Of a stretch of DNA of 40,421 nt, positions 1-40,421 are shown piece by piece. Both the position numbers and the translations under genes were made by a program. Numbering within the stretch: position 1 is the stretch's first letter; every line of letters begins with the position of its first letter. Below the pieces are notes generated by a model. The model made no database searches and had not been told where the DNA came from. It saw only the letters and a program-made list of their open reading frames with translations. The stretch is from Candidatus Hydrogenedentota bacterium (GTDB taxonomy: Bacteria > Hydrogenedentota > Hydrogenedentia > Hydrogenedentales > SLHB01), in NCBI GenBank assembly GCA_019695095.1, contig JAIBAQ010000034.1, positions 1-40,421 of the forward strand. The letters run 5' to 3'.

Positions 1-667
1 CCTCGAAGAAGGGCAGGACCCGTTCGTTTAACACGTCCGCGGCCGTCAGCGGTGTCTTGGAGTCGTACAGCTTGGTGAATGCGACTGACGCGAAGGTGTC
101 AACCACCGTCTGTTGGTAAATACGGCCCACACCCTTGATATAGCCCACGTACATCGTGTCTTGGGAAATGAGGTAACCGGGGTGGTGCGTTTCGACCTCA
201 TCCGGGTCGCTCTCACGGGTCTTCCGCGCTCGTTCGAGCGCCTGCAGCTGTGCCTCGGTGAACACGACGCCTTCCTGGGCCGACTTTACTTCGAGCCGCT
301 TCAATCGTTTCTTAAAAGTCTCCAGGTCGTGTCGCATCCAGACGCAACGTACGCCGGCGGCCGAGATGGAAAAGCCCCGTTGGCGCAACTCATTGGCCGC
401 CCGCACCTGGCCGTAGGCGGGGAAGTCTTCAGCTACTTTCACAATGGCCTCCTCGATTTCCGGGGCCACGCGGTTACGATGATTCGGCTTTCGCCGTGAC
501 TGCTCGCGAAGGGCTTCGATACCGCCTTCTTCGTACGCCTGCTTGATGTCATAGAAGTGCTGACGAGACACCCCCATTGTCCGGCATGCCTGGGATACGT
601 TGTTGAGCAGTTCCCCTAACTCGAGTAGACTCAGCTTGGCTCGTACGAGCTTGTTGGATTGGGTCAT
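1..667 (-). CDS. IS481-type transposase, 5' part (3' end beyond window)
   Basis: The minus strand reads without a stop from ATG at 667 to the window edge, giving 222 residues. The start is preceded by AGGAGA at good spacing. The N-terminus is a helix-turn-helix of the kind in IS481/integrase-type transposases: residues about 14-60 include SQACRTMGVSRQHFYDIKQA, followed by a second winged-helix-like part to about residue 115. The integrase catalytic core then begins, with ISQDTMYVG carrying the likely first catalytic Asp (D170). The second Asp and the Glu of the DDE triad would lie beyond position 1. It would catalyse cut-and-paste or copy movement of its own element. Nothing in the visible part is broken. 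Confidence 0.75.
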   Translation of the reverse strand, partial: MTQSNKLVRAKLSLLELGELLNNVSQACRTMGVSRQHFYDIKQAYEEGGIEALREQSRRKPNHRNRVAPEIEEAIVKVAEDFPAYGQVRAANELRQRGFSISAAGVRCVWMRHDLETFKKRLKRLEVKSAQEGVVFTEAQLQALERARKTRESDPDEVETHHPGYLISQDTMYVGYIKGVGRIYQQTVVDTFASVAFTKLYDSKTPLTAADVLNERVLPFFE

Positions 668-700
668 GGTTATCTCTCCTTTGGTTGGCGCCAAAGGGAT

Positions 701-725
701 ACCTGACCCAATTCTCGTGTCAGGT
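701..725. repeat. Hairpin just inside the IS end
   Basis: ACCTGAC at 701-707 pairs with GTCAGGT at 719-725 across an 11-base loop. It lies between the transposase start codon and the presumed element tip. It could be a terminator protecting the transposase from outside transcription or a sub-terminal transposase binding site; the sequence does not decide. Confidence 0.5.
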
Positions 726-760
726 GTCAAATCAAGTCGTGACTAGGACACTTCCCTCTA

Positions 761-793
761 CCCATTCGCGTGATTCGTGTAATTCGTGGTCAA
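761..793. repeat. Dispersed repeat, copy 1 (ATTCGTGTAATTCGTGGTC type)
   Basis: This copy contains the core ATTCGTGTAATTCGTGGTCA with an extra internal CGTGATTCG unit. The same core recurs at 1079-1101. The two copies flank the large inverted repeat at 954-1031. The motif is internally repetitive (ATTCGTG occurs more than once), which suggests slippage. Confidence 0.6.
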
Positions 794-810
794 CTCTCTT
801 CATCTGAAAC

Positions 811-842
811 TCGAGCGGCAGCCGCCCTCGGCTGCCGCTCGA
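811..842. repeat. Perfect 14-bp stem-loop
   Basis: TCGAGCGGCAGCCG (811-824) and its exact reverse complement (829-842) are separated by CCCT. There is no U-run on either side and no gene ending here, so it is more likely a dispersed REP-like palindrome than a terminator. Confidence 0.65.
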
Positions 843-953
843 CCCCTCGAATCGTCACATTGGGGACCCCCTGGGCGGCGGACTGTGTAGCGCGGAAGGC
901 CAGGCCCCCCGGCACGGAGAATGGGCTCTACCGAAAGGAACAGGCGTATTAAA

Positions 954-1031
954 CGTGTGGCAGGCATCTTGCCTGCCTCTTTCCAGGGGCAGTCATGCGT
1001 CTAAAGAGGCAGGCAAGATGCCTGCCTCACG
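954..1031. repeat. Large inverted repeat of the GCAGGCATCTTGCCTGC family
   Basis: Two 29-base arms (954-982 and 1003-1031) are reverse complements except for one position, around a 20-base spacer. Each arm is itself palindromic (GGCAGGCA-TCT-TGCCTGCC), so the unit can form either one long hairpin or two small ones. A second copy of the family lies at 28357-28422, more than 27 kb away, which marks it as a dispersed element and not a gene-specific terminator. Confidence 0.85.
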
Positions 1032-1078
1032 TTGCCGCTATCTATCTGGCAAGCTCTTAGCGCCTGCTTGCACATTCT

Positions 1079-1101
1079 CCCATTCGTGTAATTCGTGGTC
1101 A
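1079..1101. repeat. Dispersed repeat, copy 2 (ATTCGTGTAATTCGTGGTC type)
   Basis: This is identical to the core of the copy at 761-793 but lacks the 9-base internal insertion found there. Confidence 0.6.
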
Positions 1102-1282
1102 GGCGAGCGCTCTCACTACGGAAAGTCCAGCCTTCCCGGCATAGAGTCCCAGCGCCACAGACGAACCGGGGCCGTCCGACGGCAAACCAGAGACTTCCTC
1201 CGCCGGAGGCGGACGCAGCATCGGACGAGTGTCCGATCATCGAATGATGCACTTCGTATCGCGGAAGTTGCTCATTGAACTG

Positions 1283-1302
1283 ATGCGCGACGGAACGCGC
1301 AT
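1283..1302 (-). terminator. Stem-loop just past the LamG/propeller gene
   Basis: ATGCGCG (1283-1289) pairs with CGCGCAT (1296-1302) around a 6-base loop, three bases beyond the stop codon of the leftward gene ending at 1306. There is no clear U-tract, so it may stabilise the 3' end and not terminate by itself. Confidence 0.4.
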
Positions 1303-1305
1303 TTC

Positions 1306-2964
1306 TCAATTCAACGCGGGCTTTGCATCGGGAACGACGGCTTCGTTGTAGACGCGGACATCCTTGATCCAGCCGTTGAAGTAGTCGGCGGCGCCAAAAC
1401 CAATCCGGAATGGCTGGCCGTTCGACAGGTCGTATTGCGCGGGATCGAACGGCGCGCTGGTGGATACCAGCTTGCCGTCTATGTACAAACTTAGGCTGCC
1501 ACCCTTGCGCACGACGCTTACGTTACGCCAACCCGGCTCCAGGGCGGTGTCGCACGTGACGTTGCGGCCGGCTTCGATGCTGAAGACTCTGCCTGTCGGC
1601 AACACGCCGCAGAACAGCTTGCCTTTATAGACCGCCATCGACCATGCGCGGCGGTACTTCGTGTCGGTGGTATCAAGCGGCTGACCGAAAGGCGTCCACG
1701 TGTTTTCGCCATCCAGGCGGAAGACCTGCGCCGAAGGCAGCGTGCCCACGTAGAGCTTGCCGTTGTAGGCCATCATGCCCATCGTTTCGAGTTCCTCGGC
1801 GGTGCGTCCGCGCGGCGTGAACACGCCCTTCTCGTCCATCTTGTAGACGTACGCTTGCGGCCACGTGGATACGTGCAGGCGCCCTTCGTAGACGGTGAAC
1901 GAGTAGTCCTGGTAAATCGGCGGATCGATGGTGCCGCCCACATACGCCCAGTCGGTTCCGTCATACGTGAAAGGGCCGCCGGGCTGATCGTAGGAGACCA
2001 TGTACAGCTTGCCGTTGAACGTGCACGGATTCAGCACGCGCCGGCCCGGATTGCCGCAGTAGGTCCACGAAGTGCCGCCTTCGTACCGGTACAATCCGAA
2101 TCCGGGTTGCTTGAGCGTCGTTGCGTACAGCTTGCCCTTGTATACGCCCATGCCGCCCATTGTGGCGGCTTCGCCGGTTTCTGGGTTCGAGAGCACGCCG
2201 CAGAACGTCCACTTCGTGTCGCCATCGTAACGATAGACTTTGCCGCCCGGCGTGGTGTTGGGCGACGCACCGAGCGAGGAACCGGTCGTGTCATACCAAC
2301 CGGTGCCCGCATAGAGATGGCCGTCGTACACCGCGAGCGATGCCACGGCGTTGCTCTTGTCCGGGCTGCCGCAATCAATCCACTGCGTGCCGCCGTCGTA
2401 CCGGTACACATGGCCCGATTCCTTCTCGCCGGGCTCGCAGGTTGCCGCGTACAACTGCCCTTCGTGCACGGCCATGCCGAAGATGAAGATCGCGTTGCCG
2501 GGCCGCCCGCAATCGGTCCACTGCGGCTCCGATTGCGCGTTGTCGATGCCCGCGTAGACCGTCCGGTAATTGGGCTGCGAATTGGTCACGCCGGTCGCCG
2601 CGAGAATACCGAAGTTGAGTCCGCGCCGCGCGGCGGCGTCGTACATGCCGACGATATCGCCGAGCCCGTCGTCCAACGAGGCTTCCGTGCACACCCACGC
2701 GGAGATCGTGAAGTCACCCGTGCCCAACGCGGGGGCATGCTCGCTTGGCACTTCGAGATACGCGGCGCGGCCATCAAAGCGTGCGGCGCGTGTGCCGTCC
2801 GGAGAGGGCGAGTCAAACACGGCGCCGTGGTTCACGGCGTGCCGTGCGTTGGGGGAAGCGTCCTGCCCATCCGCGACAAGCGGCCAATGCGCAATGGGTT
2901 CAGCGGCGCGTGCCGACCATACAAGGCCGGTTCCGATCACAAAGACAAGCGCGTACCGCATCAT
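1306..2964 (-). CDS. Secreted LamG-fold protein with an inserted beta-propeller
   Basis: This is a 552-residue exported protein; residues 1-21 form a signal peptide ending in ARA. Residues about 24-130 look like the first half of a LamG/concanavalin-like jelly roll (IAHWPLVADGQDASPNARHA, then GDFTISAWV). Residues about 140-450 hold six or seven related repeats of the type YxGKLYxGT...VYRYDG..W..CG, which resemble kelch-like propeller blades. The jelly roll then resumes (about 470-545) with GWRNVSVVRKGGSLSLYIDG and WIKDVRVYNEAV. Such domains usually bind carbohydrates or proteins outside the cell; no catalytic site is evident. It is the last gene of a leftward run, 39 bases after the SIS-like gene. 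The function is unknown, but binding or display of surface glycans is plausible given the beta-helix enzyme upstream. Confidence 0.65.
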   Translation of the reverse strand: MMRYALVFVIGTGLVWSARAAEPIAHWPLVADGQDASPNARHAVNHGAVFDSPSPDGTRAARFDGRAAYLEVPSEHAPALGTGDFTISAWVCTEASLDDGLGDIVGMYDAAARRGLNFGILAATGVTNSQPNYRTVYAGIDNAQSEPQWTDCGRPGNAIFIFGMAVHEGQLYAATCEPGEKESGHVYRYDGGTQWIDCGSPDKSNAVASLAVYDGHLYAGTGWYDTTGSSLGASPNTTPGGKVYRYDGDTKWTFCGVLSNPETGEAATMGGMGVYKGKLYATTLKQPGFGLYRYEGGTSWTYCGNPGRRVLNPCTFNGKLYMVSYDQPGGPFTYDGTDWAYVGGTIDPPIYQDYSFTVYEGRLHVSTWPQAYVYKMDEKGVFTPRGRTAEELETMGMMAYNGKLYVGTLPSAQVFRLDGENTWTPFGQPLDTTDTKYRRAWSMAVYKGKLFCGVLPTGRVFSIEAGRNVTCDTALEPGWRNVSVVRKGGSLSLYIDGKLVSTSAPFDPAQYDLSNGQPFRIGFGAADYFNGWIKDVRVYNEAVVPDAKPALN

Positions 2965-3003
2965 GGCCGGGATTCTCCTTACGTTGCGTCTATGTGAGCA
3001 GGA

Positions 3004-4128
3004 TTAGCCGTTCGACAACCGATAGATTTCCCATGCGATGGCTCCGTTGACGAGGCCGGATGCCGCGAGGACGGGTACATCGTAACCTTCCATCGGTACA
3101 CACGCATCGGGCCAGTCCCACATGGGATCGATCCATATTACGCCGTCATCTTTCACGAAATCGCGGTCTTCGCGCACGGTCACGTAGACCACACGCGCTC
3201 CCGCGGGCCGCGCGCGCCGCAGCAAGATGTCCGTGGGTTGCTGGTATCCGATGTGTACGGCGAGGTCATTCGGTCCGTAGGTGTCCATGGGGTGCGCGCC
3301 GTGAAATCCCGCATTCCATACCGCCGACTTGAAGAGGCTGCCAATGGCAGTCTGCTCCACTTCGAAGGGGAAGATGTGGCCCATGCTGTACATGTACAAC
3401 GAGCCGCCCTTCGCGCGCGCTTCTCGCGCCCAGGCGCCCGCTTTGTCGAGCTTCGCGCGCTCTTCCGACTCGACGCGTTTGACCATGCGCGTGATTTCGT
3501 CGACGAAACGATTGCCGAGCTCGCCTGCTTTCACTGGCGGCACCGTGAGGTTGTCGTGGTAGGCAATCTCGCCGCTCTTGTATTGAACGATACGCGCGTT
3601 GCCGGTGTAAGCGCCAATGCTCTCGAAGAGGACGGGCGTCTTGCCAATCCGCGTCAGTGCGGCAATCAGTTCGCCGGTGAAGATCCACGCGTCTGCGGCG
3701 TATGCCAGGCGTGGCGACACGCCGGTCGCATCTGCGTGGCCTGGGTAGCAGGCCGATTCGCCTTGTCCGGGTTTGCCGCCGAAGACGATGGCGCCGCCGG
3801 GTATCGCGGCGGTGTCTCCGGGCATGGCGAAGTGCATCACGACGTCGTTAGGCTGAAGTTTGGTGTCGCCCAGCGAACGGATCATCATGAAGCCGCCTGC
3901 GCGTCCACTGACCTCGCTCACGAGGCCGGGATCTCCCGACGCGAATAGACGCCCGCCGTCCGCGAGTTTCTTCGCGGCGATTTCCGCAACGGGGGTCATC
4001 GATGGAATGTCCGCACGGCACGCTTCCATCAGCGCGGCTGTACGTAGAAGATACGATCCGTTCTGTTGCGGCGCGGAGGTATCGACCGCCGCCGAGAGAA
4101 GCAACGCCACTGCAACCATCGAAACCAC
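3004..4128 (-). CDS. Exported protein with two weak SIS-like halves
   Basis: The protein has 374 residues. A GTG start at 4128 is chosen because AAGGAG lies 8 bases upstream; the ATG three codons on would be too far from it. The short hydrophobic N-terminus (MVAVALLLSAA) suggests export, although it lacks a typical positively charged n-region. Residues about 45-110 (AAKKLADGGRLFASGDPGLV, then QPNDVVMHFAMPGDTAA) and about 230-370 (AREARAKGGSLYMYSMGHI, IDPMWDWPDACVPMEGYD) resemble halves of sugar-isomerase (SIS) phosphosugar-binding folds. The assignment is tentative, because SIS proteins are normally cytoplasmic. It sits 29 bases after the beta-helix gene and 39 before the LamG/propeller gene, so the three are probably co-transcribed. 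Confidence 0.45.
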   Translation of the reverse strand: MVSMVAVALLLSAAVDTSAPQQNGSYLLRTAALMEACRADIPSMTPVAEIAAKKLADGGRLFASGDPGLVSEVSGRAGGFMMIRSLGDTKLQPNDVVMHFAMPGDTAAIPGGAIVFGGKPGQGESACYPGHADATGVSPRLAYAADAWIFTGELIAALTRIGKTPVLFESIGAYTGNARIVQYKSGEIAYHDNLTVPPVKAGELGNRFVDEITRMVKRVESEERAKLDKAGAWAREARAKGGSLYMYSMGHIFPFEVEQTAIGSLFKSAVWNAGFHGAHPMDTYGPNDLAVHIGYQQPTDILLRRARPAGARVVYVTVREDRDFVKDDGVIWIDPMWDWPDACVPMEGYDVPVLAASGLVNGAIAWEIYRLSNG

Positions 4129-4157
4129 GATAGAATCTCCTTACGGTGGGTGGTCCG

Positions 4158-6206
4158 TCAGCGGACCGCTAATTCCGTTCTGAACTCGTCCTTATACAAG
4201 CCAATAGTATCGAAGGGGATCTTCTCGAAACCTTTAATATGTTCAAATACGGGCGCACCGTCGCGCAATTGAAAGTTTTGCGTCGCGGCATCCACGAATC
4301 CCGGATCTTCCTGCGCAATCCAGTTGTTCGACAGGCTCCAGTTGCCCGATGCCTCATCTTCGCACCTGTAAATGAGGTTACGTGTTGCGCGATTCACGCG
4401 CATCTTCGGAGTCTGGTCCATGAATCCCTGCAATTGGGGATAACGCTCGATGTAGGGAGGTTTGGTGATGTCCACTTCTTCAAGCAGGCGCGTGCGCCAC
4501 AAATCGCCGCCGAGCCACTCGTTCCACCCCTTGTCGTCCCAAGGTACATGTCCCATGGCGCGTTTGCACTCGACGAACACATTGTTCTCGACGACATTGT
4601 CGTGGCCGCCGTGAATGAACACCGCGCCAAAAGAGCCGCCTGCGGCGCGGTAGAACACATTGCCAAATACCTTCTGGCCGCCGGTGCCGTCGTCGAAATA
4701 CACCGCGCAACTGCCGTGGCTCATGGCGCTGCCGGTATCGTGCCAGTAGTTGAAGCGAATTTCGTTGCCGCGCTCGGAGGGATTGCGGCCCATGTAGAAG
4801 GCGCCGCAATCGTCGCTCTCCAGACCCGAGTTGTAGATCTCGTTCAGCTCGATAATGTGATCGTTGCCGCCAAGGCCGATGGCTTGGTGCGGGGTGTCGT
4901 GGATCAGATTGTGCGCGATGCGTACGCCAACGCCTGATATGTGGACGGGAAACGCATGCGTCCGTCTACGGCGCGAGACTTGATAGATGTGGTTATTGAT
5001 CGCCTCGTGGCCGCACGGCGTCAGGGTCTTACGGTCTCCGCCGCCGAGGCTGATGCCCGCCGTGCCAAGGTCGAAGAGATCGCACCCGACAATTTGGTGC
5101 TTCTCGCCGCCGTCCACTGCAATGCCGTCGAGGCCCATGTTGCGTATTGTGCACGCGGCAATACGGTTTTCGCGGCCGCCGGAGATCTCGATGCCGCGCA
5201 TGCAACTGGTCTCCAACGTCACCCCTTGGACCGTGATGTGCGAGGCGTCCTTCATGACAATCATCGGCGTCGTGAGCGTCGATAGGACAACACGGGCGCC
5301 GGTTAAGGGTTTGGGCGGCCAAAAGTACAGGCGTGCGTTTTCACGGTCGATGTAATACTCGCCGGGTTGGTCGAGTTCTTCGAGCAGATTAATGGCGCAG
5401 AAACGTCTCGGCGCGGGATTGCCACCGCCAATTCCGTAGACGTGGTTGAAGCCCAGCGTGATCTGGCGCTTTTCCGTGTCGATGGACGCGACTTTAATCG
5501 TCTCGCTGGCCCAGTCGAAGCACCAATAGCCGAGCAGCCACACGCCCGGCGCGTTCTTCCAGCGTACGGGACGATCGCCTTCGTATTCGAAGATACCCGG
5601 TTTGTCGGAGGTTACGTTTCGCCAGGGCGCGGGACCACTCTCGACGACGCGCGCAATGTGCGCCCAGTCGCCGTTGGGCCAACGGGCAAGCGTCATCCGC
5701 GCGTCGTCAAAGAACAGCTCTGGCACATTTGGCGGCTCAACAAAATTGTCGGGCATCGCACCGAGGTTCGTAATGCCCAAGGCCTTCAGGTCCACGCAGA
5801 GCGTGGGAGTCTTCGCCGCGTCATCCATGCGATCCAGGATCGCGTTGTCTGTCAGCGGGGCAAAGGCCTCCGCGGGAATGATCGCACCGCCGGTGAAACG
5901 TACCGTTTCTCCGGGAACGGCCCGATAGGTCACGGGCCGATCTGCACCCTGTCCGCTGTCTTCACTGCCCAGCATGAAGCTCTCGGTTAAACGGTACTCA
6001 CCTCCGTGAATGGAGACGGTCACTCCCCCGTCGGGAAGTGCACCGTTCTGCCGCAGTGCTCGCACGGCTTCGCGGGCTCGCGCCAGTGTGGCGAACGGCG
6101 AATCCGCCGTTCCCGTGTTTGCGTCGTTCCCCGTAGAGGCCACGTGCAGTTCCACGGCCCACGCGCTGCACGCGCCAATCAGCATTGCGGCAACCAGTAT
6201 TCGCAT
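4158..6206 (-). CDS. Secreted right-handed beta-helix protein, GH141/GH120-like
   Basis: The protein has 682 residues with a signal peptide (residues 1-18, MRILVAAMLIGACSAWAVE region). The opening LHVASTGNDANTGTADSPFA, followed by LARAREAVRAL and HGGEYRLTESFML with DSGQGADRPVTYRAVPGE, is the standard N-terminal signature of beta-helix glycosidases such as GH141 and GH120. Residues about 330-560 carry the parallel beta-helix coils (repeated G-I-x-I/N-N-x-I patterns, ENRIAACTIRNMGLDGIAVD). It probably attacks plant or algal polysaccharide side chains outside the cytoplasm; the exact substrate cannot be read from sequence. It is first in the leftward three-gene run. AAGGGAAG precedes the ATG. 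Confidence 0.7.
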   Translation of the reverse strand: MRILVAAMLIGACSAWAVELHVASTGNDANTGTADSPFATLARAREAVRALRQNGALPDGGVTVSIHGGEYRLTESFMLGSEDSGQGADRPVTYRAVPGETVRFTGGAIIPAEAFAPLTDNAILDRMDDAAKTPTLCVDLKALGITNLGAMPDNFVEPPNVPELFFDDARMTLARWPNGDWAHIARVVESGPAPWRNVTSDKPGIFEYEGDRPVRWKNAPGVWLLGYWCFDWASETIKVASIDTEKRQITLGFNHVYGIGGGNPAPRRFCAINLLEELDQPGEYYIDRENARLYFWPPKPLTGARVVLSTLTTPMIVMKDASHITVQGVTLETSCMRGIEISGGRENRIAACTIRNMGLDGIAVDGGEKHQIVGCDLFDLGTAGISLGGGDRKTLTPCGHEAINNHIYQVSRRRRTHAFPVHISGVGVRIAHNLIHDTPHQAIGLGGNDHIIELNEIYNSGLESDDCGAFYMGRNPSERGNEIRFNYWHDTGSAMSHGSCAVYFDDGTGGQKVFGNVFYRAAGGSFGAVFIHGGHDNVVENNVFVECKRAMGHVPWDDKGWNEWLGGDLWRTRLLEEVDITKPPYIERYPQLQGFMDQTPKMRVNRATRNLIYRCEDEASGNWSLSNNWIAQEDPGFVDAATQNFQLRDGAPVFEHIKGFEKIPFDTIGLYKDEFRTELAVR

Positions 6207-6377
6207 GATACTTCCCTTGTCGTTGTGGTTCGGGAGATTCTACACAAATGCCGAGGGCAATTGGTCGATTGGCCTGAATACAGAGGCGCGTTTCTCGCGA
6301 GGCGAGCCACTCGCGCCCTTACAGGGCGCACGATGGGAAGGGGGGCTGATACCTGGGGTTTCGATTCGCGTCAGGGA

Positions 6378-6495
6378 CGCGAATCTCACCCCAGGCTGGA
6401 GTATTTCGCGCTTGCAGCGCTCCGGAGAAACGGGTCAGATCTCGGTCGCGAATTTCACCCAAGCTGGAATATTTCGCGCTTGCAGCGCTCCAGAG
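6378..6495. repeat. Two-copy direct repeat, about 50 bases each
   Basis: Copy one (6378-6427) and copy two (6447-6495) share the skeleton CGCGAATYTCACCC...GCTGGARTATTTCGCGCTTG...GCGCTCC, offset by 69 bases, with a handful of substitutions. Each copy contains the small palindrome GCGCTTGCAGCGC. It resembles a dispersed intergenic repeat and not a gene. Confidence 0.65.
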
Positions 6496-6537
6496 TAACG
6501 AGTCTTCGCGTGCAGAGCGTTTGCGACAAGTCTGGTC

Positions 6538-6554
6538 AAAGAGAAGTTCTCTTT
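6538..6554. promoter_or_regulatory. Perfect 17-base palindrome, candidate operator
   Basis: AAAGAGAA-G-TTCTCTTT is an exact inverted repeat about 62 bases upstream of the methyltransferase start, where an operator would lie. No regulator gene is adjacent, so the protein that would bind it is unknown. Confidence 0.4.
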
Positions 6555-6616
6555 CTGAGGATCATGCTAAGCTCGTTCTGCTCTGAAACCGTTGTAGCGC
6601 GAAGAAGGAGGGGCAC

Positions 6617-7363
6617 TTGGACATCTTCATGGAAATACACAGCGGTTTGCCTCGGGAAGGTCCGGGAAGCAACAAATCGACGCGTGCGGCCTATGCTCTG
6701 ATGAAAGAGTTGCCTAAGGATGCCGCTGTCCTCGACATCGGGTGCGGTCCAGGCATGCAGACGCTGGAATTGTCTGCGCTCACAGAAGGCCCGATCATCG
6801 CGGTCGATACGCATGCGCCGTATCTTGACGAGTTGAACCGGCGTGCTCGCGCGGCAGGCGTGGCACATCGCATTGAGACGCGTAACCAGTCGATGTTCGA
6901 GTTGGATTTTCCCGACGCTTCGTTTGACGCGATCTGGTCCGAGGGAGCCATTTACTTCATGGGCGTCGAGAATGGACTGCGTGCGTGGCGGCGGTTCCTG
7001 AAGCCGCGCGGATACGTCGCGATCACGGAACTCTCTTGGTTAAAGCCCCGTCCACCAGAGCCAGTACGCACATTTTGGGAAACCGTTTACCCCGCCATGG
7101 CCGACATTGAAACAAACCTGGGGCGTGCCCACGCTGCCCAATACGACATCGTAGGTCACTTCACGTTGCCGGACGATGACTGGTGGACGCATTACTACGC
7201 GCCGCTCGAAGCGCGCGTCGCAGCCCTACGCGAGAAGTATCACGACGATCCCGAGGCCCTTCGGTTGCTCAATGAAGAGGAAAAGGAATTCGAGATGTTC
7301 AGGGCCTATTCGGCCTGGTACGGATATGTCTTCTACGTTATGAGGGCTTCCGCATCATCTTAA
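6617..7363 (+). CDS. Class I SAM-dependent methyltransferase
   Basis: The protein has 248 residues. The TTG at 6617 is preferred over the ATG at 6629 because AGGAGG ends five bases before it, and relatives also begin with a short stretch before IHSGLPREGPGSN. The Rossmann-like SAM-binding core is clear: motif I VLDIGCGPGMQTLEL (residues about 38-52), the acidic end of strand 2 in IIAVDTHAPYLDEL, and motif IV-like FPDASFDAIWSEGAIYFMG. It would transfer methyl groups from S-adenosylmethionine to a small molecule; the substrate is not evident. The last 26 bases overlap the 3' end of the convergent GH5 gene. Confidence 0.8.
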   Translation: MDIFMEIHSGLPREGPGSNKSTRAAYALMKELPKDAAVLDIGCGPGMQTLELSALTEGPIIAVDTHAPYLDELNRRARAAGVAHRIETRNQSMFELDFPDASFDAIWSEGAIYFMGVENGLRAWRRFLKPRGYVAITELSWLKPRPPEPVRTFWETVYPAMADIETNLGRAHAAQYDIVGHFTLPDDDWWTHYYAPLEARVAALREKYHDDPEALRLLNEEEKEFEMFRAYSAWYGYVFYVMRASASS

Positions 7364-9014
7364 GCTGCACTTCGGCCGCTTTCCCTTGCGGAGGCACGAT
7401 AAACATCGTTTTCTCGTTCTGGTCGAACTCGGGAGAGACAGATGGGCCGCCGGAAATGTCCCAGGAGTCGATCTTCTCATCTTCGGGCATGAAGATCTGC
7501 GTGGGTGCCGTGATGGCCGGGTCTTCGTTCCATACGAAGAGGAACGATCCGGCTCCGGGGTCTTTCCCATAGGAAACCAGCGACCCTGCCACGTGCAATG
7601 GAATAGCGCGGTGCAGCGCAGGAAGATATGCCGCATCTTTGACGTATCGGCCGTACTCCCAGAACGTGTCGCTGAATCCATGGCGCTCGAACTCGCGAAC
7701 CGTGAATTCGGCAGTGGGAACGATTGCTGGACCGGCGCCGCCGTAAGCGCCCCATTCGCCGATGAGAACGGGCATATTCAGTCGCTTGCCCGACTCTGCG
7801 TGCCGGTCGAAGATGAGTTTCACGCGCTCGTTCGACGCGTTCGTCAAATCCGGCGTGTCTACCACGATGTCGTAGCCGTGCGGCGCGTAGGCTTGCAGCG
7901 GATCGCGCTGGCCGTCCGGTCCCATCAGCGGTTCGAGTCCGGTACGAATGCCCATGTTGCATGCCATAAGAGTCTCGAGAAACAAAATGTGATTCGTGTC
8001 GACTTCGCGTATCGCGTTCGCGACCCGCTGAAACATCGGCACCACGTGTGCGCGCTCAAATGCTTGAACCGCTTCCTGCGGCGCATCGACGACCTTTGTG
8101 AAGATGTCGATGTCCTGCAGGCGCGTCATTAATTCGCTGCGCCCTTTCGGGTCCATCCACTTGGAGGCGACACTCAGGACGTCTGGCTTCGTACCATCCT
8201 TTGCGGCCATGGCTTCTGCAAAAGCCGAGGCCATCAGGATCTGAAGATCCGGTATGCCGCTACCTTCGTTGGGTTCGTTGAAGAGGTCATAACCGATCAC
8301 CGTCGGATTGTCCGCATAGCGTTTCGCCACGTGTTGCCACGCCAGCGCAAACCGCTCCTGAACTCCGACGCCGTCCGGGCCGGGTTTGTTCGCCCAGAAG
8401 TTGTCGAAGGACTTCTTCACCGCGGCACTCAGTTGATAGGAGTCGCTCCACACGGCGCCGGTGGTATGCGGCAGACCTTCATCCAACGTGGCCCATTCCG
8501 GCGCGCCATCACTGTACTTCACGCTGAACAAGTCCTGGTGCATGTCGAGAAAGACATAGAGCTTGTTGTCGCGCGCCCACTCGATACGCTGATCCACCTT
8601 CTTGAGGTATTCCTCATCGAATTTGCCGGGCTCCGGTTCCAAGCCGTCCCAGATGATTCCAAGCCGGATGCAGTTCATCCCCCAACGGCGCATCTGCGCG
8701 AAGTCTTCCGGGCCGTGCCAGCTTTGGTAGTTCTCCTTGGGGTCCTTGCTGATCACGGCCATACCGTGCAATAGCAGTTGACGGCCTTCGGAATCGATAA
8801 AGGCGCCATCTTTAACCGACACGAACGGCGACCTCTTCGGCGGAATGACTGCAACGGGTGGTGGCTGTGGTGTTGCCTCCTGTGTCGTCGTTTCGGGTAC
8901 GACAACAGGCTTTTCCGTGGGCGGAGGGACATCCGGAGTCGGCTGAACGGACTTTCCGCATCCCAGCGCTGCCACGAGCGCGATTAGGAAACTGCTGGCA
9001 ATTGCTATTCTCAT
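7338..9014 (-). CDS. GH5 glycoside hydrolase lipoprotein, endoglycoceramidase-like
   Basis: The protein has 558 residues. The start at 9014 is chosen because it gives a clean lipoprotein signal (MRIAIASSFLIALVAALGC, lipid-bearing Cys19); the longer frame adds 18 residues without a signal-peptide rationale. A Pro-rich spacer (about 25-60) is followed by a GH5 TIM barrel. LDMHQDLFSVKYSDGAPEWA (157-176) is typical of endoglycoceramidases. YDLFNEPNEG supplies the acid/base Glu247, and PVLIGEWGAYGG the nucleophile Glu420. A C-terminal beta domain follows. It would hydrolyse a beta-glycosidic bond, perhaps releasing the glycan from glycosphingolipids or related steryl/lipid glycosides, at the outer membrane or in the periplasm. 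Convergent with the methyltransferase; the 3' ends overlap by 26 bases. Confidence 0.8.
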   Translation of the reverse strand: MRIAIASSFLIALVAALGCGKSVQPTPDVPPPTEKPVVVPETTTQEATPQPPPVAVIPPKRSPFVSVKDGAFIDSEGRQLLLHGMAVISKDPKENYQSWHGPEDFAQMRRWGMNCIRLGIIWDGLEPEPGKFDEEYLKKVDQRIEWARDNKLYVFLDMHQDLFSVKYSDGAPEWATLDEGLPHTTGAVWSDSYQLSAAVKKSFDNFWANKPGPDGVGVQERFALAWQHVAKRYADNPTVIGYDLFNEPNEGSGIPDLQILMASAFAEAMAAKDGTKPDVLSVASKWMDPKGRSELMTRLQDIDIFTKVVDAPQEAVQAFERAHVVPMFQRVANAIREVDTNHILFLETLMACNMGIRTGLEPLMGPDGQRDPLQAYAPHGYDIVVDTPDLTNASNERVKLIFDRHAESGKRLNMPVLIGEWGAYGGAGPAIVPTAEFTVREFERHGFSDTFWEYGRYVKDAAYLPALHRAIPLHVAGSLVSYGKDPGAGSFLFVWNEDPAITAPTQIFMPEDEKIDSWDISGGPSVSPEFDQNEKTMFIVPPQGKAAEVQLKMMRKPS

Positions 9015-9101
9015 GACACTACCCCATCGGTTGATCAATCTCGATTTCTGCTCGACACAACCATACACCCTTTCTCAAGACGGGCACTACTCGGATCGCG
9101 A

Positions 9102-10214
9102 CTATCCCGCCGTCCGGCGCATGATCCATTCCAAAGGACCCTGGGCATGGCGCGACCGCCACGCCACGGAGAAGAGTACGGCGGCGGCGAAGTATGCAAG
9201 CGCGAATGCGACAGAGTAGAGGCGCGGATGGATGTATTCGAGCTGATTGAAGATGAGCAGCGGTCCCAACACAAGGATGATATGACCCAAATAATGAGTC
9301 AACGCGAGTTGCCCCGTGTTGGCGAGTGCGCGAACGGTTCTTGAGTCCGGACGGCGTTCGCAGATTATGAGACAGATGAGAATGACCGAAATGGCTGTGG
9401 CCTGTGAGGCAGTGAAATTGAACACACTTGGCATGACTGCATGCCATTTCATAATCGATTGCCGCAGCGCGGGCGCATACGAGGTCATGCGCCAGAGCAT
9501 TTGCTCCCACCCTCGCATTCCGAACTCCGCAGCCAAGGCCACACTAACGGAAACTGCCAGGTAGCGGGCGCGACGCTCGGGATTCCCAAGAATACGGCGC
9601 GCGAGCCACATTCCCAGAAGGTAGAACCCTATCCAGGGGAAGTAGGGGTGGAAGCCGTTGTAGAACAAATTACGCGGGAAGCCCGCGAGGGACCAGAAAT
9701 CCAGATACCACATGTGGTCGGGGCCGTATCCCGCACCGTGATCCAGCGAGAAACGCATTGGAATCGAAATCGCAAGTGCTGCAAGCGCAAGCAAGGGATA
9801 CACGTACGTGGGGGCGTAAATCAGCAGTGCTCCAGTGGCCATGTAGAGTCCGTAGAAGTGCAGGATGTCCCCTGGCCAGACCCGGAACAGTCCCAATCCC
9901 AGCACGAAGATGAACACCGCGCGCTTGAATACGCGCGCACGCGCGGCACTGCGAAGGGCGGGGTCGTTCGATTCGCGCGCCTGTTCGGAGAGCAGGATGG
10001 CCCCCATGCCGGCGAGCGTTACGAACGTGACCGAGGCGCGTCCGTCGAACCGGTCCAGTAGCAGAAGCAGCCAACTCGGGCCGCCTCCGCGCGCGTTCAT
10101 GGCGTTCTTATAGTTGACAAAGACCATTCCGAAGATGGCAACGGCGCGCGCAACGTCCAGTCCCAGAACCCGTGCGCGTTTGCCGGAAACAACCGAGGCT
10201 CGATCACGTTCCAC
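9102..10214 (-). CDS. DUF418/YeiB-type polytopic membrane protein
   Basis: The protein has 370 residues. A GTG start at 10214 has GGGGGA upstream. The N-terminal motif RVLGLDVARAVAIFGMVFVN and the C-terminal GPLEWIMRRTAG are hallmarks of the DUF418/YeiB family, related to heparan-alpha-glucosaminide acetyltransferase-like membrane acyltransferases. Eight to ten hydrophobic segments are visible across the length, with a conserved-type THYLGHIILV near the end. The members' biochemical role is mostly unknown; an acyl-transfer or transport function in the inner membrane is a family-based guess. It is divergent from the large sigma-factor fusion, with about 200 bases of shared upstream DNA. Confidence 0.75.
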   Translation of the reverse strand: MERDRASVVSGKRARVLGLDVARAVAIFGMVFVNYKNAMNARGGGPSWLLLLLDRFDGRASVTFVTLAGMGAILLSEQARESNDPALRSAARARVFKRAVFIFVLGLGLFRVWPGDILHFYGLYMATGALLIYAPTYVYPLLALAALAISIPMRFSLDHGAGYGPDHMWYLDFWSLAGFPRNLFYNGFHPYFPWIGFYLLGMWLARRILGNPERRARYLAVSVSVALAAEFGMRGWEQMLWRMTSYAPALRQSIMKWHAVMPSVFNFTASQATAISVILICLIICERRPDSRTVRALANTGQLALTHYLGHIILVLGPLLIFNQLEYIHPRLYSVAFALAYFAAAVLFSVAWRSRHAQGPLEWIMRRTAG

Positions 10215-10416
10215 GCACGATCCCCCACATCATCTCGCACCCCCAATTGAGTCCGAATGCGGCCGCTAGGGCGGCGGTTCCAGAGGGATTGTGCTCAATT
10301 GGCATGGCTTAAGGCAAAACGTGTCACGCAAGCGCCCCAAGTTGCGACTTATGTAGTGAATCCCGGAAGCACGGGCTTGGAAAGAACTGGTGATACACTA
10401 GAGAGGGATTCCAAAC

Positions 10417-13400
10417 ATGGCCCCATTCACCTCATCCGAATCGTCGGCATTGGCGGCGTCGCAACGCGGCGATCGCAGCGCATACGGACTGCTTGTTGAG
10501 AAGTACAAACATCTGGTGTGCGCGGTCACCTACGGCACGACGGGCGACATGCACGCGAGCGAAGACCTTGCCCAAGAGACCTTTGTCGCCGCGTGGACAC
10601 ATCTTGATCGGCTGCGCGACCCCAGCGCATTTCGTTCGTGGCTCTGCGGGATTGCGCGTAACGTTGGCCTGACGTGGCTCCGGAAACGGCAGAGGGACGT
10701 TCTCACGAAGACCGCCGCGCTCGAAACAGGGCGAGGCGTGGCCGATCCCAGTCCGACGCCGCGAGAAGCGGCAATTAAGCGCGAACACGAGGCTGTTGTC
10801 TGGCATGCGCTGGAGAAGATCCCCGAAGGCTTCCGCATACCGCTCATCCTCTACTACCGGGAAGGCCGGTCGGTAGAGGAGGTGGCCAAGACCTTGGGGA
10901 TGTCCGACGCGGCAGTGCGCCAACGGCTGCATCGGGGCCGTGAATTCCTGCGCGCGCAAGTCGCGGAAGTCGTCGAGGCGTCGCTATCTCGCACGCGTCC
11001 GGGTTCAGGATTCACGGCGGGCGTCTTGGCGGCAATAGCCGCGATACCCGTGGGCACGATGGCCAAGGCGGGAGCGGCCACCGTCGGGGCGGGAATCGTG
11101 AAGAGTCTGTTGGGAGTGCTCACCACGCGTGGTCCGCTAACCGCGGGGATTTGGGCAAGCGCAGCCGGCGGCGTGGCCGTACTGTTGGTGCTGTTGTCGG
11201 GGTGGAATGCGGGCGTTCAGTCCGAACCGGAACCACTGGCAGATTCGGTTACCGAGTCAAGCAGCGCGGTAGAAGTCGATACGAAGACGTCCCCTTCACC
11301 GCCCGTCGAGCATGCAAAACCGGAGCGTGATGTCACTGAGGAGGCAACTCCGGCGGCAACGGCGGTAGATCCGGTGTCCGCACCCGAAACGTCTCCAGCC
11401 TTGAAAGCGATTGTGGTTCATCCTCCGGACAGCCCGATACACGAGTGGGACGGCCCGCTTCGTCATACCGGCCGGAAGGGTGAGATTATTGGACAGATTC
11501 TTACGTTGAATGATGAACCCGCCGGCGGCGCCGAGGTCATGTTCCACACATGGCGCGGGCCGCGTGTTGCTATTGCAGGGAAGACGCGCAGCAACGCGGA
11601 CGGCTGGTTCAGCATTGACCTGCCTCCCGGAAAGTATAGTCTCGCTGCGCAGTGGCAAGGTATGGCTGGAATCGATGGCGGTTGCAGCGCGCCGATCGTG
11701 GTAGCGGAGGGCAGTACCCTTTACACGCAAACGCGGGTCGAGCCTGGGCTTTCGGTGAAAGGCATTGTGGTCGATGACGCCACGGGGATTCCGCTCGCGG
11801 GGGTCATCGTGGTCTCAAGCGGGGGCCAGGCGCTTCGCACGGACGCTGCGGGAAGGTTTGAATTCAAAGCCCTTCACCGGAACTATGACAATACGCTCGC
11901 GGTCGTGGACGACGCCTGGTACTGCTATTCGCATGCGTTCGCTGGCGGTACAAGCGCCGTTGCTCTTGAGCTGCGCGCCCGCGCGGCGGGGACTATTCGT
12001 GGCCGAGTGACGGGAAGCGGGGGAAAGCCGATGCCGGGAGTGCCCGTGAAGCTGGCCTTGTCGGGATCGGGTTTCCAGCTATCGAACTGTCTCGCGATAA
12101 CGGACCGTCATGGTGCCTACACAATCTCGGGAGTCGATACGGAGCACTCTCGTTTGCCCGTCATGGCGCGCAGCAACGGGTATCGGCAAGTCGACGGGAC
12201 CGCGTGGGCAAGTTTTGATTCGGGAAGCCGTACTGCGGTCATCGATATTCAGCTGCGACGAGATCCTTCCGCCAAGTACGAAGAAGATGTCCCCACGTTT
12301 ATGAATGCCTACGCGGGGCCTTCAGACGAACCGGTGGAAGCGGTCGAGGAAACCGCCGAAGAGGTAGTCATGCCGTCGTCCGAAGGCAATTGGATAACGG
12401 GAAGCGTGGTAGACAATGAAGGCGAGCCCTTGTCGTGCGTCACGGTGGTTTCGAATGAGGCGCGCGCAATGACGAATGCTATGGGTGAGTTCCGGCTTGA
12501 GGGATTGACTGAGGATGGCCGCATCAAGGTCCGCGCCATTTCTCGCGGCGATACGGGCCCTGGCGGCACACTCGCGGAGTTGCAGGTTAACCGCGGCAAT
12601 CAGCGCATCGTCGTTCAAACACCCGAATGCGAGGTGGTTGGACAGGTCCTGGACAAGGTCACGCACAAGCCCATTCAACGATTCTGGATCAAGATTAGCC
12701 ATTCAACGGACACAAGCCCGATGGACTTCCGAGTTTATGGTGAAGAAGTGCTGGTCAATTCAGAAGACGGCACGTTCCAACTCGGCGACATTCAGGCGAA
12801 GGCGGGTGTTCACGGGAGGCTTACGGTACGCGCGGACGGATACTCGCTGGCGACTGTTCCGCGCGTGAGACTGCATTCCGTGGGCAACTCAGGCATGGAC
12901 AGCCCGCGTATCGAATTGACAGCCTCGCCGATGCCGGGTGGATTCAATGGCGTGATTGTGGACAGGGCGACCGGCGTGCCGTTGGACGGTGCGCGGATCT
13001 CCATCAATGAGGCCGACGGTGTTGCAGCCGGGACGTTTCCGTACTCGTTTCCGTTCTCCGGTTGGGACAGTACCGTCACGAATTTCCCTGGGTCGCAGCA
13101 CGCCACAACTGACGCGCAAGGCGTGTTTTCGTTCCCCGATTGGGCTGATAGCAAAGGCTGGGTTGCCGTCGAATGCACGGGGTACGGCCGGTACTGGCTT
13201 CACGATGTACCTTTCTCCACGCCGTTCAGACTGGAGATGGAACCGCAGGCGGTGTTGACGGGAAGCGTTGCCACGCCGGTCGATCCGAATGGGTTGGGGG
13301 GCGGCGTTACTATTTTCTGGATGGATGGCAACGAGGCCATTTGGAATGAATGTGTTCCAATCAACGACGACGGTACGTTTTATTGCGATAGACTTGCACC

Positions 13401-13494
13401 AGGGCGGTACATGGTGCATTCGTACGGCCTCCAGATCTGGCATAAGGAGAACATCACGTTGAAGGCCGGCGAACGGCGCGAGATTCATTGGTAG
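10417..13494 (+). CDS. ECF-type sigma factor fused to membrane anchor and carboxypeptidase-regulatory-like repeats
   Basis: The protein has 1025 residues. Residues about 15-90 are sigma-70 region 2 (YGLLVEKYKHLVCAVTYG, ASEDLAQETFVAAWTHLDRL) and 125-180 region 4 (ALEKIPEGFRIPLILYYREG, then the helix-turn-helix SVEEVAKTLGMSDAAVRQRL). A hydrophobic stretch at 200-235 and a clear membrane span at 245-263 (WASAAGGVAVLLVLLSGW) follow. The remaining 700 residues hold several carboxypeptidase regulatory-like/CnaB-type beta-sandwich repeats, recognisable by GxVxDxxGxPLxGxxV and TDAxGxFxF signatures. The predicted topology puts the sigma part in the cytoplasm and the repeats outside. A sigma factor tethered this way could read out cell-surface ligands, or be released by proteolysis. 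A second fusion of the same plan is at 25811-28228. No anti-sigma gene is nearby. Confidence 0.8.
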   Translation: MAPFTSSESSALAASQRGDRSAYGLLVEKYKHLVCAVTYGTTGDMHASEDLAQETFVAAWTHLDRLRDPSAFRSWLCGIARNVGLTWLRKRQRDVLTKTAALETGRGVADPSPTPREAAIKREHEAVVWHALEKIPEGFRIPLILYYREGRSVEEVAKTLGMSDAAVRQRLHRGREFLRAQVAEVVEASLSRTRPGSGFTAGVLAAIAAIPVGTMAKAGAATVGAGIVKSLLGVLTTRGPLTAGIWASAAGGVAVLLVLLSGWNAGVQSEPEPLADSVTESSSAVEVDTKTSPSPPVEHAKPERDVTEEATPAATAVDPVSAPETSPALKAIVVHPPDSPIHEWDGPLRHTGRKGEIIGQILTLNDEPAGGAEVMFHTWRGPRVAIAGKTRSNADGWFSIDLPPGKYSLAAQWQGMAGIDGGCSAPIVVAEGSTLYTQTRVEPGLSVKGIVVDDATGIPLAGVIVVSSGGQALRTDAAGRFEFKALHRNYDNTLAVVDDAWYCYSHAFAGGTSAVALELRARAAGTIRGRVTGSGGKPMPGVPVKLALSGSGFQLSNCLAITDRHGAYTISGVDTEHSRLPVMARSNGYRQVDGTAWASFDSGSRTAVIDIQLRRDPSAKYEEDVPTFMNAYAGPSDEPVEAVEETAEEVVMPSSEGNWITGSVVDNEGEPLSCVTVVSNEARAMTNAMGEFRLEGLTEDGRIKVRAISRGDTGPGGTLAELQVNRGNQRIVVQTPECEVVGQVLDKVTHKPIQRFWIKISHSTDTSPMDFRVYGEEVLVNSEDGTFQLGDIQAKAGVHGRLTVRADGYSLATVPRVRLHSVGNSGMDSPRIELTASPMPGGFNGVIVDRATGVPLDGARISINEADGVAAGTFPYSFPFSGWDSTVTNFPGSQHATTDAQGVFSFPDWADSKGWVAVECTGYGRYWLHDVPFSTPFRLEMEPQAVLTGSVATPVDPNGLGGGVTIFWMDGNEAIWNECVPINDDGTFYCDRLAPGRYMVHSYGLQIWHKENITLKAGERREIHW

Positions 13495-13519
13495 CAACAG
13501 GCACTGGATTGAAGTAGAC

Positions 13520-13549
13520 GAGGGCAGAGACTACCGAGTCTCTGCCCTC
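13520..13549. terminator. Bidirectional-type terminator hairpin
   Basis: A perfect 13-bp stem (GAGGGCAGAGACT / AGTCTCTGCCCTC, loop ACCG) lies between the convergent sigma-fusion and rnk genes. It lacks a strict U-run, but its position 25 bases after one stop and 14 after the other suits shared termination. Confidence 0.7.
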
Positions 13550-13563
13550 TGTCTGCTTATCAC

Positions 13564-13980
13564 TTACAGTTGGTAGTGTCCGGCGGCTTCAGGTTGGTAC
13601 AGAACCTGCTCGACTCGGAAGTGCTTGACTCCGGTTGGCACTTTCCATGCCACTGTATCGCCCGTGGAATACCCGAGGATGGCTTTTCCTACGGGAGACA
13701 GCACGGAAATCTTGCCCCTATCCACATCGGCTTCATTCGGATACACGAGCGTCAACTCGCGCCGGGCTCCGGACTCCAACTCGCTCAGCACCACCCGCGA
13801 ACGCATCGTGACCACCGTGGGCGGAACCTTTTTCGGCTCCACAATTCTTGCCGACTTGAGTTCCTGCTCAAGGTCTACATGGTCCGTCTCTCCACGGAGG
13901 GCGGAGTGCGGCAATTCGCACAGGAGACTCTCAATACGGGCTCGATCCTGTGTGGTGATGTAGATTTTTCGTTTTGCCAT
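13564..13980 (-). CDS. rnk: Nucleoside diphosphate kinase regulator-like, GreA/GreB family
   Basis: The protein has 138 residues, the length expected for Rnk. The N-terminus is a short coiled-coil (IYITTQDRARIESLL to LEQELKSARIV), and the C-terminus is the GreA/B FKBP-like domain (VTMRSRVVLSELESGA, LTLVYPNEAD, ISVLSPVGKAILGYSTGDTV). Rnk proteins bind RNA polymerase in the secondary channel region and compete with Gre factors, but lack the long acidic cleaving hairpin. AGGAG precedes the ATG. It stands alone, convergent with the sigma fusion, with a sigma-70-like promoter about 180 bases upstream. Confidence 0.85.
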   Translation of the reverse strand: MAKRKIYITTQDRARIESLLCELPHSALRGETDHVDLEQELKSARIVEPKKVPPTVVTMRSRVVLSELESGARRELTLVYPNEADVDRGKISVLSPVGKAILGYSTGDTVAWKVPTGVKHFRVEQVLYQPEAAGHYQL

Positions 13981-14162
13981 GGCATTCCACTCCTATTCTC
14001 ATCGACGTTGCGGCATACAAGAATGAAGGGACCGACAACGCCAGCCACGAAGTCTCGCGGAGGGCCTTGTCAGTCCCGTTTGGTGCCTGATTCACATAAT
14101 CTTTCGGAGGCCACAATGCGTCGCGCTAGCAGCGCAAGCGTCAGTGCGGTCACCCTTACTAT

Positions 14163-14191
14163 AGTATACCTCATGCGCACTTGCGTCGTAA
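14163..14191 (-). promoter_or_regulatory. Candidate sigma-70 promoter for rnk
   Basis: On the minus strand, TTACGA (14186-14191) and TATACT (14163-14168) are spaced by 17 bases and point towards rnk. The implied leader is about 175 bases, which is long, so the match may be fortuitous. Confidence 0.4.
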
Positions 14192-14272
14192 CTCCTTGAA
14201 GTGCTGCAAGTTGGCAGTGGGTACGGATTTGGAGTATCGTTTTTGTGTTCAACATCCATGAGGGGGGACGTC

Positions 14273-15472
14273 ATGAAACACACAGTCACTCGCCGTTCAT
14301 TTATCAAGGGCGCCACGGCCGCTGGCGCGTTGGCCACGATGCGTACCGCCGCCGCGGCGGAAGAAAAGAAGATTCAGGGTTTTGACGAAACCGCAACCAA
14401 TGCGGCAGCGGATAAAAAGTGGGAGCCGATCAGCGATCGCAAGATTAAGTTTGGGATTGTGGGCAACGGCGTGTGCCGTTTCGGGCCCGCGTTCTGCATC
14501 CAGGACCATCCGAATGTCGAAGTAGTCGCCGTGAGCGATCTCATCCCCGAGCGATGCCAGGAGATGACCAAGCTCTGTTACTGCGACAAGACCTATCCGT
14601 CGCTGGAAGAGCTTGTGAAAGATCCGGCCATCGAAGCGGTGTTCGTCGCGACCGACGCGCCCAGCCATTGCCGTCACTGTATCGAAGTGCTCAAACACGG
14701 CAAGCATGTGGCGACGGCCGTGCCCGCGGTATTCGGCAATCTCGAGGATGCCGACAAGTTGTTCGAGGCCGTGAAGTCGTCGGGACTCAACTACATGATG
14801 TTCGAGACGAGCGCGTTTCGCGACGACTGTTATGCGATGCGCGCGGTGTACAACGCGGGCGGTTTCGGGAAGCTTGTCTACTCCGAGGGCGAGTATTACC
14901 ACTACGTCGACACGCCCATCGACTCGTACAAGGGTTGGCGCATCGGGTGTCCTCCGCTATGGTATCCGACGCATTCCACGGCGTATTACACCTGCGTGAG
15001 CGGCGGGAGCTTCACGGAAGTCTCATGCTTCGGAATGCCCAGCAAGATCGAGCACTTGGAGCCGGGAAACAATCAATACAAGAATCCATTTGGAACGGAA
15101 GTGGCGTTGCTCCGAACGAGCGAAGGCGGCATGTCTCGCATGACCATGAGCAAGGACACGCCTGGTCTGGGTGGCGAAGTGGGACGTGTGCGCGGCGAGA
15201 AGGGATCTATGACGGGCACCAAGTACGAGGGGTTGGAGGACATTTCCAAGGTGGACATCGTGAAGCCGCCACTGCCGCCCAACGTAATCCCCGGAGGTCA
15301 CGGCGGCTCGCACGGATACCTCTGCGAAGAGTTCGTCACGTCGATACTTCAAGAGCGCCGTCCGCTGGTGCACGTCGCCCACGCGCTCAACATGACTGTG
15401 GCGGGGATCGTCGCCCATCAGTCCGCATTGAAAGACGGGGAACTGATGAAGATCCCGCAGTACAGTTGGTAA
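14273..15472 (+). CDS. TAT-exported Gfo/Idh/MocA-family oxidoreductase
   Basis: The protein has 399 residues. The start at 14273 is chosen because it follows GAGGGGGG and opens the twin-arginine signal TRRSFIKGATAAGALATM (residues 6-23); the longer frame adds 24 unlikely residues. Residues about 57-180 form the NAD(P)-binding fold (KIKFGIVGNGVCRFG, VEVVAVSDL), and EAVFVATDAPSHC with GKHVATAVPAVFG marks the end of it. In most family members that last motif contains the EKP catalytic lysine; here the place reads AVPA, so ordinary dehydrogenase chemistry is doubtful. The C-terminal alpha/beta domain follows (VSGGSFTEVSCFGMPSKIEH). A sugar or sugar-derivative substrate in the periplasm is likely but unspecified. 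Confidence 0.8.
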   Translation: MKHTVTRRSFIKGATAAGALATMRTAAAAEEKKIQGFDETATNAAADKKWEPISDRKIKFGIVGNGVCRFGPAFCIQDHPNVEVVAVSDLIPERCQEMTKLCYCDKTYPSLEELVKDPAIEAVFVATDAPSHCRHCIEVLKHGKHVATAVPAVFGNLEDADKLFEAVKSSGLNYMMFETSAFRDDCYAMRAVYNAGGFGKLVYSEGEYYHYVDTPIDSYKGWRIGCPPLWYPTHSTAYYTCVSGGSFTEVSCFGMPSKIEHLEPGNNQYKNPFGTEVALLRTSEGGMSRMTMSKDTPGLGGEVGRVRGEKGSMTGTKYEGLEDISKVDIVKPPLPPNVIPGGHGGSHGYLCEEFVTSILQERRPLVHVAHALNMTVAGIVAHQSALKDGELMKIPQYSW

Positions 15473-15569
15473 GAGCAAGAATTCTCGCGGGGAGGCGCTG
15501 AGTCGCACGGAGTTTACGAAACTCCTGTGTCGACCGCACAACGTCGCGGGCCCTGTCGGCTCTGCGTGA

Positions 15570-16871
15570 CTACTTTGCGGCCACCGCCGTCGCCAGTTTG
15601 CAGGCTTCGTCCGTGAGCAACACGCCGAGGCTGTCTCCGTAGAAGGACGCGGTAACTTCGTAGCCGCTCTTGGCGTATTCGTCTTTGGTCAGGATGTAAC
15701 CAATCTGGTCGGTCGTAAGGGCCGCGACGCAGGGATTTTCGATGCCCGCTGCGTGGAGAGTGTCCTTTACTTTCAGTCCGATCTCGCTGATGGGTTCGCC
15801 CGGGAACGATACGAGCTGGAAATCGTTCACGCGCACCGTGAAGAGAGGCGCTTTCTCCGGGAAGAGGATCTTCACCATCATGTCTATTTCTTCTTGCGTA
15901 ACCTTGTATTCGTCACCAGCGATCTTGGTGAAATCGGGAGCGGCCTTGCGCTCCGGCAACGTTACCCACACGTTCTGGACTGCAAACGCGGTTACCTCTT
16001 CCGAGGGGATGGCTTCCGCCAGACGCGAGGCCGCAATGCCCACCTTGCGTCCGTAGTTGTAGGCCTTCTCATAGTGGCTGCCCGCGTCCGCACCGCGCGG
16101 GGACACGTCGCCTTCCGCGCCGTTGGTGTACAGGCACGTCACGCCGCCGCCCATCAAGTCTTCAACAGTGCGCTGCATGCTTCCCGCCCACTCGCCGGAT
16201 ACCAACATGTCGGTTTCATCCACGAAGGTTCCGTGGGCCGTGTAGTTGACGAGCACCGCCAAGGGCGCGCCGCTGGCTGTGTCGAGGCGCAACACGGTCA
16301 TCTGCTGATCGAGCGGATTGCTGTTCCTGCGATTACGGTTCATGTTTGGCAGGTCAACGGCCGCGGATCCCGCTTTCACCGGTTGGAGCGCAGCGTTGGC
16401 CTGGCGAAGCCCTTCGGCCAGTCGATCGGTTACGAAGTTGAGCATGGGTTCGCTGAAGATACCGATGTTGGGATTGTTTGCGACATTACGGCGGTCAAGC
16501 GCGTACCCTTCCAGGCCCGTATGCGAATGGCTGGCGGTCATGAGCGTGCGATCGAGCGTGAGACCGTCGATCTTGGCTTTGGCGAGCGTCTCTTCGACGA
16601 GGCAAATAGGCACGCTGCAAATATCGACGGTTACGAGTGCGGATTTTTCGCCCGCATTATCGAAGAGCAACACCTTTCCGTAGATCGTGTCGAGGGTGCC
16701 GATTGCTGGCTTGCCTTCACGCGCGCCGTATCCACCGAGTTGCGTGGGGATATTCGCCTCCATGGGATTGATGCTGACGCGCGCGACGCCCACCTTCAGG
16801 GGGATTGCGCCATTGGCCAAGCTCGGCAACGCCATGCAACAAAGTGCCAGAATCAAGGTGAGTTCTTTCAT
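15570..16871 (-). CDS. Neutral/alkaline ceramidase-like secreted amidase
   Basis: The protein has 433 residues with a signal peptide (MKELTLILALCCMALPSLANG). The family signature is VGVARVSINP near the N-terminus and the zinc-site region TASHSHTGLEGY (His115, His117). VNYTAHGTF and TNGAEGDVSPRGAD correspond to the later conserved blocks of neutral ceramidases. Only the N-terminal catalytic domain is present; full ceramidases carry an additional C-terminal immunoglobulin-like domain. It may hydrolyse an amide bond in a sphingolipid-like or other N-acyl substrate in the periplasm, but many bacterial members are uncharacterised. ACAGGAGG at 16880-16887 precedes the ATG. It is 98 bases from the convergent oxidoreductase. 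Confidence 0.75.
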   Translation of the reverse strand: MKELTLILALCCMALPSLANGAIPLKVGVARVSINPMEANIPTQLGGYGAREGKPAIGTLDTIYGKVLLFDNAGEKSALVTVDICSVPICLVEETLAKAKIDGLTLDRTLMTASHSHTGLEGYALDRRNVANNPNIGIFSEPMLNFVTDRLAEGLRQANAALQPVKAGSAAVDLPNMNRNRRNSNPLDQQMTVLRLDTASGAPLAVLVNYTAHGTFVDETDMLVSGEWAGSMQRTVEDLMGGGVTCLYTNGAEGDVSPRGADAGSHYEKAYNYGRKVGIAASRLAEAIPSEEVTAFAVQNVWVTLPERKAAPDFTKIAGDEYKVTQEEIDMMVKILFPEKAPLFTVRVNDFQLVSFPGEPISEIGLKVKDTLHAAGIENPCVAALTTDQIGYILTKDEYAKSGYEVTASFYGDSLGVLLTDEACKLATAVAAK

Positions 16872-17214
16872 GTCCGCAGCCTCCTGTGAAGACGGTTATG
16901 TTACGGCATGGTGCGGCGGCCAAACAAATGGTCGGGGTGTTCAGCGGGAACAAGTCCACCACGTGATGCCTGGAGTTCCGGAGGTTTGAGGCCTATTTGC
17001 TCGTCAATGACCGCGCACATAGGCTTCGAGAGATAGCGTTCGTCTCAAAGAGTCACGTGTCACATCAGCAACGCGCGTAGCTCGTCTTGGGCGGCATCGT
17101 CTTCTATTGCTCATTTTGGTCACAGACGCGCAGCTCAAATTGGAGCACAATAGAGGGACAGACGGAAGAAGCTGGGCAGACTATCTGCCAACAGAACGTA
17201 GAGAGAGCATGTGG
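16872..17214. other. Intergenic region between ceramidase-like gene and plsY
   Basis: It should hold the leftward promoter of the ceramidase-like gene and the 3' end of the plsY transcript. The only structure seen is a 6-bp stem at 17175-17189 (GGCAGA/TCTGCC), about 25 bases past the plsY stop, which is a weak terminator candidate. No gene is supported. Confidence 0.5.
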
Positions 17215-17832
17215 TCAGAAGCGGTTCTCAGTTCCTGTAAGGATGCGTTGGATGTTGCTGCGGTGTTTGATGACAATAAGTGCCGCAAGAATGGCCACGA
17301 CTACGCGCAGGGTCCATACATCGGGAAAGAGATGGGTCGGCGCGGTGGCCCAGTGGGGAGGAAGGGCAAAAACAGTGATCGTGAGCGCAATGGCCGCGGA
17401 GATGGAACCGGCGCTGACCATGCGCGTTGCGCCGACGACCGTCGCGAAGATCGCGGTCGCGATGAGAATGGGAATCGGTGCGAGGGCAAGGAACACGCCC
17501 ATGCTGGTGGCGACGCCTTTGCCGCCTTTGAACTTGAGAAACACGGATGCGAGATGGCCCACGATGGCGGCGATTCCGCAGGCCACGGGCGCATAAGGCC
17601 AATCGCTGAGACGCGCGACGAGCAGAACAGGGATGATGCCTTTGGCGGCATCGCCCGCGAGGGCGGCTGCGCCGAGTCCTTTACCGAGCACACGAAGCGT
17701 GTTGGTGGCGCCGATGTTCTTGCTGCCGTGTTCGCGAATATCGATTCCCCGCAGCCATTGACCGAGCCATAGGCCGGTGGGGATGGAACCGAGGACGTAA
17801 GACAAGATAATTGAGGCAATGGTTACTAACAT
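17215..17832 (-). CDS. plsY: Glycerol-3-phosphate acyltransferase PlsY
   Basis: The protein has 205 residues, the usual length. PlsY is an inner-membrane enzyme that transfers the acyl group of acyl-phosphate to glycerol-3-phosphate, the first step of phospholipid synthesis in most bacteria. The conserved loops are intact: GSIPTGLWLG, HGSKNIGATNTLRVLGKG and FKGGKGVATSMG. Five or more hydrophobic segments are visible. The start at 17832 matches the family N-terminus, but no strong Shine-Dalgarno is seen; an ATG four codons upstream is possible. It is the last gene of the leftward housekeeping block, separated from dut by a region carrying a large inverted repeat. Confidence 0.92.
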   Translation of the reverse strand: MLVTIASIILSYVLGSIPTGLWLGQWLRGIDIREHGSKNIGATNTLRVLGKGLGAAALAGDAAKGIIPVLLVARLSDWPYAPVACGIAAIVGHLASVFLKFKGGKGVATSMGVFLALAPIPILIATAIFATVVGATRMVSAGSISAAIALTITVFALPPHWATAPTHLFPDVWTLRVVVAILAALIVIKHRSNIQRILTGTENRF

Positions 17833-17927
17833 GGTGCAACCCATCGGTGACTTGAATACAGAGAATGTGCCACAACTCGAATTCGGCGAAACAGTATCCG
17901 CGATGCCATGTAAACAAGACGGAACAC

Positions 17928-18008
17928 TGTCATTCTGAGCGCAGCGAAGAATCTGGCAATAACAAAGGGGCATTTTGTTCCAGATTCTTCGCTGCGCTCA
18001 GAATGACA
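17928..18008. repeat. Perfect 29-bp inverted repeat (TCATTCTGAGCGCAGCGAAG family)
   Basis: Arm 17928-17956 is the exact reverse complement of 17980-18008, around a 23-base spacer. The arm begins TGTCATTCTGAGCGCAGCG. It lies between dut and plsY and would form a very stable hairpin in their shared transcript. Arms of this type occur as dispersed repeats in many bacterial genomes (general knowledge), so it is a mobile-type intergenic repeat, although it may also act as a terminator here. Confidence 0.85.
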
Positions 18009-18067
18009 ATTGGAGTTCAGTCTTGAATAGTCCGTATCGGGCCAGAACAACGAGAAATGCATGCGTA

Positions 18068-18520
18068 TCACCGTCCCGTGTGGCCGAAGCCGCCTTCGCC
18101 GCGCTTGGTCTCGTCCAGCGAGTCGACGGAACGCCATTCGACTTTGGTGACGGGGGCAACAATCATCTGAGCGATGCGGTCGCCGCGAGCGATGGTGAAG
18201 GGTTCTTGTCCAAGGTTGGCGATGATGATGCGGATCTCGCCGCGGTAATCGGCATCGATCGTGCCGGGGCTATTCAGCAGCGAGATGCCGTGCTTGATAG
18301 CGAGTCCGCTGCGCGGACGGATCTGCGCTTCGTAACCTTCGGGCAGAGCAATGCGCAAGCCCGTGGGAACGAGAGCACGCTGGCCAGGAGCAAGTGTGAG
18401 CGGTTCCGTCACGGAGGCGCGGACATCCATGCCCGCGGCATGCTCGGTTTCGTAGGCGGGCAGCGGAATATCGTCGGTTCCCGGTTCACGGGTAATGGCG
18501 ACTTCAACGGCACGGGTCAT
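18068..18520 (-). CDS. dut: Deoxyuridine 5'-triphosphate nucleotidohydrolase (dUTPase)
   Basis: The protein has 150 residues, full length for the trimeric dUTPase family. It hydrolyses dUTP to dUMP and pyrophosphate, keeping uracil out of DNA and feeding dTMP synthesis. All five motifs are present: AGMDVRAS (1), [12 protein letters not shown] (2), [11 protein letters not shown] (3, catalytic Asp and Tyr), [10 protein letters not shown] (4) and the C-terminal arm [11 protein letters not shown] (5). Its ATG overlaps the TGA of the upstream M16 peptidase gene as ATGA, implying translational coupling; the longer frame was rejected for this reason. Confidence 0.95.
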
Positions 18521-19791
18521 AGAGGCAGTCCTTTGACATTGGCGTCTTTTGCGGGACCGAGCACAATCATGGCGCACTTGTCTGCGGAGAGGCACTCGCG
18601 AGCCGCGCGCAGCACTTGGTCGGCCGTGATGGCGTCGATACGGGCGATGACTTCGTCGACACCGACCACGCGGCCGTAGTACATGACCGATTTCGCCATG
18701 CGCGTCATCCGGTTGAACGTGCTCTCAAGACTCATCAGCATATTGCCTTTGATCTGTTCACGATTCAGTGAAAGCTCGTCTTCCGATACTGGCTCGTCGC
18801 AGATGCGCTTGATTTCGCCCGCGCAGAGATCGAGGCACTGATTCAGGTTCTCCGGCGCGACGGCTGCATAGACGCCCATGTGGCCGGAATGCCAGTGATG
18901 CGAGTTGAAGGTGTAGATCGAATAGGCAAGTCCCGCTTCCTCGCGAATCTTGTCGAACAAGCGAGAAGTCGAGCCGCCGCCAAGCGCGTTGCTGAGCAGG
19001 TTGTAGGCATAGCGCGTATCGTCGTGAACACCCGGGCCGGGAAAGCCGAAACATACGTGATGCTGGCCGATGTCGCTGTCTTCGATGCGTGTGCCAGCGG
19101 CGCAGGTCGCGGGTCCCGCGATGGGCGGCACCGAGCCAGGCTCCACGGGCTCGAACTCGTCTTGGACTTGACGCAGGACCGCTTGTTCGTCAAACGACCC
19201 GGCTATGGACACGATCATGTTCTCCGGCCGGTACCAGGTCGCGTAATAGTCGCGCACGTCGTCGACGGTCATCGCGGTCAACGTCTCGATGTACCCCGTG
19301 ACAGGGCGGCCCAGCGGATGGTCGGGCCAAATGAATTCGGTGAAGATGTCGTGTACGTGATCTTCAGGGACATCTTCGATGCTCGCAATCTCTTCAAGGA
19401 CGACGTTGCGTTCCTTCTCGAAATCGTTGAACAAGGAGTTCTTGGTGATGTCCGCCAAAATCTCGATACCGCGGTCGACGTGATCGCTGAGCATCTTCGC
19501 GTAGAGGCACGTGTAATCGCGCGAAGTGAATGCATTGAGGTGGCCGCCCTTGGACTCGACCGCCTCCATCACTTGGCGCGTCGTGCGCGTCTTTGTGCCT
19601 TTGAAAAACAGGTGTTCGAGAAAGTGCGAGATGCCGGCCTGCTTCGCATTCTCGTTGGCGGAACCGGCCTTGATCCACACGCCGATCGATGCCGAACGAA
19701 GGTAAGGCAAAGGCTCCATCAAGACCGTGAGGCCGTTGGGTAAGCGCTTCATCGTCACGGCGCCGTTGGCATATGGAAGGGTCTCGGGCAT
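18517..19791 (-). CDS. M16-family zinc metallopeptidase (processing-peptidase/PqqF-like)
   Basis: The protein has 424 residues. The start at 19791 follows AGGAGG at 5-6 bases. The inverted zinc motif HFLEH (His56, Glu59, His60) and a distal acidic ligand in [14 protein letters not shown] (around Glu133/134) are intact, so the protein should be an active M16B-type peptidase. The C-terminal half contains the substrate-binding motif region ([20 protein letters not shown]). No signal peptide is seen, so it is probably cytoplasmic. Genes of this family commonly follow pnp and rpsO in diverse bacteria, as here. Physiological substrates are generally unknown. Confidence 0.9.
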
Positions 19792-19948
19792 GGATTCCTC
19801 CTGGTCCGGATTTCTGGCGAACACATACGAGGCTAGACGTAACCGATGTGTTTGCCAGACTTGCAGCGAAAATAATGACAGTTCTCCACAAACAGTGTGT
19901 GTTCGCTAGAAATCCTCATGGCATAACCTCAACGTCTTACACTTCAGC

Positions 19949-19984
19949 AATTTGCATCGGCGCTCAGTTGCGCCGGTGCAAATT
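19949..19984. repeat. Stem-loop between pnp and the M16 peptidase gene
   Basis: A 15-bp stem (AATTTGCATCGGCGC with GCGCCGGTGCAAATT, one mismatch) surrounds a 6-base loop. It lies within the 288-base spacer that also holds the pnp terminator candidate, and could be a second terminator or an RNA-processing site. Confidence 0.5.
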
Positions 19985-20035
19985 GCGGGCCTGGGGAGTG
20001 CGGTCCGTATTATGCAATGATTTTGAGCAGATACA

Positions 20036-20067
20036 CGAATGGCGCCCCCCGAAGGAAGCGCCATTCG
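20036..20067 (-). terminator. Terminator candidate after pnp
   Basis: CGAATGGCGC (20036-20045) pairs with GCGCCATTCG (20058-20067), starting 12 bases past the pnp stop codon. The downstream U-content is poor, so read-through into the M16/dut genes is possible. Confidence 0.55.
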
Positions 20068-20079
20068 ATTTAAGTTGGA

Positions 20080-22386
20080 TTACCGGCGTCCACGATCACG
20101 GTCGCGGCCACCACGGTCGCCGCCACGTCCACCGCGATCACCGCCTCGGTGTCCGCCGCGGCCTCTGTCTCCGCCGCGTCCGCCACGGTCTCCGCCGCGA
20201 TCTCCACCGCGGTCTCCACCACGGTCACGGTCACCGCCCGAGTGCTCGCGCGCTTCGTACTCTTCCTCGGTGATGAGACCGAGGTCAAGGTCCGCTTGAA
20301 CCTTGGAGAGATTCACGCGGCCGAGCTTGTCGATTTCGATGACTTTGACGCGCACCTCGTCGCCGATTTGCACCACGTCGGTCACGTTGCGCACGTGCGT
20401 CGTGGCCAACTCGGAGATGTGCACCAAGCCTTCTTTGCCGCCAAGCACCGCGACAAACGCGCCGAACGGCATAATGCGCGTGACTTTGCCGGCATAGATC
20501 TGGCCGACTTCCGGTTCCGCAACGATGCTGCGGATCATCTCGATAGCGGCATTAGCGGCTTCGGCGTCCACTGCCGCGACATTGACTGTACCGTCGTCTT
20601 CGATCTCGATCTCCGCGCCGGATGTGCGTTGGATCTCGCGAATCACCTTTCCGCCCGGTCCGATCACATCGCGGATCTTGTCGGGATTAATCGAAATGGA
20701 GATGATTCGCGGCGCGTACTGCGAGATTTCTTCGCGCGGGGCGGACAGCGCTTCATCCATCTTACCGAGGATGTGCAAGCGGCCATCGCGCGCCTGGTGA
20801 AGGGCCTTGCTCATGAGTTCGCGGGGTACGCCCATCACCTTGCAGTCCATCTGGAACGCGGTGATGCCGTTGCGCGTGCCGCAAACCTTGAAGTCCATGT
20901 CGCCGAGGTGATCTTCCGCCCCGAGGATATCGGAGAGGACACACGCCTCGTCGCCTTCTTTGATCAAGCCCATCGCAATACCGGCGACCGGCGCTTTGAT
21001 CGGTACGCCCGCGTCCATGAGGCTCAACGTACCGCCGCAGACGGTTGCCATCGAGCTGGAACCATTGCTTTCGGTGATGTCGGATACGATACGAACGGTG
21101 TACGGGAATTCGCCGTTGCCGTTTTCCTCGACCGGCACCATGCCTTCAAGGGCGCGCTCAGCGAGTTTACCGTGACCGATCTCACGACGGCCCGGGCCCG
21201 AAATGCGGCGCACTTCGCCCACGGACCAGCTCGGGAAGTTGTAGTGCAGCATGAACCGCTTGAACTCTTCCCCGGTCAGTTCGTCGAGGCGCTGTTCGTC
21301 GCGGCTCGTACCGAGCGTCGTGGTCACGAGCGCCTGCGTTTCGCCGCGCGTAAAGAGCACGGAGCCGTGCGCGCGCGGCAGAAGCCCCACTTCGATGGTG
21401 ATTGGCCGGACGGTCGTCAAATCGCGGCCATCCAAACGCGTGTGGGTCTTGATTACGTTCTCGCGCATGATTCGTTTTTCGAGCGCGTCGAACGCGGCGG
21501 TAATATCGCCTTTGCGGAGGGCATACGATTCCTCGCCGTATTTTTCCGCAAGTTTGGCGTGGACTTCCTTGCCGAGTGCGTCCAACCCATCAGCATGAGA
21601 ATGCTTGTCCGTGGGTTCAAGCAACGCCTTCAGGCCAGGACCGGCCAGGGCCTCCACGTCGGCGACGACTTCTTCGTCGGTCTTCGGTGGCTCGAAGGTC
21701 ATCTTTTCGACGCCGACCTTCGCGCGGAAATCCTCGATGGCCTGGCAGATCTTCTTGATGTGCTGGTGGCCGAACTCGAGCGCTTCGAGCATCTTCTCTT
21801 CGGAGAGCTCCTTGGCTCCACCTTCCACCATGGTGATGGCTTCGCTGGTGCCAGCGATCATCAGATCGAGTTCGCTTTCCAGCATCTTGGACATGGGCGG
21901 ATTCACGACAAGTTCGCCGTCGATCAAGGCCACCTGTACCGCGCCAATCGGGCCCAGGAAGGGGACCTTCGAAATGTGAAGCGCGGCGGATGCCCCGATA
22001 ATCGAAAGGATGGCGGGGTTGTTTTCGTTGTCCGTCGAGTAGACGGTCGAAAACACCTGCACCTCGTTTACGAATCCCTTCGGGAAGAGAGGGCGAAGCG
22101 GACGGTCGGTCAAACGGCAAACCAACACTTCGCGTTCAGTGGGGCGGCCTTCACGCCGGAAGAAATTGCCCGGAATCTTGCCTGCCGCGGAACTCTTTTC
22201 GCGGTAGTCTACGGTGAGTGGGAAGAAGTCCTGTCCTTCTTTGGTGTCGTTGGCGACGCATATCGCCGAGAGCACCATGGTGTCGCCACAGGTAACCAAG
22301 ACGGCCCCCTGGGCCTGCTTGGCGATCCGTCCGGTTTCCAGCGTTATCTCGGTGGAACCGACGGTCACTGAGAGACGTTCAATCAT
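20080..22386 (-). CDS. pnp: Polyribonucleotide nucleotidyltransferase (PNPase) with RGG/RGD-rich tail
   Basis: The protein has 768 residues. The start at 22386 gives the family N-terminus [20 protein letters not shown]. PNPase degrades RNA 3' to 5' with phosphate and forms the degradosome core. Both RNase PH-like halves are present; the active second half contains [20 protein letters not shown] and [17 protein letters not shown]. These are followed by a KH domain ([20 protein letters not shown]) and an S1 domain ([20 protein letters not shown]). The last 52 or so residues are a low-complexity tail of GGDRGG and GRGGDR repeats, which most PNPases lack; it resembles RNA-binding RGG boxes. The gene follows rpsO in the classical rpsO-pnp order. 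Confidence 0.96.
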
Positions 22387-22477
22387 GTTCTTTCTTTTCT
22401 CCATTCTTTGGCGGAACGTCTCCCACAACGTTCCTTCATTTCGTTCTCTATGTGAACACTCCTTGTTAATAGCGTGA

Positions 22478-22514
22478 ACGGCGTGTGCATCCGCATTGCG
22501 AACGCACACGCCGT
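22478..22514 (-). terminator. rpsO-pnp intercistronic hairpin
   Basis: ACGGCGTGTGC (22478-22488) pairs exactly with GCACACGCCGT (22504-22514), 19 bases beyond the rpsO stop and about 90 before the pnp start. In enterobacteria, this interval carries a terminator and an RNase III site controlling pnp; the position suggests an analogous role. Confidence 0.6.
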
Positions 22515-22533
22515 GGTTGTCATTTGGACGGCA

Positions 22534-22806
22534 TTACTTACGCAGACCGAGGGCCTTGACGATCGAGCGGTAGCGCTCCATATCGGAAGCCCGGACGTAG
22601 TTGAGCAAGTTGCGGCGCTGTCCGACGAGCTTGAGCAGCCCGCGACGGCCGGCAAAGTCCTTGGGGTGCGACTTGAAGTGCTCGGTGAGGTCGTTGATTC
22701 GGGCGGTCAGCAACGCGATCTGGACTTCGGCGGAGCCGGTGTCGCCTTCGTGCTTACCATGGTCTTTGATGATTTGGGTCTTGCGGTCTTTCTGCAATGT
22801 CGACAT
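22534..22806 (-). CDS. rpsO: 30S ribosomal protein S15
   Basis: The protein has 90 residues, matching S15, a primary 16S rRNA binder in the small subunit. Family landmarks are present: [19 protein letters not shown], the [19 protein letters not shown] region, and the C-terminal [15 protein letters not shown]. The start at 22806 is chosen from the family N-terminus; the open frame extends 37 residues further without similarity. It is followed by pnp, an arrangement conserved across bacteria. Confidence 0.96.
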
Positions 22807-22953
22807 TTCACCTGTTCCTTTCATTCGGCCGGATCCCAGCTCGGCAGTGGTGAATTGCACGCCCGAGAACCGGCTATCTGCATACAGCGCCGAACCATTC
22901 GGCGCAAAATCTAACATGAAGCGCGCCCCCGGCAGTGCCAGGGACGCAGCCCG

Positions 22954-24186
22954 TTATTTATCTGTCAATGACGCGAGACCCGGAAGAACCTTGCCTTCCA
23001 GCATCTCCAGCGATGCGCCGCCACCGGTCGACACGTGGGACATCTTGTCCGCAAGGCCGTACTGCGTGACAGCCGCCGCCGTATCGCCGCCGCCAATCAC
23101 GCTCGTAATCGCGGGGGATGTGGCCAACAAGTCGGCAATGGACCTCGTGCCCGTGCCGAACTTCTCCATTTCAAACACTCCAAGCGGGCCGTTCCATACC
23201 ACGGTCTTCGAACGCTTGATGGCGTCGCTGAAGAGTTCGATGGTCTTCGGACCGATATCGAGGCCTTGCCAGCCCTTTTCGATGCCGCCCAAGCCCACGA
23301 TCTTCGTGTTGGCGTCGTTCGAGAAGGCATCGGCGACCACGGTGTCGACCGGAAGAAGCAATTCTACGCCTTTTTCCTTCGCTTTTGCGAGGACGGTCTT
23401 GGCCACTTCGATGCCGCCTTCGTCCAGGAGCGAATCGCCGATTTCATAGCCCTGCGCCTTCATGAAGGTATAGGCCATGCCGCCGCCGATGATCAGCGTG
23501 TTGACGAGGTTGAGCAGGTTCTCGATGACGGTAATCTTGTCGGAAACCTTGGCCCCGCCGAGGATCGCCACGAGGGGACGATCGGGGTTGTTCAATACTT
23601 TGGTGAAATACTGCATTTCTTTCGCAACGAGGTACCCCGCGGCGCTTTGCTTGATGAACTTGCAGACGCCTTCGGTGGACGAATGGGCGCGGTGTACGCT
23701 GCCGAACGCATCGCTGACGTACACATCGCCAAGTTTCGCCAATTCCTGCGAAAGGGTTTCGTCGTTCTTGGTCTCGCCCTTGTGATACCGGGTGTTTTCC
23801 AAAACGATGATGTCGCCGGGTTGCATGGCCGCGACGGCCGCTTCAACGTCGGGACCGACGAGCGAATCGAGCTTCTTCACATTGCCGCCGACCAACTCGC
23901 GCAGGCGATCCGCAATGGGACCCATGTTGAGCAGGGCGTTCTTCTTGATGATCTTCTGCTTCTCTTCCTCGGTCTCGGCCTTCTCGGGCTTGCCCGGGCG
24001 GCCCAGGTGCGACATCAGGATCAGCTTGCCGCCGTTTTCGCGGACGTAGTTGATGCTCTGAAGCGCGGCGCGGATGCGGGTATCGTCGCGGACCGTTCCG
24101 TCCGCATTCTGCGGCACGTTGAAGTCCACGCGCATGAGGACGCGTTTGCCTTTTACATCGAGGTCTTGAATTGTCAGCTTGTTCAT
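22954..24186 (-). CDS. pgk: Phosphoglycerate kinase
   Basis: The protein has 410 residues, slightly longer than the usual 390-400 because of a charged insertion near residue 68 (KPEKAETEEEKQKII). It interconverts 1,3-bisphosphoglycerate plus ADP with 3-phosphoglycerate plus ATP. The signature VLMRVDFNVPQ, the substrate-binding MSHLGRP, ILGGAKVSDKI and the nucleotide-binding VIGGGDTAAAV are all present. It follows gap by 71 bases, so the two form a glycolytic pair, separated by a GC-rich hairpin that may tune the ratio of their transcripts. Only a weak Shine-Dalgarno is seen. Confidence 0.96.
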   Translation of the reverse strand: MNKLTIQDLDVKGKRVLMRVDFNVPQNADGTVRDDTRIRAALQSINYVRENGGKLILMSHLGRPGKPEKAETEEEKQKIIKKNALLNMGPIADRLRELVGGNVKKLDSLVGPDVEAAVAAMQPGDIIVLENTRYHKGETKNDETLSQELAKLGDVYVSDAFGSVHRAHSSTEGVCKFIKQSAAGYLVAKEMQYFTKVLNNPDRPLVAILGGAKVSDKITVIENLLNLVNTLIIGGGMAYTFMKAQGYEIGDSLLDEGGIEVAKTVLAKAKEKGVELLLPVDTVVADAFSNDANTKIVGLGGIEKGWQGLDIGPKTIELFSDAIKRSKTVVWNGPLGVFEMEKFGTGTRSIADLLATSPAITSVIGGGDTAAAVTQYGLADKMSHVSTGGGASLEMLEGKVLPGLASLTDK

Positions 24187-24217
24187 AAGCCCGTTCTCAC
24201 TTCCGAGTCATAACGAA

Positions 24218-24250
24218 AGCGGCCCCGCCAGACCCTCCGGCGGGGCCGCT
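24218..24250 (-). terminator. GC-rich hairpin between gap and pgk
   Basis: A perfect 12-bp stem (AGCGGCCCCGCC / GGCGGGGCCGCT) starts 8 bases past the gap stop and is followed on the minus strand by TTTCGTTA. It may be a partial terminator or an mRNA-stabilising stem that makes gap more abundant than pgk. Confidence 0.65.
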
Positions 24251-24257
24251 GAAATCG

Positions 24258-25298
<1,041 letters not shown>

Positions 25299-25746
25299 CT
25301 ATAGAGATTTCCCGCCCCCCTGGGTCCCATGCCTCTCTTCGGCACGGTGCGGGAAACGAGTTCACTGACATGAGGTCAAAGTTGTGGAAGGCAAACCCCT
25401 TGTAGGGCGTCTATCGCCCTGTCCCCCAACCGGGCAATTTGAACCGGTCTAAGGCAGGCACCAGCGTGTGTGACCCGGCTTGATGCCCCTTTTGGGCCGC
25501 TTTCTCGTTCCTCTTTTCAATCCCGCAGAATATGCCATAAACCGGAAAGACAAGTCAAACATAGTGCCACGAACAATTCGCCCAGTCCGCCTTGGCGGGA
25601 CTCATCTTTCTCGCGGGCGCGATACGCCCTCCGAAGGGAACCCCTGGGACACCAACAACGCTCGCCGCGAACGGTTCAAGTCAAAGACGGCACGGAAATG
25701 GGCCGTTTCACCGGAATTGGCGTAGCGAGGAGATTATCGAAAGCAC

Positions 25747-25778
25747 GGTGCACAAGCGCCTGGGGACGCCTGTGCACC
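25747..25778 (-). terminator. Terminator of the second sigma-fusion gene
   Basis: A 12-bp stem (GGTGCACAAGCG with CGCCTGTGCACC) lies 33 bases past the stop codon at 25811. The single non-Watson-Crick position becomes a G-U pair only in the leftward transcript, which supports this strand. It is followed by GTGCTTTCG. Confidence 0.65.
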
Positions 25779-25810
25779 ATGCGAGATCGGACATTGCCCG
25801 TGGTTGCGAA

Positions 25811-28228
25811 TCAGAAGGCTATGTCCAGCGTGGATTCCTCGTTTTCGCCCAGCGTGAACGTCTTTGAAGTCTGCGTAAATTCTTCCGTTACGTCGTCGAA
25901 CGAGAGAATCGTCAGTGTATACGTGCCCGGTTGCAGCCAACCGAGTTCGTAGTCCGTCTTGCAGTGAGCGCACGCGAAAATGCCGTCCTTCACGAGGTCC
26001 AAGTACCAGCCGCCTTTACGATACGGAAACGTGTTCGCATACTTCTGGGACACGGGCGTGGTCTGCTCGCCAAAGCGCAGCACAAACGACAACCGCGGAT
26101 TGCCTGGGGGCGGCGTGATCGTCCCTTTTACGCGAGCCAAACCAACCGGGCCGGCTTCAAGATTCAGTGTCTCGCCGCTTTCGACGGTCACTTGTTGCGC
26201 ATAGCAGTAACGTCCGTAAACCTGCACGACGGCGACCACGGTGTATTGGCCGGGAGCAAGGTCGATGGTGTAGCTTCCATTATCTTGGTCCTTGCCTCTG
26301 AAGTTGATGGTCGCGTCCTTCTCGGGCTGATAGGCGTAGGCGTATTCAAGTTGAGCCGGACACCCCTCGGGAATGTCCCCAAGAGAGAACACGACCTTGC
26401 CGCCCTTGTTCAGCACAAGCGCGATGCCTTCTGTGCCTTGACCCGTCTGGACATCCACGTTTTCGCAGACGGGCCCGCATCCCGGTGCGGAGGCCCACAC
26501 TTCGGCTTTGCCCTCGGGAATGTCCTTCAACGTGAATTTGCCGTTTTCGAGGAATTCCCCGCTTTCTTCACTGCTCCAATACATGTCCACGCCATCGCTG
26601 CGCAGTACCTTGCTCACCCACACTTTGGTTCCGACGAGCGGGGCGCCGGTCTTTTCATCTACCACCGTGCCGGAAATCCATCCGCGCTTCTTTTCGGGCA
26701 GGACGATTTGTACGTTTTTCGCGCCCAATCGGACATTGACGTCGCCGGGCGTGTCGTAGTCCGGATGGGTAACGTTAATTGAGAACCACTCGTTGGGGTG
26801 GTCGCCTACGGCCTTGGGATTCAAAGCGCCATAGGGGTAGAGCCGGGCAAATCGGAAGTTGCCTTGTCCATCGGAGAGGGTCTGGCCGTTGGGAAGTCCC
26901 GAGAATATCGTAAGACCAACGCCCGCAATGCCTTTGCCTTGCGCGTCGCACACCTTGCCCTCAATGGCGTAGCGTTTTGACGGCACGACGACCCTGACCC
27001 CTTCGGCGCTCTGTCCGGGAGTCAACTTGAGCGAGGGAGACTCGACGGCCAGTATCTGCATGCGGCCATAGATGAGGTTGGAACGGTCTGCGTTCGCAAC
27101 GGTGTCCGAGCAGTAATAGAGCGTGTACTCGCCGGGAGGATTTCCCTCGTAGGTCTCCGGAAGCGGGCCGGTCCAAACGAACTTGCCTTCGCCATCAACC
27201 GGCACGGCGTTTTCCGCGGTCGGGCCGAACAGACCCTTTCGTTGCAGGCCAATCCGCACATCGGTTGCAGGCAGGTTGTCTTCGTCCACGGCAAAACCCG
27301 ATACGGTTACGTTCGAAAGCTCGGCGGTTGGCGCAGCCGGTTCCGCAGCCTTTTCCGCTTGCGGTGCCGTCGCGGTAGAGGCTGGTGTGTCCGTGTTCCG
27401 CGTATTAGAAATGCCGCCCGAGGCGGTTGCTGCGTTCGTTGATATGTCAGTAGCTTGCGGCGCGCTCTTGTACGTATACCCCAAGACCCCCGCAAGAGCC
27501 ACGATGCACAATGCCGCGATGATCGCGGGCAGCTTGAGCGACGCCAGCATGGACGACGAGGCCGCCGCGGGCATTGCCGCGGAACGCACGCTTTGCGCCA
27601 TGGCCAGTTTGCCCAGCGCGGCCATCAAGGTCTGTGGCGCGGCGGATGCCGAGGATGATAGCGCTGCGAGTAGTCCCGTCAGCACAACCGCTTCGACCAC
27701 GACTCCGCGCTTGCGCATGGCGGCTCCGAGCAGATTCAGCCCGGATTCGATACGATGCCCCAGGGTTCGGCGCGGAATGCCCAGTTCACGCGCGATGTCA
27801 TGCTGCGTACGTCCGCAGAGGAAATACTGCACCAACAGGAAGCGTGTTTCTTCCGGCAGTTCGGCGATGCACTCGTCAACACAATCCGCCAACTCCTCCC
27901 GCGTCGGCGGGGTCGTTGAGGCGAGATCCTCGGCATAGGCGATCTCGCGTTGTTTGCGGCGTTCATCGGAGCGAAGGCGCGTAAGCGAACGGTAGGTGGC
28001 CGTACCGTGCAGCCACGCGCCCGGAACGCGCACGCCGGATAAGTCGGGTTTGCGGACCAACTCCTCAAAACACTCTTGAGCGACATCTTCCGCATCGGTG
28101 GGATTACGCAACACGCGCAAGCAGGTGCCATACACCATGGCCGCGTATTGACGAACCAACTCTTCAAAAGCTTGCGGCTCGCGCCGGCTAACCCAACGGA
28201 CCCAAGCCGAATCCAAAGTGGCACTCAT
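25811..28228 (-). CDS. ECF-type sigma factor fused to membrane anchor and carboxypeptidase-regulatory-like repeats (second copy)
   Basis: The protein has 805 residues. Residues 15-90 are sigma region 2 (FEELVRQYAAMVYGTCLRVL, DAEDVAQECFEELV) and 115-170 region 4 (AELPEETRFLLVQYFLCGRT, then HDIARELGIPRRTLGHRI). A hydrophobic stretch follows at about 177-198, and a clear membrane span at 233-253 (LPAIIAALCIVALAGVLGY). Outside would lie a Thr/Ala-rich linker and several carboxypeptidase regulatory-like domains: VSGFAVDEDNLPATDVRI, IEGKVCDAQGKGIAGVGL and ISGTVVDEKTGAPLVGTKV. AAGGAGG lies eight bases before the ATG, one of the best ribosome sites in the window. The plan matches the 1025-residue protein at 10417-13494, although the sequences are divergent. 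Confidence 0.82.
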   Translation of the reverse strand: MSATLDSAWVRWVSRREPQAFEELVRQYAAMVYGTCLRVLRNPTDAEDVAQECFEELVRKPDLSGVRVPGAWLHGTATYRSLTRLRSDERRKQREIAYAEDLASTTPPTREELADCVDECIAELPEETRFLLVQYFLCGRTQHDIARELGIPRRTLGHRIESGLNLLGAAMRKRGVVVEAVVLTGLLAALSSSASAAPQTLMAALGKLAMAQSVRSAAMPAAASSSMLASLKLPAIIAALCIVALAGVLGYTYKSAPQATDISTNAATASGGISNTRNTDTPASTATAPQAEKAAEPAAPTAELSNVTVSGFAVDEDNLPATDVRIGLQRKGLFGPTAENAVPVDGEGKFVWTGPLPETYEGNPPGEYTLYYCSDTVANADRSNLIYGRMQILAVESPSLKLTPGQSAEGVRVVVPSKRYAIEGKVCDAQGKGIAGVGLTIFSGLPNGQTLSDGQGNFRFARLYPYGALNPKAVGDHPNEWFSINVTHPDYDTPGDVNVRLGAKNVQIVLPEKKRGWISGTVVDEKTGAPLVGTKVWVSKVLRSDGVDMYWSSEESGEFLENGKFTLKDIPEGKAEVWASAPGCGPVCENVDVQTGQGTEGIALVLNKGGKVVFSLGDIPEGCPAQLEYAYAYQPEKDATINFRGKDQDNGSYTIDLAPGQYTVVAVVQVYGRYCYAQQVTVESGETLNLEAGPVGLARVKGTITPPPGNPRLSFVLRFGEQTTPVSQKYANTFPYRKGGWYLDLVKDGIFACAHCKTDYELGWLQPGTYTLTILSFDDVTEEFTQTSKTFTLGENEESTLDIAF

Positions 28229-28356
28229 GGCAGAACCTCCTTAATTTCATGGTCTGCCTATATGTCGCCATGATAGCGCGTTTGGGCCACTCGATGGGTA
28301 GCGCGGCGCGAAGAATCGGAGTCCGGGTACTACGAAAGAGAAGAACGTTATTGAAA

Positions 28357-28422
28357 GTGTGGCAGGCATCCTGCCTGCCATTTTGGAAATAAAAAAGAGG
28401 CAGGCAAGATGCCTGCCACACG
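28357..28422. repeat. Second copy of the GCAGGCATCTTGCCTGC inverted repeat
   Basis: The left arm GTGTGGCAGGCATCCTGCC starts at 28357, and the right arm (28395-28422) reads AGGCAGGCAAGATGCCTGCC within it. The arms match the element at 954-1031 closely, with one C/T change in the left arm and an A-rich spacer. It ends 15 bases beyond the ispH stop, so it may also act as the ispH terminator. Confidence 0.8.
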
Positions 28423-28437
28423 TTTTTCGCCGCTGCG

Positions 28438-29367
28438 CTACTTCGCTGTGGCCAGCGCGGCGGGGAGTTTGAAATGCACGTCTTCGGTGATGATTTCGCT
28501 TTCCACGACTTCGAGCGGGCCACGTGCGCGGAAGTAGGCGATAACGCCTTGCACGAGCGTCTCGGGAGCGGAAGCGCCTGCCGTAAGCAGGATCGCGTTG
28601 ACGCCTTCGAGCCATTCTTCATCGATCATGTCGGCGGAACTGATGAGGTGCGCGGGTTTGCCTTTGGCGTGGCAAATCTCAGCCAGGCGATTCGAATTGG
28701 CGCTCTCGCGGTCGCCCACGACGAGCACCAAATCGACCTGCGGCGACAAGGCGTTCACGGCAGCCTGTCGATTGGTCGTCGCATAGCAGATATCGGCCTT
28801 GGGCGGACCCTGGATCTTCGGAAATTTCCTGCGGAGCGCGTTGATGACGCGTTCGCAGTCTTCGACACTCAGCGTGGTCTGCGTGATGTAGGAGACATGG
28901 TCGGGATTGGGCACTTCGAGGCGCTCGACGTCTTCGTCGGTAAACACGAGGCGGATGTTCTTCGGCGCCCAGCCCATGGTGCCGACGGTTTCATCGTGGC
29001 CGTCCTCGCCGATAAGGATGATGGTGTAGTCCTTGGAAGCGAAGCGCCGTGCCTCGTTGTGCACTTTCTCCACGAGGGGGCACGTTGCGTCGATGACCTG
29101 CATTTGGTACTTGTCGGCGTGGGCGTAACGGTCCGGAGAGACGCCGTGGGCGCTAAACAAGAGGTGAGCGCCTTCAGGGACATCGTTGATTTCTTTGACG
29201 AATACGGCCCCTTTCGCCTTTAAATCGTTGACAACATGGGCGTTGTGAACGATGTCGTTCAACACGTAAACCGGCGCGCCGTAGCGTTCAAGCGCCTGCT
29301 CGACGCAACGAATGGCACGTTCGACGCCCGCGCAGAATCCACGGGGCCGGGCGAGAATGATCTTCAT
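28438..29367 (-). CDS. ispH: 4-hydroxy-3-methylbut-2-enyl diphosphate reductase
   Basis: The protein has 309 residues. It is the final enzyme of the methylerythritol-phosphate isoprenoid pathway and makes IPP and DMAPP using an iron-sulfur cluster. The three cluster cysteines are visible: Cys12 (RPRGFCAGVERAI), Cys96 (VIDATCPLVEKVH) and Cys194 (ICYATTNRQ). Substrate residues His41, His74, His124 and Glu126 (GHDETVG) are also present. The start at 29367 has AGGAGG at 5 bases and gives the standard N-terminus MKIILARPRG. It is divergent from fba. Confidence 0.96.
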   Translation of the reverse strand: MKIILARPRGFCAGVERAIRCVEQALERYGAPVYVLNDIVHNAHVVNDLKAKGAVFVKEINDVPEGAHLLFSAHGVSPDRYAHADKYQMQVIDATCPLVEKVHNEARRFASKDYTIILIGEDGHDETVGTMGWAPKNIRLVFTDEDVERLEVPNPDHVSYITQTTLSVEDCERVINALRRKFPKIQGPPKADICYATTNRQAAVNALSPQVDLVLVVGDRESANSNRLAEICHAKGKPAHLISSADMIDEEWLEGVNAILLTAGASAPETLVQGVIAYFRARGPLEVVESEIITEDVHFKLPAALATAK

Positions 29368-29477
29368 GGAACCTCCTGGTTGGTCTACATAGCTCAACAG
29401 ACCGGCGCACGGGGGTATTCCTCTGCCGACGGATAGACGATCATCTTAACACAACAATCGCGGGCGGAACACCGCTT

Positions 29478-29507
29478 TTGCGTCGATTGCCGGGCAAATG
29501 CTATAGT
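29478..29507 (+). promoter_or_regulatory. Sigma-70-like promoter for fba
   Basis: TTGCGT (29478-29483) and TATAGT (29502-29507) are separated by 18 bases and lie about 87 bases before the fba start. It is the best -35/-10 match noticed in the window. Confidence 0.55.
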
Positions 29508-29593
29508 ATTCCGTCCCGATTATCCCACGAGCACGAGCGGGTGCAAGGACCAGGGGGATCGCCCGCAAAGCCATACTTAGGAGGATTCACCCC

Positions 29594-30637
29594 ATGCCAT
29601 TGGTACCCATGCGTCAAATCCTGGACGAGGCCGCAAAGGGCGGTTACGGCGTCGGCGCGTTCAACGTTAACAATATGGAACAGATCCAGGCGATCATGGA
29701 AGCTGCGAACGAGACGAACAGCCCCGTGATTATCCAGGCAAGCCGCGGCGCCTTGAAGTACAGCCGCATGATCTACCTCAAGAAGCTTATGGAAGCGGCT
29801 GTCATCGAATATCCGAACATCCCGGTTTCGATGCACCTTGATCACGGCAACAGCATCAAGACCTGCGAGCAGGCCATTGAGCTTGGGTTCACCAGCGTGA
29901 TGATGGACGGTTCCCTTGCGGAAGACGGCAAGACGCCGAACAGCTACGAGAAGAACGTCGAGGTCACGAAGGCCGTTGTCGACATGGCGCACAAGTACGG
30001 CGTCACCGTCGAAGGCGAGTTGGGTTGCCTTGGCGGCATCGAAGACGGCCACGGCGCGGGCCTCTCCGCCGAAGAAGTGAACGACCACCTGACCGACCCG
30101 GCTCAGGCGGAAGACTTCGTGAAGTTGACGGGCGTGGATGCGCTTGCCGTCGCTATCGGCACGAGCCACGGCGCGTATAAGTCCGGCCGTGTCGATCCCA
30201 AGACGGGCGAAGTGCTGCCCCCGGCCCTCGCCATGGACCGTATTCACGAGATCCACAAGCGTATGCCGAATTGCCACATGGTTATGCACGGTTCGTCGAG
30301 CGTTCCGAAGGAACTCGTCGACATCATCAATCAGTACGGCGGCAAGATGCCGGGAACCTTCGGCATTCCGGTCGAGCAGATCCAGGATGGTATCCGTCAC
30401 GGCGTGCGCAAAATTAACGTCGATACGGACAGCCGCTTGGCGATGACCGGCGCGGTGCGTAAGGTGTTCGTCGAGACGCCGGCGAAGTTCGACCCGCGCG
30501 ATTGGCTCGGACCTGCGCGCGAAGCCGCGAAGCAGGTTTATCTTGACCGCATGCGCGCATTCGGCCAGGCTGGACATGCTGGGGACTACAAGCAGATGTC
30601 GCTCGACGATATGAAAGCGGTGTACGCGAAGGGTTAA
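29594..30637 (+). CDS. fba: Fructose-bisphosphate aldolase, class II
   Basis: The protein has 347 residues. This zinc-dependent aldolase cleaves fructose-1,6-bisphosphate to two triose phosphates, or runs in reverse in gluconeogenesis. Hallmarks: VGAFNVNNMEQIQAIMEAA, the catalytic/zinc block SMHLDHGNSIKTCEQAIELG, VEGELGCLGG, VAIGTSHGAYK with a zinc His, MHGSSSVP, and the phosphate-binding INVDTDSRLA. AGGAGG precedes the ATG by 9 bases. It is a monocistronic gene, bounded by a promoter on one side and a strong terminator on the other, next to the other glycolytic genes gap and pgk. Confidence 0.95.
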   Translation: MPLVPMRQILDEAAKGGYGVGAFNVNNMEQIQAIMEAANETNSPVIIQASRGALKYSRMIYLKKLMEAAVIEYPNIPVSMHLDHGNSIKTCEQAIELGFTSVMMDGSLAEDGKTPNSYEKNVEVTKAVVDMAHKYGVTVEGELGCLGGIEDGHGAGLSAEEVNDHLTDPAQAEDFVKLTGVDALAVAIGTSHGAYKSGRVDPKTGEVLPPALAMDRIHEIHKRMPNCHMVMHGSSSVPKELVDIINQYGGKMPGTFGIPVEQIQDGIRHGVRKINVDTDSRLAMTGAVRKVFVETPAKFDPRDWLGPAREAAKQVYLDRMRAFGQAGHAGDYKQMSLDDMKAVYAKG

Positions 30638-30664
30638 TCGCTTTCGTCCCGAGTTGGTTTGCCA

Positions 30665-30694
30665 AAGCGCCTCCGGATTCGTCCGGAGGCGCTT
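30665..30694 (+). terminator. Intrinsic terminator of fba
   Basis: A perfect 13-bp stem, AAGCGCCTCCGGA / TCCGGAGGCGCTT, is closed by a stable TTCG tetraloop and followed by CTTCGTT, 28 bases past the stop codon. Confidence 0.85.
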
Positions 30695-30822
30695 CTTCGT
30701 TGCCACTCGGCAGGTTCGGTCCGAATCCGAGACCGGCCCTCTCGGCCGTAGGCTCAAAATCGGCACGGACGCCCCAACAATTTCCCGTAGCAGGGTCTAG
30801 TCATAGGAACACGCGGCGTGAT

Positions 30823-30840
30823 ACTCTTGGACTCAAGAGT
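30823..30840. promoter_or_regulatory. Inverted repeat before the hybrid kinase gene
   Basis: ACTCTTG-GACT-CAAGAGT lies 33 bases upstream of the kinase start codon, a position suiting an operator or a leader hairpin. The kinase gene has no obvious Shine-Dalgarno. Confidence 0.35.
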
Positions 30841-30872
30841 GTGACTGGGGTCCGCGACGGCGTCTTATCTTC

Positions 30873-32426
30873 ATGGAGTCAATTCGATCCGTGCCAGACA
30901 CTTCACCGAGCACCGTAAGCGACACGTTGGCCAAGCGCATCTTCGAACTGTCGCCTGTTGGCATGGCAGTGCTCTCGACTGACTATGCATGGGGAAGCGT
31001 GAACGATGCGTTCTGCCGCGCGTTTGGCTACACGCGCGAAGAGCTCCTTGCACTGACATGGAACCAACTGGTGTTTCAGGACGACGCGGGCCTGGCCGGA
31101 AAACACCTTAAACCCATCTTTGCCAGTAAGCGCCGTGGCGCTTCATTTGAAGCTCGGCTGAATGGCAAAGGAGACCGCACCTTCCTCGCACAGGTATCCG
31201 CAAGCTCCCTTTCGGAGGACGGCAAGGCGCCCAACTGTATTCTGGTAGCCGTTGAAGACCTGACCGAAAGGAGACTGGCCGAAGAGCATCGGCGTCACGC
31301 AGAGAAGATGGAAGCCATCGGCGTACTGGCGGGAGGATTCGGTCATGACTTCAACAACATCCTCGCAACTATCGATGGAAACCTCGACCTGGCACTGGAG
31401 GACCTCCCCGAGTCGCTGACAGGAATTCGGGAGTTTCTGTCGGATGCGCTCAACGCGACACGGCGCGCCAAAAGGCTTGTTCAGCAGATTCTGGCGTTCG
31501 GCAGACGGAAACCGGCAGAGCATAGACCCCTTGATCTGAGGCCGATCGCAACCGACGTCGCCCGGCTTATGCGGGCATCCCAACCCGCGAATATCGAGAT
31601 CGCATTGAGCCTTCCGGATTCGCCACTGGTGGTCAAGGGAGATGCCGCCCAAATGCACATGGCGTTCTTGAATCTGAGCACAAACGCGTGCGATGCCATG
31701 CGGGCAAACGGGGGCACGCTCTCCATCGTGCTGGGTCTGAAGCCTATGTGCAGAGACGGTCAACCTCAGACGTCATGCCCGTATGCAAGCATTGTCGTAC
31801 AGGATACCGGCGTAGGAATGGACGATGCCCTGCTCTGCCGGATCTTTGATCCCTATTTCACAACCAAGCCCAAGGGTGAAGGGGTCGGCATGGGATTGGC
31901 CGCGGTTCACGGAATCGTGGAGCGCCATGGGGGAAAGATAAAGGTAACAAGCAAACCGTCTTGTGGGTCGACGTTTGAAATGCTCCTGCCCGTAGTCGCG
32001 GATACCGTGCCAGATGATGACGCCTGGCTGCTCGACGACGGTCCGAGTGGAAACGGCGAATTGGTTCTCTTCGTGGACGACGAGCCGTCCATCATTAGCA
32101 TTGGGGAGCGATCGCTGGTTCGCCTCAACTATCGCGTCGTGAGTTCCACGAACAGTCAACAGGCCCTGGATTTGTTTCGCGCGTCTCCTGACGCATTCGA
32201 CATCGTGGTCACGGATCAAACCATGCCCCAATTGACAGGAATCGACATGGCGCGCGAGATGCTCCAAATCCGGCCCGATATCCCCATCATCCTCTGCACG
32301 GGATACAGCGAGAAAGTCTCGGAGGAGGTCGTTTACGAAGCGGGTATTCGAGCCTTGCTCTCGAAACCGATACTGACGCCCGTCATGGCGCAGGCCATTG
32401 AGAAAGCGCTGCGCTCAAGTGCGTGA
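30873..32426 (+). CDS. Soluble PAS hybrid sensor histidine kinase with C-terminal receiver
   Basis: The protein has 517 residues, with no membrane segment. It holds a PAS domain (about 18-130; LSPVGMAVLSTD, FGYTREELL), a dimerisation helix with the phospho-acceptor in GGFGHDFNNILATI (His158), and an ATPase domain (N box NLSTNACDAM, G1 DTGVGM, F box FDPYFTTK, G2 GEGVGMGLAAVHGI). A receiver follows at 396-515 with the acidic pair Asp402/403, acceptor Asp448 in VVTDQTMP, Thr476 and Lys498. All catalytic residues seem intact. It probably senses a cytoplasmic cue and phosphorylates the NtrC-type regulator encoded 195 bases downstream; the pairing is inferred from adjacency. No strong Shine-Dalgarno was found; a GTG at 30891 is an alternative start. 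Confidence 0.85.
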   Translation: MESIRSVPDTSPSTVSDTLAKRIFELSPVGMAVLSTDYAWGSVNDAFCRAFGYTREELLALTWNQLVFQDDAGLAGKHLKPIFASKRRGASFEARLNGKGDRTFLAQVSASSLSEDGKAPNCILVAVEDLTERRLAEEHRRHAEKMEAIGVLAGGFGHDFNNILATIDGNLDLALEDLPESLTGIREFLSDALNATRRAKRLVQQILAFGRRKPAEHRPLDLRPIATDVARLMRASQPANIEIALSLPDSPLVVKGDAAQMHMAFLNLSTNACDAMRANGGTLSIVLGLKPMCRDGQPQTSCPYASIVVQDTGVGMDDALLCRIFDPYFTTKPKGEGVGMGLAAVHGIVERHGGKIKVTSKPSCGSTFEMLLPVVADTVPDDDAWLLDDGPSGNGELVLFVDDEPSIISIGERSLVRLNYRVVSSTNSQQALDLFRASPDAFDIVVTDQTMPQLTGIDMAREMLQIRPDIPIILCTGYSEKVSEEVVYEAGIRALLSKPILTPVMAQAIEKALRSSA

Positions 32427-32621
32427 TTCAAATCGCGGTTGCGTGCGCCGCACAGCAGCGGCGCAAGCATGCGCATTGCATTGCGCACTCCATTTGAGGA
32501 ATTCTCATGATTGCGACGGGGTTGGATTCCTGGCGGCCTTCATTGGCAGTTTGCGGAACGCGTGTCGCACGAGCATGCATCTCAGCATGCCGGCAATGCG
32601 CGTTGAGAGGGTGGTAAACGA

Positions 32622-34031
32622 ATGGCTCGAGTCTTGATTGTCGACGATGACGAGGCATTTGCTCGCGTGCTTTCACACACCGTTGAACGTCTGGGGCACG
32701 ACACGGACACCGTAGGAACCTGTGCCAAAGCATTGTCGGCAGCGAGTGCCCACGCGTACGACGTGCTGTATCTGGACGTGAATCTGCCCGACGGCAACGG
32801 CCTGGAAATCCTGCCACTCCTGCAACAAGCCCACTCGCATCCGGAAACCATCATCATTACAGGGGCTGGCAACGCGGATGGCGCATCGCTCGCAATCCGA
32901 TCGGGCGCGTGGGACTATATTGAGAAGTCGGCAACGCGCCAGGAAATGACCCTGCCCCTGGTGCGGGCGCTTCAATACCGCGGAGAACGCCAAACCAAGA
33001 AGACCCGTTTATTCAATCGGTCCGCCATTGTGGGCGATTCTCCCAGCTTGCGTTTGTGTCTCGAAGCGGCGGCGCAGGCCGCGGAAAGTGACGCCAGCGT
33101 GTTGATTGTCGGAGAGACCGGCACGGGCAAGGAACTCATTGCGTCTGCCATTCATGAGAATGGGGCGCGCAAGCAGAAGAGTTTTGTCGTGGTGGACTGC
33201 GCCGCATTGCCCGAGACACTGGTCGAGAGCATCCTCTTCGGACACGTAAAGGGCGCGTTCACGGGGGCGAACACGGATCGAGAAGGTCTCGTGTTGCAGG
33301 CAGACGGCGGCACGCTATTTCTGGACGAAATCGGAGAGCTCCCGCTGCAACTACAGAAGTCCTTTCTGCGCGTATTGGAGGAACACTGCTTCAGGCCCGT
33401 CGGCGGACATGAAGTATTTTCCAGCGATTTCCGGCTTATCGCGGCGACCAATCGCGACCTGGAGGCCATGGCCCGGGCTGGTGAGTTCCGTCAGGATCTG
33501 CTGTTTCGTCTGCGCGTGCTGACTGTCGAAGTGCCTCCATTGCGAGAGCGGAAGGAGGATATTCGGGCCATTGCGATGCACCATGTGAACATGCTCTGCG
33601 AAAAGCACGGGGTTGCGACCAAGGGGTTCTCTCCGGACTTCTTCAGCATGCTCACGGCCTACGATTGGCCTGGAAACGTGCGGGAACTGGTTCACGCGTT
33701 GGACCGTGTATTTGCCTATGCACGCGAAGACAACGTCCTCTTCCCCAAACACCTTCCGACGGAACTGCGGGTGAAAATGTCGCGCTACGGCGTCCACGGC
33801 CAAGTCCCCCAGGTCGCCATCTCCCCTGACGTACGGCCCAAACCCGCGTCATTGCCTGCGATGAAAGAAATGCGGGATGCCGCCATTGCGACCGCAGAGC
33901 GGCGTTACCTGGAGGATTTAATGGCGCTGACGGAAGGCAACATTAACGCGGCCTGCAAAATATCGGGGCTTTCCGTACCCAGGCTGTACGCCCTCCTCAA
34001 GCAATATGAAATCTCTCGCAAGGGCGGCTGA
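32622..34031 (+). CDS. NtrC-family sigma-54-dependent response regulator
   Basis: The protein has 469 residues. The N-terminal receiver has Asp8, Asp9, the acceptor Asp52 in VLYLDVNLPDG, Thr80 and Lys102. The central AAA+ domain has Walker A GETGTGKE (164-171), the sigma-54 contact loop GAFTGA (211-216), Walker B TLFLDEIGE, and FRQDLLFRLRVLTVEVPPLR (sensor/arginine-finger region). A Fis-type helix-turn-helix lies at 425-465 (GNINAACKISGLSVPRLYAL). Phosphorylated proteins of this kind oligomerise on upstream sites and use ATP to open sigma-54 promoters. The next transcription unit starts with just such a promoter and two palindromes, so it is the likely direct target. The sensor is probably the hybrid kinase upstream. 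Confidence 0.93.
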   Translation: MARVLIVDDDEAFARVLSHTVERLGHDTDTVGTCAKALSAASAHAYDVLYLDVNLPDGNGLEILPLLQQAHSHPETIIITGAGNADGASLAIRSGAWDYIEKSATRQEMTLPLVRALQYRGERQTKKTRLFNRSAIVGDSPSLRLCLEAAAQAAESDASVLIVGETGTGKELIASAIHENGARKQKSFVVVDCAALPETLVESILFGHVKGAFTGANTDREGLVLQADGGTLFLDEIGELPLQLQKSFLRVLEEHCFRPVGGHEVFSSDFRLIAATNRDLEAMARAGEFRQDLLFRLRVLTVEVPPLRERKEDIRAIAMHHVNMLCEKHGVATKGFSPDFFSMLTAYDWPGNVRELVHALDRVFAYAREDNVLFPKHLPTELRVKMSRYGVHGQVPQVAISPDVRPKPASLPAMKEMRDAAIATAERRYLEDLMALTEGNINAACKISGLSVPRLYALLKQYEISRKGG

Positions 34032-34073
34032 CGCATCGTATTTCGAGTATTCATCCGGCGATTAGGCCGCTTT

Positions 34074-34112
34074 TTATTGCGCAACAAGAATTTCCTTATT
34101 GCCGCACAATAA
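34074..34112 (+). promoter_or_regulatory. Two palindromic sites, candidate enhancer for the NtrC-type activator
   Basis: TTATTGCGCAACAA (34074-34087) is a near-perfect palindrome, and TTATTGCCGCACAATAA (34096-34112) has matching outer half-sites TTATTG/CAATAA. Their centres are about 24 bases apart, roughly two helical turns, and 98-130 bases upstream of the -24/-12 promoter. This is the usual layout for activator sites of sigma-54 promoters. Confidence 0.55.
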
Positions 34113-34209
34113 TTCTCGCTCCTCATCAGCCATCTAGTCTTCCTTCTTCGGCGCAAATAAACCCCGTAAACCTTTCGTAATAATTATCTTAACTCTGAGC
34201 CGCGATTTC

Positions 34210-34225
34210 TGGCATCGCCAATGCT
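34210..34225 (+). promoter_or_regulatory. Sigma-54 (-24/-12) promoter of the chemosensory operon
   Basis: TGGCATCGCCAATGCT keeps the invariant GG and GC with exactly 10 bases between them, plus the rest of TGGCA and TGCT; it differs from the TGGCAC-N5-TTGCW consensus at three places. Transcription would start near 34236. It lies between the NtrC-type regulator gene and the receiver-like/cheW/chemoreceptor genes. Confidence 0.6.
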
Positions 34226-34284
34226 ATTGCCCCAAGCCTCGTATGGGTTGCGGACTGCGGATAGACGCGAAGGGGTATGCGGCT

Positions 34285-34734
34285 ATGGGATCACGAATCC
34301 TGTTCCTGGATCAGGATCTCGACCATGTCAGCAGACGTTTGCGCGGGGTCCTCTCCGAAGCGGGACTTGATCATCGAGTCGAATACTTCGACTCCGATAA
34401 AGCTCTCTTGGAACGGCTTTTGGGTCCACTCGACGACATTATGCTCACCATCATTCGCGTGCGCGACAAAGAGCATCTCGTTCAGCTTGCGATCCACAGC
34501 ATGTTCTTACGAGGTATCCGCGTAGTCGTCGTATTACCTGAAATGGGTCACGAGAGCATCACCATTGCACACATCTTTCATCCCAGCCTCGTGCTAAGCG
34601 TCGAGGACGACTTCGGCGAAGTCGCGGCGATAGTGGACAAGCTGATGCGCTCTGAAACGGAAGAAGGCAATTGCAGTCCGGGCGGTCCGTCTCCCAGGCG
34701 AGCAGCGGCATATACCAAAGCGGCGGACGAGTGA
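34285..34734 (+). CDS. Degenerate CheY-like (pseudo-receiver) protein
   Basis: The protein has 149 residues. The start at 34285 is chosen because AAGGGG lies 9 bases upstream and because the earlier ATG at 34243 would leave almost no leader after the sigma-54 start. The opening SRILFLDQDLDHVSRRL mimics a receiver strand 1 with its acidic pair, and the spacing of later strands (DDIMLTIIRVRD, GIRVVVVLPEMG, PSLVLSVEDDFGEVAAIVDKL) fits the receiver fold. The usual phospho-acceptor Asp at the end of strand 3 and the Lys of strand 5 are not recognisable, so phosphorylation is unlikely. The last 28 residues are a disordered tail. First gene of the chemosensory unit. It could be a phosphorylation-independent adaptor. 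The fold assignment is moderate. Confidence 0.5.
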   Translation: MGSRILFLDQDLDHVSRRLRGVLSEAGLDHRVEYFDSDKALLERLLGPLDDIMLTIIRVRDKEHLVQLAIHSMFLRGIRVVVVLPEMGHESITIAHIFHPSLVLSVEDDFGEVAAIVDKLMRSETEEGNCSPGGPSPRRAAAYTKAADE

Positions 34735-34750
34735 CCGGTTCTGAAGGTAG

Positions 34751-34762
34751 TTGGGTACCCAA
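34751..34762. repeat. Perfect 12-base palindrome before cheW
   Basis: TTGGGTACCCAA lies 18 bases before the cheW start codon, just upstream of its Shine-Dalgarno (AGGGAGA). It is a possible operator or a chance palindrome. Confidence 0.3.
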
Positions 34763-34780
34763 AACAGGGAGAAAGCGATT

Positions 34781-35293
34781 ATGACCTATTCAGACGCGAA
34801 AACCACTACAGGGCGCTCGTTCGGGGCGGCGGGCAAGTATCTGACCTTCACCCTGGGGGAGGAAACGTACGGACTGGAAATCCTGACAGTCCAGGAGATC
34901 ATCGGCATATTGCCGGTGACGCATGTACCCAACACGCCCGCCTACGTGCGGGGCGTAATCAACCTTCGCGGAAAAGTGATCCCCGTCGTGGACCTTCGGC
35001 TGAAGTTTGGTTTGGAAGCGGCGCAAGACACAGAGCGAACCTGCATCATCGTGCTGCAAACCAAACGCGAAGACGGTATTCCGTCAACGACGGGAATCAT
35101 AGTCGACTCGGTCTCCGAAGTGCTGGCCATCACGGAAGAGCAAATCGAAGAACCACCTTCTTTTGGAGATTCGGTGGAAATCGATTTCCTGAAAGGCATC
35201 GCGAAAGTCGGCGACAAAGTGTGTGAATTACTGGATTTGGAGCGCACGCTGTCTAGCGCGGCCATTGTCGCAGCGGCAGAAGGCAAGGCGTAG
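34781..35293 (+). CDS. cheW: Chemotaxis coupling protein CheW
   Basis: The protein has 170 residues. CheW links chemoreceptors to the CheA kinase in membrane arrays. After a disordered start of about 17 residues the SH3-like double barrel runs from [20 protein letters not shown] to LLDLERTL. The conserved receptor/CheA-binding block [18 protein letters not shown] (56-73) and the [13 protein letters not shown] strand are intact. The start at 34781 is chosen for AGGGAGA upstream and the typical short N-terminus; the longer frame would begin upstream, within the palindrome. It is 46 bases after the receiver-like gene and 83 before the first chemoreceptor, so likely in one operon with them. Confidence 0.93.
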
Positions 35294-35376
35294 ACACTCC
35301 ATCGTCAAAGCTAATTGGGACTGGCCCGCGTTCAAGTACGTTCGGGGATAGCGAACGGTTAAGGAGAATAGAAGAC

Positions 35377-37434
35377 ATGTTCACAAATCTTACGCTTGGA
35401 AAGAAGATTGCCGTCGGTTTCGGCACGTTGATGCTCCTCATGGCATTTCTGGGCGGTCTGGCCGTGTGGAACATTGGTTCGGTACGCCAGCAAATCACGT
35501 ATTTGACCACCGAGAATATTCCCGAAGTGCAAGTCGCTAACGACGTGGAGCGGCATTCACTGCTGACGATGTACAACATGCGAGGGTATGCGCTGAGTTA
35601 CGACCCGAAATTCTGGGATCAGGGCGCGACCGAACTCGAGTCGGTAAAGAAGTATCTCACCGACGCGAAGGCGATGGGCGACAGCACTCCGCGACTGGCG
35701 AAGCTGAAAGAGGCTGCATCGATTGCAGAGGAGCATGCGCTGGAGTACGAAGGATTGGCGAAGCAGTCCAAGGAGACCATCGACCAAATCGCCAAGGACC
35801 GCGAGACATTGAATGAAGCTGCCAAGAAGTACATGGACGTCTGCTACGCGTTCCTGGCAGGTCAGGAAGCAAAGCTGCGCGAGGAGCTGACCGGCAAAGC
35901 GGCCGAAGGCGACGCAACGGCGCAAGCAGGAGCGACGACGGGGGCGATTACGCCGGATAAGCTGGTCCAGCGAGCAGACAAGGTCACGATCGTCAACAAC
36001 ATTATCGACCAAGGCAATGAGACTCGAATTGCCGTGTGGAAGGGCCAGGCCCTGAACGATGCAAAGTCGATTGAGGAGGCCCTGAAGAACTTCGATGAAA
36101 TCGCCAAGTTGCTTGAATCCCTCAAGCCGATCACGCACCTGGAAGAGGACCTAAAGCGCATCGAAGAGTGCAATGCGGCCGGAATGGAATACAAGACAGC
36201 CATGACAGAACTTGTCGGGTCCATGACGAAGCTCGCCGATATTTCGACGAAACGGGGCGAGGCTGCGCAAGCCGTGCTCGACCAGGCCCAGAGTACGGCG
36301 AAGATGGGTATGGACGACACGGTTCGCGTGGCGACGGCGGCGGTGTCGGATGCTTCCACCCAAATCATCATTGGATTCTGCATCTCCGTGGCGATTGGCA
36401 TTGTAATGGCATTGCTCATCACCCGCAGCATCACGCGCGCGATCACAATTATCATCGGCAATCTCCGCGAAGGCGCGGCGCAGGTTAATAGCGCTTCACA
36501 GCAAGTAGCCCAGGCGAGCCAATCGATGGCGGAAGGCGCGAGCGAACAAGCGTCATCGCTGGAAGAAACTTCCGCGTCTCTCGAAGAACTCACTTCGATG
36601 ACCCGGCAGAACGCGGAGAACGCCAACAAGGCCAACGCGATGACCATCGAAGCGCGCAACGGCGCCGACAAGGGCCGCGCGGCCATGAAGGGGATGATGG
36701 AAGCAGTGGCCCAGATCAAGTCATCGTCCGACGAGACTGCGCGCATCATCAAGACCATTGACGAAATCGCGTTCCAGACGAATCTGCTGGCGCTGAATGC
36801 GGCGGTGGAAGCGGCACGGGCGGGCGACGCAGGCAAAGGCTTTGCGGTGGTCGCCGAGGAAGTACGCAACCTGGCGCAGCGCAGCGCGGAAGCGGCAAAG
36901 AACACCGCTGCCCTGATAGACGAATCGAAGAAGAACTCCGATCGCGGCGTGGCGGCCTCCGACGAAGTCGCGTCGATCCTCGAGCAGATCGCCGATTCGG
37001 TCAGCAAGGTCGCAACGCTGATGGCCGAAGTGTCCGCGGGTAGCAATGAACAAGCGCAAGGCATCGATCAGATTTCGACGGCGGTTGCACAGATGGACAA
37101 GGTAACGCAAACAACAGCAGCGAATTCGGAAGAAGCGGCTTCCGCGGGCGAGGAACTGTCTGCGCAAGCCCGCGAATTGAATGAAATGGTGGCCTCGCTG
37201 ACCGCGCTCATCAAAGGGCGCGCGGCAGCGGAAGCAGATCTTAGGAGCGACGGGAACGGACTTGCTCTCGGTTCCGGTAAACGCCGTGTCGCCACGCTCG
37301 GTTTCTCAGGCGGCAACGGAGACCGTCGCTCCAAGTCCTCGACAGGCACCGCATTGGCGGCGCCGTCGGCGCGTTCACGCGTAGCCAGTCCGGAGCAAGT
37401 GATTCCTCTTGACGAGGACATCAAAGACTTCTAG
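35377..37434 (+). CDS. Methyl-accepting chemotaxis protein with helical sensor domain
   Basis: The protein has 685 residues. TM1 (about 11-33) and TM2 (about 329-349) enclose a mainly helical periplasmic domain of about 295 residues, resembling helical bimodular (HBM) or four-helix sensor domains ([20 protein letters not shown]). A disordered linker, roughly residues 172-192 ([15 protein letters not shown]), sits in its middle. After TM2 there is no recognisable full HAMP; the coil leads directly to adaptation helices ([18 protein letters not shown]) and the signalling tip [20 protein letters not shown]. The tail ends [13 protein letters not shown] and lacks a CheR-tether pentapeptide. AAGGAGAA precedes the ATG. 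The ligand is unknown. The downstream receptor is its paralogue and has a carbonic anhydrase domain in place of the linker. Confidence 0.93.
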
Positions 37435-37459
37435 GGCTATCGAGTGGAACGAGTGGTAA

Positions 37460-37485
37460 TCCCGGCCGGTTTCGACCGGCCGGGA
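37460..37485 (+). terminator. Hairpin between the two chemoreceptor genes
   Basis: An 11-bp perfect stem (TCCCGGCCGGT / ACCGGCCGGGA) with a TTCG loop starts 25 bases past the first receptor's stop. With no U-run after it, it may be a partial terminator or an mRNA-stabilising structure that separates expression of the two receptors. Confidence 0.6.
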
Positions 37486-37612
37486 CTCCACACCTCCGAG
37501 ATTGTGAGTGCGCGATGCATGGGCGGAACTGGGAAATGTCGCCGCGGACTACACACGAGCAACAGCGTACCTTCCGCAATGCCATCGAAAAACTGCTAGA
37601 GGAGAGAAACGA

Positions 37613-40405
37613 ATGTATTCAGGCATGACGCTTGGGAAAAAGATTGCCGGGGGCTTTGGGATCCTGATGATTCTGATGGGCCTTCTGGGCGCTCTGGCCG
37701 TTTGGAACATCGGGGCAGTTCGACAGCAGGTGACTCATCTGACGACGGAGAACCTCCCCGAAGTTGAAGTGGCAAACGAGGTGGAGCGCAATTCACTCAA
37801 AACGATGTACCAGATGCGCGGGTTCGCTCTGAGCGAGGAACCCAAGTACTGGGAAGAGACGAACAAGAATCTGGATGCGGTAAAGAAGTATTTGACGGAC
37901 GCGAAGACGCTGGGGGGAAGCACTCCGCGCCTGGCGAAGCTGCTGGAGGCCGCGACAGTCGCCGAGGAGCACGCGCTGGAGTATGAACGGCTCGCCAAGC
38001 AGACCAACGAAAAGATCACGGCCATCACGGAAAGCCGCACAAAGCTTAATGAGGCGGCCCAGACATTTATGGAGCAGTGCGCTTTGTACCTGGCAGGCCA
38101 GGAAAAGAGCATGGCGAGCGACATCACGGGCGAGGCCGCACCCGCGGCCACGCAGGCCGAGCCGGCTCAGCATGCCGCGGCCGCCAAAGAGACCGAGGCG
38201 GCCCCGGTGGCGGTGCCGGAGTGTCCGGACGGCGATGCGGTGATACAGAAGTTGAAGGAAGGGAACGGCAGGTTTGTGGCCGGCGCCAGCCAGCACCCGG
38301 ATGCGACGGCGAGCCGGAGAACGGACACGGCACAGAACGGTCAGAAGCCAATCGCCACTATCATCGGGTGTTCGGATTCGCGCGTTCCGCTGGAAGTGGT
38401 CTTTGACCAGGGGATCGGGACGCTTTTTGTAGTGCGCGTGGCGGGGAATGTCTGCGACACGGACGAAATCGGCTCAAGCGAGTATGGAGTGGACCATCTT
38501 GAGACGCCGTTGCTTGTGGTGCTTGGGCACACGAAATGCGGCGCGGTGACGGCGGTTGCAACGAATGCAGCGCTCCACGGCAACCTGCCGGGTCTGGTGG
38601 ACAACATCGGCCCGGCGGTAGCCGCGGCGAAGGCAGGCGCGGCGAATCTGTCGGGCGACGCGCTGGTAGACGCGTCGATTCGCGCGAACGTATGGCAGTC
38701 GATCGAGGACATGCTGCGCCGCAGTCCTGCCATTCAGGAACGGGTGAAGGCGGGCAAGACGAAGGTCATTGGCGCAATGTATCACCTGGACTCGGGCGAG
38801 GTCGAGTGGCTGGGGCCGCATCCGCGCCTGGGCAGCCTTCTTGCGGAACCGGCGGGCGCGCCTGGGCACGTTGCGGCCGGCGAGACCTCACACGCAGGAC
38901 CGACGAAGGTTGCGTCGGCTCCCGAAAAGCTGATGCAACGGCTGGGCAAGATTGCCACGGCAAACAGGGTTGCCAATCTAGGACAAGAGACGCGGGTGGC
39001 CGTGTGGAAGGCGCAGGCATCGCGCGACCCCAAGCTCATTGAGGGTGCGTTCGGGAACCTGGATGAAATAGAGAAGGAACTGGCGTCACTGGTTCCCATC
39101 ACGACTCAGGCCGCCAACCTGGAGCAGATCGAGAAGACGCGGGCGGCCGCACAGGAATACAAGGCGGCAATGACGGTTCTACATGATGCCATGGTGGAAC
39201 TGGCCGAACTCGGCGCGAAGCGGCAGGAAGCGGGCGATCAAGTTCTCGCACAGGCAGAGAGCACAGCCAAGCTTGGGATGGAGGATACGGCGCGGGTAGC
39301 GACGGCGGCAGTTTCTGACGCATCAACGCAGATAGTGATTGGTTTCTGTATTTCGGCGGCGATTGGCATCGTGCTGGCGCTCTTGATAACGCGGAGTATT
39401 ACACACTCGATCACGGGCATCATTGGCGGCTTGCGGGAAGGCGCGGCGCAGGTGAACAGCGCGTCGCAGCAGGTGGCGCAGGCGAGTCAGTCGATGGCGG
39501 AAGGCGCAAGCGAGCAGGCGTCATCGCTCGAAGAAACCTCTGCGTCGCTGGAAGAGCTGACGTCGATGACGCGCCAGAACGCGGACAATGCAATAAAGGC
39601 GAACTCCATGACCATCGAAGCGCGCAACGGAGCAGACAAAGGGCGCGCGGCCATGCAGGGCATGATGGAAGCGGTGGCCCAGATCAAGTCATCGTCGGAC
39701 GAGACGGCACGGATCATCAAGACCATCGACGAAATTGCGTTCCAGACGAATCTGCTGGCGTTGAATGCGGCGGTGGAAGCGGCGCGCGCCGGCGATGCGG
39801 GCAAAGGATTCGCGGTTGTGGCCGAGGAGGTGCGCAACCTGGCCCAGCGCAGCGCGGAGGCAGCCAAGAACACGGCGGCACTGATTGACGAGTCGAAGAA
39901 AAACTCCGATCGGGGTGTGGCCGCGTCCGAGGAGGTGGCAGCGATCCTGGAGCAGATTGCGGGTTCGGTAGGAAACGTGGCTGCGCTGATGGCAGAGGTT
40001 TCCGCGGGCAGCAATGAGCAGGCGCAGGGTATCGAGCAAATTTCGACGGCTGTCGCGCAGATGGACAAGGTAACGCAGACGACAGCGGCAAACTCGGAGG
40101 AGGCTGCATCGGCGGGCGAGGAGTTGTCGGCCCAGGCGCGCGAACTGAACGAGATGGTGGCCAATCTTACGGCGCTGATCAGGGGCCGTGCCGCGGCAAA
40201 CGATGACCTGGGATACAACGGCGGGCGTACTTCGAGCGGGCATGGCGCGCGGCGAGCAGCAGCACCGGGCCATGCGATCAAGAGCATCGACCGCCGATCC
40301 GGTTCCACTGGCAGGACAGCGCTGGCATCGGCGCCGGCGCGGTCACACGTAGCCAACCCCGAGCAGGTATTGCCTCTGGATGACGATGAGATGAAGGACT
40401 TCTAA
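37613..40405 (+). CDS. Chemoreceptor with beta-carbonic anhydrase inserted in its periplasmic sensor domain
   Basis: The protein has 930 residues. The start at 37613 follows GAGGAG and aligns with the neighbouring receptor's N-terminus. TM1 is about 11-33, TM2 about 572-593. Residues 34-170 match the first half of the paralogue's helical sensor domain, and 436-571 its second half. Between them lie an Ala/Pro/Glu-rich linker (172-202), a complete beta-carbonic anhydrase (about 203-402) and a second Gly/Ala/Pro-rich linker. The enzyme site is intact: GCSDSRVP (Cys253, Asp255, Arg257) and GHTKCGAV (His306, Cys309). After TM2 come methylation helices and the signalling tip [20 protein letters not shown], nearly identical to the paralogue's; HAMP is not recognisable. 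CO2/bicarbonate sensing is inferred, not shown. The fusion is one continuous frame with no stop or shift. Confidence 0.93.
38219..38818 (+). other. Embedded beta-carbonic anhydrase domain (residues about 203-402)
   Basis: This part of the chemoreceptor gene encodes a full-length bacterial beta-carbonic anhydrase. It opens with [20 protein letters not shown], continues with the zinc motif GCSDSRVP, the strand [14 protein letters not shown] and the second zinc motif GHTKCGAV, and closes with [15 protein letters not shown]. Beta-carbonic anhydrases interconvert CO2 and bicarbonate. No separate ribosome site or start context is needed; it is in frame with the receptor on both sides. Domain edges are estimated by eye. 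Confidence 0.92.
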
Positions 40406-40421
40406 GCGGGACAGAAGGTAT

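Follow-up and report, generated by a model that had tools for sequence, protein, structure and literature searches.

A chemoreceptor with a nested beta-carbonic anhydrase beside its enzyme-free sister hints at CO2 tasting by enzyme-bearing receptors

Two neighbouring chemoreceptor genes lie at the end of the analysed window, the whole stretch of 40,421 nucleotides, and only the second carries a beta-carbonic anhydrase (CA) nested within its sensor, which raises the question of how the two proteins came to differ and what the enzyme might do there. The first receptor, P0001 (35377..37434, 685 residues), was characterized by its Pfam MCPsignal domain, an AlphaFold2 model of residues 1-348 and a fold search, and the second, P0002, spans 37613..40405 and 930 residues; all features described here lie on the forward strand. 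The P0002 start was placed at the ATG at 37613, which a GAGGAGA stretch precedes, the mechanical frame beginning at a GTG (37508), and its stop codon falls 16 bases before the contig end. A gene for a CheW coupling protein (34751..35293; Pfam CheW, 137.7 bits) is located directly upstream of the pair, and the source genome encodes CheA and FliG. MCPsignal was detected in P0001 and P0002 with 154.8 and 151.1 bits respectively (cut-off 34.6), at residues 423-577 (36643..37107) and 667-821 (39611..40075). Hydropathy placed two transmembrane segments on either side of the sensor, TM1 at residues 11-29 of both proteins and TM2 at residues 330-348 of P0001 and 574-592 of P0002 (39332..39388).

The first-pass annotation had described an end-to-end alignment of the two receptors, shared EQVxPLDxD...KDF tails and a length difference of 245 residues, and the comparison confirmed each of these points. 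The alignment gave 64% over residues 1-176 and 75% between residues 173-685 of P0001 and 418-930 of P0002, the tails were found in both proteins (stretches of 13 and 14 residues), and P0002 is longer by exactly 245 residues. Protein identity amounted to 63% in the N-terminal half of the sensor, 55% in the C-terminal half, 91% in the TM2-HAMP region, 93% in the signalling domain, 100% over residues 440-520 and 52% in the C-terminal tail. Synonymous divergence (dS) by region was 1.2-2.7 and 0.79 at the signalling tip, falling to 0.39 in codons 441-480. Along most of the pair these values approach saturation, so that the duplication is old. A recent duplication or wholesale gene conversion was considered and rejected on the dS values, except for codons 441-480.

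AlphaFold models of both proteins, each built for one chain from a shallow alignment and of low pTM (0.44 and 0.59), predicted a sensor resembling the HBM domain, with six helices in P0001. TM1 and the N-terminal sensor half (residues 1-172 in each protein, helices 1-3 in P0001) are encoded at 35377..35892 in P0001 and 37613..38128 in P0002, and the C-terminal half (helices 4-6) at 35953..36363 (residues 193-329) and 38921..39331 (residues 437-573). The fold search matched McpS (Z 16.4, 233 residues, rmsd 3.7), McpZ (Z 15.7) and TorS (Z 14.4), and the profiles of the two sensor halves are similar to one another (E 6.6e-5, probability 64%). By sequence, no solved sensor relative was found at E below 0.05, and P0001 scored 25.4 bits against the Pfam HBM cut-off (PF16591) of 29.8, P0002 being unlisted. 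The sensor is thus HBM-like and is not filed as HBM.

The two proteins differ in the loop between helices 3 and 4 of this sensor, which probably lies at the apex, far from the membrane. In P0001 the loop is an empty slot, a 20-residue linker (residues 173-192, 35893..35952; pLDDT below 50 over 174-190), and it is this linker that the CA and its own linkers replace in P0002, as had been claimed from the sequence at first sight. The left P0002 linker (residues 173-204, 38129..38224; pLDDT below 50 over 176-194) comprises 30-odd Ala/Pro-rich residues and contains a PVAxxxCPxGD motif that is common, in whole or in part, to other nested fusions; the right one covers residues about 412-436 in the model and is annotated at residues 416-436 (38858..38920), and both are predicted to be disordered. 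Between them lies the beta-CA domain (residues 205-415, 38225..38857; 205-411 in the model), recognized by Pfam Pro_CA at residues 248-397 with 131.8 bits against a cut-off of 25.7. The CxDxR motif is present as CSDSR (Cys253 and Asp255, 38369..38377) and the HxxC motif as HTKC (His306 and Cys309, 38528..38539), and we take these four residues to be the zinc ligands. Both motifs are intact in all 19 receptor-fused CA domains and in all 134 CA rows compared. The slot itself is permissive for insertion, as originally suggested, two Planctomycetota receptors carrying an extra sensor half-module at the same place. An apparent further domain in the slot of an 891-residue frame (G053) was discarded, the extra length being frame upstream of the likely start.

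CA-receptor fusions accounted for 13 of the 80 CA loci most similar to that of P0002. Twelve of these 13 have a different layout, in which the CA occupies the N-terminus, belongs to separate CA lineages and is followed in every case (12/12) by three hydrophobic segments, two of the membrane segments being placed between the CA and the bundle. In both layouts the CA is on the outer side of the receptor, and 4 of the 17 loci inspected have a CheW gene close to the CA-receptor, G050, L045 and L087 among them. Many close CA relatives are stand-alone proteins with a hydrophobic start or end, which suggests export or anchoring. The nested layout was found in two phyla; beyond them it was seen in none of 395 genomes (at most three candidates scored in each), none of 40 in a second search and none of 387 in a search that scored up to three candidates per genome and had no positive control. 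Plasmid-borne copies were limited to CA matches in three records, and the available portion of a Pelobacter paper (PMC3543383) yielded no CA-receptor fusion.

As to the order of events, the first-pass annotation had proposed tandem duplication followed by insertion of the enzyme, and this was upheld only in part. P0001 and P0002 are adjacent paralogues and sisters in the tree of joined sensor halves (100/100) and on each half separately (100/99 and 100/98), in trees that excluded L124 (a 1425-residue frame with no MCP motif) and L167 (a partial frame). In G048, a genome of the same family and another genus, and in the Planctomycetota genomes G068 and G740, a CA likewise sits nested in the corresponding slot and shares the junction motif. 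The four nested CAs formed one clade (98/94) in a tree of 76 rows, 58 of the 134 CA rows having been left out and the bootstrap not having settled; when three close CAs were added to the 76 rows and 26 rows then dropped, the clade obtained 93/94, just under star level and again with an unsettled bootstrap. That a stand-alone CA was newly inserted into P0002 after the duplication, a course that the adjacency of the two sisters would otherwise favour, is strongly disfavoured and highly improbable, since the CA of P0002 groups with the three receptor-borne enzymes and not beside a stand-alone CA, and slot and junction motif recur elsewhere.

Within the CA tree P0002 pairs with G048 and G068 with G740, and the receptor tree placed P0001 between P0002 and G048. 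A P0002-G048 clade excluding P0001 was rejected (p 3e-6 and p 8e-8), a grouping of P0001, P0002 and G048 was not (p 0.26), and P0001 separated from P0002 at a much shallower depth (0.65) than P0002 from G048 (1.74). On these sequence comparisons the nested CA is older than the P0001/P0002 split. Because the nested CAs form one clade and the P0002-G048 clade without P0001 is rejected, loss of the enzyme in P0001 is likelier than its insertion once the receptors had duplicated. What the trees returned is close to the outcome that the first-pass annotation had set against its own proposal, an older fusion followed by loss, uptake of a cassette by P0002 being the remaining escape. In that alternative the two receptors duplicated without the enzyme and a ready-made CA from a different nested receptor reached P0002 later, through recombination between the conserved flanking regions. 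Homologous flanks would permit such an exchange and receptors with and without the enzyme are intermingled on the tree (four label changes, no fewer than shuffled), but CA and receptor trees share the same deep split, P0002 and G048 against G068 and G740, and over six pairs the CA distances scale with the sensor distances (ratio 0.44-0.71), whereas the CA distance would be expected to come out shorter had the transfer been recent and from a lineage in the sample. We thus regard the cassette as unlikely, and consider that the CA was probably nested once, before P0001 and P0002 diverged, and that P0001 subsequently lost it.

The fused state as a single clade of the receptor tree was rejected (AU p 2.7e-5); on that tree one ancient fusion costs several losses, and independent events cost four gains. 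The nested form is present in only two genomes of the family, which makes the sampling behind the losses thin. The P0001 linker bears no clear CA scar: its EGDAT recalls the CPEGDAT of G048, in a comparison made after the likeness had been noticed. Shuffles matched the nested CA caps as well as the P0001 linker did in none of 400 cases in a first run and in 98 of 20000 in a second (485 of 20000 without G048), and among 114 other CA caps, 8, 0, 92 and 18 matched the linker as well as those of P0002, G048, G068 and G740 respectively.

Concerning function, the periplasmic enzyme of P0002 would most likely interconvert CO2 with bicarbonate and protons, in either direction, next to the sensor. Its product, or the pH, would be read by the helical bundle at the usual dimer-interface site, and TM2 would relay the signal to CheA, with P0001 showing what the same bundle reports when local catalysis is absent. 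We rate this reading just short of an even chance. Hydration of CO2 without a catalyst takes tens of seconds, and chemotactic memory lasts seconds. Since the uncatalysed reaction is slower than the memory, a CA on the receptor would, if active, solve a real timing problem by making a slow equilibrium fast enough for chemotaxis. Beta-CAs are dimeric, and the domain sits directly between two sensor helices, so that it could itself be the sensor, catalysis being immaterial, with bicarbonate or pH shifting its oligomeric or active-site state and pulling on helices 3 and 4. Signalling of HBM domains by dimer stabilisation, described in the accessible part of PMC5126104, would fit this idea, which we nonetheless find improbable: the linkers, disordered in the models, seem better suited to tethering than to tight mechanical coupling, the catalytic motifs are kept in all 19 fused CAs, and two membrane segments separate CA from bundle in the N-terminal layout. 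The receptor might instead serve as a handle by which an ordinary periplasmic CA is kept at the array for housekeeping that has nothing to do with sensing, as the many possibly exported or anchored stand-alone relatives would allow; the recurrence of receptor fusion in separate CA lineages and the CheW neighbours argue against it and leave it little chance. Catalytic sensing by P0002 remains our preferred reading, and the parts of PMC5126104 and PMC5245789 at hand report, respectively, that the dimer interface of HBM receptors is where small organic acids bind and that bicarbonate is an attractant in H. pylori. Taken whole, the account of a single nesting, loss in P0001 and catalytic CO2 sensing in P0002 stands in our estimate at even chances.

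More speculatively, and in our opinion rather doubtfully, such receptors might form a class of enzyme-coupled CO2 chemoreceptors in at least five phyla, with a periplasmic CA built in through at least two separately arisen layouts, turning CO2 gradients into signals of local bicarbonate or pH in time for a chemotactic memory of seconds, and with the enzyme-free sister as a built-in reference channel. We know of no receptor mechanism for bacterial CO2 taxis, and a P0002-type receptor would meet its timing problem if the enzyme is active. Receptors with a built-in CA are apparently unreported in the literature searched, which mostly excluded subscription journals. P0001, adjacent, enzyme-free and with an identical signalling tip, offers a natural control in one genome, and the slot, two linkers in one loop, shows where a folded enzyme fits into a receptor without breaking it.

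Among known systems, the HBM chemoreceptors, McpS of Pseudomonas putida and its relatives, also have a periplasmic sensor of six helices in two modules, flanked by TM1 and TM2, and an MCP signalling domain, but McpS carries no enzyme domain. CtpL-PstS and TorS-TorT likewise combine an HBM-like helical sensor with a folded periplasmic partner, CtpL recognising loaded PstS according to the accessible part of PMC5126104. In those systems the partner is a separate protein, whereas in P0002 it is an enzyme and covalently built in. The CA model matched Rv3588c of Mycobacterium tuberculosis (2a5v), the closest solved relative in both fold and sequence (2a5v/1ym3), whose solved entries are stand-alone whereas the CA of P0002 is part of a receptor. 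The fungal CA Can2 is unfused, is linked to a bicarbonate-responsive adenylyl cyclase and has no known role in chemotaxis. As a CO2-sensing CA that supplies bicarbonate to a sensor (2w3n), it resembles what is proposed for P0002. RsbQ and RsbP, unlike P0002, are separate cytoplasmic proteins with other chemistry. In the available part of PMC3183031, the RsbQ hydrolase and the PAS domain of RsbP nevertheless act together as one sensing unit, an enzyme working with a sensory domain as is proposed for P0002.

Two chemoreceptor genes lie directly in tandem behind a CheW gene: the enzyme-free P0001 (35377-37434, 685 aa) and its paralogue P0002 (37613-40405, 930 aa). TM1, the sensor, TM2, the signalling domain and the tail are common to both; P0002 further contains a beta-carbonic anhydrase (CA), flanked by its two linkers, in place of P0001 residues 173-192. 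The first-pass annotation, which described end-to-end paralogous receptors with the enzyme and linkers replacing a linker, was thus borne out in full. Protein identity ranged from 52% (tail) to 100% (signalling tip) and dS from 1.2 to 2.7 by region, near saturation over most of the pair, with 0.79 at the tip. These sequence comparisons mark the pair as an old duplication under purifying selection, and a dS of 0.39 confined to codons 441-480 gives a hint of local gene conversion. The C-terminal tails are PLDxDxKDF-like (37395-37431 and 40360-40402), as in many relatives, and might perhaps tether CheR or CheB. A PAS hybrid histidine kinase and a sigma-54 response regulator (30873-34031) precede the CheW-receptor cluster, and the stretch 34243-34734 had no match in Pfam.

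The AlphaFold model of P0002 residues 1-600 (pLDDT 80.5, pTM 0.44) showed helices at 7-73, 77-101 and 105-172, the CA at 205-411 between two disordered linkers, and helices at 437-470, 473-493 and 500-599. The same six helices, lacking the CA, were returned for P0001 (pLDDT 71.0, pTM 0.59). A fold search with the P0001 sensor retrieved McpS (Z 16.4, 233 residues, rmsd 3.7), McpZ (Z 15.7), TorS (14.4) and PilJ (14.3); the best unrelated helical proteins reached about 14 over shorter stretches and were exceeded by McpS, McpZ and TorS. The sensor is helical bimodular (HBM)-like, its Pfam HBM score of 25.4 bits falling below the cut-off of 29.8. Profiles of the N- and C-terminal sensor halves were alike (E 6.6e-5). 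Counting the P0001 helix lengths in turn away from and back towards the membrane (43 up, 25 down, 68 up, 33 down, 21 up, 74 down) ends at zero, and on this count the slot that receives the enzyme, between helices 3 and 4, would lie at the far tip of the sensor, about 86 residues or 130 angstrom out.

Within the window's phylum, 2 of 68 genomes carried nested receptors: the window's own and G048, of the same family and a different genus. Among Planctomycetota, they occurred in 1 of 392 genomes drawn at phylum level (G068, Phycisphaerae isolate PDA_C_MAG.97) and in 2 of 347 from the class of G068 (G068 and G740), the two draws overlapping; none was present in 395, 40 and 387 genomes of three further phyla, the last searched without a positive control. 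The flanking helices are the same in all four receptors, and a PVxxxxCPxG motif precedes the enzyme in P0002, G048 and G068, its second half being retained in G740 as QPCPKGD. The G740 receptor (L194 9089-11104) stops just past TM2 with no signalling domain found nearby, which may reflect a truncated gene, an assembly error or a new use.

Among 80 genome loci with the CAs most like that of P0002, 13 encoded CA and receptor fused within a single frame; the CA is nested in one of them (L040) and N-terminal in the other 12. In all 12, three hydrophobic segments and then the signalling domain follow the CA, and in nine a hydrophobic segment precedes it; the enzyme is predicted by topology to be periplasmic in both layouts. 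Two of the 12 have two tandem CA domains ahead of the receptor part (L064 5080-9036 and L071 5296-9756). With the window included, the fusions span five phyla according to record titles and taxonomy labels (that of the window, Planctomycetota, Spirochaetota, Thermodesulfobacteriota and Sumerlaeota), and all 19 CA domains in fusions retain intact CxDxR and HxxC motifs. CheW lies near the CA-receptor in 4 of 17 loci of differing length (window, G050, L045 and L087). G050, of the window's family, has the N-terminal form in the order CheW, CA-receptor, CheW, enzyme-free HBM-like receptor (L119 2582-8653), and so matches the window in its partners but not in its fusion layout. Two Spirochaetia CAs (L049 5872-6987 and L051 293-1549), placed near the L045 CA-receptor in CA trees, are followed by three hydrophobic segments and no receptor domain. 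Many Planctomycetota CAs of the 392-genome draw lie within frames of about 760 aa (757-808 aa), perhaps fusions to transporters.

As for the history of the nesting, P0001 and P0002 were sisters, as the first-pass annotation expected, both in a tree of 22 sensors with the two halves joined and the CA omitted (100/100) and in the single-half trees (100/99 and 100/98). The same annotation had the duplication followed by a fresh CA insertion, an order that is disfavoured and the least likely of the readings considered: the four nested CAs form one clade among 76 CAs (98/94; pairs P0002+G048 and G068+G740), and a grouping of P0002 with G048 excluding P0001 was rejected on the receptor tree (p 8e-8). 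The CA clade persisted (93/94) with three high-scoring stand-alone CAs added, and three of its members grouped (98) in a quick tree of 133 CAs. The N-terminal fusions split over separate CA groups, well-supported branches of the 76-CA tree requiring at least four changes. On the receptor tree, P0001+P0002+G048 (p 0.26) and G068+G740 (p 0.215) were not rejected, and a single clade of all four fusions was (p 2.7e-5). Distances between the CAs parallel those between the sensors across the six pairs (ratio 0.44-0.71). The simplest reading of these sequences would be one old nesting that travelled with the receptor, P0001 and several relatives having since lost the enzyme. Against this reading, the presence of the enzyme changes four times on the receptor tree, a count that does not separate one gain plus losses from four gains, and P0002 could have acquired its CA cassette from a different nested receptor.

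The linker had further been regarded as a permissive slot, and the search of other genomes for different inserts agreed: the slot takes at least two kinds, since in the Planctomycetota G074 (L195 5300-7723, 808-aa frame) and G415 (L196 4273-6618, 782-aa frame) a third sensor half-module occupies the place where others carry the CA. By sequence these receptors represent an expansion in module number, with McpZ as a longer relative by fold, and it is the G074 receptor to which the G068 fusion is most closely related (58% identity).

For the catalysis, ligand and coupling of the CA receptor, we propose that the enzyme would maintain the CO2-bicarbonate equilibrium at the sensor, whose helical bundle would thereby follow CO2 in real time. 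The counterpart in P0002 of W39, a residue in the allosteric bicarbonate site of the H. influenzae CA, is apparently Ile250, and allostery of that type is therefore not invoked. The literature searched, mostly outside subscription journals, reported neither a fusion of CA with a chemoreceptor or its signalling domain (MCP) nor a CO2-sensing receptor of this sort. Among known systems, the dimer interface of HBM receptors is described as the binding site for small organic acids, the dimer being stabilised by the ligand (PMC5126104), and bicarbonate has been reported as an attractant for H. pylori, by direct binding or otherwise (PMC5245789).

Follow-up and report, generated by a model that had tools for sequence, protein, structure and literature searches.

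Helical sensors of the HBM fold can be driven by periplasmic proteins that dock onto them, as TorT does on TorS and XylFII on LytS. HBM chemoreceptors bind small organic acids, malate and acetate in the case of McpS (PMC9600550, PMC5126104), and their ligand sites lie at the dimer interface (PMC9600550, PMC5126104, PMC5449446). Ligand binding was found to be pH-robust over a broad range in the two HBM receptors tested (PMC9600550). Among chemoreceptors associated with bicarbonate, TlpA is reported as a receptor for arginine and bicarbonate (PMC5245789).

The window analysed here is the whole stretch of DNA, an entire contig of 40421 bp from a member of Candidatus Hydrogenedentota, an uncultured group. 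Its last gene encodes a chemoreceptor whose sensor bears an attachment of a new kind: the protein runs in the order TM1, first half of an HBM sensor, linker, beta-carbonic anhydrase (CA), linker, second half of the HBM sensor, TM2 and MCP domain. The receptor, its parts and its chemotaxis neighbours, all on the plus strand, are the following.

34751..35293 (+): CheW (Pfam E 2.5e-40), two genes upstream of the window receptor
35377..37434 (+): HBM chemoreceptor of 685 aa, tandem paralogue lacking the CA (Pfam, alignment, sensor tree)
37600..37604 (+): AGGAG ribosome-binding site, 8 bases 5' of ATG 37613 (read in the sequence)
37613..40405 (+): CA-inserted chemoreceptor gene, 930 aa (frame, Pfam, homologue in genome G048)
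37646..37711 (+): TM1, about residues 12-33 (hydropathy)
37712..38128 (+): first half of the HBM sensor, helices a1-a3, residues 34-172 (AlphaFold2 secondary structure; the paralogue model resembles McpS 2yfa)
38129..38230 (+): flexible linker 1, Ala/Pro/Glu rich, residues 173-206 (pLDDT <50 at 174-207)
38231..38845 (+): beta-carbonic anhydrase domain, residues 207-411 (Pfam; PDB sequence match 2a5v/1ym3, Rv3588c; Foldseek 2a5v)
38369..38539 (+): active-site residues Cys253, Asp255, Arg257, His306 and Cys309 (sequence alignment)
38846..38917 (+): flexible linker 2, residues 412-435 (pLDDT <50 at 412-436)
38918..39328 (+): second half of the HBM sensor, helices a4-a6, residues 436-572 (AlphaFold2 secondary structure; alignment to the paralogue)
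39329..39388 (+): TM2, residues 573-592 (hydropathy)
39410..40192 (+): MCP signalling domain, residues 600-860 (Pfam; Foldseek to Tsr 1qu7 and to the core signalling unit 8c5v)
40193..40405 (+): C-terminal tail and stop; the tail ends [10 protein letters not shown]

Upstream, the frame is open as far as a GTG at 37508; it closes with the stop at 40403-40405, and the ATG at 37613 agrees in the alignment with the start of the paralogue, [10 protein letters not shown]. Pfam recognizes the full Pro_CA profile (positions 1-156) over residues 248-397 (E 3.4e-38, 131.8 bits against a cut-off of 25.7), MCPsignal over residues 667-821 (E 3.7e-44, 151.1 bits against a cut-off of 34.6) and, weakly, 4HB_MCP_1 over residues 5-92; it found no HAMP domain in this receptor. 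Hydropathy predicts only two hydrophobic segments, at about 7-36 and at 574-592, which flank the sensor and the CA and give the TM1 - periplasmic sensor - TM2 topology of MCPs. The earlier note had read this architecture in the 930-residue frame, and Pfam, hydropathy and the alignments to the paralogue and to the G048 homologue bear it out; the zinc ligands Cys253, His306 and Cys309 and the Asp255/Arg257 dyad that it had named are all present in the aligned CA. The C-terminal ending (40370-40402, +), closely matched in the paralogue, in G048 and in L013, resembles a CheR/CheB-type tail tether.

Also encoded in this genome are a CheA-type domain and a complete FHIPEP protein of the FlhA family, and the nearby CheW together with this CheA-type domain is consistent with a predicted coupling of the window receptor to CheW/CheA. 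Between an NtrC-type regulator and CheW lies a 163-aa frame without Pfam match (34243-34734, +). Elsewhere in the window (10417-13494, +), a 1025-aa frame joins a Sigma-70-type (ECF-like) factor to several CarboxypepD_reg domains. Genes downstream of the receptor are unreadable because the receptor gene reaches the contig end, stopping 16 bp before it.

The insertion is precise, since the upstream tandem gene is the same receptor minus CA. Residues 1-176 of the window receptor are 64% identical to the paralogue, a 514-column stretch starting just past the CA is 75% identical, and in the place of the CA the paralogue has a short Ala/Thr-rich linker. A full-length homologue with CA at the same site is encoded by G048, a genome of the same Hydrogenedentota family but of a different genus (L071:7371-10232:-). 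The two proteins share 51% identity over 933 alignment columns: 40% and 47% in the two parts of the sensor, 63% in the CA and 63% in the signalling domain, so the enzyme equals the signalling domain in conservation.

The sensor sequence of the window receptor gave no useful match in the PDB, and the HBM profile PF16591 (cut-off 29.8) reaches 32.9 bits in the G048 homologue and 25.4 bits in the paralogue, the window protein being unlisted by Pfam. The fold is seen in the paralogue sensor modelled alone (pLDDT 72.6), a six-helix bimodular bundle like that of McpS by both Foldseek (2yfa, E 9.8e-5, prob 1.0, TM 0.77 on target) and VIA (Z 17.3, rmsd 4.4, 235 residues aligned). It also matches the TorS-TorT and LytS-XylFII complexes. 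The full-length, single-chain AlphaFold2 model is moderate overall (mean pLDDT 55.8), and we claim no detailed geometry from it. Helices are predicted confidently over much of the sensor, as is the second half of the CA, while both linkers (174-207 and 412-436) come out as disordered. Foldseek aligned the CA of this model with Rv3588c (2a5v, E 2e-9) and the signalling part with Tsr 1qu7. The helices measure about 40 residues from the membrane (a1), 25 (a2), 67 (a3), 33 (a4), 24 (a5) and about 66 (a6). Since these lengths, rather than coordinates, trace an out-and-back path that is farthest at the a3-a4 loop, we infer that the CA is probably inserted at the membrane-distal tip of the sensor.

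In the genome collection and in order- or class-wide genome sets, 12 more CA-MCP proteins were found, the CA being N-terminal in every one, in Hydrogenedentota, Planctomycetota, Sumerlaeota, Spirochaetota and Thermodesulfobacteriota; a 924-aa CA frame in G539 is left out of this count. They comprise one protein each from Spirochaetota (L010), Sumerlaeota (L017) and Hydrogenedentota (L013), five from Phycisphaerae (L011 and L014, with two CAs each, L019, L034, and L197, whose genome was sampled within the class of L011) and four from Desulfobacterales and relatives (L020, L021, L023, L198). Their order is signal-peptide-like segment, CA, linker, TM, TM1, helical sensor, TM2 and MCP domain, the N-terminal hydrophobic segment being clear in 11 of the 12 and, by eye, weaker in L017. 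Genes of this kind often adjoin CheW and other MCPs. In L199 (4572-6521:- and 6553-8697:-), a 650-aa protein with signal peptide, two CAs and a TM directly follows an HBM chemoreceptor and CheW; as read from the gene order, this is a split version of the CA-receptor fusion, encoded by neighbouring genes. The location that the earlier note had assumed gains from these relatives, as the signal-peptide-like segments and the CA-CA protein of L199 indirectly favour a periplasmic rather than a cytoplasmic enzyme.

The motifs C-x-D-x-R and H-x-x-C are retained in 16 of 16 fused CA domains; loss of the zinc residues is thus not a habit of the homologues, and a decayed pseudo-enzyme is ruled out. This retention, with 63% identity in the CA against 40-47% in the sensor, indicates that the CA is under constraint. 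The fusions occur in 3 of 68 Hydrogenedentota genomes, about 3 of 198 genomes of the Phycisphaerae class (frames >880 aa) and 2 of 194 genomes of the Desulfobacula order, values that are lower bounds because a single CA sequence served as query. Three or four families at least, seemingly unrelated, are represented among their helical sensors: HBM, 4HB in L010, one in L013, L020, L021 and L023, and another in L011, L014, L017, L198 and, more weakly, L019 and L034. A plasmid search returned, among the matches listed, free CAs only, none spanning the whole query, and viral contigs gave matches to the MCP signalling domain only. A Planctomycetota MAG encodes a secreted CA joined to TPR-like repeats and a long linker of Pro, Thr and Ala (L007:5602-7671:+), and an HBM sensor of the present kind stands at the head of a 1425-aa hybrid (L196:4754-9028:+) in which, in place of an MCP, a histidine kinase with several receiver domains is recognized by eye.

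That no characterised receptor of this design was known, as the earlier note had put it, stands for the open literature searched, which contains no description of a CA-bearing chemoreceptor; subscription journals or annotated protein databases may already mention the domain pair. The design is not a singular one, with at least 14 sequences in five phyla, mostly with N-terminal CA.

Several fusion origins are likely, because the MCP-fusion label changes 7 times on the CA tree, a quick tree of 120 domains with many weak branches, at least 3 of these changes being required by well-supported branches; a single origin of all fusions is accordingly disfavoured. The two internally inserted CAs, of the window and of G048, are nearest each other (support 78) and fall outside the main groups of N-terminal fusions. 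The sensor tree places the window receptor as sister of the CA-less paralogue in tandem with it (100/99), and sisterhood of the two CA-inserted receptors was rejected (AU p 6.5e-5). The motif CP[DE]GDA just before the CA is common to both inserted receptors, and the paralogue linker contains EGDA (window 35899-35940, +), possibly the trace of a lost CA, a stretch short enough to be there by chance. Since the two CAs lie closest together on the CA tree and share this motif and the window sensor groups with the paralogue, the simplest reading would be one insertion followed by loss of the CA in the paralogue; the window and G048 receptors may instead have acquired it in two separate insertions.

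We propose, with a probability of about 0.5, that the tethered CA would make periplasmic bicarbonate or protons follow CO2 and that the helical sensor would read these products. Uncatalysed hydration of CO2 takes tens of seconds and a swimming cell compares concentrations over a few seconds. Hydration alone being slower than this comparison, a tethered CA would let local bicarbonate and/or pH track CO2 in real time, on the swimming timescale. A domain with these zinc and Asp/Arg residues is expected to hydrate CO2. Held by two flexible linkers in the membrane-distal a3-a4 loop, the periplasmic CA would be active and would equilibrate CO2 + H2O with HCO3- + H+ beside the receptor; the helical sensor would then detect bicarbonate or protons and pass the signal through TM2 to CheA/CheW. 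The CA and the sensor are placed on the outer side of the membrane by the insertion between TM1 and TM2 and, in the N-terminal fusions, by the signal-peptide-like segments and the extra TM. The enzyme would supply the sensed species by proximity rather than through a rigid allosteric link, because it is found inside the sensor (2 proteins), N-terminally behind a TM (12 proteins) or as a neighbouring gene (L199). We count in favour of this mechanism the retained catalytic residues and the conservation of the CA, the predicted disorder of the linkers, the CheW and MCP neighbourhoods together with the genomic CheA-type domain and FHIPEP, and the match of the paralogue model to McpS, since the ligands of HBM receptors are small organic acids, to which bicarbonate, also a small anion, is similar. 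Three points weigh against it: a common bicarbonate or pH pocket is not evident because the fusion sensors span three or four families, the tandem paralogue manages without CA, and simple pH sensing is argued against by the two tested HBM receptors that bind their ligands pH-robustly (PMC9600550).

Of the other explanations, the one that survives best, unlikely as we judge it, is that the receptor array merely anchors the CA, which would have a periplasmic metabolic or pH-buffering job such as CO2 trapping or bicarbonate supply, and that the receptor senses something unrelated. An anchored enzyme would agree with the joining of CA to several different sensor types, with the TPR-like repeats that replace the receptor in L007, and with the stand-alone CAs, closely related to the fused ones and several with visible signal peptides, that are common in the same groups. 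It accounts poorly for the repeated joining to MCPs in particular, in CheW/MCP neighbourhoods; the tip of a sensor is moreover an odd place to anchor an enzyme, and the other Pro_CA of this genome is an unfused 224-aa protein. We regard as rather improbable that the CA itself senses, the HBM helices being moved directly when the zinc site binds CO2 or bicarbonate or switches with pH between open and closed states. The resemblance of the paralogue model to TorS-TorT and LytS-XylFII, in which a periplasmic partner signals to such a bundle, and the insertion in the a3-a4 loop at a site conserved in G048 would suit such a switch; the linkers of about 34 and 24 residues, predicted to be disordered, do not, and no rigid coupling common to all fusions is possible because the N-terminal CAs lie apart from the TM1-TM2 path, separated from it by a further TM.

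Very doubtful is a CA domain acting on another small molecule of the beta-CA superfamily, for instance COS or CS2, with a receptor that responds to a product such as sulfide: carbonyl sulfide hydrolase is a member of the beta-CA family (3vqj, among the PDB sequence matches) and several fusions come from sulfate-reducing lineages, but Rv3588c is by far the best PDB match (E 2.4e-41 against 2.6e-4 for COS hydrolase). We give still less credence to the CA as a tolerated intruder without signalling role, for which the intact CA-less frame of the paralogue and its EGDA, if a scar, could be invoked; both the conservation of the CA between genera, above that of the sensor, and the catalytic residues, lost from none of the 16 fused domains, oppose it. 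That assembly or binning wrongly joined a CA gene to an MCP, the danger raised beforehand and suggested by a gene at the extreme contig end, is refuted by the identical junctions in the independent genome G048, by the match of both halves around the CA to one paralogue and by the many further CA-MCP fusions.

Sensing of CO2 for bacterial taxis is poorly known, and among characterised chemoreceptors we know of none whose sensor includes an enzyme. CA-receptor fusions span five phyla or more, so that CO2 may be sensed in some bacteria through a receptor-attached enzyme. At slightly less than even odds, we would see in them a dispersed class of enzyme-armed chemoreceptors, CO2 sensors for taxis in which a tethered CA makes the sensor's own ligand, bicarbonate or protons from CO2, and which evolved repeatedly, whether by insertion, by fusion at the N-terminus or by pairing of genes, across five phyla or more. 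The CA-MCPs are in any event concrete, testable candidates for such sensors: one active-site point mutant would separate catalysis from binding, and the natural pair of the window, a receptor with and without CA, is a ready control.

Each of the known systems shares part of this design. McpS of Pseudomonas putida (HBM; PDB 2yfa, 2yfb) has the sensor fold, as judged from the model of the CA-less paralogue, the periplasmic sensor and the MCP output; it is without enzyme domain and only about 10-12% identical in sequence across the aligned sensor. TlpA of Helicobacter pylori is an MCP with reported bicarbonate taxis (PMC5245789, citing Cerda 2003, 2011), whereas that paper mentions no CA and leaves it unclear whether the bicarbonate sensing of TlpA is direct. 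TorS-TorT and LytS-XylFII combine a helical sensor of similar fold with a periplasmic protein, but their partner is a separately encoded binding protein instead of an inserted enzyme and their output is a histidine kinase. The Mycobacterium tuberculosis beta-CA Rv3588c (PDB 2a5v, 1ym3) is the closest solved CA by sequence and fold and its zinc-ligand and Asp/Arg motifs align with those of the window CA; it is a free enzyme, whereas the CA of the window is part of a receptor.
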